DNA of 64,000 bases, taken from positions 558,001 to 622,000 of the forward strand of contig JAFLCX010000001.1 in the NCBI GenBank assembly GCA_017302635.1, given 5' to 3'. A program made the position numbers and the translations under genes. A model generated the notes under the pieces. That model saw only the letters and a program-made list of their open reading frames with translations, made no database searches and had not been told where the DNA came from. Every line of letters starts with the position of its first letter. The stretch's first letter is position 1. Below are positions 1 through 64,000 of this stretch, piece by piece. Source of the stretch: Hyphomicrobiales bacterium (GTDB lineage: Bacteria; Pseudomonadota; Alphaproteobacteria; Rhizobiales; Beijerinckiaceae).

Positions 1-181
1 GCTTGATACCGAGCAGGATGGCCTTGTCGCGCGCCGGACCCAACTCCTCGCCCTGGCCAAGATCGGCGGTGAAAGTCACCACCTCGCAGCCATAGGTGGT
101 CTGCAACCATTTGAGAATAACGGAGGTATCGAGCCCCCCCGAATAGGCGAGAACGACTTTCTTGATGTCGGATTTGGCCAT
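1..181 (-). CDS. argG: Argininosuccinate synthase, N-terminal part (runs off the window)
   Basis: This is the first 60 codons of argininosuccinate synthase, the cytosolic enzyme that joins citrulline and aspartate with ATP in arginine synthesis. The ATG lies at 179-181. The protein opens [20 protein letters not shown], the N-type ATP-pyrophosphatase P-loop (SGGLDTS, residues 14-20), followed by LKWL and by [10 protein letters not shown] near residue 40. Both are diagnostic of ArgG. The gene is cut by the left edge of the window, so the citrulline and aspartate sites are not visible. It is divergent from the MoeB-like gene. Confidence 0.97.
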
Positions 182-334
182 GTGCATTCGCCCGGGTCAT
201 GAACGGGAACGCTTCAGGCCTTGACCTTCGACATTCCCAAGAAAAGATCGGGCTTCTATAGATGCTGCAACGACGCTGGCAACCCGGGCCAGATCAAACA
301 CAGGCCGATCGGGCCGCAAAGTTTTGATGGATTG

Positions 335-1069
335 ATGCTTTCGCCTGATGAATTGACCCGTTTCGCCCGCCATATCGTGCTGCGCCATATCGGCGGGCCG
401 GGCCAGCAACGCCTGCGCGCCGCGAAGGTGCTCGTGATCGGCGCGGGCGGATTGGGCTCACCCCTGCTGCTCTACCTCGCGGCGGCGGGTGTCGGCACAC
501 TTGGAATTGTCGACGACGATGAGGTGTCGCTTTCGAACCTGCAAAGGCAGGTGATTCACACGACCGCAATGCTCGATCAACCCAAGGTCGTGAGTGCCGA
601 ACGCACAGTTCTCGCGCTGGATCCGGCTGTGAAGGTTGTGGCGCATCCCGTCCGGCTTGATACCGGAAATGTAGCCGGACTAATTGCCGGCTATGACGTG
701 GTCGCTGATGGCTCCGACAATTTCGACACGCGCTACACGCTCGCCGATGCCTGCGCGATCGCAAAAAAACCACTGGTGACGGCGGCGGTCAACGAGATGC
801 ATGGCTCGCTGACGACCCTGCGGCCCTTTGAGACGCGCGCGGATGGATCGAAGAACCCCCATTATCGCGACCTTTACCCCGAGAAGCCTCCGGCGGGTAC
901 GATCCCCACCTGTTCAGAAGCTGGTGTGCTCGGCGCGCTTTGCGGCGTGATGGGCTCGCTTCAGGCGATCGAGGTGATCCGGCAGATCACGCCGTTTGGC
1001 ACACCTCTCGTGGGTAAGATCCTGATGGTCGACGCGCTCGATATGCGCTTCGAGACTTTTCAGTATTAG
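335..1069 (+). CDS. MoeB/ThiF/HesA-family adenylyltransferase
   Basis: A 244-residue E1-like enzyme that adenylates the C-terminal Gly of a ubiquitin-like sulfur carrier (MoaD or ThiS type), in the cytosol. Visible motifs are GAGGLGSP (nucleotide loop, about residue 35), the LSNLQRQ arginine segment, DGSDNFDTRY (Mg/ATP aspartate) and PTCSEAGVLGAL with the candidate sulfur-transfer Cys. The reading frame is open back to 221, but the family begins close to MLSPDELTRFARHI, so I place the start at 335. The two CxxC zinc pairs of E. coli MoeB and ThiF are missing; only three cysteines remain. The sequence alone does not separate a molybdopterin from a thiamine role. Confidence 0.85.
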   Translation: MLSPDELTRFARHIVLRHIGGPGQQRLRAAKVLVIGAGGLGSPLLLYLAAAGVGTLGIVDDDEVSLSNLQRQVIHTTAMLDQPKVVSAERTVLALDPAVKVVAHPVRLDTGNVAGLIAGYDVVADGSDNFDTRYTLADACAIAKKPLVTAAVNEMHGSLTTLRPFETRADGSKNPHYRDLYPEKPPAGTIPTCSEAGVLGALCGVMGSLQAIEVIRQITPFGTPLVGKILMVDALDMRFETFQY

Positions 1070-1075
1070 ACCCGA

Positions 1076-1456
1076 TTACCGGCGCTTTTTCCGGGGCGCT
1101 GGACTGCGTGCACCAGCCCAAGGGTCGATCGTGGCGCTGACTCGCCGACCGGTCGAGCGGCGAATGGCGACACCGGAATTGTCCTGCATCTGCGGCGCAA
1201 TCGCGCTGCGGCGGCGGCTCGGCACGCTGGCTTCTGGGTCAGCCCCACCCGTACCACCGGCGCGACGCCCGCCGCGTGCAGCCGGCCCGGGAGCTTGTCG
1301 CGCGAGGCATTCATTGTACTGGAACGGGTTCTGGATCGCCTCGCAATTCGTCGCAGCACTGGCCGATTGCGGCACAGAGATCACAGCAAGAAGAGCCGCG
1401 AGAAGCCCCGCGAACCCGCTTGTCGAAAATGCCGTGACGCGCCCCATATTCCACAA
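1076..1456 (-). CDS. Small secreted basic protein of unknown function
   Basis: 126 residues. The N-terminus has a hydrophobic signal segment (GFAGLLAALLAVISVPQS) ending in an AXA-type site (SASA/AT) near residue 34. A short conserved-looking stretch with two Cys follows (NCEAIQNPFQYNECLARQ). The rest is low-complexity Arg/Gly/Pro/Ala and very basic. ATG at 1456 or 1447 could start it. It begins 12 bases after the pheT stop on the same strand and is probably co-transcribed. I recognise no domain; a periplasmic location is inferred from the signal peptide. Confidence 0.6.
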   Translation of the reverse strand: MWNMGRVTAFSTSGFAGLLAALLAVISVPQSASAATNCEAIQNPFQYNECLARQAPGPAARGGRRAGGTGGADPEASVPSRRRSAIAPQMQDNSGVAIRRSTGRRVSATIDPWAGARSPAPRKKRR

Positions 1457-1467
1457 CCTCTTGTCAT

Positions 1468-3873
1468 TCAGGCGCGCAGAACCGCGCCAGTCTTCGCCTG
1501 CACTTCGCCGACGAGCTTGATCGAGAAAGCCTCGATCTCGGCATCGGTCAGGGTCTTTTCGCGCGGCTGAAGCGTGACAGCCACACCGAGCGAGACCTTG
1601 CCGGGCTCAATGCCCTTTCCGGAATACCGGTCAAAGATTGATACATCCGAAACCAGAGCCCGATCGACCCCCCGCGCGATCTTCATGATCGCCTCGGCCT
1701 CGACCTTCTGGTCGACAAGGAAGGCGAAATCACGACTGACAGGCTGGAAAGCCGAAAGCTCCAGCTTGGGCTTCGCCTTTGTGGGCTTCTTTTTCGGCGC
1801 GGGCAAGGCATCGAGGCTGATTTCGAACACCAGCACGCGCCCCTCTGCGCCGAGCGCTTCGGCCGCGCGCGGGTGCAACTCGCCGAAGCAACCGATGAGG
1901 TTGGGACCGAAGCCGAGGGTCGCCGAGCGGCCCGGATGCAGGAAGCTGGGCCCACCCGCTTTCACCTGCAAGCCGCCTGTGGGGATGTTGAGCGCGGCAA
2001 GCAGGGCCATCACGTCAGCCTTCACATCCTCCAGCGTCACCTCAGTCGAGCCCGACCAATGGCGCGATCCGCCCGCGAGGCCGCGCCGCAAACCGGCTGC
2101 GACCATGCGCTGATCGTTCTCTCCCGCCCCGAGAAACACCTGACCCACCTCGAACAGTGCCACATCGGGATAGCCGCGATCGGCGTTCCGGTTCGAGGCG
2201 GCCACAAGGCCCGGCAGCAGGCTCGGACGCATGTCGGAAAGATCCGCCGCGATGGGATTCGCGAGGCGAAGTTCGGGCTTGCCGCCGCCCATCAGCCTGG
2301 CCTGCGCATGCGGGATGAATGACCATGTGACGGCTTCGACCATTCCGCGCAAAGCGAGTGCGCGCTTGGAGAGCCGCGTGCGGGTTTGGAGCAGTGTCAG
2401 AACCGGTTTGTGAACTTCATCGACACGCTGGATCGGCACGAGGGGGACGGAATCAACACCGACAATCCGGGTGATTTCCTCGACAATATCCGCCTTCGCC
2501 TCGATATCCGGCCTCCAGCTCGGCACGGCGACTTTCGCGACCGGTGCGGAGCCCGACATCCAGAAACCGAGTTTCTCGAGGATGACGCGCATCTCGCCCA
2601 TCGGCACATCGAGCCCGGTGAGGCGCTTCTGCTCGGCGATCGGAAATTCGATGATCTTCTCGCCTGAGGGGACCTCGCCCGCGAGGCTGATCTCGCTGGC
2701 TTCGCCACCACACAGATCAATCACCATGCGTGTTGCGAGTTCGCAGCCCGGCACGGTGAAGGCGGGGTCAACCCCGCGCTCAAACCGGTAGCGCGCATCG
2801 GTGATGATACCGTGCTTGCGCCCCGTCTGCGCGATGTTGAGCGGCGACCACAAGGCGCTCTCGATCAGCACATCCTTGGTGTTTTCATCGCAACCTGAAT
2901 GCTCGCCGCCCACGATGCCGGCGAGGGACTCAACACCGTTGTCGTCGGCGATCACCACGTTTGAGGTGTCCAGCGTGTAAGTTTTTCCGTCCAGCGCGAG
3001 AATGCCCTCGCCAGCCTTCGCGCGGCGCACGACGAGATTGCCCGCAACCTTCGCAGCATCGAAAACATGCAGCGGGCGACCGCGATCAAACGTGATGAAG
3101 TTCGTGATATCCACGAGCGCATTGATGGGCCTCAGGCCGATCGCGCGGAGCCTTTTCTGCATCCATTCCGGCGAAGGGCCGTTCTTCACGCCGCGCACGA
3201 GGCGAAGAGCGAAAGCGGGGCAAAGGTCGCGGTCGGCGGGCGCGAAATCCAGGGTCACGGTGACGGGGCAAGCGCCCTTGCCACGCACTTGTGGCACATT
3301 GCCATCCTTGAGGTGCCCCAGCCCCGCAGCGGCGAGATCGCGCGCAATGCCGTAGACGCCCGTAGCATCGGGACGGTTCGGCGTGAGATTGATCTCGATC
3401 ACCGGATCGGAAAGCCCGACCCAATTGGCATAGATAGCACCGACGGGCGCATCTTCCGGCAGATCGAGAATGCCATCCGACTCATCCGAGAGTTCAAGCT
3501 CGGCCGCCGAGCACAGCATGCCATTCGAATCGACGCCGCGGATCACGCCCTTGCCCAACGTGATGCCTTTGCCCGGAATATAGGTGCCCGGCGGCGAGAA
3601 GACACTCTTCATGCCGGTGCGGGCATTGGGCGCACCGCAGACCACCTGCACCGGCTCGCCAGCACCCGTATCGACCATGCAGAGCCGCAGCCGGTCGGCA
3701 TTGGGATGCTGCACGGCCGAGATCACATACGCGATCGAAAAGCCGGCGAGTTTCTTGCCGGGATCATCCACGCTTTCCACTTCGAGGCCGATGCGCGTCA
3801 GTGTCTCGACAATCTGGTCGAGGGTCGCGTCGGTCTCGAGGTGATCCTTGAGCCAGGAGAGGGTGAATTTCAT
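1468..3873 (-). CDS. pheT: Phenylalanine--tRNA ligase beta subunit
   Basis: The 801-residue beta chain of the alpha2-beta2 phenylalanyl-tRNA synthetase. It carries editing and tRNA contacts while PheS carries the catalytic site. The order is standard: N-terminal part and EMAP/OB-type tRNA-binding domain (about 40-150, with [17 protein letters not shown]), B3/B4 editing domain, B5 domain, catalytic-like core, and the C-terminal ferredoxin-fold anticodon-binding domain (about 705-801, from [13 protein letters not shown]). Length is typical. The unusual feature is location: its partner pheS is on the same strand at 49.8 kb rather than directly upstream. Confidence 0.97.
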
Positions 3874-3993
3874 CGCGAAAACCTTGCATGTGCCGAGAGG
3901 GCGTGGCGACCACGCGAGAACCTCTCATCCATCTGAAATCGTTGCTGGCGGGAATAGCCTCTGACGCGCCCGAAAGGCAAGCTGCAGCTCGAT

Positions 3994-5175
3994 TTAAGTG
4001 AGCATGGCGATCCGGTGCGGGATTTCGGCAATTGTCTTTGAATCGACATTGGCGAAGGCAAAGCGCAGGTGCTGCTCCTGTCCCGGCCCGAAATAGCTGC
4101 CGGGCAAAGCGAGAACGCCGGCTTCGAGGGCGAGCCTGCGCGCGACATCCACGGCCCTGGCGTCTTCATAGGGGTGCCGGACGAAGGCAAAATAGGCCCC
4201 GGCCGTGACGAGGCTCCAGCCGTTGAGCCGTGCGAAAGCCTGCCGCGTCGCTTCCGCCCGCTGCGCCAGATCATCGGCCTGCGCGAGGCGCCAGTCGCGC
4301 TCCTCGGTGATGGCCCGCGCAATGACGCCCTGCGCCGCGCGTGCCGGGCAGATCTGGATGCAATCAAGCCATTTCGCGAGTTCGGTGATGACGGCCGAAG
4401 AGGCCATCACCGCCCCGAGCCGATGCCCCGGAATCGCATGCGCCTTCGAGAAGGAATAGAGCGAGATCAACGTATCGCCCCAATCCACCGCCTGGAACAG
4501 GCGATGCGGCGGCGCGCCGGGAGCAAGAAAATCGCGGTAGGTTTCATCGAGCACCAGCGCGATGGAGCGCGCGCGGCAAAGGGCCGCGAAGGCCGCGATT
4601 ACGTTGGGCGGATAGACTGCGCCGGTCGGGTTGTTCGGGCTGACCAGAATGATCGCGCGCGTCGAAGGCCGGATGAGATAGGCGGCCTCCTCGACATCCG
4701 GCACGAAGCCCGCCTCGGGCCGCGCAGGGAGGATATCGACATCAATGCCGAGCATGTCGAGCGTCATCCGGTGGTTGAAATACCACGGTGCCGGCAGGAT
4801 GACGCTGTCGCCTGCACCCGCCAAGGCCATCATCACGCTGACGAATGCCTGATTGCACCCCGCCGTAATGGCAACCTGTGACTCCAGAAGTTCGGCGCGG
4901 TAGATGCGTCCCGTCTCGGCAGCATGGGCGGCGCGCAACCGGGCATCACCCAAAATGGGTCCGTATCGGCTCGCTTCGCTTGAAGCGGCGGCCTCGCCCA
5001 AAGCCTTCAGCACCGAGGCGGGAGGCGGCGTGGAAGGCACGGCTTGCGAGAGGTCGATCATCGGTCCGGCATCGCCCGAATAGAGCGTCTTCCAGGCCTG
5101 CGCCTCCGGGATCGGTGGCGCATCGACGGCGAGCACACGACTGTTGAGCGCGAAGGGGGGCGGAAGCGACGACAT
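3994..5175 (-). CDS. Class I/II PLP-dependent aminotransferase
   Basis: A 393-residue fold-type I aminotransferase. Visible are VSPNNPTGAVYPP (substrate and PLP contact Asn), VLDETYRDF (Asp to the PLP ring nitrogen, Tyr) and YSFSKAHAIPGHRLG, whose Lys forms the Schiff base and whose Arg binds the PLP phosphate. The C-terminal substrate-carboxylate Arg is probably in LRFAFAN. The sequence does not fix the amino donor; this branch is usually annotated only as aminotransferase or aspartate aminotransferase-like. The gene stands alone, divergent from the helicase, with only about 80 bases between the two likely starts. Confidence 0.88.
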   Translation of the reverse strand: MSSLPPPFALNSRVLAVDAPPIPEAQAWKTLYSGDAGPMIDLSQAVPSTPPPASVLKALGEAAASSEASRYGPILGDARLRAAHAAETGRIYRAELLESQVAITAGCNQAFVSVMMALAGAGDSVILPAPWYFNHRMTLDMLGIDVDILPARPEAGFVPDVEEAAYLIRPSTRAIILVSPNNPTGAVYPPNVIAAFAALCRARSIALVLDETYRDFLAPGAPPHRLFQAVDWGDTLISLYSFSKAHAIPGHRLGAVMASSAVITELAKWLDCIQICPARAAQGVIARAITEERDWRLAQADDLAQRAEATRQAFARLNGWSLVTAGAYFAFVRHPYEDARAVDVARRLALEAGVLALPGSYFGPGQEQHLRFAFANVDSKTIAEIPHRIAMLT

Positions 5176-5254
5176 GGTTCGCGAGTTAACCGGGCATGCC
5201 GCGCTGATGCAACCGGCTGGTGAGAATCATTCGCCTTCTCTATCGATTTTGCGG

Positions 5255-6355
5255 ATGGAGTTTTCGCCGCAGCAGGATCGTGCCCTTCAGGCCATTTCAC
5301 AATGGCACAAAGGCGCCAAGAAAGGCCGGGAAGCGCAGCTTTTCCGGCTTTTCGGCTATGCCGGCACCGGCAAGACGACGCTCGCCAAGCACATTGCTGA
5401 AGATATCGACGGGGATGTGCTCTTTGCGGCCTTTACCGGCAAGGCCGCCGCGGTGATGCGCGACAAGGGCTGCGGCGATGCCTCGACCATCCACTCGCTG
5501 ATCTACCGCGCCAAGGAGACCAAGACCGAGGAGCCGACCTTCGTCATCAACCGCTCGTCGGATGTGAAGAAAGCGAGCCTCGTCATCATCGATGAGTGTT
5601 CGATGGTCGATGCCGAACTGGGGCAGGATCTGATGAGCTTCGGCGTGCCGGTGCTGGTGCTGGGTGATCCGGCCCAGCTTCCACCCGTGAAGGGCGGCGG
5701 ATTTTTCACCGAATCCGAGCCTGATATCATGCTCACCGAAGTGCATCGGCAGGCGGTCGATAACCCGATCATCCGCCTCTCGATGCTGGCACGCGAAGGC
5801 GAGCGCCTGCCGCCGGGCGAATATGGTTCAAGCCGCGTGATCGGCCGCGATCTCATTACGGCCGAGGCCATTCTCGCGGCAGATCAGGTTCTGGTCGGGC
5901 GCAACGAAACGCGCCGCCGCTACAACATGCGCATCCGCGAGTTGCGCGGCTTCACCGACACCATGCCCGCCAAGGAGGAGAAACTCGTCTGCCTGCGCAA
6001 CAACCGCCAGAAAGGGCTGCTCAATGGCTCGACATGGACCGTCAAGCTCGCCTCCGAGCGGCGCGGCGATCTGATCCAGCTTCGCGTCGCGCCTGATGAC
6101 GGCAACGGCCCGAGCGTGAAGGTTGGTGTGCTGACCGCGATGTTCGAGGGCAAGGGCGAGGAAATCCCGTGGGAAATCCGCCGCCATACCGACGAATTCG
6201 ATTATGGCTACGCGCTCACGGTGCATAAGGCGCAGGGCTCGCAATGGGATAAGGTGGTGCTGTTCGACGAGAGCTTCGCCTTTCGCGAGCACCGCTCCCG
6301 CTGGCTCTACACGGCTGTGACGCGCGCGGCAAAAGCGCTCACGATCGTGACCTGA
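5255..6355 (+). CDS. RecD/Dda-like superfamily 1 ATP-dependent helicase
   Basis: A 366-residue compact SF1 helicase. Motifs in order: FGYAGTGKTT (Walker A, residues 33-42), LVIIDECSMVD (Walker B), VLGDPAQLPPV (motif III), then the UvrD/RecD C-terminal ALTVHKAQGSQWDKVVLF and RWLYTAVTRAAKAL (motif VI). It matches the short phage Dda-like and 'AAA family ATPase/exonuclease V' proteins common in alphaproteobacteria. The frame is open upstream to 5144, but the extra residues overlap the divergent aminotransferase and lack family features, so MEFSPQQDRALQ at 5255 is chosen. The role is presumably DNA repair or replication restart. Confidence 0.88.
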   Translation: MEFSPQQDRALQAISQWHKGAKKGREAQLFRLFGYAGTGKTTLAKHIAEDIDGDVLFAAFTGKAAAVMRDKGCGDASTIHSLIYRAKETKTEEPTFVINRSSDVKKASLVIIDECSMVDAELGQDLMSFGVPVLVLGDPAQLPPVKGGGFFTESEPDIMLTEVHRQAVDNPIIRLSMLAREGERLPPGEYGSSRVIGRDLITAEAILAADQVLVGRNETRRRYNMRIRELRGFTDTMPAKEEKLVCLRNNRQKGLLNGSTWTVKLASERRGDLIQLRVAPDDGNGPSVKVGVLTAMFEGKGEEIPWEIRRHTDEFDYGYALTVHKAQGSQWDKVVLFDESFAFREHRSRWLYTAVTRAAKALTIVT

Positions 6356-6373
6356 GCGACAATTGTCAGGCTG

Positions 6374-7183
6374 CTATCGCCCGAGATCGAAGGTGTAGCT
6401 CGTCGCGAGACCAAAGCTGAACTGATCCCGACTGCCACGCTGCCGAACCAGGGGCGCGCGCCCCGCATCGCCAACCAACTGGCGATATTCAGCCGAAACC
6501 GTGGTGCGCAATCGCGGTGTCCAGGCATAGGTCGCTTGCGTGAGGAACCCGATCGATTCAACGCCGCCCTTGGGCCGATAGGCCGGAAGGCCCGAAGCCG
6601 CGACCTGCGCCGCGGTGACGCCAAGATAGGTGCGGTTGAAATCGGCTGTCGCCAGCACGACACGCGGGCCCAGCCCAAATGAGAGTTTGTCTGTCAGAGA
6701 ACCGAAGGCATCGAGCTTCAACTCTCCCCGAACAGCGTCATGAGCCAGAAATCCGCGACGCAGATCGGCCCGCGCCCGGAGCCACGGCAGCACATAATAT
6801 TCGGCGAAGGCACCCGCTTCGAAGCCAAACGGCACATTACCCAGACCACGAAGGCGACGATCGGACGATTCACGCCGCTCCCACAGGATCGCGCCGGAGA
6901 GGCCAGCGCGCCAGTTCTCGCCAAAGATCAGGCCGGGCCCGATCGCATCATCGGCCGCCGAATGCCAACGGCTCGTGAGGCCTCTGGACAGCCCGAAAAC
7001 CGGGCGCGGCCGGATGGAATATTCGCTCGAGCCCATAAACTGGGGCGTTACGCGCGCCCCGATTCCGAGCGTGAGGTTCCAGTTGTTCGATGCACCGCTA
7101 TCCTGTGCCAGAAGGGACGTTGTCGCAAAGAGTGAGATGAAGCCGATACCCAAAAGCCGACGCATGAATTTTCCCGAGTTCAA
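6374..7183 (-). CDS. MipA/OmpV-family outer-membrane protein
   Basis: A 269-residue predicted beta-barrel. A signal peptide (MRRLLGIGFISLFATTSLLAQ) precedes a mature part beginning with the MipA-like pattern of LGIGARVTPQFMGSSEY. Features typical of the family are FGEN, a GLGNVPFGFEAGAFAEYY stretch, and alternating strands ending in an aromatic/hydrophobic C-terminus (FSFGLATSYTFDLGR). ATG at 7183 or 7165 could be used. The founder, E. coli MipA, scaffolds MltA and PBP1B, but the function here is not established. The gene is convergent with the helicase gene; the ankyrin gene diverges upstream. Confidence 0.82.
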   Translation of the reverse strand: MNSGKFMRRLLGIGFISLFATTSLLAQDSGASNNWNLTLGIGARVTPQFMGSSEYSIRPRPVFGLSRGLTSRWHSAADDAIGPGLIFGENWRAGLSGAILWERRESSDRRLRGLGNVPFGFEAGAFAEYYVLPWLRARADLRRGFLAHDAVRGELKLDAFGSLTDKLSFGLGPRVVLATADFNRTYLGVTAAQVAASGLPAYRPKGGVESIGFLTQATYAWTPRLRTTVSAEYRQLVGDAGRAPLVRQRGSRDQFSFGLATSYTFDLGR

Positions 7184-7363
7184 AGGCCGCGCCGATACAA
7201 GGCGGCATGACCGCTACGCCAGCCGTACAGGCTTGGATTGCCGACGGTCCCGGAAAATGCACGCGGCGCTGTTGAGATGACCTTAAGCATCAGTCGCTCG
7301 TCGTCGCTAACTTTGCCACAATCAGCTGGTATGGTTTGCGAATAAGAAACGCCGGAGGAAATC

Positions 7364-8041
7364 ATGGCACTGCGACTGGCCCGCCTGCTCGGGATCATCG
7401 TCTTTCTGGTCTCGGGCAGCGCGGCTTTCGCGCAAACGCCGCCCTCCGAAAGTGAAATCGCCAGCTATCCCGGCCTGTTTGCCGCGGCACACCGGGGCGA
7501 TGTTGCGGCGATCCGCCAATCGGCGACACGCGAGAACGTGAACATGCGGGACGGGCACGGCCGCACGCCGCTGCTCGTGGCGGCCCACGCCCGGAAAATC
7601 GAGGCGATGGAAGCGCTTGTCGCAGCGGGCGCTGATCCGCGCGCGAAAGACAGCCGCAATTACGACGCCATCACCATCGCGGCCGTGGCCGATGCCGCTG
7701 ACGTGATGTCGGCGGCGATCCGGCTGGGCGGCACGGCGAAGGAAATCACCAGCCCCTATCTCGGCACGGCCCTGATTGCGGCAGCGCATCTGGGACATGA
7801 CGAGGTGGTCCGGCGATTGATCAAGGCCGGCGCGCCGCTCGATCATGTCAACAATCTCGGCTGGACAGCCCTGATCGAGGCGGTGATCCTCGGCGATGGC
7901 GGTCCCCGCCACGTGGCTTGCGCCAAGGCATTGGTGGAAGCTGGTGCCCGGCGGGATCTCGCCGACCGAGAGGGGCGCACCCCGCTCGATCACGCGCGCA
8001 ATCGCGGTTACGCGGCGATGGTGGCCTTGCTGTCGCAGTAG
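7364..8041 (+). CDS. Periplasmic ankyrin-repeat protein
   Basis: 225 residues with a signal peptide (about residues 1-24, ending SAAFAQ). The mature part is built of ankyrin repeats: FAAAHRGDVAAIRQSA, DGHGRTPLLVAAHARKIEAMEALV, TALIAAAHLGHDEVVRRLI, NLGWTALIEAVILGD and REGRTPLDHARNRGYAAMVALL. Such repeats mediate protein-protein contacts; the partner is not evident. An AAACGCCGGAGGAAATC ribosome site precedes the ATG. Convergent with ghrA, with 3 bases between the stops. Confidence 0.88.
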   Translation: MALRLARLLGIIVFLVSGSAAFAQTPPSESEIASYPGLFAAAHRGDVAAIRQSATRENVNMRDGHGRTPLLVAAHARKIEAMEALVAAGADPRAKDSRNYDAITIAAVADAADVMSAAIRLGGTAKEITSPYLGTALIAAAHLGHDEVVRRLIKAGAPLDHVNNLGWTALIEAVILGDGGPRHVACAKALVEAGARRDLADREGRTPLDHARNRGYAAMVALLSQ

Positions 8042-8044
8042 GAT

Positions 8045-8986
8045 TCAATACCCGGCCTTGCGATCCACCACATCCATCAGTCGCCCCTCACGCTCGTGCA
8101 GGGCGATGTTTTCGAGCACGACGCTGACCAGAGCTTCTGGCGTGGAATCCGCCGCGACATGCGGCGTGATGATCACGCCCGGATGCTGCCAGAGTGCGGA
8201 CGAGGCAGGAAGCGGTTCGGTCTCGAACACATCGAGGCTCGCTGCCTTGAGCGTGCCATCCTGCAGGCAGGCGAGGATATCCGCTTCCTCCTGAAGCCCT
8301 CCGCGCCCGGCATTGATCAGGATCGGGCCTCCCAGAACGCCATCCCGCGCGAGCTTTGCGAACAGGTCGCGACCGAGCAGGCCGCGCGTCTCCGGTGTGA
8401 GCGGCAGCAAAACGACCAGAATGTCCGTTCGCGCGAGGAAGGCCGAGAGCTCGTTATGGCCCGCGAAGGCTTCCACGCCCGGCATGGTCGCGCGCTTGCG
8501 GCTCCAGCCCGCCACTCGAAAACCGAGGCGCATCAGCACCTCGGCGGCATCCTGGCCCAACACCCCCATGCCCATAATGCCGACCCGAACCTCCCGTGCG
8601 GAAGGTTGCGGCAGCGGCTTCCAACGGGCTTCTCCCTGCAACACGCGATAAGCCTCGCTCTGGCGCAGATGGGTGAGGCAGTGCAGCACGACATATTCGG
8701 TCATGCGGGCGGTGAGGTCCGGGTTCACGATCCGGCAAAGCGGGACATCGGGCAGCGTCTTGTCGCCCAGCAGGGCATCAACACCCGCACCGAGGTTGAA
8801 AATCGCCTTGAGGTTCGGAAGCCTCGCCAGCAAACCCGGTTCGGGCTTCCAGACCGCTGCGTAATGGATCGCTGCGGGATCGAAATCCTCGCGCGCATCG
8901 AGAACCGGCCTTGGCGCAGCGGCGACGCGAAACCGCGCAACCCACTCATTGGGTGACCAGCCCTTGATAGCGACGAGCAGGGACAT
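8045..8986 (-). CDS. ghrA: Glyoxylate/hydroxypyruvate reductase A
   Basis: A 313-residue D-2-hydroxyacid dehydrogenase that reduces glyoxylate or hydroxypyruvate with NAD(P)H in the cytosol. Motifs are FNLGAGVDALL (substrate loop), GIMGMGVLGQDAA (Rossmann Gly-rich loop), LINAGRGG with the substrate Arg, DVFETEPLP with the catalytic-network Glu, and ITPHVAADS with the catalytic His. The start is MSLLVAIKGWSP; upstream in-frame codons would run into the divergent anmK gene. Glycolate oxidase (glcDEF) elsewhere in the window produces glyoxylate, so the two could form a redox cycle. Confidence 0.9.
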   Translation of the reverse strand: MSLLVAIKGWSPNEWVARFRVAAAPRPVLDAREDFDPAAIHYAAVWKPEPGLLARLPNLKAIFNLGAGVDALLGDKTLPDVPLCRIVNPDLTARMTEYVVLHCLTHLRQSEAYRVLQGEARWKPLPQPSAREVRVGIMGMGVLGQDAAEVLMRLGFRVAGWSRKRATMPGVEAFAGHNELSAFLARTDILVVLLPLTPETRGLLGRDLFAKLARDGVLGGPILINAGRGGLQEEADILACLQDGTLKAASLDVFETEPLPASSALWQHPGVIITPHVAADSTPEALVSVVLENIALHEREGRLMDVVDRKAGY

Positions 8987-9066
8987 TCCGGAAACCTTCC
9001 ACCAAGCGAATTGCGATATGCTTCCGGTAAAGTGAAGAATCGTCCGGATCAATCGAGGAACAGCGG

Positions 9067-10152
9067 ATGCCATCTCCCCTTCTGGCTTTGGGCGCCATCA
9101 GCGGCACGTCGATGGATGCGATTGACGTCGCCCTGATCCGCACCGATGGCGAGAGCATCGTCGAGCCAATCGGCGGTGCCGCCTACTCTTACCCGGCCGA
9201 ACTCAAGGCGCGGCTGATGGCGGCACTCGTCGATCCGGAGATCGCGGAAACCGACCCGTTGGCCGAGCTTGAAATGGCCGTGACGGATGCTTTCGCGGAG
9301 GCAATTTCGCGGTTTCTCACCGAGAAAGACGTCGCGCAGGTCGATCTTGTCGGCCTGCACGGCCAGACGGTCTGGCATCGTCCGGAAAAGCGATTCACAC
9401 GCCAGTTGGGGGATGGCCAAAGGCTCGCGAACAGGCTCGGAATTCCGGTTGTGAACCGCTTTCGCCATGCCGATGTCGCTGCGGGCGGACAGGGCGCGCC
9501 GTTTGTACCGCTCTACCACGCGGCGCTGGCGCGGGGGCTGGCTCAACCACTCGTGGTGCTCAATCTGGGAGGTGTTGCGAATATCACCTACCTTGATGGT
9601 GATGAGATTCTTGCTTGTGACACCGGCCCGGCCTCAGCGCTGATTGACGATCGCATGCGCCAGCATTTCGGGCGTGAATACGACGCCAATGGCGAGATCG
9701 CGCGGTCCGGCCGGGTGGACAGGGCCATTCTCGATAGCCTGATGCAGAACCCGTTCTTTGCAGCGCCTTTGCCGAAATCGCTGGACCGGAACGATTTTCA
9801 TCAGCGGGCCAAAATCGTCGATCCGCTTTCGCCATCCGATCAGATCGCGACGCTCACCGCTTTTACAATCGAAGCCACCGCAGCCATTCTGGGTCAGTTG
9901 CCACGAGCCCCGCATCGCTGGCTGGTGACGGGTGGCGGGCGGCACAACGCCATGTTCATGCGCGGCTTCGCCGAACGCTTGCGTGTGCCGGTCGAACCGG
10001 TGGAGGCGGTGGGCTGGAATGGCGATCTGCTGGAAGCCGAGTGTTTCGGCTATCTCGCCGCCCGCTCCCGCAAGAACCTCCCGCTCAGCCTGCCGACAAC
10101 GACAGGCGCGCCGGAGGCGATGCCGGGCGGGGAATTCTGGTTGCCCACCTAA
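9067..10152 (+). CDS. anmK: Anhydro-N-acetylmuramic acid kinase
   Basis: A 361-residue ASKHA-fold kinase. It opens and phosphorylates 1,6-anhydro-MurNAc to MurNAc-6-phosphate in peptidoglycan recycling. Motifs are LGAISGTSMDAIDVALI (phosphate-binding N-terminal loop), VGLHGQTVWHRP with the catalytic region, LNLGGVANITYL, CDTGPASALIDD and VTGGGRHNAMFM. The MurQ etherase that normally acts next was not found in this window. The last 4 bases overlap the end of the convergent phosphatase gene. Confidence 0.95.
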   Translation: MPSPLLALGAISGTSMDAIDVALIRTDGESIVEPIGGAAYSYPAELKARLMAALVDPEIAETDPLAELEMAVTDAFAEAISRFLTEKDVAQVDLVGLHGQTVWHRPEKRFTRQLGDGQRLANRLGIPVVNRFRHADVAAGGQGAPFVPLYHAALARGLAQPLVVLNLGGVANITYLDGDEILACDTGPASALIDDRMRQHFGREYDANGEIARSGRVDRAILDSLMQNPFFAAPLPKSLDRNDFHQRAKIVDPLSPSDQIATLTAFTIEATAAILGQLPRAPHRWLVTGGGRHNAMFMRGFAERLRVPVEPVEAVGWNGDLLEAECFGYLAARSRKNLPLSLPTTTGAPEAMPGGEFWLPT

Positions 10153-10610
10153 CCGGCAACCTTGCCCTTGAGCCGCCCGCCGATCTCATCTCGGATCAGT
10201 TTATCCAGGGTATCGCGCACCTCGCGATAGGCCAGCATGCGCTGCTCGCGCGTGCCGGTCGCCTGCGTCGCATCGGGGATGGGCCAATGCAGTAGCTCGA
10301 CCGCGGTGGCGCGCAGGGCCTCCTTCGTGCGGGCATGGGCTTCCGGCGAGAGGGCGATGATGAGATCGAAGCCTTCGTAATCCACCTCTTCGAGCACATG
10401 CGGTTGATCGTTCTCGAATTCGATTCCGATTTCACGCAAGGCGGCGAGCATGAAGGGGTCGCGTTCGGATTTCTGCAATCCGGCGCTATCGACATAGATG
10501 TGCCGGCCATAGCGGATGCGCGTCATTGCCTCGGCCATCGGCGAGCGCACGGCATTGAGAGAGCAGACGAACAGAACCGCCTGAAGCGGATTGCGGCCTT
10601 CGGCACTCAT
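10149..10610 (-). CDS. Low-molecular-weight protein-tyrosine-phosphatase/arsenate reductase-like protein
   Basis: A 153-residue LMW-PTP fold protein. The phosphate loop CSLNAVRSP gives CX5R at residues 16-22, and the general-acid region near the C-terminus reads WPIPDAT. ATG at 10610 overlaps the UPF0262 stop in an ATGA, indicating translational coupling, so I prefer it to the ATG 18 bases upstream. The hisD - UPF0262 - phosphatase order is typical of Hyphomicrobiales. The family includes protein-tyrosine phosphatases and thioredoxin-type arsenate reductases. No arsenic genes are nearby, so a phosphatase role is more likely. Confidence 0.85.
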
Positions 10611-11089
10611 CGATCCTGCCCTTTCCATGAGAGGGCGACGATGAGCGTGAAGAAGCGGCGCGCAGTCTTGTGATCGATCTCGATCTTGCCTTCGAGGCGC
10701 TCCATGACGAGACCTGCCCCTTCATCATGCACGCCGCGCCGCCCCATATCGATCGCCTCGATCCGTTCGGGCGAGGCGGAACGGATGGCCTCGTAATAGC
10801 TCTCGCAGATCAGGAAATAATCCTTGATCTGCTTGCGGAAGGGCGAGAGCGACAGGAGATGCATCACGACCGGGCTGCCATCTTCCTTGCGGATATCGAA
10901 CGAGAGCTTGCCCGCCACGAGCCCGAGATTGAGCGCGAACGGCCCGTCATGCCCCGGCGGCGAAAAGAGATTTTCCTCGATCAGATCATAGATCGCGACA
11001 GCGCGCTCATGCTCCTGATCGGGTGTGCCGCGCTCGATCGAGGCTTCATCGAGCGTGATCGCGACAAGGCGCTTGTTCGCGTTCGGCAT
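10607..11089 (-). CDS. UPF0262 family protein
   Basis: 160 residues of a conserved alphaproteobacterial family without known function. Recognisable stretches are [52 protein letters not shown] and [20 protein letters not shown]. No transmembrane segment or signal peptide. ATG at 11089 is chosen; ATG at 11098, overlapping the hisD stop, is an alternative. Lies between hisD and the phosphatase with overlaps on both sides, so the three form one operon. Confidence 0.9.
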
Positions 11090-11090
11090 C

Positions 11091-12386
11091 TCACGCATCC
11101 CCGAGCCGTATGGAAACCGAGCGGGCATGGGCCTGAAGTCCCTCGGCCTCGCCCAAGGTCACGGCGGCAGGGCCGATAGCACGGAGCTGTTCGGGCCCGC
11201 AGCGCAGAAGCGAGGTGCGCTTGACGAAATCATAGACGCCGAGCCCCGAAGCAAACCGCGCCGAGCGCGCGGTGGGCAGCACGTGGTTCGAACCGCCGAC
11301 ATAGTCGCCGACAGCCTCGGGTGTGTGCTCGCCGAGAAAAATCGCGCCGGCATCGGAAATGGTGGCCGCGACGGCATCGGGCTCAGCGCTCATGATCTCA
11401 AGATGCTCGGGCGCGAGGCGGTTCGAGAGAGTGGCCGCTTCGGCCATATCCTTCACAAGCACGATCGCGCCATTGTCGCGCCAGCTTGCGGCGGCAATTT
11501 TCTGACGCTGAAGGCTGGCGAGCTGGCGCTCCAGTTCAGTCGCGACAGCTTCCCCGAGCGCAGGATCATCGGTGATGAGGATGGATTGCGCGGCTTCATC
11601 ATGTTCCGCCTGTGCAAGAAGGTCCGCCGCAATGAAATCGGCGCGGGCGGTCTTGTCGGCGATCACCACGACCTCCGAGGGGCCGGCGATCATATCGATG
11701 CCGACCTGGCCGAAAACCTGCCGTTTCGCTGCGGCAACATAGGCATTGCCCGGACCGACAATCTTGAACACGGGGCGGATCGTCTCGGTTCCGTAGGCGA
11801 GTGCTGCCACGGCCTGCGCACCGCCAACACGATAGATTTCGTCGACTCCACCGATCTGCGCCGCTGCCAGTACGAGGGGCGAGATCACGCCATCAGGCGT
11901 CGGCACCACCATCACAAGGCGCGAAACACCCGCGACTTTCGCCGGGATTGCATTCATCAGCACCGAAGATGGATAGCTCGCCGAACCGCCCGGCACATAG
12001 AGCCCCACGGCGGAAATCGGGCTCCAGCGCCAGCCGAGTTCAACGCCCAGCGCATCGGTGAAGCGCATATCAGCCGGTTTCTGCCGCTCGTGATAGGCTC
12101 GGATGCGCGACGCAGCGAGTTCGAGGGCGGCAAGATCAGCGGCCGAGCAGCGCGCGCGAGCCGCGCGGATTTCGGCAGCATTGATCGCGATGCCCAGTTT
12201 GCCGAGATCAGCCCGGTCAAATTTCAAAGAATATTCAGCCAGAGCCGCATCGCCGCGCGCCCGCACATCGGCGATGATGGCATGCACGGCCCGGTCGACA
12301 TCCTCGGAGACCTCACGCTTCAACCCGAGCAGGGTCTGGAAGCCCTTCTCGAAATCCGGATCAAGGGAGGAAAGACGGTACACCAT
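11091..12386 (-). CDS. hisD: Histidinol dehydrogenase
   Basis: A 431-residue Zn-dependent enzyme performing the last two NAD-dependent oxidations of histidine synthesis (histidinol to histidine). Motifs are [38 protein letters not shown] and [12 protein letters not shown], the last containing Zn/active-site residues. The start [16 protein letters not shown] at 12386 fits the family; 41 in-frame codons upstream are low-complexity and rejected. First gene of hisD - UPF0262 - phosphatase. Confidence 0.96.
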
Positions 12387-12613
12387 TCGAAACGGCCAAA
12401 TGCGCAATCGTGAGCCCGGACGGGGCGACTCTTTTCCTGTTAACGGGCTCGCACGCTTGCCGCAATGCGGGAAAAGACAGGAGGGGCATGAAGCGGGTGA
12501 ATGGTCCAACGGAAAGAAGCGTTCACGACGTCTTCAGGCATGGGGTGCACAATCACCGAAAGAGGGTATGATCGGGCCATCGAGTGCCGATCCAGAATGC
12601 AGGAGGCTCCATC

Positions 12614-13003
12614 ATGTTGCGCCCGTCCCGCCTTGTCCGCTCCGCCTTTGGCGCGTTCCTCGCGCTTGTGATGTTCGGAGGCGCGAGTTTCGCGCAGTAT
12701 TACTACCAGCCCGCACCGCGCTACTACCCGTCGCCGCGCTACGTGCCGGAACCCTATCATGGGCAGGGCTATTACGGGCCGCGCCCGCGTTATCAGGAGC
12801 GCTATTTCGAGGACGATTTTGATTATCGGCCGCGCCGCAGGGGCAATCCGAATGCCGATCACGGCTATTCGCGCGGCGGTTTGGGTTCGGTCTGTGTGAC
12901 CTCGCGCGGGAATTGCGGTGTCGGCGCACTGGTGCCGATCGGCTCGGGCTGCCGCTGCAACATTCCCGGTTTCGGGCGCAAGTCCGGCCAGGTCGGAGGC
13001 TGA
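12614..13003 (+). CDS. Secreted Tyr/Pro/Arg-rich protein of unknown function
   Basis: 129 residues. A signal peptide (about 1-27, LALVMFGGASFAQ) is followed by a Tyr-rich low-complexity part (YYYQPAPRYYPSPRYV and similar). A small C-terminal Cys-containing part follows: SVCVTSRGNCGVGALVPIGS then GCRCNIPGFG, with four cysteines. A strong ribosome site (GGAGG, 9 bases upstream) sets the start. Similar exported small proteins are common in Hyphomicrobiales, with no known function. Divergent from hisD across 227 bases that I read as promoter space. Confidence 0.75.
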   Translation: MLRPSRLVRSAFGAFLALVMFGGASFAQYYYQPAPRYYPSPRYVPEPYHGQGYYGPRPRYQERYFEDDFDYRPRRRGNPNADHGYSRGGLGSVCVTSRGNCGVGALVPIGSGCRCNIPGFGRKSGQVGG

Positions 13004-13024
13004 TGCGCCGTTCCTGCAAGACAG

Positions 13025-13053
13025 AAAAAGGGCGCTTCGCAGCGCCCTTTTTT
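13025..13053. terminator. Bidirectional rho-independent terminator
   Basis: AAAAAGGGCGC, a 6-base TTCGCA loop, then GCGCCCTTTTTT. The perfect stem has A-runs on the left and T-runs on the right, so it can stop the secreted-protein gene (+) and murA (-). Confidence 0.93.
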
Positions 13054-13071
13054 GTTGCCAATGCGGCGGCT

Positions 13072-14361
13072 TCAGCCCCGGATGCGCTCAACCTCCGCGC
13101 CACAGCGCTGAAGCTTCGATTCGAGCTGCTCGAATCCGCGATCGAGGTGATAAACTCGGTTGATCATCGTCTCGCCTTCCGCCGCCAGCGCCGCAATGAC
13201 GAGGCTGACCGAGGCACGCAAATCAGTTGCCATCACCGGCGCGCCCTTGAGCACCGGCATACCTTCAACAATGGCCGTATCGCCATCAAGCCGGATTTTC
13301 GCACCGAAACGGGCCAACTCCGAGACGTGCATGAAACGGTTTTCGAAAATCGTCTCGGTGATGCGCGAGGTGCCCTGTGCCTTGGTCATCAGGGCCATGA
13401 ATTGCGCCTGCAGATCGGTCGGAAAGCCGGGGAAGGCTTCGGTCTCGATATTCACCGCGGCGAGGCCATTGCCGTTGCGGCTGACGCGGATGGAATTCTC
13501 AGTCGTTGTCACGGTCGCACCGGCATCAGAGAGCCGGTCGAGCGCGGATTGCAGGAGATGAGGCTGAACATCGGTCAGGGTCACGTCGCCGCCGGCCATC
13601 GCCGTGGCGAAAGCATAGGTGCCGGCCTCGATCCGGTCCGGCAGCACGCGGTGATGCGCCCCTTTCAGGGAGCCGACGCCGGTAACCTCCAGCACGGAGG
13701 TGTCGATGCCGGAGATTTTCGCGCCCATTTTCACGAGGCAGCGAGCGAGATCACCCACTTCCGGCTCACGTGCTGCATTGCGGATGATCGATGTCCCGTG
13801 TGCGAGAACCGCCGCCATCAGTGCGGTATGCGTACCGCCGACCGTGACTTTCGCAAAATCGATCTCGCCACCCTTCAGACCCTTCGGCGCGCGGGCCAGA
13901 ACATAACCACCTTCGATCTCGATCTCGGCACCGAGCTTCTCCAAAGCCATGAGCAGAAGATCGACCGGGCGCGTGCCGATGGCGCAGCCGCCGGGCAGCG
14001 AGACCTTCGCCTCGCCCATCCGCGCCAGCAGGGGTGCGACCACCCAAAAGCTTGCGCGCATCTGCGAGACCAGCTCATAGGGCGCAACGGTATCGACAAT
14101 CGATCCGGCGGTGAGTTTCACTGTCTCGCCGTCATCCTCGCGGTCGCCCAGACGCTTGCCGGCCACGGTGATATCGACCCCGTGATTGCCCAAAATCCGC
14201 TTGAGCATCCGCACATCCGACAGGCGCGGCACGTTCTCGAGGGTGAGTGTTTCGGGCGTGAGCAGGCTCGCGATCATCAGCGGCAAAGCCGCGTTCTTCG
14301 CGCCTGAAACCGGGATCGTGCCGTGCAATTTGGCTCCGCCCACGATCCTGATTCGATCCAT
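13072..14361 (-). CDS. murA: UDP-N-acetylglucosamine 1-carboxyvinyltransferase
   Basis: A 429-residue EPSP-synthase-fold enzyme for the first committed step of peptidoglycan synthesis, adding enolpyruvyl from PEP to UDP-GlcNAc. Lys22-Asn23 (SGAKNAALP) and the catalytic, fosfomycin-sensitive Cys at residue 126 ([12 protein letters not shown]) are intact. Late motifs such as [13 protein letters not shown] and [14 protein letters not shown] are present. The start is [18 protein letters not shown] two codons upstream is an alternative. Preceded on the same strand by a small basic protein gene. Confidence 0.96.
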
Positions 14362-14427
14362 GCCCATCACTCCGAGAATTTCGCGGCGCTGCTTTGCCAC
14401 GCTCCGAAGGGAATGACAAATCGAGCT

Positions 14428-14577
14428 TCAGCGCTTGGGCGAAGTCTCGGGCGGAACTATGGCAGATTGTTCGTCGGCGTCGCGTTTGCGGGCCTGCTTT
14501 TTCCGTTTGCGCAAGTTGTCGCGCAGGGCTGCGGCAAGGCGTTCCTGCCGCAGTTCGGCGGGCTTCTTCGGGCTCAT
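14428..14577 (-). CDS. Small basic protein upstream of murA
   Basis: 49 residues (start MSPKKPAELRQERLAAAL), highly charged, with an amphipathic helix RLAAALRDNLRKRKKQARKR. Short proteins of this kind (RLAAALRxNLxRRKxQAR) sit next to murA in many Hyphomicrobiales genomes; the function is unknown. An upstream in-frame ATG at 14607 with a better ribosome site would add 10 residues. The gap to murA is 66 bases on the same strand. Confidence 0.6.
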   Translation of the reverse strand: MSPKKPAELRQERLAAALRDNLRKRKKQARKRDADEQSAIVPPETSPKR

Positions 14578-14730
14578 GCGCGCTTCGCCCTTGACCTTTT
14601 CGCTCATTCCGCCTTGATCCATAAATGAGTGCCAGCGCTTGAGCAGCGTCAATGCCGAAGCTTCCCGCGGCTGGCAAGAGAGGCTATCGGGGGAGCGGCC
14701 CGAGAGGGCCGAAGAAGAAAGGCAAACGGC

Positions 14731-15969
14731 TTGTTCGATTATTCAGAAGCCTTCCGCGCCGTCCGCAAGACGCTTGAAGCCGAGCGTCGCTACCGTGTCT
14801 TTCAGGAAATCGCGCGTGACAGCGCCCGCTTCCCGCATGCGACCTGGGCTGGCCCCGACGGCACGCGGGATGTCACCGTGTGGTGCACCAACGATTATCT
14901 GGGCATGGGCCGCCACCCGGAAGTGATTGCGGCAATGGTGGCCGAGGCCGAGCGTGGGTCTGTGGGAGCCGGCGGCACCCGCAACATTTCCGGCAACAGC
15001 GCCGCGCTTGTCGCCCTCGAAGAAGAAATCGCCGACCTGCACGGCAAGGAGGCGGCCCTCGTCTTCTCGTCGGGATATGTCGCGAACCAATCCGCCATTG
15101 CCGCGATCGCTGGCGCCTTGCAGGACTGCGTGATCCTCTCCGATCAGGGCAACCACAACTCGATGATCGAGGGCGTGCGTCGCGCTGGACGCGAGCGGAT
15201 GATTTTCCCGCACAATGATCTTGCAGCGCTCGAAGACATGCTGGCGGGCTTGGCACCCGAGCGGCCCAAGCTCATCGTGTTCGAAAGCGTCTATTCGATG
15301 GATGGCGATGTCTCGCCCATCGGAGCCATCACGCGCCTCGCGCGCCAATATGGCGCGATGACCTATATCGATGAGGTGCACGCCGTCGGCCTCTACGGTC
15401 CGCGCGGGGCGGGCTATGCGGAAGAAACCGGCGTGATGGGCGAACTCGATATCGTTCAGGGCACGTTGGGGAAAGGGTTTGGCTGCTTCGGCGGATATAT
15501 CGCCGCCAGCCGTGACGTGATTGATGCCGTGCGCTCGACCGCTCACGGTTTCATTTTCACGACCGCCTTGCCGCCGCCCGTTGCCGCCGCCGCGCGGGCC
15601 TCGATCCGCCATCTCAAGGCGTCCGGAGCCGAGCGCCTCGCCCAGCGTCGGCAGGTGACGCGCACCAAGGCGCGTTTGGCGGAGACGGGGATTCCCGTGC
15701 TCGACAACCCCACTCATATCGTGCCGGTGATGATCGGGGATTCAGCCAAGGCGAAAGAAGCCAGCGATATGCTGCTGGAGCAGCACGGGCTTTACATCCA
15801 GCCGATCAACTACCCTACGGTAGCGCGCGGTACGGAGCGCCTGCGCATTACACCCTCGCCATTTCATACTGATGCGATGATCGATACGCTGGCTCTGGCT
15901 TTGGCCGATGTTTTCGACCGGCTCGGCCTGGAGCGCGAAACGGTTGACCATCGCCTCGCGGCCGAGTGA
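14731..15969 (+). CDS. hemA: 5-aminolevulinate synthase (TTG start)
   Basis: A 412-residue PLP enzyme condensing glycine and succinyl-CoA to 5-aminolevulinate, the C4 route to heme in alphaproteobacteria. Motifs are [44 protein letters not shown] and [14 protein letters not shown]. The frame has an ATG at 14629, but the family starts at [19 protein letters not shown] at 14731 with AAGAAAGG upstream fits, and it places the PLP lysine at residue 248, the number in the Rhodobacter capsulatus enzyme. Convergent with the phasin gene. Confidence 0.95.
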
Positions 15970-16001
15970 GAGGTCTGCGCGACCCATAGAGGTGATCAAA
16001 G

Positions 16002-16029
16002 AAAAAGCCGGGCGGAGTGCCCGGCTTTT
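16002..16029. terminator. Bidirectional rho-independent terminator
   Basis: AAAAAGCCGGGC, loop GGAGT, GCCCGGCTTTT between the convergent hemA and phasin genes. The stem is perfect, with U-runs in both directions. Confidence 0.9.
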
Positions 16030-16053
16030 GTGTGTTATGCCGAGATTGGACGG

Positions 16054-16527
16054 TTATTTCTTCTTCGTGGCCTTGGCAGCGGCATCCTTGGCCGCGGCAA
16101 CGGTTTTCTCGACCGCATCGCGCGCCTTGTCCTGTGCCTTGCGGGTCTCGGTCACAAATTCGGCGGCGGCGGCCCGCGTCTGGGCTTGGATGGCCTGACC
16201 GGCATCCTGAATCTGTCCGCGCATCGAGGCGAAGGTCTTGGTCATGTATTCGGTCTGGAGCTTCATGACCTCATCCACGCTCTTCGCCTTGACGAGTTTT
16301 GCGGCAAGATCGAAGGCTGCGGCGACATTCTGTTCGGTGAAGGCCATCGTCTTGCGGCGCAAATCGAGCGCCTGCTTCTGCGCCGAGCCCGCCTTTTCAT
16401 CCAGTCCGCGCGCGGCCTCATCCGCCGCCTGCATCATCTTCTCGAACCCGGTGCGCGCTTGCTGCACGCCCTGATCCAGCACTTCACGCACTTCTTCCGG
16501 CACGCTGAACGATGGCCCGTTCGACAT
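16054..16527 (-). CDS. Phasin-family protein
   Basis: 157 residues, almost all helical, with heptad-like Ala/Lys-rich stretches (ATEN-like FTEQNVAAAFDLAAKLVKAK, then EVMKLQTEYMTKTFASM). The C-terminus is Lys-rich (AAAKATKKK). This is the phasin pattern: a polyhydroxyalkanoate granule-coating protein in the cytoplasm. The start MSNGPSFSVPEEVR follows an AAGGAG site 9 bases upstream. A second, longer phasin lies at 26.2-27.1 kb. Monocistronic by its context. Confidence 0.87.
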   Translation of the reverse strand: MSNGPSFSVPEEVREVLDQGVQQARTGFEKMMQAADEAARGLDEKAGSAQKQALDLRRKTMAFTEQNVAAAFDLAAKLVKAKSVDEVMKLQTEYMTKTFASMRGQIQDAGQAIQAQTRAAAAEFVTETRKAQDKARDAVEKTVAAAKDAAAKATKKK

Positions 16528-16790
16528 TGTCTGACACTCCTTCTCCCGGTTAGGCCCGGACATTCTCCTCTGAGGGAATTCCGGAACTTGCACAGGCTAG
16601 CACCGTTCCTGCACCGCCGTTAATGATGTTTTCGCTTTCAGCGGCGCGAAAGGCGTTTCCCACATGGACCTTGCGCACCAACGGATTTATTGAAAATTTG
16701 TAAACAGGTGTCCCAAAAAGGATCACCTTAGCCGACGGCTCTTCGGCCGGAAGGTGTTTCAGTATCGCGTCTTTGTGAGGTTTTTCGGCG

Positions 16791-19634
16791 ATGTCTGGCA
16801 GTGGCGTAACCGCGGACGGTGAGGGGCTGCTGGATCTGGTCGGTCCGGAGGCGATGGCTGTTCTGGCAGCCGAAACTGCAGGTGCGATGCTGATCGGCGG
16901 CGATGGCAGGCAAGTCCTGTGGGCGAATGATCAGGCTGCCTCGGCGCTTGGTGTCGCGAATGCCTCGGCGCTCATGGCGCAGCCCCTGCCCGACAATGCG
17001 CCCGGAACCGATCGTTTCCGCGCGCTGATGACGGCTCCTGCCTCGGCCACGCCAAGCCTCGAACGCCTGCGCTTCTTCATCGGCTTCCGGGGCGTGATGC
17101 GGATTGCATTCTGCCGCCGGATTACGCTCAGGCACGGCACCCCGGCGATTGTTGTCGCTTTCACACAGAACGAACCCGGCCAGATACAGGCCGATGGCTT
17201 GCCAGCCGTCCTGACGATCGAGGTCGCCCGCGCGGCACCGGAACCATTCCGCACGCCGTCGGGCAATCCCCTCGCCGAAATCGCTGCGGCGATTGAAGAA
17301 CAACTCGCTCAGCCGATTGTCGAGGCCAGCACATCGACCTCGCCGGCATGGCTCCAGGTTCCGAAAGTTGAACGGCGCGCCCTGCGCTTCCTGTTTTCGC
17401 TCGATGCGCAAGGCTTCGTGCGTTCCGTTTCGCCACCGCTCGCCGCAACCGTTGGCGCGGGGCCCGCGGCGATCGAGGGCAGACTGCTGCCCGATGTCGT
17501 TCGGGCCTATGATCCCGATGCCGCCGACGAGATTGAGGTCGCGATCACAGACGGCGAGACATTCACCGGCATTCGCGTGCATTGGCCAGTGGAGGGTGCG
17601 GATATCACCGTTCCTGTTGATCTATCGGCTCTGCCTCTGATCGAACAGACCATTGGTCTCAAAGGGTTTTCCGGCTTCGGACATTGCCGCACCGATATGG
17701 TGGAAGCGAACAGCAGCGCCCTGCCTCAGATTGCCGAAGCGCGCTCCGAACTCGCGGATGAGCGGATCGAGGCGGCGCCTTCTGCAACTGAACCGGAATC
17801 GGTCGGTTCGCGAGATGAAGGCGAGATCGTGGACGCCGATGACGAGCGGCGAGCTGCCGGGCGTGTGCCCGCGCCGGAGGACGGTGCCAATGTCGTCTCG
17901 CTGCGCACAGGGCAGCCGACCAGCCCGCTGCCGGGTTTCCAGCGGCATGGGCTTTCAATGTCGGAGCGGAATGCGTTCCGCGAGATCGCCAAGGCCCTGG
18001 GCGCGCGTTTTGACGAGGATGAAACGCTGCCCGGCCTCGGCAAGCCCGAACCGGCCAGCGAGACACCCGGCAGGAACATCGATGAGGTGTTCGACCAACT
18101 CGCGGCAGCGGAATCGGAAACGCATCCCGCCACCCAACCGGCTTTCGCGCCGGTCCGGGCCGGGAACACCGATCTGCTGGACCGGCTGCCCATAGGGCTG
18201 CTTGTGCTCCGCGGCGATGATCCGCTCTATGCGAACCAGACCCTGCTTGACCTGACCGGGTACCCCGACTTCGCGCATTTCAAGGCCGAGGATGGCGCGC
18301 GCGCGATCTTCCGCAAGAGCACGCGCCCGAGCGCATCTTCCGGCGTCATCGAGACGGTGGTGCTCGCAAGCCGTGACGGCGAGATGATGCCAGTCGATTG
18401 CCATCTGCAGATGGTGGAATGGGAGAGCGCGCCGGCCACCTTGATCTCGCTCCGCCGCGCGGTCGAACTGGAACAGGGCAAAGCCCTGCGCTCTGTGGCG
18501 CTCGATCTCAAACGCTCCCGCGCGGATGTAGCGGAACTGCGCGCCATTCTCGATACCGCGACCGATGGGGTCGTCCTGCTGGACGAAACCGGTTCCGTTC
18601 TGGGTTTGAATGGCGCGGCCCAGGCCCTTTTCGGCGTCAACGAAAACGAAATGGTCGGCGAGAGTTTCACGCTGCTTCTTCACCGCGACAGCCATGCCGA
18701 TGCCCTCCACTATCTGGAAGGCATGCGGATGGCTGGCGTGCGCTCGATCCTGAATGACGGACGGGAGGTTTCGGGACGCGAGAAGAAGGGCGGTCGCATC
18801 CCGCTTTTCATGACAATCGGACGGATCAGCGAGGACGAGCCGAAGCGATTCTGCGCCGTCCTGCGCGACATGACCGCCTGGAAGCGGGCGGAAGCAGGAC
18901 TCAATGAGGCGCGTCAGGCCGCCGAGATCGCCAACGCCAAGAAAAGCGATTTCCTGGCCAAAATCAGCCATGAAATCCGCACGCCCATGAACGCCATCAT
19001 GGGCTTCGCGGACTTGATGCAGGAAGAGCGCCTCGGCCCGCTCGGAAACGAGAAATACAAGGAATATCTGGGGGATATCCGTACATCCGGCCAGCATGTC
19101 GTCAGCCTCGTGAATGATCTTCTCGATCTCGCGAAAATCGAAGCCGGGCGGATGGAACTGAATTTCGCCGCGACGGATCTCAACGCGATCGTGGCGAGTA
19201 CGGTGGCGATCATCCAGCCACAGGCGAACCAGAATCGCGTGCTCGTGCGCACGCAACTCGCGCAGAAGCTGCCTCCGGTCGTGGCAGATGAGCGCTCCAT
19301 CCGCCAGATCGTGCTCAACATGCTCTCGAACGCCACGCGCTTCACCGAAGCCGGTGGGCAGGTGATCGTCTCGACCTCGTTGCTCCCTTCCGGTGAGGTG
19401 ACGATCCGCATCCGTGACACCGGCATCGGCATGACCGCGAGCGAGATCGAACAGGCGCTCGAGCCCTTCCGTCAGGTGGGGCGTGATCGGTCTCGTGGCG
19501 GCACGGGCCTCGGCCTGCCGCTCACAAAGGCCTTGGTGGAAGCCAACCGCGCCAGTTTCGGAATTTCGTCGAAGCCGAGCGAAGGCACTTTGGTGGAGAT
19601 CACTTTCCCGCCGACGCGTGTGCTGGCGGAATAA
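16791..19634 (+). CDS. PdhS-like cytoplasmic PAS sensor histidine kinase
   Basis: 947 residues with no transmembrane segment. A long variable N-terminus contains weak PAS-like segments. Two clearer PAS domains follow at about 460-570 (LPIGLLVLRGDDPLYANQTL) and 583-700 (ATDGVVLLDETGSVLGLNGA). Then come HisKA with KISHEIRTPMNAIMGF (phospho-His 727) and HATPase (N box about 840, DTGIGM, GGTGLGLPL). The stretch from the HisKA box to LVNDLLDLAKIEAGRM resembles the PdhS/PleC/DivJ group that feeds DivK and controls the Hyphomicrobiales cell cycle. No receiver domain, so it is probably not CckA. No adjacent response regulator. Confidence 0.75.
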   Translation: MSGSGVTADGEGLLDLVGPEAMAVLAAETAGAMLIGGDGRQVLWANDQAASALGVANASALMAQPLPDNAPGTDRFRALMTAPASATPSLERLRFFIGFRGVMRIAFCRRITLRHGTPAIVVAFTQNEPGQIQADGLPAVLTIEVARAAPEPFRTPSGNPLAEIAAAIEEQLAQPIVEASTSTSPAWLQVPKVERRALRFLFSLDAQGFVRSVSPPLAATVGAGPAAIEGRLLPDVVRAYDPDAADEIEVAITDGETFTGIRVHWPVEGADITVPVDLSALPLIEQTIGLKGFSGFGHCRTDMVEANSSALPQIAEARSELADERIEAAPSATEPESVGSRDEGEIVDADDERRAAGRVPAPEDGANVVSLRTGQPTSPLPGFQRHGLSMSERNAFREIAKALGARFDEDETLPGLGKPEPASETPGRNIDEVFDQLAAAESETHPATQPAFAPVRAGNTDLLDRLPIGLLVLRGDDPLYANQTLLDLTGYPDFAHFKAEDGARAIFRKSTRPSASSGVIETVVLASRDGEMMPVDCHLQMVEWESAPATLISLRRAVELEQGKALRSVALDLKRSRADVAELRAILDTATDGVVLLDETGSVLGLNGAAQALFGVNENEMVGESFTLLLHRDSHADALHYLEGMRMAGVRSILNDGREVSGREKKGGRIPLFMTIGRISEDEPKRFCAVLRDMTAWKRAEAGLNEARQAAEIANAKKSDFLAKISHEIRTPMNAIMGFADLMQEERLGPLGNEKYKEYLGDIRTSGQHVVSLVNDLLDLAKIEAGRMELNFAATDLNAIVASTVAIIQPQANQNRVLVRTQLAQKLPPVVADERSIRQIVLNMLSNATRFTEAGGQVIVSTSLLPSGEVTIRIRDTGIGMTASEIEQALEPFRQVGRDRSRGGTGLGLPLTKALVEANRASFGISSKPSEGTLVEITFPPTRVLAE

Positions 19635-19636
19635 CG

Positions 19637-21118
19637 CTACGGATCGATCCGCTGCGGGCGCGGATAGAGCACGCGGTTGGCCTGTTGCTCCAGTGTTGAC
19701 GTCGTGCGTGGCGGCAAGGGCTGGTTCGGGACGGTCAATTTCGGACGGGCTGCGGGTATCGCACTCGTCGGTGTTTCGTCCGGCGCGCTCGAGAGAATCG
19801 CCAACTGATCAAGCCCGTACACATCATCGCGGAAATGCGTCACGCCATCGGGGGTGACATAGCCGGTCAGATAGGCCCAGATCACCGGCACCGGCTCCTT
19901 GAGGCGGATATCCTTGCGGGCATCGTTTTTCAGAATGTCATCGACATCCGTGCGATCCCACGGTCCGCCACCGGGGCCGGGCATGGGTGCAAGCAGCCAG
20001 GTGACGAAATCACGCACGCTCTCGACGCGCACACAACCCGAGGAATGGAACCGGTCATCGCGCGCGAAAAGGCGTTTCGAGGGCGTATCGTGCATGTAGA
20101 CCGCCTCGCGGTTGGGCATGTCGATGCGGATCTGCCCCAGCGAGTTTCCCGAGCCGGAATCCTGCCGCAGGGTGAAAGCAGTCGCGCGCTCGGTTGACCA
20201 ATCGATCCGTGTCGGCTCGATCTCGACCCCGCTCGCGCCGAAGATGCGGATCTTCGATTTCGCGAGATAGGACGGGTCTTTCTGCATCTTCGGGATGATA
20301 TCCTTCTTGATGATCGAGACTGGCACGGTCCATGTCGGGTTGAAATTCACATTGGTGATACGGGTTTCGACCTCCGGCGAGGGACGATCGGGCTTGCCCA
20401 CCACCGCGATGTGCCGCCGCTCCACTTGCCCCGCCGCGATGGCCTCCACCGATGCCGAAGGGATGTTGACCACCACATAGCGCGCGCCATAGGCGAAGTT
20501 GCGCACGTGCAGGCGCCTGGCGCTCTCGTTGAGCGCCTGATAGCGCTCATGCGCTGTTACATTGAGCGCGCGCAAGGTGATATTCCCCACTAAACCGGTT
20601 TGCGCGAGGCCGTGGCGGCCCTGAAACAGTTTCACCGACTGAACAAGACCCGCATCGAAATCCGGGTTGTTTGCCTGAGCAGGGTCGAGATCCCCCTCAC
20701 GCGCGAGGCGCTGACGCAGCAGAATAACCGCCTCGCCGCTTTGGCCCTGTTTCAGAACCTGGCCCTGCGGCAGCTTCGGCCACCCGCCAGTCAGGGCGAT
20801 CTGGCGATAGCGCTCGGCCGCGTCCTGAATGGCATCCGCCGCACCGGGATAGATGGTGGGGCGAGGATCGTTTTTCGCGACCACACGCGTCAGCGGCAGG
20901 GGGGGCGGGGCAACCTTCGGCTTGGCTTTGGCGAGCGGCTGGGACTTCGCCTTTTCAGGCACGACCGCTGGATCGGGCGTGGATTTCTCAGGCGCGGGCG
21001 GCTGCCCTACGAGCGGCACAGGCGCCGGCGGCGCGACCTGCGCAGCTGCGAGGGTCGTGATCAGACAACCAGCAAGGATGAGGGCAGCACGCACGAGGAA
21101 CGCTACTCCGGAGAACAT
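19637..21118 (-). CDS. Periplasmic L,D-transpeptidase with peptidoglycan-binding domain
   Basis: 493 residues of the YcbB/LdtD type. A signal segment (about 1-25) is followed by a Pro/Lys/Ala-rich spacer, a PG_binding_1 domain (about 125-185: QGQVLKQGQSGEAVILLRQR, LVGNITLRALN), and a YkuD catalytic domain. The catalytic domain has the HDTPSKRLFARDDRFHSSGC region (Cys362) with Arg after it. It likely forms 3-3 cross-links or attaches proteins to murein. Such cross-links are abundant in Hyphomicrobiales. Ends 2 bases from the convergent PdhS-like gene; no terminator hairpin lies between them. Confidence 0.9.
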   Translation of the reverse strand: MFSGVAFLVRAALILAGCLITTLAAAQVAPPAPVPLVGQPPAPEKSTPDPAVVPEKAKSQPLAKAKPKVAPPPLPLTRVVAKNDPRPTIYPGAADAIQDAAERYRQIALTGGWPKLPQGQVLKQGQSGEAVILLRQRLAREGDLDPAQANNPDFDAGLVQSVKLFQGRHGLAQTGLVGNITLRALNVTAHERYQALNESARRLHVRNFAYGARYVVVNIPSASVEAIAAGQVERRHIAVVGKPDRPSPEVETRITNVNFNPTWTVPVSIIKKDIIPKMQKDPSYLAKSKIRIFGASGVEIEPTRIDWSTERATAFTLRQDSGSGNSLGQIRIDMPNREAVYMHDTPSKRLFARDDRFHSSGCVRVESVRDFVTWLLAPMPGPGGGPWDRTDVDDILKNDARKDIRLKEPVPVIWAYLTGYVTPDGVTHFRDDVYGLDQLAILSSAPDETPTSAIPAARPKLTVPNQPLPPRTTSTLEQQANRVLYPRPQRIDP

Positions 21119-21256
21119 TCCGGTTAACCATAGCAGCGCATGGTAAACGAATTGGTGGGGCGCAGGGTTGCGGGGGGCCTCTCACTTGCATGGCCGGCTT
21201 GACCCGGACATCCCATCTGGATCACCAGCTCAAGGCCGGTGATGACAAATTTCAGT

Positions 21257-21949
21257 TCACCCCTCCACCACCACTATGTGCAGCGCCCGGGGCCCATGCG
21301 CGCCGAGCAGGATGGTCTGCTCGATATCGCCCGAACGCGATGGACCGGTGATGAAATTCACCGTGCGGGGCATCTCGCCCTTTCCGAACTTCTTGCGGAT
21401 GCGCTGCCAGATGGTTTCGAGATCGGAGACCAGATCAGCCGCATGCAGCACGACGATGTGATTGTCCGGCAGGAAATTCAGCGTCGTCGGGTTCTCGTGG
21501 CCCGAAACCAGCGCGAGAGTGCCGGTTTCGGCAATTGCACTCTCGGCATGGGAAATCGCCGAGAGATCGAGCCCATGGGAACGCCCCTTCTCGACATCAA
21601 TGGATGTCTCTTTCCACGGCATCGCCGAAAGGCGCGGGTCATCCCCCATGCGCAAAGCGGCGGGCAGGTTGTTGTCGCGCAGGTAGCGCGCGACCTCGCC
21701 GGGCACGTCCTTTGCCGAGGCCACACGGGCGACGGTGGCCTGCACGCCTTCGGCTTTTTCGACAAAAAGCCTGAGCTTTCCCGCAGCGTCGAGTTGCGCG
21801 CGGGCTGGAATGACGCCTTTGGGCGAACGATCGAGCCGGTCCTCGGCAATCGAGGCACGGATACGCTCATCGCCCTTCACAGCGAGCGAGCGGCGGATGG
21901 AGGCAAAAATGGTGTCGCGGGAGGTCATTTCGCGGCCCTTTTCTTCCAT
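21257..21949 (-). CDS. lutC: Lactate utilisation protein C (LutC/YkgG)
   Basis: A 230-residue LUD-domain protein, third component of the LutABC complex that oxidises L-lactate to pyruvate. Visible are the N-terminal SRDTIFASIRRSL helix, GISHAESAIAETGTLALVSG-like segment (SAISHAESAIAETGTL) and LNFLPDNHIVVL. The start overlaps the lutB end by 25 bases, so translation is coupled. Last gene of lutABC. Confidence 0.9.
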   Translation of the reverse strand: MEEKGREMTSRDTIFASIRRSLAVKGDERIRASIAEDRLDRSPKGVIPARAQLDAAGKLRLFVEKAEGVQATVARVASAKDVPGEVARYLRDNNLPAALRMGDDPRLSAMPWKETSIDVEKGRSHGLDLSAISHAESAIAETGTLALVSGHENPTTLNFLPDNHIVVLHAADLVSDLETIWQRIRKKFGKGEMPRTVNFITGPSRSGDIEQTILLGAHGPRALHIVVVEG

Positions 21950-23349
21950 TTGGCCTGGAAGGTCTCGCCCTCCGGCACGGCGAAATCGCGATATTGCGTC
22001 CAGGCGCCGGCGCCGGGCAGCGATTGAAAGCTGCCCTTGTTGCGTCCCAGCAGTTTCATCGATTTAGCGGCAAGGCGCGTCGAGAGCCGGTAGAGCCACG
22101 GCTTTTTCGCGAAAAATGCCCAGAAGCCAAGGCCATAGCGCGCCACGGCGGGGTTGAGGTTGCGCTCGAATTCGCGCTCGCGCCAATGGCGCATCATTTT
22201 TGGCAGCGGGATTTTCATCGGGCAGACGCTCTCGCAGCGCCCACAGAACGTGGAAGCGTTCGGCAGATGCCCCGCCTTGTCCACGCCGATCAGCGACGGC
22301 GTGAGCACCGAGCCCATCGGCCCCGGATAGATCCAGCCATAGGCATGCCCGCCGATCTGGTGATAGACCGGGCAATGGTTCATGCAGGCCGCGCAACGGA
22401 TGCAGCGGAGCATATCCTGAAATTCGGTGCCGAGCATGGCCGAACGGCCATTATCGAGCAGCACGACGTGATATTCCTCTGGCCCGTCGACATCGGTTGC
22501 GCGACGCGGCCCGGTCGAGAGCGTGGTGTAGACGCTCATCTCCTGCCCAGTGGCCGAGCGCGCGAGCACACGCAGGATCTGGCTCGTATCCTCCAGAGTG
22601 GGCACCACCTTCTCGATCGAAGCCACAACCACATGCACGCGCGGCAAAAGCTGGGTGAGATCGCCATTGCCCTCGTTCGTGACGATGACCGAGGTGCCCG
22701 TCTCGGCGATCAGAAAATTCGCACCGGTGATCCCGACATCCGCCACGAGGAACTTCTCGCGCAGCATCGTGCGCGCTTCGGTCAGCAAGGAGGTTTTTTC
22801 TGTCAGGTCGCGCTTGGGGTCGAGATTGGTGTGGACGCGGCGGAAATCCGCCTCGATCTGGTCTTTTGTCAAATGAACCGCCGGCGCGATGATGTGGCTG
22901 GGAGCCTCACCCCTGAGCTGGATGATGTATTCTCCGAGATCCGTCTCGACCGGCACCACACCATTCGCTTCGAGATGGGCGTTGAGACCGATCTCTTCGG
23001 TGATCATGGATTTGCCCTTGGTCACGGTGCGCGCACCCGCCTTGCGGCAGATGTCGAGCACGATCGCGCGGGCTTCGGCGGCATCGACGGCAAAATGCAC
23101 GTGCCCGCCGCTTTCCTTGACCTTCTGCTCGTAGCGCTCGAGGTAGAGATCGAGGTGCTCGAGCGTGTGGTTCTTGATTTCCTTCGCGCTCTCGCGCAGC
23201 GCTTCGAATTCGGGCAGGGCCTCAACCGCCTTGACCCGCTTGTCGATGAAGTTCTGGCGCACATTTTTCAGCGCGCGTGGCACGCCGCCATCCTGAATGG
23301 CCTTGGCGGCGTTGTCCTTGAAGGTGTGGCTGGTCGGACGGCTGCTCAT
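21925..23349 (-). CDS. lutB: Lactate utilisation iron-sulfur protein B (LutB/YkgF)
   Basis: 474 residues. An N-terminal LUD domain (residues about 70-300, with TVTKGKSMITEEIGLN and GITGANFLIAETGT) is followed by a two-cluster ferredoxin domain with CIRCAACMNHCP and FCGRCESVCPMKIP, each supplying Cys for a [4Fe-4S]. The C-terminal DUF3390-like tail is present. It passes electrons in cytosolic L-lactate oxidation with LutA and LutC. ATGA overlap with lutA. Confidence 0.93.
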   Translation of the reverse strand: MSSRPTSHTFKDNAAKAIQDGGVPRALKNVRQNFIDKRVKAVEALPEFEALRESAKEIKNHTLEHLDLYLERYEQKVKESGGHVHFAVDAAEARAIVLDICRKAGARTVTKGKSMITEEIGLNAHLEANGVVPVETDLGEYIIQLRGEAPSHIIAPAVHLTKDQIEADFRRVHTNLDPKRDLTEKTSLLTEARTMLREKFLVADVGITGANFLIAETGTSVIVTNEGNGDLTQLLPRVHVVVASIEKVVPTLEDTSQILRVLARSATGQEMSVYTTLSTGPRRATDVDGPEEYHVVLLDNGRSAMLGTEFQDMLRCIRCAACMNHCPVYHQIGGHAYGWIYPGPMGSVLTPSLIGVDKAGHLPNASTFCGRCESVCPMKIPLPKMMRHWREREFERNLNPAVARYGLGFWAFFAKKPWLYRLSTRLAAKSMKLLGRNKGSFQSLPGAGAWTQYRDFAVPEGETFQAKWKKRAAK

Positions 23350-24131
23350 GCGGTTTTCTCCCCCGCTTTGCCGATCGCCGGCTCATTCGCCATGTCGGCA
23401 AGCACTTCCGCCACGTGACGCACTTCGATCTCGGAGCCCATGCGCGAGAGTTTCCCGGCCATGTTCAACAGGCAGCCGAGATCGCCTGCGAGCAAGGTTT
23501 TGGCGCCCGAGGCTTCGATATTTGCGCATTTCTCGCTGACGATCTGGTCGGAGATCGGGCCATATTTGACCGCGAACGTTCCGCCAAACCCGCAACAAAC
23601 CTCCGAGTCCTTCATCTCGACAAGATCAAGCCCATCGACTGTGCCGAGCAGGCGGCGCGGCTGGCTCTTGATGCCAAGCTCACGCAGGCCGGAGCAGCTG
23701 TCATGATAGGTGCAGGAGCCCTTGTGGCTCGCCTCGACCTTCATCACACCGAGGATATCGGTGAGAAACGAAACCAGTTCGAAGGTCTTCGACGCGAGTT
23801 TCTCGGCACGCCCCGAAAGGCCGGGGTCATCGGCGAACAATTCGGGGTAATGCTTGGCAATCATACCGCCGCAGGAGCCCGAGGGAACCACCACGTAATC
23901 ATAGCCCTCGAAAGCCTCGATCATCTGAAGCGCGAGTTCCTGCGTGGTGCGACGGTCGCCGGAATTGAAGGCCGGCTGCCCGCAGCAGGTCTGCGCCGGC
24001 ACCTCCACCACGCAGCCAGCCTGTTCGAGCAGCTTGGCTGCCGCGAAGCCGATCGAGGGTCGGACGATATCCACGAGGCAGGTCGCGAACAGCGCAACCC
24101 GGAGTTTCGCACCCGGCTCCGGCCGGGGCAT
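23346..24131 (-). CDS. lutA: Lactate utilisation protein A (LutA/YkgE), CCG-domain protein
   Basis: 261 residues with two CCG (heterodisulfide-reductase-type) domains: AQTCCGQPAFNSGD near residue 45 and DSEVCCGFGGTFAVKYG near residue 195, plus PSGSCGGM and CTYHDSC cysteines. The start MPRPEPGAKLRVALFATC at 24131 fits the family; an in-frame extension to 24347 has no family features. First gene of the operon. No lactate permease or LutR-type regulator is adjacent. A perfect CGGGCG/CGCCCG hairpin lies 34 bases upstream of the start. Confidence 0.9.
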   Translation of the reverse strand: MPRPEPGAKLRVALFATCLVDIVRPSIGFAAAKLLEQAGCVVEVPAQTCCGQPAFNSGDRRTTQELALQMIEAFEGYDYVVVPSGSCGGMIAKHYPELFADDPGLSGRAEKLASKTFELVSFLTDILGVMKVEASHKGSCTYHDSCSGLRELGIKSQPRRLLGTVDGLDLVEMKDSEVCCGFGGTFAVKYGPISDQIVSEKCANIEASGAKTLLAGDLGCLLNMAGKLSRMGSEIEVRHVAEVLADMANEPAIGKAGEKTA

Positions 24132-24469
24132 TCTGGCATTCCCGCTCTTCTCCACGCGACCAAACGGGCGTTTCCGCCCGCCTCCCTTGGTTGCACTCGC
24201 CTTGGCGGCTATCCGGCCGCCGGTTGCTATTGTTGTAGGCACCGGTTCATATCGGGGGCAAGCATCCAAAAGGTCCATGCGGGTCGATTTTCCGGGTCGC
24301 GCATCGGAGCAAGAATTGAAAGCATTCGGTTTCGACCAAAATGTCACAGACAGCGGTCAGATCAGATATCCATTGCAAAGAGATATTGCCAATCGACTTG
24401 GCCACGGTTGGAATTTTGGATGCGGCCAAACATTTGAATGATCATGGCTTTCTGATCACTTTGGCACGG
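24132..24469. other. Intergenic region between lutABC and the phosphopantetheinyl transferase gene
   Basis: 338 bases between divergent genes. It holds a small perfect hairpin (CGGGCG TTTC CGCCCG, 24165-24180) in the lutA leader. The right part is lower in GC than its surroundings. If the transferase starts at the more upstream ATG (24341), the last third is coding. No tRNA or recognisable operator was seen. Confidence 0.5.
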
Positions 24470-25102
24470 ATGGCCACTCAGCCTGCAAACCTTCCGGACT
24501 CGACAACCCTGGAGAAGCAGCTTGCCGAAGGTCATCGCGACGACCGACAGCGGCAAGGCTTCCTCGCGCGACGTCGGATCGCCCGGGCGATCCTGGCTGC
24601 CGAGGCTGGTGTCGATCCTCAGGCGGTGACGATCACCCACGGGGAAAGCGGCGAGCCCATCGTCGCCATGCCGGGAGGCCGATTTCATCTCTCCTTTTCG
24701 GCGCGAGCGGACATCGCGCTGATCGGCATCGCCAGGAGCCCGATCGGCGTGGATATCGAGATCATCGGGCCGGGCATGCTCATTCCGCTCAACATGCTGC
24801 GCGCGGATGAGCGCACCCTGCTGGAGGCGCTGCCCGAGGGTGCTCGGGCATCCGCCTTCTGCAGGCTGTGGACCGCCAAGGAAGCCGTGGTAAAGGCCCT
24901 GCATTGCGGTTTTCAGATGCCGCCGGAGGCGATTCACGTCGATGGCTGGAATACAGGCGACACGCTGACACTGACGGCTCTGGAGACCCGACCGGGCGGG
25001 GTCACAGCGGAGGCCTCAGCATGGCACTTGAAAACGTGGCCCAATCTGGTAGTTGCCGAAGAGACCGGTGGGCTTGTCGTGGGGGCGGCCTGCATCGCAT
25101 GA
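24470..25102 (+). CDS. 4'-phosphopantetheinyl transferase (Sfp/AcpT superfamily)
   Basis: About 210 residues. The enzyme moves 4'-phosphopantetheine from CoA to a carrier-protein serine. The family signature is intact: IGVDIEIIG (Mg-binding Asp and Glu) and LWTAKEAVVKAL (WxxKEAxxK). LARRRIARAILA and GRFHLSFSARADIALIGI are the usual CoA-binding and core strands. An in-frame ATG at 24341 would add 43 residues; neither start has a clear ribosome site. No polyketide or NRPS gene is nearby, so the acceptor is unknown. Confidence 0.88.
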   Translation: MATQPANLPDSTTLEKQLAEGHRDDRQRQGFLARRRIARAILAAEAGVDPQAVTITHGESGEPIVAMPGGRFHLSFSARADIALIGIARSPIGVDIEIIGPGMLIPLNMLRADERTLLEALPEGARASAFCRLWTAKEAVVKALHCGFQMPPEAIHVDGWNTGDTLTLTALETRPGGVTAEASAWHLKTWPNLVVAEETGGLVVGAACIA

Positions 25103-25155
25103 CGTCAGCGAGAGCCGGGAACCCGCGATTGCTCAAGATCGCCGAGTAGAGCCCG

Positions 25156-25902
25156 ATGGAATTCATTACGCCTTACATCATCCCGGTCCTCCAGATCATC
25201 TGGATTGACCTTCTGCTCTCGGGCGACAACGCGGTCGTCATCGCCATGGCCTGCCGCGCCCTGCCCCCGCATCAACGCCGTATCGGCATGATTCTGGGGG
25301 CTGGAACGGCCATCGGTTTGCGAATCGTCTTTGCGATTTTCATCACCTATCTGCTGGGCGTGCCCCTGCTGAAAGTGGTGGGCGGCGCCTTGCTGCTCTG
25401 GATCGGCGTGAAACTCGCATTGGGCGAGGAAGATGCCGGCCACGAGGTGGAGTCGAGCGAAAATCTCTGGCGTGCAGTGCGCACCATCGCGATCGCCGAC
25501 GCCGTGATGAGTCTCGACAACGTGGTCGCAATTGCGGCTGCGGCGGGCGGCAATATCTGGCTTTTCATCTTCGGCCTTCTTCTCTCGATCCCGCTGATTA
25601 TCTTTGGCTCCACGCTGCTTTCGACCCTGATCGACCGTTTCCCCATCATCATCTGGGGTGGTGCGGCCTTGCTCGGCTGGATTGCAGGCGAGATGATTGT
25701 TTCGGACCCCTTCGTCATGAATTGGCTGAAGGGCATCAACCCGGGCTGGATCATCACGTCAGCCGCTTCCGACGGCCATGGCGGCACGACGATGATCACG
25801 AAACCGACCGGCTGGATCTTCTACGGAGCTGCTTTGGTTGGTGGTGCTGTGGTGCTGGCCATCGCCGGGTTCATCAAGTCGCGCGAGCCCAAGGAAGCGT
25901 GA
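25156..25902 (+). CDS. TerC/YjbE-family integral membrane protein
   Basis: 248 residues with about seven hydrophobic segments. Hallmarks are the acidic membrane motifs IDLLLSGDNAVVIAMA (residues 17-32) and AIADAVMSLDNVVAIAAAAG (about 113-132), where the paired Asp/Asn are thought to bind metal. Homologues of the TerC/YjbE/Alx group export Mn2+ or load it onto exported enzymes. The short leader (53 bases) has no room for a yybP-ykoY Mn riboswitch. Followed by a strong terminator. Confidence 0.9.
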   Translation: MEFITPYIIPVLQIIWIDLLLSGDNAVVIAMACRALPPHQRRIGMILGAGTAIGLRIVFAIFITYLLGVPLLKVVGGALLLWIGVKLALGEEDAGHEVESSENLWRAVRTIAIADAVMSLDNVVAIAAAAGGNIWLFIFGLLLSIPLIIFGSTLLSTLIDRFPIIIWGGAALLGWIAGEMIVSDPFVMNWLKGINPGWIITSAASDGHGGTTMITKPTGWIFYGAALVGGAVVLAIAGFIKSREPKEA

Positions 25903-25927
25903 GGGCGTCGCTCCGCACCAAACAAAC

Positions 25928-25959
25928 AAGGGCCTGGCGAAAGCCGGGCCTTTTCTTTT
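25928..25959 (+). terminator. Rho-independent terminator after the TerC-family gene
   Basis: GGCCTGGC, GAAA tetraloop, GCCGGGCC, then TTTTCTTTT; one G-U pair. It stops the upstream + gene. Confidence 0.92.
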
Positions 25960-25993
25960 GATGGGCAGAGTATTGCGTGGCGATTTTTGAGAT

Positions 25994-26070
25994 TGGTACA
26001 GTCGGGTGGACTTGAACCACCGACCTTCGGAGCCACAATCCGACGCTCTAACCAACTGAGCTACGACTGC
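25994..26070 (-). tRNA. tRNA-His (anticodon GTG), without G-1
   Basis: A full cloverleaf reads on the minus strand. Acceptor GCAGTCG pairs with CGACTGT, including a G1-U72 wobble. The D arm is AGCTCAGTTGGTTAGAGC. The anticodon arm is TCGGA-TTGTGGC-TCCGA, and the T arm is GGTGG-TTCAAGT-CCACC. The discriminator is A73 and CCA is encoded. Most bacterial tRNA-His carry an extra G-1 paired with C73; here position -1 is T and 73 is A. This is a known trait of a group of alphaproteobacteria with an unusual HisRS. Confidence 0.97.
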
Positions 26071-26134
26071 ATCCGGCGAGAGCCCTAGAGGCAAACGCCG
26101 TGGATTTCAAGCGCGACAACCGGCCTTGAAAAAG

Positions 26135-26168
26135 AAAAGGCCGGCACTCGCGGATGAGCACCGGCCTT
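26135..26168 (-). terminator. Rho-independent terminator after the second phasin gene
   Basis: AAAAGGCCGG, a 16-base loop, CCGGCCTT. On the minus strand the stem is followed by TTTTCTTTTTC, as expected for the phasin transcript. Confidence 0.85.
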
Positions 26169-26184
26169 CGGGCTTCGATTCTGT

Positions 26185-27084
26185 TCAGCGACGCAGGATC
26201 AGTTCGAAAGAGGCACGCAGCGGCGAGGTGACATCGTTGGCGATCTTGCCCGCCAGAGTGGCTACATCCTTGGAGCGGGTCTGGGCCGACTGGAACTGCG
26301 AGAGAACGAAGGCCTGCTGTGCCTTCACCAGATCGGGAATCGACTTGGCACCGGCAAGTGTCTTGGCATGATCGAGATTGGCATGGGTCTGCGCCTTGAC
26401 GATCTCGAACAGGGCAAAGCCAATCTCGCGCGAACCGCTCTGGGCCGCTTTCATGCTGTCTTCCAGACGGGTGGTGGCTGTCTCGGCGAATCCTTTCACC
26501 TCGGCGTAACGGCCGCGGAATTCGCTCAACGCCTTTTCCGTGTTGGCCCGCACATTTTCCTGCAGCATTGCGACAGGCTTCATCACATCCGCAATCGGGA
26601 ACATGTCGGTAGACTTGGTAGCGGCTTTCGGAGCGGGCTTGCCCGCCGGCTTCGGAGCGGCCTCGACAGCCTTCGGCAGCACGGGTGCTTTGGCAACAAC
26701 CGGAACCTTCGCCGCCTCAACCGGCTTCTGAACCGGAGCGACAGGCTTCGGGGCCGCAGGAGCTTCGACCTTTGCCGCGACAGGTGCCGCGGGCTTTGAT
26801 GCCTCAACTTTCACCGGCTCCATTTTTACCGGCTCGACCTTGACGGCCTCCACCTTAGCAGGCTCAGCCTTGACCGGCGCGATCTTCGGAGCATCAACCT
26901 TGGGGGTCTCGAACTTCGCCGCCACAACCGGGGCGGAGGCAGCCGGGGCCGGCTTGATGACGCCCGGCGCAACGGTGGCAGCGGGAACGGGCTTGACGGG
27001 AGAAATGGCAGGGTTGGCGGCGATCGGTGCGACAGGCGCAGGTTTGGCCGGCGCAACGAACGGCGGTTTCTTGGAATTGGCCAT
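26185..27084 (-). CDS. Phasin-family protein with long Lys/Pro/Ala/Val-rich N-terminal region
   Basis: 299 residues in two parts. Residues 1-159 are low-complexity, built from K-V-E-P/A and A-P-K-P type units (for example VKVEPVKMEPVKVEAS) with almost no aromatic residues; they are probably extended. Residues 160-299 are a helical phasin domain (PIADVMKPVAMLQENVRANT to TSPLRASFELILRR) that should bind polyhydroxyalkanoate granules. The basic repeat-rich part resembles the lysine/alanine/proline-rich DNA-binding tails of PhaM/PhaF-like phasins, which can tether granules to the nucleoid; that role is an inference. A TGC-N3-GCA site lies upstream. Confidence 0.82.
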   Translation of the reverse strand: MANSKKPPFVAPAKPAPVAPIAANPAISPVKPVPAATVAPGVIKPAPAASAPVVAAKFETPKVDAPKIAPVKAEPAKVEAVKVEPVKMEPVKVEASKPAAPVAAKVEAPAAPKPVAPVQKPVEAAKVPVVAKAPVLPKAVEAAPKPAGKPAPKAATKSTDMFPIADVMKPVAMLQENVRANTEKALSEFRGRYAEVKGFAETATTRLEDSMKAAQSGSREIGFALFEIVKAQTHANLDHAKTLAGAKSIPDLVKAQQAFVLSQFQSAQTRSKDVATLAGKIANDVTSPLRASFELILRR

Positions 27085-27203
27085 GGTCAGGCTCCTCGGA
27101 ATGGCGGGCTCCGGCTCAGGAGCCTCGAAAATGGCGGGAAAACAGCCCCTTTTACACTGGAATTGCTCGTATCACGCGAGATTGTGCGCCGCAACATTTT
27201 TTG

Positions 27204-27215
27204 TGCAATGCAACA
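27204..27215 (-). promoter_or_regulatory. Possible PhaR (AniA) operator upstream of the phasin gene
   Basis: TGCAATGCAACA lies 120 bases upstream of the phasin start, in an AT-rich stretch. It contains TGC-N3-GCA, the core reported for PhaR repressors of PHA genes in alphaproteobacteria. A second GCAACAT begins 19 bases away, about two helix turns. Based on pattern only. Confidence 0.35.
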
Positions 27216-27327
27216 TAATCCTTTGATCGCAAGCCTGTCAGGCCATTTGGACGTTCCTGGACATCAAGAACAGCGCTCGCGGCTTGACCGCCCGACTCCC
27301 CTATGGCAAGGGCTCGCAACGCGTTTC

Positions 27328-27402
27328 GCTGCGGTAGCTCAGTGGTAGAGCACTCCATTGGTAATGGAGAGGTCGAGAGTTCAATCCTCTCTCGCAGCAC
27401 CA
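27328..27402 (+). tRNA. tRNA-Thr (anticodon GGT)
   Basis: Complete cloverleaf. Acceptor GCTGCGG pairs with TCGCAGC (G7-U66 wobble). D arm GCTCAGTGGTAGAGC, anticodon arm CTCCA-TTGGTAA-TGGAG, T arm GAGAG-TTCAATC-CTCTC, discriminator A, encoded CCA. The accessory region begins downstream, but I found no integrase or duplicated tRNA end. Confidence 0.97.
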
Positions 27403-27618
27403 GCCATTCTCATGAAAACCGATGTTTTTCCGGTTCCGGCAGAGAAACTAGGCGATTTGAGCCGTTTACACGAGTGCGCTCCTTGCAGAGCGAGCTGATG
27501 GCGTCGCCTCCAAACTCAATCCTGTTCCGAGCGCGTTTCCGGCGTTTGTTGAATTCCTCCGGTTTGGAGCGGGAAAATGCGCGCGGCCCGAGAGCTATCC
27601 CGTCGAGCGCTCTCCTGG

Positions 27619-28295
27619 TTACTCGGCCTCCAGCATGGTTTGCCGAACCCGGCCCCGCATCGTCTCGGGATCCGGCAGAACGAGCGCCCCACGCGTTTTT
27701 TGTAGCAATCCATCGCGTTCCATCGCACCGAGCTCGCGCGTGATCTGTTCCCGTCGGCATCCAACGCGCGCGGCCAGTTCGTGATGGAAGGGCGGCGGCG
27801 AAACCACACGAGCGGGCGCGGCACGGAAAGCCGCAGCAGTTCGGCATAGAGTTTGTGCCGGATATCGAGCACGGTGTGCTCGAGAAGCCTCGCATTGAGA
27901 TCGCGAATGCGCCGGGCGAGAAGCTGCATGACCTTCTCCGCGAGCATCGGAGAAGAAGCCAGCATCTCGCGAAACAGGGCAGATCCAACGATACAGATCA
28001 CGGCTTTGGTCAGCGCTGTCACATTCGCCGAACGCGGCTCACCATCAATGGCGGAGAGTTCGCCGAAAAACTCGCCTTCACGCAGATCAGCCAGAATGAA
28101 TTCCTTGCCGCCGGGAGTCCGCATTTGGATGCGGACATCACCCGAAACGAGAAAATAAACATCGCTGGAAACATCCTCGAAATCGACAATCGACTGGCCT
28201 TCATCGATTTTTTTCCAGATGCACCGGCGCTCGAAGCGTACGAGGTCGAGGTCGGTGGCTCCCTTGAAAAAGGCGATTTGTGCGATCGATTGCAT
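27619..28295 (-). pseudogene. Crp/Fnr-family regulator interrupted by a single-base frameshift
   Basis: The gene starts at 28295 (MQSIAQIAFFKGATDLDL) with GGGAGG upstream. It encodes a cyclic-nucleotide-binding domain (about residues 8-125: DVYFLVSGDVRIQM, FILADLREGEFFGELSAIDG) and the dimer helix (LLARRIRDLNARLLEHTVLD). After LLRLSVPRP the frame is lost. The winged-helix DNA-binding domain continues in the -1 frame as VVSPPPFHHELAARVGCRRE, then QITRELGAMERDGLLQK, and stops at 27619. One missing base in the GCGCCCGCTCGTGTGG stretch (about 27803-27818) explains it. It may be a real mutation or an assembly error. It is divergent from an adenylate cyclase. Confidence 0.85.
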
Positions 28296-28387
28296 GCGCC
28301 CTCCCAAGGCAGATTGTATCCCGCAACGACATTCCGGGCGCGAGGGCGGCGGGCCGAACCCCACCACCAATTCCAGATCTGTTCGCC

Positions 28388-28403
28388 TGTGCGTTTTGAC
28401 ACC
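28388..28403. promoter_or_regulatory. Weak Crp-type dyad between the Crp-like gene and the cyclase
   Basis: TGTGC-GTTTTG-ACACC matches 7 of 10 positions of the TGTGA-N6-TCACA consensus and lies midway in the 247-base divergent intergenic region. A chance match is possible. Confidence 0.25.
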
Positions 28404-28542
28404 GCAGAATAAGAGTTAAAGCGCTATGCTGGCCATTGATCAACAGGCCGAAGCGCCTCTCGGCCTTCGACAGAGGCATGAAATCCTCTCCCCGACCGTT
28501 TGAACCCCGGTCTCCACATCGGATAATGAAAGCCGGATCCGG

Positions 28543-30513
28543 ATGAGCAAGCAGAGGCAGACCTTGAAGCGCAAGATCACAGCCATCATGGCGGCCGACA
28601 TTGCCGAATACACCCGCATCACGGCCGAGGATGAGGAAGAGACGCTCGCACGGCTCGAATCCTATCGCGAGGTCTTCGATGATTTCGTGAAACGGGCCGG
28701 CGGGCGCGTGTTCAACACCGGCGGCGACAGCATCATGTGCGAGTTCGCCAGCGCGGTGGAGGCCACGCGCTGCGCGATCGACATTCAGGAATCGCTGCGC
28801 ACGCGAAATTTTGCCTATCCTCCCAATCGGCAGATGCATTTCCGGATCGGCATTTCGATTGGCGACGTGGTCGAGCGCGATGGCGATCTTCTGGGTGATG
28901 GCGTCAACATCGCCGCGCGGCTCCAATCGCTCGCGGAACCCGGCTCGATCTGCGTCGCCCGCAATGTGCAGGAGGCCGTGCAGAACAAGATCGCGCTTCC
29001 GTTTGTCGATCTGGGACACCGCGAGGTGAAAAACCTGCCTCATCCGGTCCACGCCTTCCAGATCGAGATGGGCGGCAGGAAGCCCAAAGTCGCTGCGCCA
29101 GCGATGCCAAAGCCGCTCTCCGGCGCCCTTGGGCTGCGTCCCTCGCCACGATGGGCCGCCCTGTGGCTCGCCGCCGGGATCGCGATCGTCGCGAGCGGCA
29201 CCGCACTCTACTGGATGGGGCGGGCTGATCAGGTGAGGGTGCAGCCGATCGCAACCGCGCCACCCCAGCCACAGAACCCGCCTGAAACGCAACCCGCGGC
29301 CGGTGCCACGGTCGTGGTCACCGAAAACCTCTCCCCCTCGCAAGCTTTCGAGAAGCTCGCGAAATCCGGAGGCCTGGTGAAAGATGCCTCCAGCGCCGCC
29401 GAGCTTTATCACAATGCGCGGACATTCGAGGCCCGCGGAGAGAGCGCCAATGCGAGGCGCGATTATCTCGCTCTCGCCGCGCTCGATACGGATTACATCG
29501 ACCCTCTTCTGCGGCTCTCAGCCTTGATCCGCGCGCAGGACGGGCGCGCCGGTGCGCGCGAGATTTTCACTGAACTTGCCAAGGGCAAAAGCCGTGCGGC
29601 TGCCCTCGTCCACGCCCAGCAATATGAAGGGGCCGAGCGCACGAGGCGTCTGGCCGCTCTGGCTGAAGCGAATCCGGATTTTGCGCCGGCCCAATATCTG
29701 TTGGCTATCGAACTGGGCGAAGACCGCCAGAACGCGCAGACCATTGACGAGCGAAGGCGTGAGCTTGCTGCGTTGTCGCGTTTCCTGTTGGCCGAGCGCG
29801 AAGGGAGGCTCGTTTCAGGCTTTCTGGATCAGAGCGTTCTCGCTCAATGGCTGGATCATGCGCAAAAGCGTGAAGCGGCTGCGAAGACTTTCTTTGCGGA
29901 GGGACGCGACCGGATTTCCGCGCAATTCATGCGCTCGAATACGGGATGGATCGCGGCAATCACCTTGCCGGAGGCCGCGACCCGAATGGAATATCGCCTC
30001 GACAGCAAGAACGAGTTCCGCACCACGGGGTTCCTGCAAGCGCTCGATCCGCGCACGGGTCGGCCGATGCCGAATCCCGGTTTCGAGTTGCCACCTCAAC
30101 AGGGCGCGACAGAGATTGCGCTGCGCTATCTCGATGCCAATGGCGCTGCGTCCCATGAAACGATCATCACCTTCGATCCGAAAACCGCCCTTCAACGGGG
30201 CATGCGCGACATACTCGAGCGCTTTTCGACATCCTGGCTGGCCTTTGGATCCGGGCAAAACAGCCAACTGCTGTATTTCACGCATCTCGTCAGCTATCGC
30301 TGTGCGATCGAGAAGGTGGAGATCGGCTATAACGGAAAGCCGCCGCAGGAGGTGATTTCTCTACCGCCCTGCGATCCCGCCAATCCCTACGCCGTTCCGG
30401 CGAACGCCCGGCCATACATCACGCTTCGGTCGGATGCGGAAAATGCGTCCATCCGCATCACCTTCGTGGGCGGCGATATCTCCGACATCAAGACCTTCCA
30501 GCGTCCCCGCTGA
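28543..30513 (+). CDS. Membrane-bound class III adenylate/guanylate cyclase
   Basis: 656 residues. The N-terminal cytosolic CHD domain (about 10-180) has both metal aspartates (MAADIAEYTR, Asp19; NTGGDSIMCEF, Asp62) and the transition-state Asn122 and Arg126 (GDGVNIAARLQ). A single transmembrane helix (about 205-227) follows. A 430-residue periplasmic part begins with TPR-like helices (AAELYHNARTFEARGESANA, DYIDPLLRLSALIRAQDGRA) and ends in a region I do not recognise. It probably makes cAMP in response to an envelope signal. The divergent Crp-like gene is the natural effector but is frameshifted. Confidence 0.87.
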   Translation: MSKQRQTLKRKITAIMAADIAEYTRITAEDEEETLARLESYREVFDDFVKRAGGRVFNTGGDSIMCEFASAVEATRCAIDIQESLRTRNFAYPPNRQMHFRIGISIGDVVERDGDLLGDGVNIAARLQSLAEPGSICVARNVQEAVQNKIALPFVDLGHREVKNLPHPVHAFQIEMGGRKPKVAAPAMPKPLSGALGLRPSPRWAALWLAAGIAIVASGTALYWMGRADQVRVQPIATAPPQPQNPPETQPAAGATVVVTENLSPSQAFEKLAKSGGLVKDASSAAELYHNARTFEARGESANARRDYLALAALDTDYIDPLLRLSALIRAQDGRAGAREIFTELAKGKSRAAALVHAQQYEGAERTRRLAALAEANPDFAPAQYLLAIELGEDRQNAQTIDERRRELAALSRFLLAEREGRLVSGFLDQSVLAQWLDHAQKREAAAKTFFAEGRDRISAQFMRSNTGWIAAITLPEAATRMEYRLDSKNEFRTTGFLQALDPRTGRPMPNPGFELPPQQGATEIALRYLDANGAASHETIITFDPKTALQRGMRDILERFSTSWLAFGSGQNSQLLYFTHLVSYRCAIEKVEIGYNGKPPQEVISLPPCDPANPYAVPANARPYITLRSDAENASIRITFVGGDISDIKTFQRPR

Positions 30514-30711
30514 TTCTGGCCGCAGCCTCGTAAAGTGCGCCAGCGCACAGCGCGTATCGGCAGAATGACGCACGAATGAAGCACGGGACGACGCTCACTG
30601 TCCTGAGCCGGATGATTGCTTCACCCGGCCTCAGACAGACCAGAGTGCCTTGGCCCGGCAGACATTCACATTCAGAAGACCGGCCTGCCGGGCCGGCTTG
30701 AGGAGATCATC

Positions 30712-30975
30712 ATGTCGTCCAGTTCGCGCATCCGTCTCTCGGCTCTCGCCACCGCAGCCGCCATCCTGACCTTCATGGCAGCGACCCCGGCCAGCGCCTA
30801 TGCTCTCATCTGCAAGCACGGAAAATACGACATCGACAGCCGCGACGAGGCCCAACTGAAGAGCGCGTTCGGAACGAGCTACTGCACGATGCGCCGCTTC
30901 AGCTATCGCTCGGATGCGGAGAATTTCTCCAAGAGCAACAACATGCAGGTCGGCAAATCGTGCTCCTGCCGGTAA
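30712..30975 (+). CDS. Small secreted cysteine-containing protein
   Basis: 87 residues. A signal peptide (about 1-27, ending TPASAYA) precedes a 60-residue mature chain with four Cys (ICKHG, YCTM, SCSC), so one or two disulfides are likely. In-frame codons before the ATG have no signal-peptide character. Function unknown. The 198 bases between the cyclase stop and this start hold no evident gene. Confidence 0.65.
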   Translation: MSSSSRIRLSALATAAAILTFMAATPASAYALICKHGKYDIDSRDEAQLKSAFGTSYCTMRRFSYRSDAENFSKSNNMQVGKSCSCR

Positions 30976-31493
30976 GGGTGGCTGAGCCAGAGGCAGCGGG
31001 GCGACACATCACAAAAGTGCTTGCGCTGGCTCTCACGTTGCTCGGCGGCGCGTCGGTTCAAGGATGGACCGACGAGCCGCCCCCGCTGCGCAAGGACTTT
31101 CGCGGCACCTGGGCGGGCGACGCGCATTGCCGATGGTCGGATATATTCATGCTGGTCTATGACCGCAGGACTGTGTCGCTTCCGCATCGGAACGCACAAG
31201 AACCAGGCCTCGATTGCCGCATCCTCAGCGTCCACGGCAAACGACCGGAATGGAAGCTGAAATTGTCCTGCCGGACGTGGGAATCGCCGAGCCCGCTCAC
31301 AAAGCGCTTCGAACTCCGGCAGACGTTGACATTGTCCAACAACGGCTTCGAGATGGTTGTCGAGACGGAGCCCTTTTGGGGCAATCCGGCACGACGGGAA
31401 GAGGTTCGTTACTGCCGTGGTGCAAACGACCCACCGCCACCTCTCATGTGTTTCGACAACGAGAAGGGCCACACCGTGCCCTGCGATCCGTGA
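30960..31493 (+). CDS. Predicted secreted protein of unknown function
   Basis: Up to 177 residues. The ATG at 30960 overlaps the previous gene by 16 bases. A GTG at 31017 directly before a clean signal segment (VLALALTLLGGASVQG) is a likelier start and would give 158 residues. The mature part has RGTWAGDAHCRWSDIFMLVY and several beta-strand-like stretches with five or six Cys (CRILSV, LSCRTW, RYCRG, LMCF, PCDP). No family recognised; a small beta-barrel fold is possible. Confidence 0.6.
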   Translation: MLLPVRVAEPEAAGRHITKVLALALTLLGGASVQGWTDEPPPLRKDFRGTWAGDAHCRWSDIFMLVYDRRTVSLPHRNAQEPGLDCRILSVHGKRPEWKLKLSCRTWESPSPLTKRFELRQTLTLSNNGFEMVVETEPFWGNPARREEVRYCRGANDPPPPLMCFDNEKGHTVPCDP

Positions 31494-31568
31494 TGCAGAG
31501 GCTGCTCGGCTGAGTGCAGGGAGATACCCCTCCGCCTCGGACTGAAGCAGCTCGACTGGAGCCAAGAC

Positions 31569-32306
31569 CTAACCTTCGCCGTAAACAAGCGAGAGGGCTT
31601 CCTCGACGATCATGAACGGGTTGGCCGCAAGCGTCGGATCGATGATCTTGACGATCCGGCGTCGCAGGATTTCACGTTGAGCGTAGCCGTCATATACAAA
31701 CTGATAGGCGCGCGACGCATGGTTCGATTGCGCCCCCGTGGGGACACGGCATGTGCAAAAACCTTGGCGCTGCTCGGCAGGCCCGAATTCGGAGATTGCT
31801 CCAGGCATCAGCACCCAGCCGAGGCATGGAAAGATTTCTCCCGAATAATCCGGCCCGAGATCCGGCACCCGACAATCAGGCTCCACATGCATGCAGCCTT
31901 GCGTCCGCTGTTCAAACCCGAGCCACTGCAGCTCCGTGATGAGAGCGCTCGTCTCGGAGGCAATCAGGAAATGAAATTCGTTCACCGTCTCGGTTTGGTG
32001 AGCATGATTTTGAAGGTTGAGGTCATAGCCCCACGCCCGTGATCCGCAGTGATCGAGAAACCGGACAATCTCCGGCTGGCTTTCCAGGTTCGAGACAAAG
32101 GCCATGTTGCACGCCGCAGCATCGAGGCGGATGTGGCGATGTTCCGCGGCCAGAATCGTGAACGGACCTGACGCCGCCTCCGCCATCGTGAGCGGCCGGA
32201 ATCCGGTCCAAGCCAAGGCCTTTTCCAGAGCGCTCAGCGCCGGCGACGGCTCTTTCCGAAGAGGGGCGGACCCGGCTTGAAGAAGTGGTTCCATGCTCAC
32301 AGCCAA
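31569..32306 (-). CDS. Protein of unknown function
   Basis: 245 residues (or 241 from ATG at 32294). No signal peptide or membrane segment. Conspicuous are His/Cys-rich stretches: NLQNHAHQTETVNEFHF, QGCMHVEPDCRVPDLGPDY and RQGFCTCRVPTGAQSNHASR. These could bind a metal, but I recognise no family. Its stop faces the preceding secreted-protein gene. Codon choice is ordinary for the window. Confidence 0.6.
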   Translation of the reverse strand: MAVSMEPLLQAGSAPLRKEPSPALSALEKALAWTGFRPLTMAEAASGPFTILAAEHRHIRLDAAACNMAFVSNLESQPEIVRFLDHCGSRAWGYDLNLQNHAHQTETVNEFHFLIASETSALITELQWLGFEQRTQGCMHVEPDCRVPDLGPDYSGEIFPCLGWVLMPGAISEFGPAEQRQGFCTCRVPTGAQSNHASRAYQFVYDGYAQREILRRRIVKIIDPTLAANPFMIVEEALSLVYGEG

Positions 32307-32537
32307 AACACGATGCGGTTCAGAACATTAGCCACATCGCACAATCAGGAATGTGTGACAGCGCACATTCCTGCTGCTCTCTTTTGCCTAAGAACGCTCT
32401 GGGCATGGGGACGTGCTGGATAATTCCAGCGAATGACCGAAACGGAGTGTCTCGGCACGGCTCGGGGCGCATCTGTGGCGTTCATCAAGGGCATCTCATC
32501 CCGCCTTGTAAACATGTCAGCGAGCACGGGACCCAAC

Positions 32538-33080
32538 ATGCAAAACATCATCCATATCGTTCGGAATTCATACCTCGTGATGTTCTCCGCCCTCGGCATC
32601 CTGATCGGGGCGGGGATGGTGGTCTACAGCGCGGTTTCGGCGCCGCCGACGCGCGAGAGCCTGCAAACAGTGGAAGGAACGATCACCGAAGCTTCCCGTG
32701 TGACACGGAAAAAGCGGCGGACGGGATCGACTACCTCCTACTACGAAATGACCTTGAAACCAAAAGCCGGGTCAGCGGACCTCAAGCTGCGGGTTCCCAC
32801 GATCGAGATGGCTGAAACCGATGTCCGGTCGTTGCTGGGACGTCCCGTCAAGGCCGAGTTCGATTCGGAACAGGACGTCTATGTTCTCAGCAGCGGCAGT
32901 CGCGAGGTGTTGACCTACGCCAACTCGCTCGAGCGCCGCAATCTCAACTTCCGGCAATATCATGTCGATGGCATCGCGCTGATGATCGGTTCCGGCGTGA
33001 TCCTGCTGATCGGCTTCTTGCTAGGCTATCGGAAGCTTCGCAAGGAAGCGGCAGCGGGCACCGCTCCGGCGCAGGACTAG
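32538..33080 (+). CDS. Small membrane protein with two transmembrane helices, DUF3592-like
   Basis: About 180 residues. A first hydrophobic helix (YLVMFSALGILIGAGMVVYSAV) precedes a soluble beta-rich middle (VEGTITEASRVTRKKRRTGS, YYEMTLKPKAG). A second helix follows near the C-terminus (ALMIGSGVILLIGFLLGYRKL). This helix - extracytoplasmic domain - helix layout with VEGTI and YYEM resembles DUF3592-type proteins. ATG at 32514 is an alternative start; neither has a clear ribosome site. It runs directly into the DUF1176 gene. Confidence 0.6.
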   Translation: MQNIIHIVRNSYLVMFSALGILIGAGMVVYSAVSAPPTRESLQTVEGTITEASRVTRKKRRTGSTTSYYEMTLKPKAGSADLKLRVPTIEMAETDVRSLLGRPVKAEFDSEQDVYVLSSGSREVLTYANSLERRNLNFRQYHVDGIALMIGSGVILLIGFLLGYRKLRKEAAAGTAPAQD

Positions 33081-33086
33081 GCGATC

Positions 33087-34286
33087 ATGGCGCGGAAACA
33101 TGAGGAGCGCAGGCCGCGGTTGCCCAGAGCAAGGCTCGCAGGGCATCCGCGCTGGCGATGGTTGATGGCGGCAACCGCCCTGATGGTGACGCAGGCTCAT
33201 GCCTTCAGCCTGAGAGAGATCGGCGAATGGGTTGTCTCCTGCGACAATGCCGCGACCTGTTCCGCCGTTAATGCCTCGCAACTGACTCAGTTGCGGGCGG
33301 CACAACCATCACCTTTCGGCCTGTCGCGCATCTGCATTCACAGGCCTGCGAAAGCCGATGCGGAACCGCAGTTCTTTGTCACCTTGCGTTCGAATCCACC
33401 GAAGAATTTCGCCGCCAGACAGGAAGACCGTTTGCTGCGTGTCGTGGGATCCGGAAGCTCGCTGACCGATATCGCCATGGAACATCGCGGAGTCGATCAC
33501 TGGCAGGTGCCGCCTCACGCGACGAGGACTTTGCTCGCGAGCTTGGGCAAGGGCACGCAGCTTCATGTGGTGGCGCGGGACGGAGCAATACTGGAAAGGC
33601 TTTCGGTGCAGGGGCTCGATCAGGCCTTGTCGATCATCGACAGGGCGCAGGAACGGTCAGGGACAGTGACCGCCTTGCGTGAGCAAGGCGCCAAGGCGCC
33701 CGCGCCCACGCCCTCCAAAGCACCGTTGCCCACCCTGGTGACGGCGTCGTTGCCGAGGCTTGCGCCACCCTTGAGCCCCTCGCCCGAAGCCCTGCGGCTT
33801 CGGCGAGCCGCATGCGGCACTCCGGGCCTCGATGCGAGTACGGGCTATCGTCTACTCGGCGACCAGAACCGCCCCGACCGCACCCTCTGGGTAACACCTT
33901 GTGACTCCCAGCAAGGTCTTCGCCGGGCCTATTTCGTCATCGAGCACAAGGATGGCTCGGCAGCGCCTGTCGATTTTCCGGGAGCCCGGCCCGAAAGGCC
34001 TTCCGGACTGGCCGGACTGCTGACACTACCGGAGATTGACGCTGAAACCGGACGGGTCCGCGAATTGTGGCGTGAAATTACCCCGCCCGGCGCTGACAAA
34101 GCCTGCCTCATCCAGCGGCTCTGGGGTTGGAACGGCCGATCATTCGAACTGGCCGAAGAGCACCGCAGCCTGAGTTGCGCCGGGTTCGTCACCGGATATT
34201 GGCCGAAGACCTACACACGCCCGCTGGTCACCCCTGCGCGGCCCGGTACGCCGGCCATCGCCGCATCGTTTCAACCCCCTTGCTGA
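33087..34286 (+). CDS. DUF1176-family periplasmic protein
   Basis: 399 residues. An arginine-rich N-terminus leads into a signal segment (MAATALMVTQAHA). The mature part begins FSLREIGEWVVSCDNAATCS, the DUF1176 opening pattern, and ends with RLWGWNGRSFELAEEHRSLS, also typical of this family's C-terminus. A Pro/Ala-rich linker (APAPTPSKAPLPTLV) divides two halves. The function of DUF1176 is unknown. Six bases separate it from the upstream membrane-protein gene and 11 from the next, so the genes form an operon. Confidence 0.78.
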   Translation: MARKHEERRPRLPRARLAGHPRWRWLMAATALMVTQAHAFSLREIGEWVVSCDNAATCSAVNASQLTQLRAAQPSPFGLSRICIHRPAKADAEPQFFVTLRSNPPKNFAARQEDRLLRVVGSGSSLTDIAMEHRGVDHWQVPPHATRTLLASLGKGTQLHVVARDGAILERLSVQGLDQALSIIDRAQERSGTVTALREQGAKAPAPTPSKAPLPTLVTASLPRLAPPLSPSPEALRLRRAACGTPGLDASTGYRLLGDQNRPDRTLWVTPCDSQQGLRRAYFVIEHKDGSAAPVDFPGARPERPSGLAGLLTLPEIDAETGRVRELWREITPPGADKACLIQRLWGWNGRSFELAEEHRSLSCAGFVTGYWPKTYTRPLVTPARPGTPAIAASFQPPC

Positions 34287-34297
34287 GGGCAATCGCC

Positions 34298-34783
34298 ATG
34301 AATTTCCGACAGTTCCTGCTGGCCATGCTGATCCTGCTCGGGGCGGCACCATCCTCCATGGCCCAGCAACGCGATGAAGAGGAGGCCGGGTGGGTCGGGT
34401 TTGTCGAGGGCATCGAGAGCTGCCTCGCCGACAAGAAGCCGCTTTTGACGTATGGCTATGAGTGCATTGGCAAGTTCAGCGCAGCTTGCCTGAAACATGG
34501 CGAGAACCAGACCACGATCGGCATGGAGCGCTGCTATCTTGACGAATTCCGCACCTGGGATGTCCTCCTCAATCGCCACTACAAGGATCGCCCGAAAGCA
34601 GCCGGTCCGGACGAGTTGCAGCAGGTCCAGCGCGCGTGGATCACCTATCGGGACCGCAAATGCGGATATTTCCGGGTGCATTATTCGGGCGGCTCGATGG
34701 CGCGGTGGCTTGGTGCCCAATGCATGATGGATACGACTGCACGTCGGGCGATCGAGTTGCGGTTCTTCATGCAGGATCGCTGA
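34298..34783 (+). CDS. DUF1311/LprI-like secreted protein
   Basis: 161 residues. A signal peptide (MNFRQFLLAMLILLGAAPSS to MAQ) precedes a Cys-rich helical domain with the DUF1311 pattern: CYLDEFRTWDVLLNRHY, LQQVQRAWITYRDRKCGY and a final CMMDTTARRAIELR. Six mature cysteines suggest disulfides. The related LprI of Mycobacterium inhibits lysozyme; whether this one does is unknown. It overlaps nothing and follows the DUF1176 gene by 11 bases. Confidence 0.8.
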   Translation: MNFRQFLLAMLILLGAAPSSMAQQRDEEEAGWVGFVEGIESCLADKKPLLTYGYECIGKFSAACLKHGENQTTIGMERCYLDEFRTWDVLLNRHYKDRPKAAGPDELQQVQRAWITYRDRKCGYFRVHYSGGSMARWLGAQCMMDTTARRAIELRFFMQDR

Positions 34784-34864
34784 CATGCTGCTCTGCTGCA
34801 CAGCCAGACCGACAAACCGGATCAGGATCTATCGCATCAATTTTGTTTCGCCGGGTTGCGAGCC

Positions 34865-35257
34865 ATGACTCCCATCACGCTCAATCGCTGGACCGGTTCC
34901 TCCAATAGCCTGCGCATTCGTGTTGCACGAGAACTGGATCGGGCCGGGACATCCGGCCGTATCGAGGCCGTTCTCCGCGCGCACGGAGCGCCGATTGCCT
35001 ATGAGGTTTTCGATCGTGATTTCGTCCTGTGCGAACCGCACCTGCCGGGCGTGCAGGGCGATCCGGATATCGCTCTGGTGATCGGCGACGCCGAGCATGA
35101 GCTGTTTTTCGTGGCCCAACGCGAACGCGGTGGCCTCAAATTCCTCTCCGTGCATGAAGCCATCCACGACGCAGTGCGTGATTTTCTGGGGCGGGCGATG
35201 GGTGCGGAAAGCCACATGCACATATCGGGCGTGATCGCGACAAGGGATCAGCCGTGA
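34865..35257 (+). CDS. Small protein of unknown function
   Basis: About 130 residues with no signal peptide or membrane helix. Predicted alpha/beta character: LRIRVARELDRAGTSGRIEA, IAYEVFDRDFVLCE, DPDIALVIGDAEHELFFVAQ. An alternative ATG lies at 34856. I recognise no family. Last of the secreted/membrane gene run and tail-to-tail with the LCAT-like lipase gene. Confidence 0.5.
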   Translation: MTPITLNRWTGSSNSLRIRVARELDRAGTSGRIEAVLRAHGAPIAYEVFDRDFVLCEPHLPGVQGDPDIALVIGDAEHELFFVAQRERGGLKFLSVHEAIHDAVRDFLGRAMGAESHMHISGVIATRDQP

Positions 35258-35287
35258 TCCAGGCGCCGCCCCCTTGGGCCATCTGTC

Positions 35288-36664
35288 TCATGCCGCAGAG
35301 ACCGCAAACACGGCCGGGCCCTGCGCCTTGTGATTGCCCGCGAATGTTAGCCGGTAATGCGCCGCAACCGTCTGGGCCGGAAGGAGCATGCTCAGCCGAT
35401 CAATGGCAGGGCCGTCATAGGCAATCGCGAATTCGCCGACCTTCCTGAACTTCTCCACCGCATCATCCTCGGCCCGTTCGAGCACGAACTGGCCCGAGAG
35501 CACCAGTCGACGGTCGCTGCCCGATGCAAGTGCTTGCGGGGAGATCGCCATCACGATCTCGATATCTGCACCCACCGGAACGACAGGCGCCTCGACGGAG
35601 AGCACAAGCGGCGGAGCCGGTGGTCTGGCTGCCTCGATTGCCGCCCCTTCATTCCCACCCAGCAACCGCACGAAGACCTTCCGAAACGGGTCTCCTTCAA
35701 ACACGGTTGAATGCTCGTTCACCACCATCTGCCGCTGCCCCTGGCGCGGCAAGGCGGAATAAAGCGGCACTGTCCCGTCGCCACCATCCGGTGTGAGGGT
35801 CTTTTCGCTGCGCTCGTGATCGATCGGGCCTGTGCCCTCCGCGAAAACGTTCACGCGACTCACCGTTCGATGGCCGGTGCCTGCGAAATAGAAATACCGC
35901 ACGCCCTTCGGGGGTGCGCCGGTGTTCAGCACATCATGCACCGCCATGGCACGCTTGAGATTGGTGGTTGATAGCCCGAGCCTCTTCGCCGTCGCGGGAT
36001 CAAAGATATCGAGCCCGGCGAGGTCGGCGCTCGCCTGATCCCAGCAGCAGAGCTCAGCCCGCGGAGGCAGAAGCTGATAGCCTGACGGGTAGGCCGTGCT
36101 CGCCGAGAACTTGATGAAATCCGAGCCACTGACGCCGAGCGTGGGATCGAGCCCCAGCACCCGCGCCAGAGCCAGAGGCGCTCCGAGATGCGGCACCGCG
36201 AGTGCCACGAACTGATCAATTTTCCCGAACCATTTCCGGCTCTTGTATTGGCCGCTTTCAAGCAGCAGCCGCGTGATCAGCCCGCCCATCGAATGCGCGA
36301 CGATGGATATTTTCGTCGCATTCTCAGCCTTGATGGCGTCGAGTTTCGCCGCCAGCACATCGACGGTCTTGAAGAGATCCTGTCGCCAGTCATAGGGGAA
36401 GAGCACCAGCCTTTTCGCTCCCCCGCCCTCGACAAAACCAAGATCGTTCAGAAGATCCGTGATGGTGCTGTAAAACTGGAAACACAGCACGCTCGAGATC
36501 AATGTGGTCGGATAGACCGCCGGTTTCATCAAGGCGTCTATGCGCTTGTAGCCGAACTTGGTTTCGAACGGCGTCGGCGGCCAGACCTCCTCGACCGAGC
36601 CATCCGGCTGCTTCAGTGCGAGTCGCGTTCCCATAATTCCGGGAATGAAAACAACGATATGCAT
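35288..36664 (-). CDS. LCAT-like alpha/beta-hydrolase (lipase/acyltransferase)
   Basis: 458 residues, cytosolic by sequence (no signal peptide). The alpha/beta-hydrolase core has an oxyanion-type start VVFIPGIMGTRL, LFPYDWRQDL (conserved in lecithin:cholesterol acyltransferase relatives), a nucleophile elbow IVAHSMGG (Ser125), GGDGTVPLYS (Asp296) and VVNEHSTVF (His318). A C-terminal domain of about 110 residues, rich in beta strands, follows. The triad is intact, so it is probably an active phospholipase-type enzyme. It lies 35 bases downstream of the protease-nuclease gene on the same strand and is likely co-transcribed. Confidence 0.85.
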   Translation of the reverse strand: MHIVVFIPGIMGTRLALKQPDGSVEEVWPPTPFETKFGYKRIDALMKPAVYPTTLISSVLCFQFYSTITDLLNDLGFVEGGGAKRLVLFPYDWRQDLFKTVDVLAAKLDAIKAENATKISIVAHSMGGLITRLLLESGQYKSRKWFGKIDQFVALAVPHLGAPLALARVLGLDPTLGVSGSDFIKFSASTAYPSGYQLLPPRAELCCWDQASADLAGLDIFDPATAKRLGLSTTNLKRAMAVHDVLNTGAPPKGVRYFYFAGTGHRTVSRVNVFAEGTGPIDHERSEKTLTPDGGDGTVPLYSALPRQGQRQMVVNEHSTVFEGDPFRKVFVRLLGGNEGAAIEAARPPAPPLVLSVEAPVVPVGADIEIVMAISPQALASGSDRRLVLSGQFVLERAEDDAVEKFRKVGEFAIAYDGPAIDRLSMLLPAQTVAAHYRLTFAGNHKAQGPAVFAVSAA

Positions 36665-36699
36665 GGCAAGACCTCCTCAATGGGAAACCCGGTGAAATC

Positions 36700-38880
36700 T
36701 CAATGATGCCGGCGCCCCACATTCGCGCGGAGGGCGACGTCCGGCCCGCGCTCATCGAACTGATCGGCTTCAAGAATATTGGCCCCGAAGCGGATGCCGG
36801 CCTGTTCGCCGATCACAGCGAGCGGCACGAGAAAACGCTTGAAAGCCGCGGGCACGACAAATTCGGTCGTCTCCACCTCCGACAAATCCTGTTCGAGCAT
36901 GAAGCCGAAGGCCGCGATACCGCTGCTGATCCGGGCGATGATCACCTTCCAGAATTTCAACGGAATCTGGACCATACGCCGTTCGCCTTGCCCGAACTGG
37001 CCGAGAAAGCGCGGGTCATTCGGGCCGAGCACAGGACCTGCGAAGACGCAGAGTCGTTCGCTCGCGGCTTGCGAGAGAACGACATTTTCGAGGTCGCCCC
37101 AATTGTCTTTCCCGCGCGCCGACTGATTGAACCCGGAGACCTGCGGCGAGCAATTGGTGACGTGATACGTGTCACCATTGGCGCGACGCAGAACCGCATA
37201 GCTCTTGCCCCAGGCCACATCCTCGCGCCGCACGATGTGACCCTTGTCGAATGAGGCGTTGTCGCGTGTGAAGAACACATCGGGGAGCTGGAAGCGTGCA
37301 TCCATGCGCGGATCAAGAAACCATCTTTCCTGGTCGTTCTCGCCCAGCCCTGTCAGCCCCTTGCGGGTGTAATCCTTGCCGGGTTCAGGCATCTTGAGTT
37401 TTTTCTCAGCCGTGACATTCGCTGCCGTGATGAGGGCCAGTCGTCGCTTGGCATGCATCTGCACCGAGAAATTCTCGTAATCGAGCCGCAAGCCGCCGTT
37501 GAGGGTTTTCGCAAGAACGGCGGCGCTTGTCGGCTGCGGAGCAGGCACAGCAACGCCGAGGAAGGCCTCGTCATAGCCACGGCGCGAGGCATAGTTCGTA
37601 TCGCGGACGGGCTCGACCATCTTCTCGGTCGCCGCCGCCAGAAGCTGCTGACCACTGAGCGCCACCGAAAGCGAGCCCCCCGCACCCGGCTCGATCCGGA
37701 CGGTGACGGGAATGGTGACATCCATCGCCTGCAGAGCGGGGGACACGGCCGCCTGCCCTGTCGGCCTTTCGGAAGGAGGCTGGCCCTCTTCGTCCAGTCG
37801 GGCCCAATAGCCGGTCCACGATGGTGGCCCACCCGGTTTCGCCGCTGGGTCGAAACTCACCCCGGCATCCACCACACGCGGGTCTGCCGCAAGATCGGCG
37901 GTGGAAACCGCGAAATTGCGCCGCAAATACTCGCCACCGAAATGCAGCCCGATGACCTTCCCGGTCTCGATATGGATAACCCCGGCACCCGAAACACCTC
38001 CGAGAGTTGAGCAATCATGTGTCGGGACGTTGACCAGCTTGCCGTAGCTTTCAGTTGATTGCCGCTCGCGCAGTTTTCCGGGCTGAAGCTGCTTGATGCC
38101 AAAGCGGTTGTCATAAAGACGTGACTGCACATCCGGATCGTTGCGCGGATCGAAAGCCGGATAGCCGATCACCGCGATCTCGTGTTTCTCGAAATTTTCG
38201 CTGGAACCTGTCGAAAGGATCAGCGGTTCTGCAACCAGCCCCGCGACCTCGAGCAGTGCCATATCCCAGTAAGGATGCACCATGCGCAAGCCGGTGATGG
38301 CGGGCGCGGGATTTTCGTCGTTGTCGGGCGCGAAGGAGCGGCTGAACCCCGGTGAAATGCCCGGCACGAAGGAAAGGCCCCGATCCCCCACTCCGCTCAC
38401 GAAAATCTCGGCAACATGGCGGTTGGTCATGATGAGGCCCGGCGCCACCACGAACCCCGTGCCGCCATAAGGATACTCCGAGCCCTTGACCTCGATCCGC
38501 CCGATCGATTTCGCGGCACGGGTCAGTCTTGCCCGGATAGGCTCGTCGTTGAGGTGAAGCCAGAGCTTGTGGGTCGCGGTGTAGGTGCCGCCCTGCAGCG
38601 GCATCACTGGCCGCTTATCGGGGATGATGATGGCTTCGAGCCCGTAGCGGTGCTCTTTCGAGAGTTCCTTGCCTGAGGCCACCGATTCGATCGCCGCGTT
38701 GAGCGTTTCCGGCCTCATTTGTGGTTGGAGGCGCTCGAGGCCTGCAAGACTCTCCTGCCCTTTCCGCGCGACTTTCATGGCTTCGACCGCGTCGGAATCG
38801 ACCCGCATCGCCTCGACTCCGTTGTCATCGGCAATGTCGCACAAATAGGCCGCGATCCGAGCCGAACGATCAGTGCTCAT
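36700..38880 (-). CDS. Trypsin-like serine protease fused to DNA/RNA non-specific endonuclease
   Basis: 726 residues. An N-terminal helical part (1-100) is followed by a trypsin-like domain: GGTGFVVAPGLIMTNRHVAE (His155), YWDMALLEV (Asp206), LGGVSGAG (Ser297). A Pro-rich linker (350-440) leads to a NUC/EndA-type nuclease: MHAKRRLALITAANV, FDKGHIVRRED (DKGH at 545-548 replacing DRGH, with the catalytic His), VTNCSPQ (metal Asn) and WGDLE. Both catalytic centres look intact. No signal peptide, so the nuclease would act inside the cell, perhaps held in check or released by its own protease. Divergent from the EAD-trypsin operon. Confidence 0.88.
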   Translation of the reverse strand: MSTDRSARIAAYLCDIADDNGVEAMRVDSDAVEAMKVARKGQESLAGLERLQPQMRPETLNAAIESVASGKELSKEHRYGLEAIIIPDKRPVMPLQGGTYTATHKLWLHLNDEPIRARLTRAAKSIGRIEVKGSEYPYGGTGFVVAPGLIMTNRHVAEIFVSGVGDRGLSFVPGISPGFSRSFAPDNDENPAPAITGLRMVHPYWDMALLEVAGLVAEPLILSTGSSENFEKHEIAVIGYPAFDPRNDPDVQSRLYDNRFGIKQLQPGKLRERQSTESYGKLVNVPTHDCSTLGGVSGAGVIHIETGKVIGLHFGGEYLRRNFAVSTADLAADPRVVDAGVSFDPAAKPGGPPSWTGYWARLDEEGQPPSERPTGQAAVSPALQAMDVTIPVTVRIEPGAGGSLSVALSGQQLLAAATEKMVEPVRDTNYASRRGYDEAFLGVAVPAPQPTSAAVLAKTLNGGLRLDYENFSVQMHAKRRLALITAANVTAEKKLKMPEPGKDYTRKGLTGLGENDQERWFLDPRMDARFQLPDVFFTRDNASFDKGHIVRREDVAWGKSYAVLRRANGDTYHVTNCSPQVSGFNQSARGKDNWGDLENVVLSQAASERLCVFAGPVLGPNDPRFLGQFGQGERRMVQIPLKFWKVIIARISSGIAAFGFMLEQDLSEVETTEFVVPAAFKRFLVPLAVIGEQAGIRFGANILEADQFDERGPDVALRANVGRRHH

Positions 38881-39246
38881 GCGAAATCTCCAACGGCGAA
38901 CAGGCTATCACGACAAATAAATTAAATTAAATCATGATGATATGAGAGATAATTATCGCAAATTTCGATCAAACTCAAACAACAAGCACGCTGATGAAAT
39001 CACGATTTATTTAGGTCCACAAGATCAGTCTGCATCTTTCGTAATCCAATGCATGCCTGTTTTTGTTCATCACTATACCATTTTCGAAAGCAAATATTCG
39101 TCAGCGTACAATTCGACAATGAATTCTGGCAGGGCACCCGCATCGCCCAGCAGTGAAGAAGGTTGCGTCAGCGCATGATGCTGACAATAGTATTGCCAAC
39201 AGAGTGGCGCCCCGCAACCGGGTCGCCGGGGGCGAGCACGATCACA
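38881..39246. promoter_or_regulatory. AT-rich divergent intergenic/promoter region
   Basis: 366 bases between two protease genes that read outward. The left 200 bases are clearly AT-rich, unlike the GC-rich surroundings (AAATAAATTAAATTAAATC near 38915, ATTTATTTAGG near 39005). A 78-codon open frame here has no coding character. It most likely holds both promoters. The composition would suit H-NS/MucR-like silencing and suggests recent acquisition. Confidence 0.5.
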
Positions 39247-40359
39247 ATGCCGACATTGTCGCCGCAAGAAAACGATCAACTGATCCAGATGCTGCGGGAC
39301 TCGCTCGATATGCGTCAGTTGCGTCGCTGCCTGTATCTCGCAACCGGCGAGCCGCTCGACAAAAAATATCTCGCCGAAGGCCAGACGCTGAAAAACGCAC
39401 TGATCGACGTTGTAACCGGGCTGGAAAGGGACCAGATCACGGATCAGTTTCTGGATGTCATTTATCGCGAGAAGCCGTTCCAGTTCGAATTGCGAGCCTT
39501 CATCGCGAGGCTCTACCCGGCCATTGCGGCCGGAGAACCGTTCGAGCGGCGCGCTTTTGCCGTTCAGGAATCGGGGCGGCCGTCGCGCCGGGCGGATGCA
39601 CAGGATGAAGGACCAGCTGGCGGGGTTCCGGCTCTCCAGCGCCTGATCAAACCGGGGCTGAGCCACAAGGACCTGCGTGTCTGGCTCGATCGCATGGAAG
39701 CGATCGAACGACAGGTTTGTCGGATCGAGGCCAACGGAGCGGCTTTCGGTACGGGGTTCCTCGTGGGCCCCAAGGCCGTTCTCACCAACTGGCATGTCGT
39801 GCAGGAAGCGCGGGATCAGGGCGTCGACTCAGCTCTCGCCTGCCGGTTCGACTTCAAGCGTCTGACCACCGGGCAGACCGATGGTGGCACGCTCATCCCC
39901 ATCTCCACGATATTGGCCGAAAGCCGGTGCAGCGAAGCCGAGGAGAAGGGCGACGACCCGGATAGCCCGCCGCCCAAACCCGACGAACTGGACTACGCGC
40001 TGATCGAGTTGCCGGCCCCTCTGCCCGATCGGGGTTATATCCGGCTCGGCACGCCGCCACCCCTGAGGGCGGGTGCTCCGCTGATCATCGTCCAGCATCC
40101 GGAAGGCGATGCCATCCGCTTCGCTATCGACACAGACGCCGTGATCGGCATGATGCACAGCAACCTGCGCTTGCGCTATACGACAACGACAGAGCCGGGC
40201 TCCTCGGGCTCGCCATGCCTGACGATGGACCTCGATATCGTGGCGTTGCACCATCTGGGTGATCCGCGGCGCGTCGCACAGTTCAATCAGGGCATCCCGA
40301 TCGGGCTCGTGCGCGAATCGATCATCACCAGGAACCTTGAAGACCGGCTGGGGATTTGA
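39247..40359 (+). CDS. EAD1-like helical domain fused to trypsin-like serine protease
   Basis: 370 residues. Residues 1-95 form a helical domain (NDQLIQMLRDSLDMRQLRRC, LIDVVTGLERDQITDQFLDV, REKPFQFELRAFI) whose pattern matches effector-associated domain 1 (EAD1), an adaptor seen in bacterial conflict systems. A linker leads to a trypsin-like domain: GTGFLVGPKAVLTNWHVV (His183), DELDYALIEL (Asp249), TEPGSSGSPC (Ser320). No signal peptide. ATG at 39247 with GGGGGCGAG upstream is chosen; in-frame ATGs at 39175 and 39178 exist. EAD domains recruit effectors to sensors by like-with-like contacts; this role is inferred. First gene of a three-gene operon. Confidence 0.8.
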   Translation: MPTLSPQENDQLIQMLRDSLDMRQLRRCLYLATGEPLDKKYLAEGQTLKNALIDVVTGLERDQITDQFLDVIYREKPFQFELRAFIARLYPAIAAGEPFERRAFAVQESGRPSRRADAQDEGPAGGVPALQRLIKPGLSHKDLRVWLDRMEAIERQVCRIEANGAAFGTGFLVGPKAVLTNWHVVQEARDQGVDSALACRFDFKRLTTGQTDGGTLIPISTILAESRCSEAEEKGDDPDSPPPKPDELDYALIELPAPLPDRGYIRLGTPPPLRAGAPLIIVQHPEGDAIRFAIDTDAVIGMMHSNLRLRYTTTTEPGSSGSPCLTMDLDIVALHHLGDPRRVAQFNQGIPIGLVRESIITRNLEDRLGI

Positions 40360-40362
40360 GTG

Positions 40363-41712
40363 ATGCAGCTTTCAACCAGTTTCCGGCTTTCCGATACCGA
40401 CATCCAGAAATGGCGGGCAACGCTGTCGCGTGACCGCAACGGCCGGGGCTCTTATGATCTGGACCTTCATACGAGGAATGCCCTTGCCCGTTATCCCGGC
40501 CAGCTGGGGCGCGGAGATACGTTTCAGGAAAAGGCAACTCCGATCGAGAGGCTCGATTACTGCCTCGAGCAAATCTATCTGGAAAACAAGGATTTTTCGC
40601 GCTCATTCCTGTTGCGCGTTGTCGAAAGCTGCTGGTCCGACGAAGCGATACGGATCGAGATCGTGGATGAGACACCGGCACTGGTTCATCCCGATCCCGG
40701 CTTCGGGACCATGATCCAGACGATCAGCGCAGCCATCACCGCCATGCTCGCCCGACTGCCCGCAGCGCCGAAACGCCGCGACATTGGCGATGCCCGGATC
40801 TATCGACTGATCTGCACCAACAGGGATCAGATCCTGACGCTCAACCGGGCGCTGGTGGCACTGGAAGGAGAGAAAGCGTTTCACGACGCCCTCCAGCATT
40901 TGCAGGTTCAAGGCGATGAATGGCTTGATGCTGCACCCCCGGACGATGCCGAGAAGCCCGGCCCGTCTGCAGTTCTCGCGGGCCTCGCCCTCGGCGCCTC
41001 ACAGGCAATCCATGCCATCCTGCCGAAACTGCCGGCGCGCGACAGTGTGGCGGCACAGCGCTGCCTCGCGGTGCTGGATGATGCCAGAGTGCGGCTCGAC
41101 AGCGGCAAGCCAGATGAGGTCGAACTGGCCGTCAATGCGCTGCGCGCCATGCTTTTTCGGGAGTTGCCGGAAATTTCGGAAGGCATGTTCCAGACATGCC
41201 GCGATTTGCCCTTGCGGGAAATCCGCGCAGTCTTTGCCGGACAGGACGCAGTGATTGTCGCATTGGTGGAATTCTGCGACCGGTTGCGACGGCGGATCAT
41301 GGCCCATTCGCTCTGGCAGACCTGCGATCTCAAGGTAACGGCCATCGAACTGCTTTTTGCCAACCCCACGCCCACACTGTTTGATGATTTACGGAACCAT
41401 ATCAATGTTTTGCGTGTGAGTCTGGCCGCCCTGCTTGAAATACCCGAGCAGCAACCGGGACCGGTCGAAGAACTGGGGGACCGACTCTACGAATACGGCG
41501 AGAGCCTGCCGGAGGGTGCCGAACCGGAAACGCTCGATGTCGCGCCGGCCAGTTGGCGCAAGGCACTGAGCGATCTGCGCGAGACGGTGCGGTCAAAATT
41601 CATGGAAGAAAATCACAAGTTCACATCCGATATTCAGGAAATTCTCGCCCTGAATGAGCCACTGCGGCAGATGCTTCGCCGCGTTTCCCAATTCTGTGAT
41701 CAGAACCTCTAG
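40363..41712 (+). CDS. Large helical protein of unknown function, in EAD-protease operon
   Basis: About 449 residues, nearly all predicted helix, with no signal peptide or transmembrane segment. A separable N-terminal part (about 1-115: DIQKWRATLSRDRNGRGSYD, IERLDYCLEQIYLENKDFSR) could be another adaptor domain. The rest contains helical stretches (VAAQRCLAVLDDARVRLDSG, VALVEFCDRLRRRIMAHSLW). GTG at 40360, directly after the upstream stop, or ATG at 40363 starts it, so translation is coupled. I recognise no family. Its position suggests a scaffold, sensor or substrate of the protease. Confidence 0.7.
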   Translation: MQLSTSFRLSDTDIQKWRATLSRDRNGRGSYDLDLHTRNALARYPGQLGRGDTFQEKATPIERLDYCLEQIYLENKDFSRSFLLRVVESCWSDEAIRIEIVDETPALVHPDPGFGTMIQTISAAITAMLARLPAAPKRRDIGDARIYRLICTNRDQILTLNRALVALEGEKAFHDALQHLQVQGDEWLDAAPPDDAEKPGPSAVLAGLALGASQAIHAILPKLPARDSVAAQRCLAVLDDARVRLDSGKPDEVELAVNALRAMLFRELPEISEGMFQTCRDLPLREIRAVFAGQDAVIVALVEFCDRLRRRIMAHSLWQTCDLKVTAIELLFANPTPTLFDDLRNHINVLRVSLAALLEIPEQQPGPVEELGDRLYEYGESLPEGAEPETLDVAPASWRKALSDLRETVRSKFMEENHKFTSDIQEILALNEPLRQMLRRVSQFCDQNL

Positions 41713-41714
41713 CC

Positions 41715-43325
41715 ATGGGCTCTCAAACCTCCGCCCTTTCCGCTGCCGACCCCGTCATCGACCTGCGACGCAAGCATCAGGCGTTTCTGGCGCGCATCGG
41801 GACCAATCCGCCGGGCGCAGACGAGATCGCGGCCTTCATGGACGAGTTGCAGTCCGCCGGACGCTTGCTGCCCGACACGCCCGAGGACAAGCGGCGGAGC
41901 ACGGTTCGCAACATGCTGTTCTACTGGGCCGGCGATGCGATCGCGCGGGGGCATCGACCCAAGAATGCCCCGCTGCCCCAACTCGCGGATTTCGCGGGGG
42001 AAAGTGCGGGAGCAACTCATGAATCAGGCATCGTTCCGGAAAGGATTGCCGACGACAAGGCAGAATCGGGCAATCGCGAACCGGCGGCGGAATCTGCGGG
42101 GAGCGCCCCTCCAGAAAGTGTGCCGGTCAGTTCCCCCGAGAAGTCGCAGGGTGACAAGCCCCTCACCGATATCGAAGCTATTGCCCGGGCGCGCATCATC
42201 CTGCGCTATGGCGGCTCTGCGCGACAATGGAAACAGACCCCGCCCGAGAAAAGGGCAGATTACCTGCTGACAGGGAACCGCCTTGCCGAGGCCTCGCTTT
42301 ACGTGCAGGACGACCCCGACATCCGCGCCCATGTCGAGGCCAGCGAGAAGGCTCGTGACGCTGCGCGGGATGCGGAGATCACGCGGCGCAGCAAGCTGCA
42401 GCGGCAGAGGATCGGCATCCTGACAGGATTGGTGGTTTTCGCTTTTTCCATGGTTGGCGCGTTGTGGTGGAAATCGATCCAGTTGCAGGAGGCGCTCGAC
42501 GAAGCCGAAAAGCAACGCCAGGCCGCAGTGGCGGCGCTCAGCGCGCGCGACAGGGCCGATCGCGAAAAGGCCGCAGCCTTCGAGGTTCTCGAGGACCCGG
42601 AGCTCCGGCTGCGACAGAGCCAGCGCCAGCAAGCCGACGCGCCGCCGACCGCGAGCAATATTTCGGAGGCCCCGCGACGGCCCGCTCCACCGGCAGGAAA
42701 GCCGGAAGACGTGCCGGTGCCCATTGCCGTCGCCGAACCCTGTTCGGGCTATCTCTGGCTGGGCAGCCCGTCCGACAGTCGCCTTCTGAACGGACAATCT
42801 CCGGCAGCGCTCAAGCCGGGCGACAAGGTGACGATCAGCCTCGCCAACGACATTCGTCTGCGCGAGGCGCCACCAAGCTTCAATTACCAGATGGGGCGCC
42901 AGAATGGACTGGTGCCGGGGGGAAGCTCCGTCACCATCGAATCCCTCCTCACTCCGTATCAGCGCCCCAGTGGCGCGCAGTATTGGGCTCAGGTTCTGGT
43001 GCCTCGGCAGTTCTGCACCAGCGTTTTTGTGCAGTTCGCGGGTGCGATGCCGGCCCAACTCGATGCGATAAAGGGCGAACTGCTCAATCTGGGCGTACAG
43101 ACTCCCGAGGCCGAGGAATTGTCGAGCGCGCGCGGCAAGGCCGAAGTGCGCTATTACTGGGCATCTGATTGGCCGGTTGCACAGCAGGTCGCGACCGCGC
43201 TGGGCAAATTCACCAAGGATGGCAAGCCGCTCCGCCTGACGCCCCTGACCGATTTTCCACCGGCCGCGAAAGCCAAGGCGACCACAATCGAGGTTTGGCT
43301 TGATCTCGATCTCTTGAAGCCGTGA
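41715..43325 (+). CDS. Single-pass membrane protein with periplasmic SH3-like domain, in EAD-protease operon
   Basis: 536 residues. The cytosolic N-terminus (about 1-85) is a small helical domain (IDLRRKHQAFLARIGTNPPG, MLFYWAGDAIARG), then a disordered Ala/Pro/Glu stretch. A membrane helix lies at about 234-254 (IGILTGLVVFAFSMVGALWW), followed by a coiled coil (QLQEALDEAEKQRQAAVAAL). The periplasmic part has an SH3-like domain (SGYLWLGSPSDSR, DIRLREAPP, YWAQVLVP) and a C-terminal LytR_C-like repeat (AEVRYYWASDWPVAQQVATA). It starts 2 bases after the upstream stop. It could anchor the system in the envelope and sense wall damage. Confidence 0.7.
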   Translation: MGSQTSALSAADPVIDLRRKHQAFLARIGTNPPGADEIAAFMDELQSAGRLLPDTPEDKRRSTVRNMLFYWAGDAIARGHRPKNAPLPQLADFAGESAGATHESGIVPERIADDKAESGNREPAAESAGSAPPESVPVSSPEKSQGDKPLTDIEAIARARIILRYGGSARQWKQTPPEKRADYLLTGNRLAEASLYVQDDPDIRAHVEASEKARDAARDAEITRRSKLQRQRIGILTGLVVFAFSMVGALWWKSIQLQEALDEAEKQRQAAVAALSARDRADREKAAAFEVLEDPELRLRQSQRQQADAPPTASNISEAPRRPAPPAGKPEDVPVPIAVAEPCSGYLWLGSPSDSRLLNGQSPAALKPGDKVTISLANDIRLREAPPSFNYQMGRQNGLVPGGSSVTIESLLTPYQRPSGAQYWAQVLVPRQFCTSVFVQFAGAMPAQLDAIKGELLNLGVQTPEAEELSSARGKAEVRYYWASDWPVAQQVATALGKFTKDGKPLRLTPLTDFPPAAKAKATTIEVWLDLDLLKP

Positions 43326-43345
43326 GCGATCGCGACAGGGCTGAA

Positions 43346-44086
43346 TCAGGGCTGAAGGAAAGCAAGGAAGGCAGGGTCGAGCTCGTCATCGCGGTTCCAG
43401 CGGTGCCGGACAACAGCGATGCCTCCGGCATTGATGATCGCGTTTTCATCGCCAGGCGTTGTCGTGTGCGGCCTGCCGCGCCGGATGCGCCATGTGATCG
43501 AGTCATCATCGCGAGCGACGATCTCCGATGCATGCCCGATCTTGTCACGACCGATGCGCGCGGCGGCCGCTGGCGCGGGCAAGGTTGTCGGCAGATTGAC
43601 GCTCAACCACCCGCCATCAACCAGCCAAGCGGAACGGTTCTCCCACAAGCGCCGGATCAGCGCCTCGAGAGCCGAGATTTCAGTCTCGCCCATCGCCCCG
43701 TCCTTGGTGCGGGAAAATCCGATCGCGGGTACGCCCCAGAATGTGGCCTCACGCGCGATAGCGAGCGTGCCGGAGTAGGCGGCATCCTCGCCGGCATTGC
43801 GCCCGTCATTGACACCCGAGAGGACAAGATCGGGCGGATTGTCCCTCAGCACGAGTGTCATGGCCGCGATCACGCAATCCGCCGGGCTGCCTGAGCAGGA
43901 AAATTGCTGCGGTGCGCGGCGTGTGAGCGTGAGATCGCGATCAAACGACAATTGATGGCTGGCAGCCGTCCATTTTCGATCCGGGGCTACGATCCACAGG
44001 TCGCGCGAGATGCGCGCCGCCGCTGCCGAGAGAAATGCAAGGCCCGGAGCATCAAATCCGTCGTCATTGGCAAGCAGGATGCGCAT
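43346..44086 (-). CDS. surE: 5'/3'-nucleotidase SurE
   Basis: 246 residues. SurE removes phosphate from nucleoside 5'- and 3'-monophosphates and short polyphosphates, needing a divalent metal. The metal site is intact: MRILLANDDGFDAPGL (Asp8, Asp9), then VAPDRKWTAASHQLSF with the Ser, and VLSGVNDGRNAGEDAAYSGT with the metal Asn. Unlike the usual serS-surE-pcm context, here it is the last gene behind an ABC importer and an MBL hydrolase (6 bases after the latter), suggesting a catabolic role. Confidence 0.92.
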   Translation of the reverse strand: MRILLANDDGFDAPGLAFLSAAAARISRDLWIVAPDRKWTAASHQLSFDRDLTLTRRAPQQFSCSGSPADCVIAAMTLVLRDNPPDLVLSGVNDGRNAGEDAAYSGTLAIAREATFWGVPAIGFSRTKDGAMGETEISALEALIRRLWENRSAWLVDGGWLSVNLPTTLPAPAAAARIGRDKIGHASEIVARDDDSITWRIRRGRPHTTTPGDENAIINAGGIAVVRHRWNRDDELDPAFLAFLQP

Positions 44087-44092
44087 AGAGCC

Positions 44093-45232
44093 TCAGATCT
44101 CGATGCTGCCGCGCGGGCGGATATCGACAACGAGATTGTCGATCGATCGGGCAAAGGCTGACAATACCCCAGCAGCACAGGAATGCGCCAGCACGCGCCC
44201 AGCCCGACAAGCGAACGCAATGTCGCGATTTTCGGACAAGGTGGGGTGCGTCGGAAAGCGCAGCCAATGCGCCGCGCCCTTCTGCATCAGCCGGTCACCG
44301 GGGCTGCCACTCGGCACATGCCCGGTGAAGAGAACCGGGTACCCCTCTCGCCCGGCCCTTTCCAGAATTTGAACAGAAGGCCCGGACAGGCCCATGCCGT
44401 CGTGACACAGGAGCGGCCGGTCGGGCCAGGGTTGATCCGGCTGCCACTCAATCGTCAGTGCCAGCCGATCGCGAAGCCCAGCCGCAATGCCAGGACGCAA
44501 CCAATCGACCTGATCGAGTTGGCGCAACAGCCCTTCAAGCATTCCCGGCGCCAGCGCCGGAGGCTGCTCGACCAGAGCCAGCATCTCAAGCGAACGCCCG
44601 ATCAGAGGGGTGGGAAGGATGCAGGCGGGGTTTCGGCCGAGATATTGCCGGATGGATGCGAAGCGCATCTCGCCGCTCACGTCGTCTTCCCCGTAAGAGC
44701 CGTCAAGCATGACAAGACCAGCGACCGGTAGCGGGTCCATCGGGAAAACAGCGCTCGACGGCACCACATCACCGCAATAGAGCACCGAGCGTCCCGCCGA
44801 CGCGAGATGCACCCAGACCCCCCCGACAATGTGCCCCGAGCGTCCTGTTTCCACCCGGAAAGGACCGAGATGAAACACCCCATGCGCAGGAATAAGTTCC
44901 ACAGGCAAACTCATGGCGTGCCGATACTCGGGCTCAGGCGCGTAGGCTTTCCAGATCGCGGGCGCTTCGGCGCGGGTTTCGCGCGTCATCAGCAAACGCC
45001 CCCGAAAGCCATGCGCGACGGCCCATCCAACCGCTGCGATGTGATCCTCATGCGCATGACTGATGAGCATCGCATCGAGTCCGGCGCATTCAGCGGGGTT
45101 CAGAGCCGGGTAATAGGTCTTGGAATCAGAGGTATTGACTCCGCAATCGAGCAGCAGAGTGAAGCCCTCCGTTGAGACTGCGATTGAGGTCCGGCCTTTT
45201 TCGCCGAAGCCGCCGTAAGCCGTCGCTCTCAT
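44093..45232 (-). CDS. MBL-fold metallo-hydrolase
   Basis: 379 residues. Metallo-beta-lactamase fold with HAHEDH (His59, His61, Asp63, His64), GRSGHIVGG and YCGDVVPSS, the usual dinuclear-metal ligands. The C-terminal half (residues about 180-379) resembles the inserted/CASP-like part of longer MBL nucleases and phosphodiesterases (LFTGHVPSGSPG near 315). The ATG at 45232 overlaps the ATPase stop in an ATGA. In this operon an organophosphate or nucleotide diester substrate is plausible but inferred. Confidence 0.82.
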   Translation of the reverse strand: MRATAYGGFGEKGRTSIAVSTEGFTLLLDCGVNTSDSKTYYPALNPAECAGLDAMLISHAHEDHIAAVGWAVAHGFRGRLLMTRETRAEAPAIWKAYAPEPEYRHAMSLPVELIPAHGVFHLGPFRVETGRSGHIVGGVWVHLASAGRSVLYCGDVVPSSAVFPMDPLPVAGLVMLDGSYGEDDVSGEMRFASIRQYLGRNPACILPTPLIGRSLEMLALVEQPPALAPGMLEGLLRQLDQVDWLRPGIAAGLRDRLALTIEWQPDQPWPDRPLLCHDGMGLSGPSVQILERAGREGYPVLFTGHVPSGSPGDRLMQKGAAHWLRFPTHPTLSENRDIAFACRAGRVLAHSCAAGVLSAFARSIDNLVVDIRPRGSIEI

Positions 45233-46311
45233 GCCAAGACGTCCGTTTGCGGCACAACCCAGCCGTCGCGCAACACGATTGGCAAGAGGTCGCCCGGCGC
45301 GACCTCGCAAGGTTCCGGCAATGTGAGAGCCAGCGGCAGGTTTTCGGCATTTTCGAGCAAGAGGTCAGCCTGGAAGTGCCCGCCCTGGTAAACCAGCCGA
45401 CGCAGGCGTGCCGACAGTGGATCACTCGCCTGTCGATCGACCGCGAGGTCCTGCGCGCGCACGCAGATCTTGACCGGTCCCTGCGCGCCATGATCCGGGC
45501 CACATCGGATGACGGCACGATGTCCCAGAATATCAACCGCAACCCGACCATTGGCAGGCTCGCCGGCAAGCTTCCCCGGCAGGATCATGCCGGCTCCGAT
45601 GAAGCGGGCGACGGTTTCATTCGCCGGCTCGCGATAGAGCTGGGAAGGAGGCGCAAACTGGAGGATGCGGCCGTGATCCATCACAGCAATGCGGTCTGCC
45701 AACGCCATGGCTTCGGCCTGATCATGCGTGATGTAGAACATTGTCGTTCCGGTGCGCTTGTGGAAGGTTGCGAACTCATCTTCCATCGAGGCCCGCAGAT
45801 GCACGTCAAGATTGGCGAGCGGTTCGTCGAGAAGCACGATTTCCGGCTGCATCGCGAGGCATCGGGCGAGCGCCACACGCTGCCGCTGCCCGCCGGAAAG
45901 GCTGGCCGGGCGGCGATTCCGAAAGCTGGTGAGCCCCACCGTTTCCAGTGCCCGCGCGACACGCGCGGCGCGCTCGACCGTGGCAACTTTCTGCACCTTC
46001 AGGGCATAGGCGACGTTTTCCTCGACATCCATATGCGGCCAGAGGGCATAAGACTGGAATACGATGCCCATACGCCGCTCCTCGGGCGGCAGGTGAGTTC
46101 CGGGGCCTGAAACGATGCGATCTCCGATCGCGATCTTGCCTTCGCTGACAGCATCAAATCCCGCGACAAGACGCAGCATCGTCGTCTTGCCACAACCGGA
46201 GGGGCCGAGCACGGCGACAAACTCCCCATCTTCCACCTGCATGGAGACGTTTTTCAGTGCAGCCTGATCGCCGAAATACTTCGACAGCGCCTCGATCGTC
46301 AGTCGCGCCAC
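45229..46311 (-). CDS. ABC transporter ATPase (FbpC/PotA/PhnT type)
   Basis: 360 residues. Walker A GPSGCGKTT (about 36-44), Q loop FQSYALWPHM, signature LSGGQRQRVALARCL, Walker B EIVLLDEPLANLD and the His switch ITHDQAEA. A C-terminal TOBE/MOI domain (about 280-355) is present. This is the ATPase of the iron/spermidine/aminoethylphosphonate importer class; the C-terminal domain does not fix the substrate. It overlaps the permease by 13 bases. Confidence 0.93.
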   Translation of the reverse strand: MARLTIEALSKYFGDQAALKNVSMQVEDGEFVAVLGPSGCGKTTMLRLVAGFDAVSEGKIAIGDRIVSGPGTHLPPEERRMGIVFQSYALWPHMDVEENVAYALKVQKVATVERAARVARALETVGLTSFRNRRPASLSGGQRQRVALARCLAMQPEIVLLDEPLANLDVHLRASMEDEFATFHKRTGTTMFYITHDQAEAMALADRIAVMDHGRILQFAPPSQLYREPANETVARFIGAGMILPGKLAGEPANGRVAVDILGHRAVIRCGPDHGAQGPVKICVRAQDLAVDRQASDPLSARLRRLVYQGGHFQADLLLENAENLPLALTLPEPCEVAPGDLLPIVLRDGWVVPQTDVLA

Positions 46312-48008
46312 GGCAACACCCCCTGCGGCAATTTGTGGTGAAACAGCAGGGTCGATAGAGCGAGCCCGATTGTCACCAGGATGGTGAGGATGGAGACGGC
46401 CGCTGCCGCAGTGGACTCACCCCCCTGCTCGAAAGAAAAGACCACCACGCCCAATGTCTCGGTGCCCGATGACCATAAAAGCGCAGAGAGCGTGAGTTCG
46501 TTGAACGCCGTCAGGAAAACAAGGATGGCACCCGCCGCTGCAACCGGTGCAACCACCGGCAGAATGATCGTCACGAGCCGTCGCAGGAATCCGGCTCCGG
46601 CGACCTGTGCGGCCTCTTCAATCGCCCGATCCATCTGGTGATATCCGGAAATCACAGGTCGCAGCCCAAGCACCAGAAACCGCGCAAGATAGGCAATCAG
46701 CAGGATCCAGACCGTGTTGTAGATCGAGAAGCCGAGCACGGGCAGCGGCTTGAGAAACAGCAGGATACACGCGATAGACAGCACCACGCCGGGCAGCGCA
46801 TAGGGCATTTCAGCCGCGATACTGAGCCAGCGAAGCAGCGCTGATTTTCGCCAGACGAGAAAATAGGCCAACAGGACTGAGATGCCCGTGACAATCAGGG
46901 CAGCCACGGCCGAAAGCGTGAAACTGTTCACAAGCGCACGCCGAGATGCTGCGTGTTCAAAAATTACGTAAGCGAAATTCTGGCTCGTCGCCGATTTTGC
47001 ATTCAGAGGCACGCCGTAGGCGGGCACCAGGGCGGTCGCGAGCAGGCCGAGGATCGGCATGATCACCACGAAGAGTGTGACGGCCCACAGCGTGATCTCG
47101 ACCGGGAGACGCCATCGGCCGAGTTCAAAGGCCCGCGCCGCGATCGAGGTTGTCGCAACCCGAAAATCGCGTCGCCGCAGCATGATGTCCTGCACGAGGA
47201 TGCCAATGATCGCGATCGAGCCGATGAACATTGAAAGCACAGCGACTTCCGAGAGAACCCCCGGCCCCAACCCCGAGAGCCGTTGGTAAATCAGTGTCGG
47301 AAGAGTGAGGTAATTCCCTGGAATGCCGAGAAAGGCCGGCACGCCGAAATTCCCGAGGCAGGAGACAAAGACCAGCGCCATGCCGGCGACAAGCGATGGT
47401 GTCATCAGCGGCAGGATGATCGTCCGGACCACCGTGAATTTCGAGGCCCCGCTGGCGAGGCCGGCCTCGATCAGTTCGCGCGGCAAGGCGCGCAGACCGG
47501 CACGCAATGTGAGGAAAACCAGCGGTGAATATTCCACCGCCAGCAGCAGTATGATGCCCTCACGCGAATAGAGCGGGTTCTTCGTTCCGAGCGGAGGTGC
47601 GAGGCCGAGGAGGTTCAGCAGCGCGCTCGATGGACCCGATATCTGCAACCAGGCGAGGGCCATCACCTGCGGCGCGATGATCAGCGGCATCACAAAGACG
47701 AAGACGAAGGCATTGCGCGCGCGAAGGTCTGTCAGCGTCACGGCCAAGGCCACCACGCCGCCGAACATCATGGCGAGGATTGTAGCGCCGAACGAAGTTT
47801 CAAGACTGTTGCGTAGGGCAACCCACACAATGGGGCTGTTCCATGCCCGCTGGAGAGCTGCAGTCGAAAATGTGCCTCCGGGCGCGATCGCCTCGCCGAC
47901 CAGCCGCACCAGCGGCGCAACGGAGAGCGCGAGCACAAGCAAAACCAGCAGGATCAGGGTAATCTGATCCTGCCGGAACAACCCGGGCCTGACGCGCCCC
48001 AGCATCAT
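46299..48008 (-). CDS. ABC transporter permease, fused double domain (FbpB type)
   Basis: 569 residues with about 12 transmembrane helices in two homologous halves. Each half carries the EAA-type coupling motif: LIEAGLASGASKFTVVRTII near residue 200 and AIEEAAQVAGAGFLRRLVTI near residue 465. A two-halves-in-one permease is typical of the FbpB and PhnU/V-like ferric iron and phosphonate families. The SBP gene lies 26 bases upstream. Confidence 0.93.
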   Translation of the reverse strand: MMLGRVRPGLFRQDQITLILLVLLVLALSVAPLVRLVGEAIAPGGTFSTAALQRAWNSPIVWVALRNSLETSFGATILAMMFGGVVALAVTLTDLRARNAFVFVFVMPLIIAPQVMALAWLQISGPSSALLNLLGLAPPLGTKNPLYSREGIILLLAVEYSPLVFLTLRAGLRALPRELIEAGLASGASKFTVVRTIILPLMTPSLVAGMALVFVSCLGNFGVPAFLGIPGNYLTLPTLIYQRLSGLGPGVLSEVAVLSMFIGSIAIIGILVQDIMLRRRDFRVATTSIAARAFELGRWRLPVEITLWAVTLFVVIMPILGLLATALVPAYGVPLNAKSATSQNFAYVIFEHAASRRALVNSFTLSAVAALIVTGISVLLAYFLVWRKSALLRWLSIAAEMPYALPGVVLSIACILLFLKPLPVLGFSIYNTVWILLIAYLARFLVLGLRPVISGYHQMDRAIEEAAQVAGAGFLRRLVTIILPVVAPVAAAGAILVFLTAFNELTLSALLWSSGTETLGVVVFSFEQGGESTAAAAVSILTILVTIGLALSTLLFHHKLPQGVLPWRD

Positions 48009-48034
48009 CGCTGCCCTGCCTTGATCCGCCGGGC

Positions 48035-49033
48035 TTACTGCCCGAACATCGTCGCAAAACGCTTCTTGTCATCCTCGATGGTCTTGACGACACCTTTCAT
48101 GTCCACAGGCATGAGATTGAGGTCCGCTCCGGCCGGCAGCCAACTCGGCTTCCCCACCGTGGAACGGGTGGCGAAATAGCCTTGCGAGAGGCTCAGCTTC
48201 TGGCCTTCATCCGAGAGCAGGAAATCGACAAATGCACGGGCCGCGGCCTTGTTCTGTGCCGTGCGCAGGATCGCGACCGGTTCTGTGACTACCGTCACGC
48301 CCTCTTTCGGGAAAACGAATTCGACCGGCGAGCCTTGCTGTTTGGCGTTGAAGGCCATGAAATCGACGATGATGCCATAGGCCTTCTCGCCCGTGGCGAC
48401 CGCGCGCAACACCGCGCCATTGCCACGAACGGCCGAGGCTTCGTTCGCCTTCAAGGCCTCGACGAATTTCCAACCAAGATCGGGATGGGCCGTCACCGCA
48501 CTGAGCTTGATTGCTGCGGCACCCGAATAAAGCGGGCTTGCCATCGAAATCTGGCCCTTGAGTTCCGGCTTCGCGAGGTCAGCCCATGAGGTCGGGATCA
48601 ACTTTGCGGCCTTGTTGTAGATGATCCCGGTCGAGATCACCTTCGTGCCGAAATAGGTGCGATCGGGGTCAATCAGCCCGGAGGGAATGCCGTCGACCTT
48701 GGCTTCCTTGTAGGCTTCGAGGCGGTTTTCGGCCTTGAGAATCTCCATGCTCGCGGCATCCGCGATGAAAAGGAGATCGGGGCGCGGCTGACCCGCTGCG
48801 AATTCCGCAGCGAGCTTTGACATCACCTCGGTAGTGCCCGAGCGGAAGACCTCGACTTCCACGTTCGGGTGAAGCTTGCGAAAGCCGGCGACGGTCTGTT
48901 GCGCGTCGCGATCCGGCTGTGAGGTGTAAAGAACAAGCTTGCCGGAAACGGGCTGGGCAGAAGCCGTCGAGAGGCTGACGGCCAGCATCGTGCTTGCGGC
49001 CAACATGCCAAAGTGGCGGCGTGTGAGGTTCAT
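48035..49033 (-). CDS. ABC transporter substrate-binding protein (FbpA/PhnS-like)
   Basis: 332 residues. The start MNLTRRHFGMLAAS follows AAGGGAG and begins a twin-arginine-like RRHF signal, cleaved near STASA. The mature protein is a class II (iron/thiamine/phosphonate-type) periplasmic binder: LVLYTSQPDRDAQQTVAGF, RPDLLFIADAASMEI, ISMASPLYSGAAAIKLSA, VVTEPVAIL. FbpA-type Tyr-Tyr ferric ligands are not obvious, so iron is less certain than a phosphorylated organic ligand. First gene of SBP - permease - ATPase - MBL - surE. Confidence 0.88.
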   Translation of the reverse strand: MNLTRRHFGMLAASTMLAVSLSTASAQPVSGKLVLYTSQPDRDAQQTVAGFRKLHPNVEVEVFRSGTTEVMSKLAAEFAAGQPRPDLLFIADAASMEILKAENRLEAYKEAKVDGIPSGLIDPDRTYFGTKVISTGIIYNKAAKLIPTSWADLAKPELKGQISMASPLYSGAAAIKLSAVTAHPDLGWKFVEALKANEASAVRGNGAVLRAVATGEKAYGIIVDFMAFNAKQQGSPVEFVFPKEGVTVVTEPVAILRTAQNKAAARAFVDFLLSDEGQKLSLSQGYFATRSTVGKPSWLPAGADLNLMPVDMKGVVKTIEDDKKRFATMFGQ

Positions 49034-49369
49034 GGGGTAACTCCCTTCGGGGTTCGGGCACCTGCTTGGATGCCTCGACTGATTGGACTCTGGCACGTGA
49101 CGGTTTGACGACAAAGCTAGAGCAACAATTCCGGTCTTTCGAGCAAGGGGTACAAATCAGCCATGAATTTTGCTGCAATGCGATTTGCAGCGTCGCGGCG
49201 CTCGAACTCGGCCCTTGTGCCGGATACCGCGCGTGGCGATGGCTGCCTCGGTCGCGCGCACTGCCCGAGGGAACCGTTGCGCTTCAAAGCGGCTCTGGCA
49301 TGATGCTGCCATAAAGGGGGCTCATCTTGAGCAGGCCCCTCGAAGAGCAAGCGTTCCAAGGGAGTTCCG
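49034..49369. other. Intergenic region upstream of the ABC operon
   Basis: 336 bases between divergent genes. It must hold the promoters of the transporter operon and the 118-codon gene. I see no tRNA, clear hairpin or Pho-box-like direct repeat, and only ribosome sites at both ends (AAGGGAG on each side). Confidence 0.5.
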
Positions 49370-49726
49370 ATGCACGAGAACATCCGTCAACTCGCCCAGA
49401 ACACGCTCCATTTCCGCCCCTCCGATCTGCGGCTCGTGCTGGAGAGGGTGAAAAACCACGTCATGCACCCGCGCATGCCGGCTTCGCAGCTGCGTGAGAT
49501 CGTCAATTGTCTGGGCTTTGAAACGGTCGAGGATTTCGGCCGGCATATCGGGCTCGAAAGCGCCACGGCCGAAAGCTGGGCGCGGTACGGCCTCTCGCGC
49601 GATGCGGCGCAATTGCTGCTGGCCTTGCTCGAATATCGCTTCCGCCTTCAATCGGCGATGGACGATTTCGAGAAGATGACCCAGATCCCGCTCGATCAGT
49701 TCTTCGACTCTCACGCCCTGCCCTGA
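49370..49726 (+). CDS. Helical protein of unknown function
   Basis: 118 residues with a good AAGGGAG site before the ATG. Helices such as DLRLVLERVKNHVMHPRMPA and QLREIVNCLGFETVEDFGRH may form a helix-turn-helix-like unit followed by AESWARYGLSRDAAQLLLAL, where the AESWARYGL segment looks like a recognition helix. That reading is weak, and no family is recognised. It is divergent from the ABC operon and convergent with pheS, so it could regulate the former. Confidence 0.6.
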   Translation: MHENIRQLAQNTLHFRPSDLRLVLERVKNHVMHPRMPASQLREIVNCLGFETVEDFGRHIGLESATAESWARYGLSRDAAQLLLALLEYRFRLQSAMDDFEKMTQIPLDQFFDSHALP

Positions 49727-49752
49727 GGCAGCCGGACAGGCGACATAAGGCC

Positions 49753-50835
49753 TCAGGCCGAAAGGCCTGAAGCGAGGTTCGGCAAATCCAGTGGCCGGAA
49801 ACCGTAATGCTTCAGCCAGCGGATATCGGCCTCGAAGAACGGGCGCAGGTCCGGCATGCCGTATTTCAACATGGCGATGCGGTCGATGCCCATGCCCCAG
49901 GCGTAGCCCTGCACCGCATCGGGATCGAGTCCGCAATTCCTCAGCACATTCGGGTGAACCATGCCGCAGCCGAGGATTTCGAGCCAGTCCTCGCCCTCGC
50001 CGAAGCGGATTTCTCCGCCTTTTCGCGAGCATTGGATGTCCACTTCCATCGAGGGCTCGGTGAACGGGAAGAAGCTGGGGCGGAAGCGCATCTTCACGCT
50101 TTCGACCTCGAAGAACGCCTTGCAGAATTCCTCCAGCACCCATTTCAACTGACCGAGATTGGCTGATTTGTCGATCACCAGCCCCTCGACCTGATGGAAC
50201 ATCGGCGTATGCGTCTGGTCGGAGTCACAGCGATAGGTGCGGCCGGGGCAGATGACGCGGATCGGTGGCTTCTTCGCCAGCATCGTGCGCACCTGCACCG
50301 GCGATGTGTGCGTGCGCAGCAGTTTACGCTCGCCCTTCTCGTCAGGCTCGAAGAAGAATGTGTCGTGCATTTCCCGCGCGGGGTGACCCACGGGGAAGTT
50401 CAGCTTCGTGAAATTGAGATCGTCGCTCTCGACATCCGGCCCCTCGGCGATCGCAAAGCCGAGATCGGCGAAAATCGCCGTCAATTCGTCCATCACCTGG
50501 CTGATCGGGTGGATACGCCCGGCCTCGATCCCGCTTTCGCGCAGGGGAAGCGTGACGTCAGCGCGCTCGGAAGCGAGGCGGATATCGAGCGCCTGATCTT
50601 TCAGGATCACGCGGCGCTCGGAAAGTGCCTCGGTGACGCGGTCTTTGAGCGCGTTCACGGCCGCGCCAAAGCTCTTGCGCTCATCGGGAGCCATCGAGCC
50701 CAAAGTGGCGAGAAGGCCGGAAACGGAGCCCTTCTTGCCCAAAGCCGCCACGCGCACGGCTTCGAGCGCCTCCTCGGAGCCCGCGGCCGCGATTTCGCCC
50801 AGCAATGTGCCTTCCAGCGTGCTCAGTTCCGACAT
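49753..50835 (-). CDS. pheS: Phenylalanine--tRNA ligase alpha subunit
   Basis: 360 residues, the catalytic alpha chain. An N-terminal coiled coil (1-85) precedes a class II core: motif 1 near [19 protein letters not shown], motif 2 [13 protein letters not shown] and [20 protein letters not shown], motif 3 [13 protein letters not shown] near the C-terminus. It lies after rplT, but a terminator separates them. pheT is not downstream: next come an unrelated gene and the ABC operon, and pheT lies 46 kb away on the same strand. Confidence 0.97.
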
Positions 50836-50907
50836 CGTAACCCCGTTCGCAATTCAAGTGCTCCGCTTGTATTGCCGGAGCGATTTCCGTCAAGAACGGA
50901 AACGGTG

Positions 50908-50940
50908 AGCAAAAGAAAAGGCGGCCCGTGAGCCGCCTCC
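50908..50940 (-). terminator. Rho-independent terminator after rplT
   Basis: On the minus strand: GGCGGC, loop TCACGG, GCCGCC, then TTTTCTTTT. It ends the rpmI-rplT transcript before pheS, so pheS needs its own promoter or read-through. Confidence 0.9.
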
Positions 50941-50967
50941 GAGATTCTCAACGCGGGCCTGAGAATT

Positions 50968-51333
50968 TCAGGCGGCAGCCGGAAGCGCGCCCTTGGCCTG
51001 CTCGACAATCGCCTTGAAGGCCGCCGGCTCGCTGATCGCGAGTTCGGAGAGCACCTTGCGATCCACCAGCACGCCGGCGCGGGCAAGGCCATCGATGAAG
51101 CGCGAATAGGTCAGGCCATATTCACGCACGGCGGCGTTGATACGCTGGATCCAGAGCGCGCGGAATGTGCGCTTCTTGGCGCGACGATCCCGCGTCGCAT
51201 ATTGCATCGCGCGATCGACAGCGGCCTTCGCGGTGCGGATGGTGTTCTTGCGGCGGCCATAGAAGCCCTTGGCGGCCTTGTAGGTTTTCTTGTGCTTGGC
51301 GTGAGACGTCACGCCCCTCTTCACACGAGACAT
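50968..51333 (-). CDS. rplT: 50S ribosomal protein L20
   Basis: 121 residues, usual length. Clear L20 signature: [60 protein letters not shown] and [20 protein letters not shown]. Basic rRNA-binding protein of the large subunit. It follows rpmI by 48 bases on the same strand. Confidence 0.98.
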
Positions 51334-51381
51334 GGTTCAACTCCTTGATTGGCTGATCGTTCTGAGAATTCCCGGGGGCGA

Positions 51382-51582
51382 TCAGCCGTTCGGGAGGAAA
51401 TACTTCTTGATGTTGTCGCCGTCCGTCTTGAACAGGATGGCGGTGCCGCGATGCTCGCGGATCTGCTTGGTCGAGCGCTTGATCATGCCGTGGCGCTTGC
51501 CGGACTGGGTGTACTTCACCTTGCCGGTGCCCGTGATCTTGAAGCGCTTCTTCGCGCCGGATTTGGTCTTCAGCTTGGGCAT
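51382..51582 (-). CDS. rpmI: 50S ribosomal protein L35
   Basis: 66 residues. [20 protein letters not shown], then [20 protein letters not shown], is the L35 signature; the C-terminus IKKYFLPNG is typical. It precedes rplT. infC, normally directly upstream, is separated by a methyltransferase gene on the other strand. Confidence 0.98.
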
Positions 51583-51862
51583 TTCGGTCTCCCTTTGCGC
51601 CGTCAGGCGCAGCGAGTGGATGCGGGTTTCTGCGCCTGAAGGCGAAAAAACGGACGCATGAAAGAACCGCCACGGCAGCCCTTACCGGCCGGGCGGTTCG
51701 ATGAGGAGGCGGTCATTAACGGAAAAGCGTTCGGAAAACAAGCGCGTTCGCCGCAAATTTTACCCTCGACGACAACGAGCGTGACACAAATGCGGCAAGA
51801 CGTTCTCACAAGCGCCAAAATCAATCCGAATCATCCCCCGGCTCGATGAAAAGGAGACAGCG

Positions 51863-52804
51863 ATGAGACCTCAGAACGCAATCGCCCTCAACGAAATCAA
51901 GGCGGATTTTTCGAACGTCTATAACCTGGATGATCCCAGAGAATATTTTCGTTCTCTTTCAACAAACGACTATATCATTCCTCACATTGCTCGGGATATT
52001 TTTCTTCAACTGATCGATTGTCGCGATGAATTGCACAGCAAAACCCTGAATATTATTGATCTTGGTTGCTCCTATGGCGTGAACGCCGCCCTGTTGAAGC
52101 GGCACCTGAACTGGGACATGCTCGTCGCGCGGCAAACGCTTCCGGGCATGATGCGGCTGCCCAGCGTGGCCTTGCAGCGGCTCGACCGGCTCTTTCTCGA
52201 AAGCTGGCCGTTGCGCGAGCGCATCCGCATGGTCGGCATCGACATTGCCGAACGCGCCATCGCCTACGCCAACGCGATCGGTGCGCTCGATATCGGTTTT
52301 CCGATCGACCTCGAGAACGAGGACATGCCTCCGCGGTTGCGGCGGGAGGTCGAGACAGCCGATCTGATCGTCTCGACCGGCTGCGTCGGCTATGTCACCG
52401 AGCGCACGTTCTCGCGCCTGGCCCTGGCAATGGCCGACCAGCAGAAGAAGCCTTGGGTCGCTTCCTTCGTGCTGCGCGCGGTCGACTATTCACGCATCGC
52501 ACGCGAACTCTCGCGCGCAGGGCTCGTGACCGAGAAACTCGAAGGCGTGACCTTCGTGCAGCGCCGCTTCGCCGATGTGGCGGAGATGGAGGCGACGCTT
52601 GAAATCCTCAAGCGGCGCGGCGTCGATTCCACTTTTCATGAATCCCGCGGGCTGATGCACGCCGAGTTCTATCTCTCGCGACCGCCCGAGGACATCCAGA
52701 AGCGCCCGCTGCATCAGCTGATCCGTGTCTCGGCCGGCCTCAACAAGCCGCATCAGATTTCGGCCGAGACCCTGAGCGGCTCGATCATCAAGCATCCGGC
52801 GTGA
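51863..52804 (+). CDS. SAM-dependent class I methyltransferase-like protein
   Basis: 313 residues. IIDLGCSYGVNAALLKRHLN (about 65-84) is the motif I SAM-binding loop; VGIDIAERAIAYANAIG is motif II with the acidic residue; DLIVSTGCVGYVT is motif IV. The substrate is unknown. A GGAGA ribosome site precedes the ATG. The first 70 codons are visibly AT-rich and the rest GC-rich. It interrupts the infC-rpmI-rplT cluster in opposite orientation, a sign of insertion. Confidence 0.78.
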   Translation: MRPQNAIALNEIKADFSNVYNLDDPREYFRSLSTNDYIIPHIARDIFLQLIDCRDELHSKTLNIIDLGCSYGVNAALLKRHLNWDMLVARQTLPGMMRLPSVALQRLDRLFLESWPLRERIRMVGIDIAERAIAYANAIGALDIGFPIDLENEDMPPRLRREVETADLIVSTGCVGYVTERTFSRLALAMADQQKKPWVASFVLRAVDYSRIARELSRAGLVTEKLEGVTFVQRRFADVAEMEATLEILKRRGVDSTFHESRGLMHAEFYLSRPPEDIQKRPLHQLIRVSAGLNKPHQISAETLSGSIIKHPA

Positions 52805-52880
52805 CCGGGGCGCATTTTCGAGCGAAGTGGGCGGCGGTTCGCGTGAAGAAAATGCGGCCATGCATAGATTAAAGCCCCCA

Positions 52881-52909
52881 CAAAAAAGCCCGGCTGAACC
52901 GGCCGGGCT
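52881..52909 (-). terminator. Rho-independent terminator after infC
   Basis: On the minus strand: AGCCCGGC, a 7-base loop, GCCGGGCT, then TTTTTG. It separates infC from rpmI-rplT transcription; the methyltransferase gene converges on it. Confidence 0.9.
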
Positions 52910-52938
52910 GATCCTTCAGAGCGCGAAATGAAAACCGC

Positions 52939-53478
52939 TCACTTCGGCGCGAGCACCATCACCACCTGGCGGCCTTCGAAACTCGGCTCGTTCTCGACCT
53001 TGGCGATGTCGACGATATCCTGCTTCACGCGGTCGAGCACCTTCATGCCGATATCTTGATGTGCCATTTCACGGCCACGGAAGCGCAGGGTGATTTTCAC
53101 CTTGTTGCCTTCCTCGAAGAAGCCCTTCATCGCCTTCATCTTGACGCCATAATCATGGTCATCGATGGCGGGACGAAGCTTGATCTCTTTGATTTCGATC
53201 ACTTTCTGCTTCTTGCGCGCCTCGGCGGCCTTCTTCTGCTCCTGGAAGCGGAATCGGCCGTAATCCATGATCTTGCAGACGGGCGGTTCGGAGTTCGGAG
53301 CGACCTCAACGAGATCAAGCCCCTGTGCCTCGGCAAGTTGCACCGCGTCGAAAACGCTCAGCACGCCCTTGTTGGAGCCGTCCGCGTCGATCACCTGCAC
53401 TTCGCGCACGCGGATATCGCGGTTGATTCTCGGTCCGTCCTTCGTCGGGACAGGGGCGGTTCTCATCGGCCTGCGAAT
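52939..53478 (-). CDS. infC: Translation initiation factor IF-3 (AUU start)
   Basis: 179 residues. N-domain [20 protein letters not shown], linker [21 protein letters not shown]-domain GRPMAHQD-like [27 protein letters not shown] lies 7 bases before ATT CGC AGG CCG ATG. Comparison with the family (RRP near the N-terminus) makes ATT the start, as in E. coli infC, where AUU permits feedback control by IF-3 itself. ATG at 53466 is the only nearby alternative and would shorten the conserved N-terminus and worsen ribosome-site spacing. Confidence 0.95.
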
Positions 53479-53596
53479 GGTCGTTCTCCTTTGGCTTTGC
53501 CGTCCGGCCCCGATGGGCCCGGCTTTCGGGATTGGCGGAATACATACACGAATTGTCGCACGATGCGATGGGGTTTCGCGCGAAATTTGTGCGAGT

Positions 53597-54820
53597 TCAA
53601 GCGTTGTGACGCGAGCCAAGCAGGGCCGCATAGCAATCCAGCGTCTCGCTGACCATGCGTTCGAGCGAGAAGCGCTCGGTGACGTGCTGGCGGGCACGGG
53701 CGGCAAGGCTCTGGTAGGCGCTCGGCATCAGGTCGATCGCCTCAGCGATGGCATCAGCGAGTTCTTCGGGGTTGTCAGGCTCCACGCGCCAGCCGGTCCG
53801 CTGGTCGGGCCGCACTTGCGGCGGGGCGAGCACGGTTTCCGGCACGGCACCGAGGTTGGAGACAACCACCGGCACACCCATCGCCTGAGCCTCGACCGCG
53901 ACCCGGCCGAAAGCCTCCGCCTCGGTCGAGGGCACGGTGACAAGCGCCGCAGCGGCGAGAGCTGCCGGCATATCGGTGACATGCCCGACACGTCGCACCA
54001 CGCCACTCAACCCGTTCTCGGTGATCATCCGGTCGATTTCGGCCACATAGCCATCCCGACCTTGCGGATCACCGGCAAGGACGAAGACCAGATTGCGATA
54101 TCCTCGCTCGCGCAGCAGGGCTGCTGAGCGGATGAGCACGCGCTGACCTTTCCATCCCGTGAGGCGCGCAGCGAGCAGGACCACGCGCTCCTCGGGTGCC
54201 ACAAGCCAGCCCTTGCGCATTTTCTCGACCCGCTCGAAGCTCACCTTGTCGGGCGAGAAGGCCTCGAAATTCGTGCCGCGATGAATGACGCGCAATCTCG
54301 TCGGATCGATCCGAAACTGTGTCTGGATCCGCTCGGCCGTGAAATGCGAATTCGCGATCACGACTTCGCCGCGCGCCATCACTGAATTGTAGAGCTGCTT
54401 CGGAGCGGAAAGCCCCGAATAGGCACCGTGATAGGTGGTGACGAAGCCCACTTTCGCGAGCCGGCTCGCCGCCAGCGCGACCCAGGCCGGGGCCCGGGAT
54501 CGGGCATGCACGAGATCGACCTTCTCGGCACGGATGATTCGCAGCAACTTGCCGACATTGAGCGCCATGGCGGCGGGGTTTTTCGTTTCGGCTGGGAAAG
54601 GAATCCAGATTCCACCTTTGGCCTGCAACTCGCCGACAAGCCGCCCTCCCGCGCTGGCGACGAGCGGGCGGGCCCCGGCCTGCGCCAAACCCTCAGCAAT
54701 ATCAACGGTCGTGCGCTCCGCACCCCCCGCCTCGAGAGCGGGGATGATCTGGAGAATGGTCCGACCCACAAGAGAGTGTTGCATCGACTGCGAAAATACC
54801 ATGCTGGGGGGTTCAACCAT
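53597..54820 (-). CDS. Glycosyltransferase family 4
   Basis: About 400 residues, GT-B fold. N-terminal [20 protein letters not shown], a donor-site half with AAVTGWKG-like [32 protein letters not shown], and the EX7E region [21 protein letters not shown] member of the cytosolic retaining GT4 group that builds cell-surface glycans or lipopolysaccharide. ATG at 54820, 54802 or 54784 could start it; the last sits nearest the conserved region. The divergent hydrolase gene begins 76 bases away. Confidence 0.9.
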
Positions 54821-54895
54821 GCACGCGAATGTGAGACATCGTCCCGGTTTCGCGAAGCAGGATACTTCGCGCGGGCTGAGCGGAGCTTTAGTGGC

Positions 54896-55702
54896 ATGGA
54901 CGCGGAGACGCAATTGCTGGGTCTGAAGGCGGACAAGGATAAGGGCCTTCCAGCCCGCTACCTTGCCTATCGCTTCACCCCAGGACGTGGCCCGGCTGTC
55001 ATCTGGCTCGGCGGTTTCCGCTCGGACATGACCTCCACCAAGGCCGCGGCCCTTGATCGCGCCTGTCAGGAGGATGGTCGCGCGATGCTGCGTTTCGACT
55101 ATTTCGCGCATGGCGAGAGCAAGGGCGATTTCATGAACGCCACGATCTCGATCTGGCTGGATGACGCCCTTGAAATGATCCGCAAATTCGGCGGAATCGC
55201 GCCGGTGATTGTCGGCTCCTCGATGGGAGGCTGGATCGCGCTTCTGGCGACCCAGCGCCTCAAGGCCGAAGGGCGGGCGCCGGGAGGCCTCGTGCTGATC
55301 GCACCAGCGGTGGATTTCACCGAGCGGCTCATGTGGGCGAAATTCCCCGAGGAAATCCGCCGCGAGATCATCGACGACGGTGTCTGGTATCGGCACTCGG
55401 AATATTCGCCCGAGCCCTACCCCATCACGCGCTCATTGCTCGATGACGGGCGCAAACACATGCTGATGAACAAGCCGATTCATATCGGCGTGCCGATCCA
55501 TGTCCTTCAAGGCGCCAAGGACCCCGATGTGCCGATCCAGTATGTCGATCTTTTCGTGAACTCGCTCATGCAGGATGATGTGCGGATGACCATCATCCAT
55601 GATGGCGATCATCGCCTCTCGCGCGAGCAGGATATCGCGACCCTGATCAGGATCACCCGCGAGATGGCGGATGAGGCCGGGCAGAAAACCGCCGCGGCCT
55701 GA
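54896..55702 (+). CDS. Alpha/beta hydrolase
   Basis: 268 residues. Core strands and triad: WLGGFRSDM (oxyanion region), IVGSSMGGWIALL (nucleophile Ser about residue 103), GAKDPDVPIQ (Asp) and GDHRLSRE (His). No signal peptide. It belongs to the short serine hydrolases often annotated as palmitoyl-thioesterase-like or carboxylesterase; the substrate cannot be read. Convergent with the DUF1150 gene, 6 bases apart. Confidence 0.88.
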   Translation: MDAETQLLGLKADKDKGLPARYLAYRFTPGRGPAVIWLGGFRSDMTSTKAAALDRACQEDGRAMLRFDYFAHGESKGDFMNATISIWLDDALEMIRKFGGIAPVIVGSSMGGWIALLATQRLKAEGRAPGGLVLIAPAVDFTERLMWAKFPEEIRREIIDDGVWYRHSEYSPEPYPITRSLLDDGRKHMLMNKPIHIGVPIHVLQGAKDPDVPIQYVDLFVNSLMQDDVRMTIIHDGDHRLSREQDIATLIRITREMADEAGQKTAAA

Positions 55703-55708
55703 TCGTGC

Positions 55709-56029
55709 TCAGTGAATGGCCGAGAGCGTCAGCTTGTGGTCCCAGGCACCTGTGAGAACCGCATCGCGGGTGTCAGCCAGAATGAGCGGCGTGCCATCGG
55801 CGCCGAACAGGGCAAAAAGCTCGACCGAGGGATGAAGCTCCGCCGTTTGCGGGAACATCTTGCGCAGCTCGCCTGCCCGGAATTTGCGCAGATAGGCTGT
55901 TTCGCCGTCACCCATGGCCATCAATTCCTCAAGGGCGCGGCGCGCGGCGCTCTCGCGTGCCTTGCCAGAGACCAGACCGGGGTGACGCTCGGGGTTCGAC
56001 TTGGTCGTTACTTGTCTCTTCGTGGCCAT
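55709..56029 (-). CDS. DUF1150 family protein
   Basis: 106 residues. The conserved core is TAYLRKFRAGELRKMFPQTA then LFALFGADGTPLILADTRDA and a C-terminal AWDHKLTLSAIH, the DUF1150 pattern. In Hyphomicrobiales it typically accompanies an Hsp20 gene, as here (141 bases downstream of hsp20, same strand), so a co-regulated heat-shock role is inferred. The N-terminal 25 residues are basic and probably disordered. Confidence 0.85.
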   Translation of the reverse strand: MATKRQVTTKSNPERHPGLVSGKARESAARRALEELMAMGDGETAYLRKFRAGELRKMFPQTAELHPSVELFALFGADGTPLILADTRDAVLTGAWDHKLTLSAIH

Positions 56030-56170
56030 GGTGACCTCCAGTTCTCACATGAAACGCCCGAAGGCGTTGACGAAGTCTTGCACAGGCCGTGCCGCATCAG
56101 CGGCAAGGCGTCGCTTCCCGGTGGGCGCCTAAACAGGGTTGATGAACGATGAAACCGGCGAGGCGGCGGC

Positions 56171-56599
56171 TCAGTCTTTCGCCAGGATATCGATCCGGCG
56201 GATGATCCGCTCCGGTTCGGGGCGGGCAAGATCGACCGAGAGCAGGCCATTCTGAAGTTCGGCGCCCGCAACCTCCATTCCCTCGGCGAGGAGGAAGCAG
56301 CGCTGGAACTGACGGGCCGCAATACCGCGGTGGAGATATTGCCGGCTCTTGTCGTCAAACTGCCGACCACGGATGATCAGTTGGTTTTCCTCGATGGTGA
56401 TATCGAGTTCCTCACGCGTGAACCCCGCTACGGCCAGCGTGATGCGATAGCGCTCGGGATGATTGTCCTCGCGCTCGATGCGTTCGATATTGTAAGGCGG
56501 GTAACCGTCGGACGCCGCCTTGGCGAGGCGGTCCATCGTCCGCTCGATTTCATCGAAACCGAGCAGGAAAGGCGCAGACAGATTGAGAACGCGAGACAT
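56171..56599 (-). CDS. Small heat shock protein Hsp20
   Basis: 142 residues of the IbpA class, an ATP-independent holdase that binds unfolding proteins. N-terminus FLLGFDEIERTMDRLAKAAS and PPYNIERI; alpha-crystallin domain from about 40 to 125 with ITLAVAGFTREELDITIEEN and the GLLSVDL motif (NGLLSVDLARPEP); short tail with RRIDI. The start MSRVLNLSAPF follows GGAGGG. The reading frame continues upstream, but that stretch is antisense to the folate gene. An RpoH-type promoter lies upstream. Confidence 0.95.
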   Translation of the reverse strand: MSRVLNLSAPFLLGFDEIERTMDRLAKAASDGYPPYNIERIEREDNHPERYRITLAVAGFTREELDITIEENQLIIRGRQFDDKSRQYLHRGIAARQFQRCFLLAEGMEVAGAELQNGLLSVDLARPEPERIIRRIDILAKD

Positions 56600-56664
56600 G
56601 CGGCGAAGCCCTCCGGACGAAGCGGCCTTGAACAATGTCACCCGTGATGGCGTGACCAAAACCA

Positions 56665-56693
56665 ATATGGGAGCACGCAGCGGCGCATGCAAG
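56665..56693 (-). promoter_or_regulatory. RpoH (sigma-32)-type promoter of hsp20
   Basis: On the minus strand: CTTGCA, 17 bases, CCATAT. This matches 11 of 12 positions of the CTTGAA-N17-CCATAT consensus described for rhizobial RpoH promoters. It lies 66-94 bases upstream of the hsp20 start, as expected for a heat-shock gene. Confidence 0.7.
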
Positions 56694-56701
56694 GGCATCG
56701 C

Positions 56702-57277
56702 ATGAGCGATCGGGACAAGGCCGCGATCACGCGGGAAAAGGCTGAGTTGCGCCGCATCATGATCGCGGCGCGCGACGCCCTTCAGCGCCCCGCGCTGTTT
56801 GCGGCGAGCCGAGCGCTGCTGGATGGGGAATACTGGGAAACGCTGCTGCCCTTCTTGCCCCCGAAGGGTGGCGTGATCGCGACCTATATCGCGATGCGTT
56901 CCGAGCTTGACCCCGGCCTCCTGGTCATGCGGCTCGTGGCGCAAAGCTATCGTGTCGCCTGCCCGCGCGTGACGCCGGAGGGCCTGAGCTTCCACAAGGT
57001 CAGCAGTGCGGCGGAGCTTGTCCCCGGCCCGTTCGGCACACGCGAACCGCCGGGAGATTCGCCGCGGCTGAAGCCTGATCTCTTTCTCGTGCCCCTGCTG
57101 GCCTTCGATCGGCAAGGCTACCGGCTTGGCTATGGCAAGGCCTATTATGACCGGGCCTTCGCCGCCCATCCCGAGGCGAAACGTGTGGGGATTGCGTTCG
57201 ATTTTCAGGAAGTCGCGCATGTCCCGCGCGAGGCGCACGACCTGCCGCTCCATGCCGTGCTGGCGGTGAAGGCGTGA
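56702..57277 (+). CDS. 5-formyltetrahydrofolate cyclo-ligase
   Basis: 191 residues. It converts 5-formyl-THF to 5,10-methenyl-THF using ATP. N-terminal KAELRRIMIAARDAL (the R-x-L pattern binding phosphate), middle VACPRVTPEG, and C-terminal LVPLLAFDRQGYRLGYGKAY with YDR. The loop usually written GYGGGYYDR reads GYGKAYYDR here. ATG at 56702 is chosen; ATG at 56687 lies inside the divergent hsp20 promoter. Divergent from hsp20 and convergent with the CoxG-like gene. Confidence 0.92.
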   Translation: MSDRDKAAITREKAELRRIMIAARDALQRPALFAASRALLDGEYWETLLPFLPPKGGVIATYIAMRSELDPGLLVMRLVAQSYRVACPRVTPEGLSFHKVSSAAELVPGPFGTREPPGDSPRLKPDLFLVPLLAFDRQGYRLGYGKAYYDRAFAAHPEAKRVGIAFDFQEVAHVPREAHDLPLHAVLAVKA

Positions 57278-57283
57278 AGGGCT

Positions 57284-57787
57284 TTAGCCCATCCCGAACT
57301 TCCACCATTTCTTCTTCGGCTGACCCGCCTCATCCTCGCCAGCCTCTTCCGGCGCAACAGCTTCGGCAAATCGCTCGAAAAACTCGCCCGCGAGTTTCTT
57401 GGCGGTGGCATCGATGAGGCGTGAGCCGAGCTGGGCAATCTTGCCGCCGACCTCCGCGCGCACCGTGTAGTGCAGGATGGTCTCCTCGCCGGCATCCTCG
57501 AGCCGCACATCGGCCCCGCCGCGCGCATGGCCGGCCGCGCCGCCCTGCCCTTCACCCGAGATGGTGTAGCCATTCGGCGGATCGATGTTCGACAGCGTCA
57601 CCTTGCCGGAGAATGAAGCCTTCACCGGGCCGATCTTGAGCGTCACCCGGGCCTGCAACTCATTCTCGCCGATTTTCTCGATCGAGTCGCAACCGGGAAT
57701 GCAGGCCTTGAGGACATCGGGATCATTGAGCGCAGCCCAGACCACCTGACGTGGTGCGCCGATCTGTCGGCTGTCCTGCATATCCAT
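57284..57787 (-). CDS. CoxG-like SRPBCC family protein
   Basis: 167 residues. MDMQDSRQIGAPRQVVWAAL is the typical START/SRPBCC beginning of carbon monoxide dehydrogenase subunit G (CoxG), followed by IPGCDSIEKIGENELQARVT and GPVKASFSGKVTL. The helix near the C-terminus (GSRLIDATAKKLAGEFFERF) closes the pocket, and an acidic tail ends in KKKWWKFGMG. CoxG helps recruit CO dehydrogenase to membranes, but no coxMSL genes are here, so the role is open. Confidence 0.85.
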   Translation of the reverse strand: MDMQDSRQIGAPRQVVWAALNDPDVLKACIPGCDSIEKIGENELQARVTLKIGPVKASFSGKVTLSNIDPPNGYTISGEGQGGAAGHARGGADVRLEDAGEETILHYTVRAEVGGKIAQLGSRLIDATAKKLAGEFFERFAEAVAPEEAGEDEAGQPKKKWWKFGMG

Positions 57788-57851
57788 ATCGGCTTCCCCC
57801 CGCTTTTGCGTGATCAAGCCCGAGAGCAGGCCTCCCCGTCAAGAACGACAA

Positions 57852-57877
57852 AGGGCGGGTACATCCTGACCCGCCCT
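57852..57877 (-). terminator. Stem-loop after the cytochrome c gene
   Basis: AGGGCGGGT, 8-base loop, ACCCGCCCT. On the minus strand it is followed by TTGTCGTTC, a weak U-run, so termination strength is uncertain. Confidence 0.7.
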
Positions 57878-57902
57878 CGCCATCATCATCAAGAAGACAG
57901 AC

Positions 57903-58301
57903 TTACGGCTTGATCTTGCCGTCGGGACCATATTGCTTGAGGAACGCAATCAGATCGGCCACGCGCTTCTCGTCCTTAAGGCCCACATAAGCCATCTTGT
58001 TGCCGGGCATGAAAGCCTTGGGGTCCTTGATATAGGTGGCGAAATTCGCCTCATCCCAAGTCACCCCGGATTTCTTGTTGGCCTCGGAGTAATTGTACCC
58101 CTCGACCGTGCCAGCCTTGCGGCCGAACAGGCCATTGAGCAGTGGGCCCGCGCCATTCTTGGCCGTTTCTCCAACCTGGTGGCAGGCGCGGCACTGGTTA
58201 AAGACCGTTTTTCCGGCTTCAGCATCTTGAGCAAAGCCATGTGAGGCCGGCAGAACAATCAGGGCGGCGAGAGCGGCAGCGCGAAGCATCGTATTCCTCA
58301 T
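57903..58301 (-). CDS. Class I cytochrome c (c2-like)
   Basis: 132 residues. A signal peptide (about 1-25, ALIVLPASHGFAQ) exports it to the periplasm. Heme attachment CRACH at about residues 39-43, axial Met in FMPGNKMAYVG and the C-terminal helix RVADLIAFLKQYGPDG. The loop GPLLNGLFGRKAGTVEGYNY is standard for soluble electron carriers shuttling between bc1 and oxidase. The start MRNTMLRAAALAAL is set by the signal peptide. Confidence 0.94.
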   Translation of the reverse strand: MRNTMLRAAALAALIVLPASHGFAQDAEAGKTVFNQCRACHQVGETAKNGAGPLLNGLFGRKAGTVEGYNYSEANKKSGVTWDEANFATYIKDPKAFMPGNKMAYVGLKDEKRVADLIAFLKQYGPDGKIKP

Positions 58302-58396
58302 TGCGAATGTGTGGTCCGGCACCATACCCATTTCCGGCCTGCACACAAGATGAACATGCATGCTACGCGGCTGCGGTGTTGCCGGTTTTGCGGTCG

Positions 58397-59311
58397 CTAT
58401 GCCGCAGGCAGGTTCAGGCCCTGATCCCAACTCGGGACAGGGCCATAAAGCTCGGCCAGAAAATCGATAAAGACACGCGTCTTCTGCGGCAGGTGGCGGC
58501 GCGAGGGATAGACCGCATAGATCGCCACCCGCTGCCCTCCCCGATAGGCTGGCAGAACCGGCAACAGCTGACCGGATTTGAGTTCAGCGCCGACATCCCA
58601 TGTGGAGCGGAGGGCAATCCCAAGCCCCGCCAGCACCGCCTCGCGGATCACTTCGGAAGAGTTGGTCACAACCGCAGACTGAACCGGCACGCTCACGGCG
58701 CCTTCCGGACCATCCAGCCGCCAGTGATCTGCGTTGTGGACCAGCAGCCGGTGCCGCGCGAGATCGGAGATGGAAGCGGGGAGACCATGCTTTTCGACAT
58801 AGCGCGGCGAGGCGCAAAGCAGCCGATGGTTCGATGCGAGTTTCTTGGCGACCAGACTCGTATCCGCGAGATCAGCGATACGGATCGCAACATCGAAGCC
58901 ATCCCCCACGACATCGACAAAATGATCAGCCAGCGAGAGATCGACCGAAATTTCGGGATATCTTTCCAGAAAGCGCACAAGATGCGGTGCTACGTGCAGC
59001 CGCCCGAATGTCGTGGGAGCGGAAATCCGCAAGGGACCTCGCGCCACATTCGCGCGTTGGGACACCCAGGTTTCGGCATCATCCACCGCACCCAGGATCG
59101 CAATCACCCGCTCGTGAAAGCCTCGCCCGGCTTCCGTCAGCGCAATCTGGCGTGTTGTGCGTTGCAGGAGGCGCGTGCCGAGGCGCTCTTCAAGCCGCTT
59201 GATCCGCTTCGATATGACCGGCGGCGATAGCCCGAGGTCGCGCGCCGCGCGGGACATCGAGCCGGTCGAGGCAACGCGGGCGAAAATCTCGAGATCACCC
59301 AGCCTGTCCAT
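58397..59311 (-). CDS. LysR-family transcriptional regulator
   Basis: 304 residues. Winged HTH at the N-terminus (DLEIFARVASTGSMSRAARD, LSPPVISKRIKRLEERLGTR), followed by an effector-binding domain of periplasmic-binding-protein fold (ISAPTTFGRLHVAPHLVRFL). It belongs to the DsdC/CrgA-like branch with RTTRQIALTEAGRGF. Divergent from glcDEF with 190 bases between starts, so it probably controls that operon and itself; the inducer is not known. Confidence 0.93.
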   Translation of the reverse strand: MDRLGDLEIFARVASTGSMSRAARDLGLSPPVISKRIKRLEERLGTRLLQRTTRQIALTEAGRGFHERVIAILGAVDDAETWVSQRANVARGPLRISAPTTFGRLHVAPHLVRFLERYPEISVDLSLADHFVDVVGDGFDVAIRIADLADTSLVAKKLASNHRLLCASPRYVEKHGLPASISDLARHRLLVHNADHWRLDGPEGAVSVPVQSAVVTNSSEVIREAVLAGLGIALRSTWDVGAELKSGQLLPVLPAYRGGQRVAIYAVYPSRRHLPQKTRVFIDFLAELYGPVPSWDQGLNLPAA

Positions 59312-59501
59312 GCGCAGAACCCCCTTGGCACTGTCACAGGAGAGCCATGACCGCGCATCGAATTTTATATGTCTTTGATCTCAATCTAGCGTACTTATTC
59401 GAAAATAGAACAGATGCCATGCGTCCTTGCGGGTGCTGTGCAGGAGCGGAATTTGCTCTAAGCTGCTTCCAATTGAGCTGCATTGGAGCAAGGGAGGCCC
59501 G

Positions 59502-60935
59502 ATGACTGCGATCCTGTTCCCCGAGCCGCGGGCCGATGTGCTCGCCCGCCGGGATTTCATCATCGACGGATTGTCGAAACTTGTCGGCCCCTCTTCGCTG
59601 GTCACGAGCGAGGATGAGCGGCGCGCTTTTGAGACGGATGCCTTCACGGCCTATCGGCGCATGCCGCTTGCGGTCGTTCTGCCAACCACGACCGAGGAAG
59701 TCTCCAGGGTTCTCGCCTTCTGCCATCAGCATGCTGTGCCGGTTGTGCCGCGCGGCGCGGGCACTTCGTTGTGCGGCGGCGCAATCCCGCAGGAAGATGC
59801 GGTGGTGATCGGGCTCTCCAAAATGAGCCGTATCCTTGACATCAACTATCCGGACCGGCTGGCGACGGTGCAGATCGGGGTGACCAATCTCGCGATCACC
59901 AATGCTGTCTCGGCGGAAGGGTTTTTCTACGCACCGGATCCGTCGAGCCAGCTCGCCTGCACGATCGGCGGCAACATCGCGATGAATTCCGGCGGCGCGC
60001 ACTGCCTGAAATATGGCGTGACGACCAACAACATCCTCGGCGTCACGCTGGTGCTCGTCGATGGCACCATCTGTCAGATCGGCGGCGAGGCGATGGATGC
60101 GGCGGGGCTTGATCTGCTCGGCCTCGTTTGCGGCTCCGAAGGTCAGCTCGGCATCATGACCGAAGCGATCGTGCGCATCCTTCCGGCCGCCGAAGGGGCC
60201 CGCCCGGTGCTGTTCGGTTTCGAGACCAGCGAGAAGGCGGGCGAGGCCGTGGCCGCCATCATCGCGGCAGGCATCGTGCCGGTCGCGATGGAATTCATGG
60301 ACAAACCGGCGATCGAGATTTGCGAGGCCTTCGCCAAGGCCGGATACCCGATGGATGTCGATGCGCTTCTCATCATCGAGGTCGAAGGCTCCGAAGCCGA
60401 AATGGAAGCGACCCTCGCGAAGATCGTCGAGATCGCCAAAAAGCATGGCGTAAAACGCATCAAGGAGTCGAAATCCGCGATGGAAACGGCCGCCATCTGG
60501 AAAGGTCGCAAGAGCGCTTTCGGCGCGACCGGCCGCATCGCCGATTACATCTGCATGGACGGCACCATCCCCACAGGCCAGTTGCCCTATGTGCTGCGTC
60601 GCATTGACGAAATCGTGAAGCATTACGGCCTGCGCGTCGCCAATGTGTTCCATGCGGGCGACGGGAACCTACACCCACTGATCCTCTATAACGTGAACGA
60701 TCCCACCGAGGCGATGAAGGCGGAAGAGGCCGGCAACGACATCCTGAAACTGTGCGTGGAAGTCGGCGGCTGCCTCACGGGCGAGCATGGCGTCGGAATC
60801 GAGAAGCGCGACCTGATGATCCATCAGTTCAACCCGGCTGACCTCGCGCAGCAGCTGCGTGTGCGCGCGGCCTTCGATGCGGACTGGATCCTCAATCCCG
60901 CCAAGGTGTTTCCCCTCGAAGGACGGACGGCCTGA
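59502..60935 (+). CDS. glcD: Glycolate oxidase subunit GlcD (FAD-linked)
   Basis: 477 residues. FAD-binding PCMH domain (about 45-225: VVPRGAGTSLCGGAIPQED, GGNIAMNSGGAHCLKYG) and FAD-oxidase C-domain ending with HAGDGNLHPLI and GCLTGEHGVGIEKRD, the segment holding active-site His/Glu. It oxidises glycolate (and D-lactate) to glyoxylate (pyruvate) with GlcE and GlcF. The start follows AAGGGAGG. Two bases separate it from glcE. Confidence 0.96.
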   Translation: MTAILFPEPRADVLARRDFIIDGLSKLVGPSSLVTSEDERRAFETDAFTAYRRMPLAVVLPTTTEEVSRVLAFCHQHAVPVVPRGAGTSLCGGAIPQEDAVVIGLSKMSRILDINYPDRLATVQIGVTNLAITNAVSAEGFFYAPDPSSQLACTIGGNIAMNSGGAHCLKYGVTTNNILGVTLVLVDGTICQIGGEAMDAAGLDLLGLVCGSEGQLGIMTEAIVRILPAAEGARPVLFGFETSEKAGEAVAAIIAAGIVPVAMEFMDKPAIEICEAFAKAGYPMDVDALLIIEVEGSEAEMEATLAKIVEIAKKHGVKRIKESKSAMETAAIWKGRKSAFGATGRIADYICMDGTIPTGQLPYVLRRIDEIVKHYGLRVANVFHAGDGNLHPLILYNVNDPTEAMKAEEAGNDILKLCVEVGGCLTGEHGVGIEKRDLMIHQFNPADLAQQLRVRAAFDADWILNPAKVFPLEGRTA

Positions 60936-60937
60936 CC

Positions 60938-62119
60938 ATGCTGACCCCGAAAACCGAAGAAGCGGTCGCCGAAGCCGTGCGCGGCGCGATCGCGAAGAAA
61001 CTGCCGCTCGCCATTCAGGGTGGCGGCACGCGCAAGGGGCTTGGTCGCCCGGTTCAGGCGGGAGACATGCTGAGCCTCGAAAAGCTCGCGGGCGTCACCC
61101 TGCATGAACCTGCCGAGATGGTGATTTCAGCCCTCGCCGGCACGCCCTTGAGTGTGGTCGAGAAAACGCTCGCTTCCAAGGGCCAGATGCTGCCCTTCGA
61201 GCCGATGGATCACCGCGCGATTTTCGGGACCTCGGGCGAACCGACCATTGGCGCCGTTGTCGCGGCGAATGTCTCCGGTCCGCGCCGCGTGGTGGTGGGA
61301 GCGTGCCGGGATCACCTGATCGGCGTGCGCTTCGTCAATGGTGCGGGTGAGATCATCAAATCCGGCGGCCGGGTGATGAAGAATGTCACGGGGCTTGACC
61401 TCGTGAAATTGCAGGCCGGCGCGCATGGCACTTTGGGCGTGCTCACCGAAGTGACGTTCAAGGTTCTGCCGCGCCCCGAGGCTTCGGCCTCGATGGTTTT
61501 TGATGGCTTGCCCGATGGCGAGGCCGTTGCAGCCATGTCGGCAGCATTGGGCTCGCCCTTCGAAGTGTCCGGGGCCGCGCATCTGCCCGCAGGTGTCGCC
61601 GGTGAAAGCGCGCAAACTCTCCTTCGTTTCGAGAATTTCACCGCTTCCATCGATTATCGCTTCAAGGCGCTCGCCGCTATGCTGAAGCGGTTCGGAAATC
61701 CGCGCCGGATCGATGGCTCGGCGTCCGAGAAGCTCTGGGTCGACATCCGCGATTGTCAGCTGCTCGCCACACCGCGCGAAACGGCGCTCTGGCGTCTCTC
61801 GGTGAAGCCTTCCGATGCACCCCGGGTCGCAGACATCATTCGCAACGGTTTGACCGACGCGAAACTCTTCTATGATTGGGGCGGCGGGCTGATCTGGCTC
61901 GCGACCGCCTCGGTCAAAGACGCCGGTGCTACCGTGATCCGCGCGGCCGTAAAAGGCAAGGGCCACGCGACTTTGGTCCGCGCATCGGATTCCATCCGTA
62001 TTTCGGTACCGGTCTTCGAGCCGGAAAGCGCGCCTGTCGCGATGCTGTCACGCCGGATCAAATCGAGTTTTGACCCCGCCGGATTGATCAATCCCGGTCG
62101 GATGATTGCCGAGGCCTGA
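60938..62119 (+). CDS. glcE: Glycolate oxidase subunit GlcE
   Basis: 393 residues, a second FAD/PCMH subunit. The N-terminal fold shows LAIQGGGTRKGLGRPVQAGD, FGTSGEPTIGAVVAANVSGP and VKLQAGAHGTLGVLTEVTFK, and the C-terminus has SFDPAGLINPGRM. GlcE lacks the GEHG active-site segment of GlcD, as expected. Middle gene of glcDEF. Confidence 0.95.
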   Translation: MLTPKTEEAVAEAVRGAIAKKLPLAIQGGGTRKGLGRPVQAGDMLSLEKLAGVTLHEPAEMVISALAGTPLSVVEKTLASKGQMLPFEPMDHRAIFGTSGEPTIGAVVAANVSGPRRVVVGACRDHLIGVRFVNGAGEIIKSGGRVMKNVTGLDLVKLQAGAHGTLGVLTEVTFKVLPRPEASASMVFDGLPDGEAVAAMSAALGSPFEVSGAAHLPAGVAGESAQTLLRFENFTASIDYRFKALAAMLKRFGNPRRIDGSASEKLWVDIRDCQLLATPRETALWRLSVKPSDAPRVADIIRNGLTDAKLFYDWGGGLIWLATASVKDAGATVIRAAVKGKGHATLVRASDSIRISVPVFEPESAPVAMLSRRIKSSFDPAGLINPGRMIAEA

Positions 62120-62128
62120 GGTTTACCC

Positions 62129-63460
62129 ATGCAAACGAATTTCAGCCTTGCGGCCCTGGCCGATCCGGCCATGCAGGCTTCCGAAAAAATCCTGCGCACC
62201 TGCGTGCATTGCGGGTTCTGCACAGCGACCTGCCCAACCTATCTCGAACTCGGTGACGAACTCGATAGCCCGCGCGGGCGCATCTATCTCATCAAGAAGA
62301 TGTTCGAGAGCGGCGAACCAGCGACGAAAGAGGTCGTCACTCATATCGACCGCTGCCTCTCGTGCCTCTCATGCATGACGACTTGTCCCTCGGGCGTGCA
62401 TTACATGCACTTGGTCGACCATGCCCGCTCCCATATCGAGAAGACCTACAAGCGGCCCTGGAACGAACGGCTGATGCGCGGAATTCTCGCGAATGTGCTG
62501 CCCTACCCCAACCGTTTCCGGCTGGCGCTTCTCGCCTCGGCAATCGCGAAACCTTTCAGGTCAATCGTCGAGAAACTGCCCGTAATCGGCAAGCAGATGG
62601 GCGCTATGCTGGGCCTTGCGCCCGCTTCCATTCCTTCGCGCTCCTGGACAGATGGCCCGGCTGTCTTCCCGCCGAAAGCCGAGCGCAAGGGCCGCGTGGC
62701 GATGCTCTCGGGCTGCGCGCAGCCGGTGCTGGCACCGGGCATTAACGAGGCCGCGATTCGGGTGCTGACGCGCCTTGGCATAGAGGTTGTGCTGCCCAAG
62801 GGCGAGGGCTGCTGTGGCGCGCTGGTGCACCACATGGGCCATGAGAAAACCTCGCATCATCAGGCAGAGAAACTCATCGACGCCTGGATCGCCGAGATGG
62901 ACGGGCCAGGGCTGGACGCCATCATCATCACGGCCTCAGGCTGCGGAACGACAATCAAGGATTACGGCTTCATGTTCCGCGACAACCCCGCCTATGCCGA
63001 GAAGGCGGCGCGGGTGTCGGCGCTCGCCAAGGACATCACCGAATATCTCTCGACCCTCGAACTTGCGCCGGCGCGCGAAACGGGGCTCACCATCGCCTAT
63101 CATTCGGCGTGCTCGATGCAGCACGGACAGAAGATCACCGATGCGCCGAAAAACATCCTGCGTGCGCTCGGCTTCAAGGTGAAGGACGTGCCGGAAGGGC
63201 ATATCTGCTGTGGCTCGGCTGGAACCTACAACATGCTGCAACCGGAGATTTCGGCGAAACTTCGGGCGCGCAAGGCCCGCAACATCGCGCGGTTGAAACC
63301 CGATGCCATCGCCACCGGCAATCTCGGCTGCATTACCCAGATCGGGCTCGGCTTCGAGGAACGCGGCGAGCCGACGCCCATTCTCCACACGATCGAACTG
63401 GTGGATTGGGCCTTGGGCGGCGAGCGGCCTCAGGCGCTGGGGGGCGAAAGAGCCGTGTGA
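62129..63460 (+). CDS. glcF: Glycolate oxidase iron-sulfur subunit GlcF
   Basis: 443 residues. Two [4Fe-4S] ferredoxin motifs (CVHCGFCTATCPTYLELGDE near residue 24; CLSCLSCMTTCPSG near 75) and two CCG domains (GEGCCGALVHHMG near 226; GHICCGSAGTYNM near 355) carry electrons from GlcDE to the membrane pool. It closes the operon; the downstream gene on the other strand ends on the next base. Confidence 0.96.
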   Translation: MQTNFSLAALADPAMQASEKILRTCVHCGFCTATCPTYLELGDELDSPRGRIYLIKKMFESGEPATKEVVTHIDRCLSCLSCMTTCPSGVHYMHLVDHARSHIEKTYKRPWNERLMRGILANVLPYPNRFRLALLASAIAKPFRSIVEKLPVIGKQMGAMLGLAPASIPSRSWTDGPAVFPPKAERKGRVAMLSGCAQPVLAPGINEAAIRVLTRLGIEVVLPKGEGCCGALVHHMGHEKTSHHQAEKLIDAWIAEMDGPGLDAIIITASGCGTTIKDYGFMFRDNPAYAEKAARVSALAKDITEYLSTLELAPARETGLTIAYHSACSMQHGQKITDAPKNILRALGFKVKDVPEGHICCGSAGTYNMLQPEISAKLRARKARNIARLKPDAIATGNLGCITQIGLGFEERGEPTPILHTIELVDWALGGERPQALGGERAV

Positions 63461-64000
63461 TCAGCGGCCGCCATCATCCGCTTCGCCAGCCTTGCGCTCT
63501 GGCTCGTCGCGGCGCAGAGGCGGCCGGCGACCGGGACGGGACGGGCGGGGATTGGCGCCGCTTTTCTGGATTTCAGCCCGGAATTCGTCGCGTCTTTCAT
63601 GCACGGAGGCGATAACGAGCCCCATCGGCGTCCCGATATCGACGAGCACATTCTCGGCAAGTTGCAGGCTCGCCTCAACGGTTTCTGGCACAACATCCGA
63701 GGCACCAAGCGCATAGAGCCGGGCGGCGTGCTCGGCATCGCGAGCGCGCGCCACGATGACAAGATCGGGCCGTTCCGCCCGGGCAATCCGCACCAGTCGC
63801 TCCACCGCATCCGGATCGGACGAGGTCGCGACCAGCGCGCGCGCTTCCGCAATCCCGATCCGGCGCAGGAATTCGCGCCGGCTGGCATCGCCGAAAATCG
63901 CGTCAATGCCAGATTTCCGGGCCAGGGCAATGACAGCAGGCTCGACATCGACGGCAAGAAACGGGACCTTGTGGCGGCTCAGCATTCCTGCCACGACCTG
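63461..64000 (-). CDS. Kef-type K+/H+ antiporter, C-terminal RCK domain (runs off the window)
   Basis: The visible 180 codons are the RCK/TrkA-N domain of a monovalent cation:proton antiporter of the KefB/KefC type: VAGMLSRHKVPFLAVDVEPA, AIFGDASRREFLRRIGIAEA, LYALGASDVVPETVEASLQL. A charged Pro/Arg-rich tail follows. The frame stays open at the right edge with QVVAGMLS, so the membrane part lies outside. Convergent with glcF. Confidence 0.88.
   Translation of the reverse strand, partial: QVVAGMLSRHKVPFLAVDVEPAVIALARKSGIDAIFGDASRREFLRRIGIAEARALVATSSDPDAVERLVRIARAERPDLVIVARARDAEHAARLYALGASDVVPETVEASLQLAENVLVDIGTPMGLVIASVHERRDEFRAEIQKSGANPRPSRPGRRPPLRRDEPERKAGEADDGGR

Follow-up and report, generated by a model that had tools for sequence, protein, structure and literature searches.

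A trypsin/V8-like protease fused to an EndoG-type nuclease beside an EAD1-trypsin cassette in a Hyphomicrobiales bacterium: a probable core protein of a trypsin/NUC conflict system

The main finding of this analysis is that the open reading frame at 36700-38880 on the minus strand of the window, by which we mean the whole stretch of 64,000 nucleotides that was analysed, encodes from an ATG start a protein of 726 aa in which a trypsin/V8-like protease is fused to an EndoG/Serratia-type nuclease, an architecture like that of LypC and of the core protein of the predicted System 3. On balance we favour the reading that this fusion forms the core of a trypsin/NUC conflict system, that is, of an accessory protease cascade with an EAD1-trypsin unit. 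Its membership in the trypsin/NUC conflict-system class is highly probable, and the exact order of the cascade, taken jointly with the nuclease as main killer, falls a little short of an even chance. Judged from the sequence, the joining of the two enzymes is real and far beyond chance, because both Pfam domains score above their cutoffs, Trypsin_2 at residues 140-312 (E 1.8e-14, 55.1 bits against a cutoff of 27.6) and Endonuclease_NS (PF01223) at residues 460-702 (E 8.2e-30, 104.5 bits against a cutoff of 23), and because the AF2 model resolves two domains with clear fold matches. In this model (mean pLDDT 78.7) the two well-predicted domains flank a disordered stretch, with pLDDT below 50 at residues 369-416. 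The protease half (span 86-344) matches V8 glutamyl endopeptidase with Z 24.0 and an rmsd of 2.3 over 200 residues, and the nuclease half (span 430-713), which has a beta-beta-alpha-metal fold, matches CPS-6/EndoG with Z 21.4 and an rmsd of 2.7 over 223 residues. V8 glutamyl endopeptidase and EndoG/CPS-6 resemble the two halves in fold and active-site layout, but they are separate proteins, secreted or mitochondrial. An earlier note on this DNA had described a trypsin-like protease joined to a NUC-type nuclease and lacking a signal peptide, and both statements hold: hydropathy reveals neither a signal peptide nor a transmembrane segment, and an intracellular protein is the best reading. Most of the best aligned relatives carry both domains, and a genome scan gave no second Endonuclease_NS match elsewhere in the genome.

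The protease part (residues 100-345; 37846-38583, minus strand) contains the triad H155, D206 and S297, which the earlier note had proposed to be intact and which is invariant in our homologue alignments of both 20 and 33 sequences, in agreement with the V8 fold match. The top PDB matches of a profile restricted to the trypsin part are V8 glutamyl endopeptidases (E 1.3e-17), and T292 and H313, which align with the V8 S1-pocket residues Thr and His, are likewise invariant (33/33). In V8-type enzymes this Thr-His pair goes with a preference for Glu at P1. From these pocket residues the fusion protease is predicted to cut after Glu, and such a predicted Glu-specific protease within a trypsin-NUC fusion is possibly new.

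The nuclease part (residues 431-711; 36748-37590, minus strand) carries D545-K546-G547-H548, N585 and E598, as assigned from the EndoG alignment, Pfam, the alignment of relatives and the fold match. The earlier claim of a complete nuclease site therefore stands for DKGH at 545-548, which is intact, but not for Asn576 and Glu608. In the alignment to EndoG, N585 (FNQ) corresponds to the metal-ligand Asn and E598 (WGDLE) to the conserved Glu; N576 is another conserved Asn (TNCSPQ), separate from the metal-ligand position, and E608 is variable among relatives. Among the 33 homologues D545, H548, N576 and E598 are invariant, and G547 and N585 are conserved to at least 90%. The Lys of DKGH had also been regarded as unusual, which our alignments contradict: of the 98 relatives that align at position 546, 61 have Lys, 34 Arg, one Phe, one Val and one a gap, so that DKGH is normal and indeed the majority form in its own branch of the family. 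No autoinhibitory element is visible in the fusion sequence.

The two parts are connected by a linker (residues 346-430; 37591-37845, minus strand), of which residues 369-416 are predicted to be disordered. The linker is otherwise poorly conserved, and a strand-like motif at residues 386-399, MDVTIPVTVRIEPG (37684-37725, minus strand), stands out, with the family form TxxxPLxITVxLG. Its most telling columns are 391 (Pro in 30 of 33 homologues), 392 (Leu in 31 of 33, Val in the window protein) and 399 (Gly in 29 of 33). A loose form of the pattern occurs in 72 of 96 linker windows, compared with a mean of 6.4 and a maximum of 15 after shuffling, figures that serve as a guide only, as shuffles ignore relatedness. 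The motif is present in most trypsin-NUC fusions, across several phyla. This conserved strand-like motif is possibly new, and a cleavage site, a gate or a docking strand are possible roles for it. The Glu residues of the linker are E364, E365, E371, E397, E419 and E423.

Another finding is a cassette on the plus strand, divergent from the fusion. Its first gene (39247-40359) encodes a second protease of 370 aa, here called EAD1-trypsin (Trypsin_2, E 8.4e-18), whose triad H183/D249/S320 is invariant in its family alignment; the ATG at 39247 gives MPTLSPQ, and the longest ORF opens at a TTG at 39163. EAD1 is matched in 9 of 11 members of this family, at best with 7.8e-16, and on the window's own member it falls below the Pfam threshold (E 0.02-0.12). 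The second gene (g450; 40360-41712) encodes a protein of 450 aa that is predicted to be helical throughout and whose EAD1-like N-terminus aligns with that of EAD1-trypsin in hhalign profile comparison (95%, E 3.8e-8). It has no Pfam family in the scans run and no PDB match below E 0.001, and this EAD1-like partner family without a Pfam match is possibly new. Residues K172, H175, Q182, H316, W319, Q320 and D323 are invariant in 12 sequences of this helical protein. The third gene (g536; 41715-43325) encodes a protein of 536 aa with an N-terminal module and, from hydropathy, a single transmembrane segment near residues 233-251; its C-terminal part is of the LytR_C-like kind, seen in the homologue of locus L041 at E 0.1 only. 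We set aside the idea that this protein is an nSTAND1 remnant, as the module before the transmembrane segment has no significant match to nSTAND1 proteins, and a stretch resembling the linker motif was dropped, as it is not visible in the same L041 homologue. The region between the two protease genes (38881-39246, no strand assigned) likely serves both of them as a regulatory region.

Beyond the window, about a dozen relatives have the set of protease, g450 and third gene close to their trypsin-NUC gene (loci L041, L043, L049, L051, L052, L053, L054, L059, L062, L065, L066, L069 and L074), where the third gene varies and encodes a transmembrane protein, a transmembrane-NUC protein or an nSTAND1 protein. 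In three of these loci the cassette membrane proteins (L051:13925-16618, L053:12721-15384 and L054:2489-4972) have a NUC domain without the DRGH motif and are possibly pseudo-nuclease partners of the nuclease; the DRGH motif is present in the transmembrane-NUC protein of L065. Other relatives have, in place of the cassette, a Lyp-like set made up of an AAA_16/NB-ARC-type protein and a bDLD2-trypsin. No NTPase sensor or STAND NTPase was found in the window genes that were scanned, a genome-wide search for nSTAND1 gave none above cutoff, and the genome has no bDLD2 match at E 1.

It is already known that protease-nuclease architectures are widespread in bacteria, where they are thought to trigger cell death or defence. 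For example, System 3, a prediction found mostly in alphaproteobacteria, combines NucA with trypsin-like peptidases and is proposed to deploy NucA through a proteolytic cascade (eLife 2020, PMC7159879). The two are described there as fused or in one operon, and in the window the trypsin-like peptidase and NucA (Endonuclease_NS) are fused; also described is an EAD1-trypsin paralogue, which corresponds to the neighbour's family (9/11), with the window member below cutoff. Also System 3-like are the proposed cascade and an optional S8 peptidase in relatives (PMC7159879). The STAND NTPase of some System 3 operons, in contrast, was not found in the window cassette, and g450, the one-transmembrane partner and an LCAT-like lipase, all present in the window, do not occur in the running text of that paper (PMC7159879). 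The general logic of protease-activated effectors, to which the earlier note had appealed, is proposed for the trypsin/NUC class in that text as well. At least 558 GTDB representative loci carry relatives of the fusion, with best matches mostly in alphaproteobacteria. The gene itself is present in 1 of 17 genomes of the genus and 23 of 297 genomes of the same order. Relatives are also found in 78 plasmid records, all under 60% identity, and none was found in viral contigs by tblastn with six peptide patterns. This patchy spread fits an accessory, horizontally moved system. PADLOC returned weak matches only, all on the protease domain of the fusion. As to the surroundings, a SurE-like gene (43346-44086, minus strand) has no close copy in the genus, the SurE-like copies of other members being about 40-50% identical to it, and a second copy lies on contig 2 of this genome. 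At 28543-30513 the window encodes a class III adenylate/guanylate cyclase with a transmembrane segment, beside a divergent ORF for a CRP-like regulator; this pair also occurs near several Mesorhizobium loci, but both families are common and we judged the association coincidental.

According to the reading that we favour, on a sensed threat an intracellular protease cascade would probably kill or lyse the cell or degrade nucleic acid. The one-transmembrane protein and the EAD1-like helical protein would sense or scaffold, and EAD1 domains may recruit the second protease by like-with-like contact. The activated EAD1-trypsin, and then the fusion's own protease, would cleave the linker, or other targets, after Glu residues, and this cleavage would free or switch on the nuclease and perhaps the lipase. 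EAD1-trypsin is likely the trigger of the cascade, and because this second protease is conserved next door it is an equally good or even better candidate for the cutter than the fusion's own protease. Possible but doubtful is a variant of the trypsin/NUC system free of any NTPase, in which the g450 scaffold and the one-transmembrane protein would replace the NLR/STAND sensor and the linker motif would link cleavage to release of the nuclease by serving for recognition or gating.

In a different account, which we consider rather unlikely, the work is done by the protease, the nuclease domain mainly serves folding or dimerisation, and a further effector kills the cell, for example the LCAT-like lipase or peptidoglycan enzymes. 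Much of the evidence for it comes from LypC of C. crescentus, which by its published description has, like the window fusion, an N-terminal trypsin-like peptidase, a flexible linker and a C-terminal endonuclease, the catalytic serines being almost equally placed (S296 in LypC, S297 in the window). In that organism overproduction of LypABC is toxic, and the LypC S296A substitution blocks GTA-linked lysis, while H471A and N505A leave lysis unaffected (Nat Microbiol 2026, PMC13236601). The LypC endonuclease domain interacts weakly with itself and is absent from the C. endophyticus homologue (PMC13236601). The partners of LypC differ, however, being a CARD-trypsin-ATPase (LypA) and an NLR (LypB), neither of which was found beside the window gene, where the trypsin next to the fusion has an EAD1-like domain and lacks an ATPase, in contrast to the CARD/bDLD2-trypsin-ATPase arrangement of LypA. 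The closest relative of the window fusion, in Bosea sp. BK604 (L040:7986-10190, 60%), has DKEH and Asp at position 585 and keeps its triad. Since LypC nuclease mutants still lyse and the Bosea protein keeps its triad beside an altered nuclease site, it is possible that the nuclease is neither essential nor the main effector. Close to it in Bosea is a second fusion (L040:3258-6968) of 1236 aa, whose C-terminal region looks metallophosphoesterase-like by eye. Against this account, nearly all relatives, like the window protein, have an intact nuclease site (of 98 aligned, D545 is kept in 96, H548 in 96 and N585 in 95), which implies that selection usually maintains catalysis.

Lipase and lysozyme-like neighbours, which also recur, point in the direction of another effector. 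In the window, an LCAT-like alpha/beta-hydrolase of 458 aa, a possible phospholipase (35288-36664, minus strand; LCAT, E 4.1e-12 in Pfam), opens 35 bp past the stop codon of the fusion on the same strand, and its AHSMG nucleophile, GDGT and NEH motifs are present by eye. By BLAST, no intact close homologue of this gene was found in other loci; in Bosea a frame-broken LCAT-like remnant that shares the VVFIPGIMGTRL stretch lies directly downstream of the fusion, which speaks against the lipase as the killer. A hydrolase ORF lies downstream of the fusion gene of L099, a weak hydrolase match is fused within the L033 member, and L042 has a GDSL-lipase-like neighbour. Because of the Bosea remnant and because hydrolase or lipase genes recur beside other members, it is plausible that the lipase functions together with the fusion. 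On the conjugative plasmid pRphaN671d of Rhizobium phaseoli (L121), a trypsin-NUC relative has as neighbours a trypsin-like gene, a MoxR ATPase with a SAV_2336-type protein and a patatin-like phospholipase gene.

We regard as unlikely the latent-nuclease idea of the earlier note, by which the fusion's own protease would cut its own linker and free an otherwise inactive nuclease, with no need for a second protease. The presence of protease and nuclease in one chain, the disordered linker with its Glu residues and strand-like motif, the predicted V8-type Glu specificity and the existence of relatives without an obvious second protease in the immediate locus all agree with self-release, but EAD1-trypsin is a conserved neighbour, the inactivity of the joined nuclease is only assumed, and the nuclease residues of LypC are dispensable (PMC13236601). 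Self-release has a precedent in logic, but the LypC results, from the closest relative under experimental study, caution against taking the nuclease as the main effector. In Hachiman, AVAST, Lamassu, DRT and caspase-nuclease loci a trypsin- or caspase-kind protease activates a nuclease, as with the MBL-fold pro-nuclease that is proteolytically activated by trypsin-like partners (Science 2025, PMC12799240). The Hachiman/AVAST-type nuclease is MBL-fold and encoded by a separate gene, whereas that of the window is EndoG-type and fused to its protease. Finally, the fusion is very unlikely to be a secreted or scavenging enzyme for nutrient acquisition outside any conflict system: many Endonuclease_NS proteins, such as Serratia nuclease, are secreted, but the fusion has neither signal peptide nor transmembrane segment, its linkage to EAD1 proteins is conserved, relatives are also linked to bDLD2 and STAND proteins, and its distribution is patchy and accessory.

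In summary, this analysis removes DKGH as a false lead and corrects the residues to be mutated from N576/E608 to N585/E598. The interest of the locus lies instead in the cassette, with its EAD1 proteins and no NTPase found among the genes scanned, in the linker motif and in the role of the nuclease. The gene is placed in a death or defence class that is known mainly from prediction and has one studied relative. How such cascades switch on can be approached in this class through the linker motif, the Glu specificity predicted for the protease and the EAD1-like partner family.
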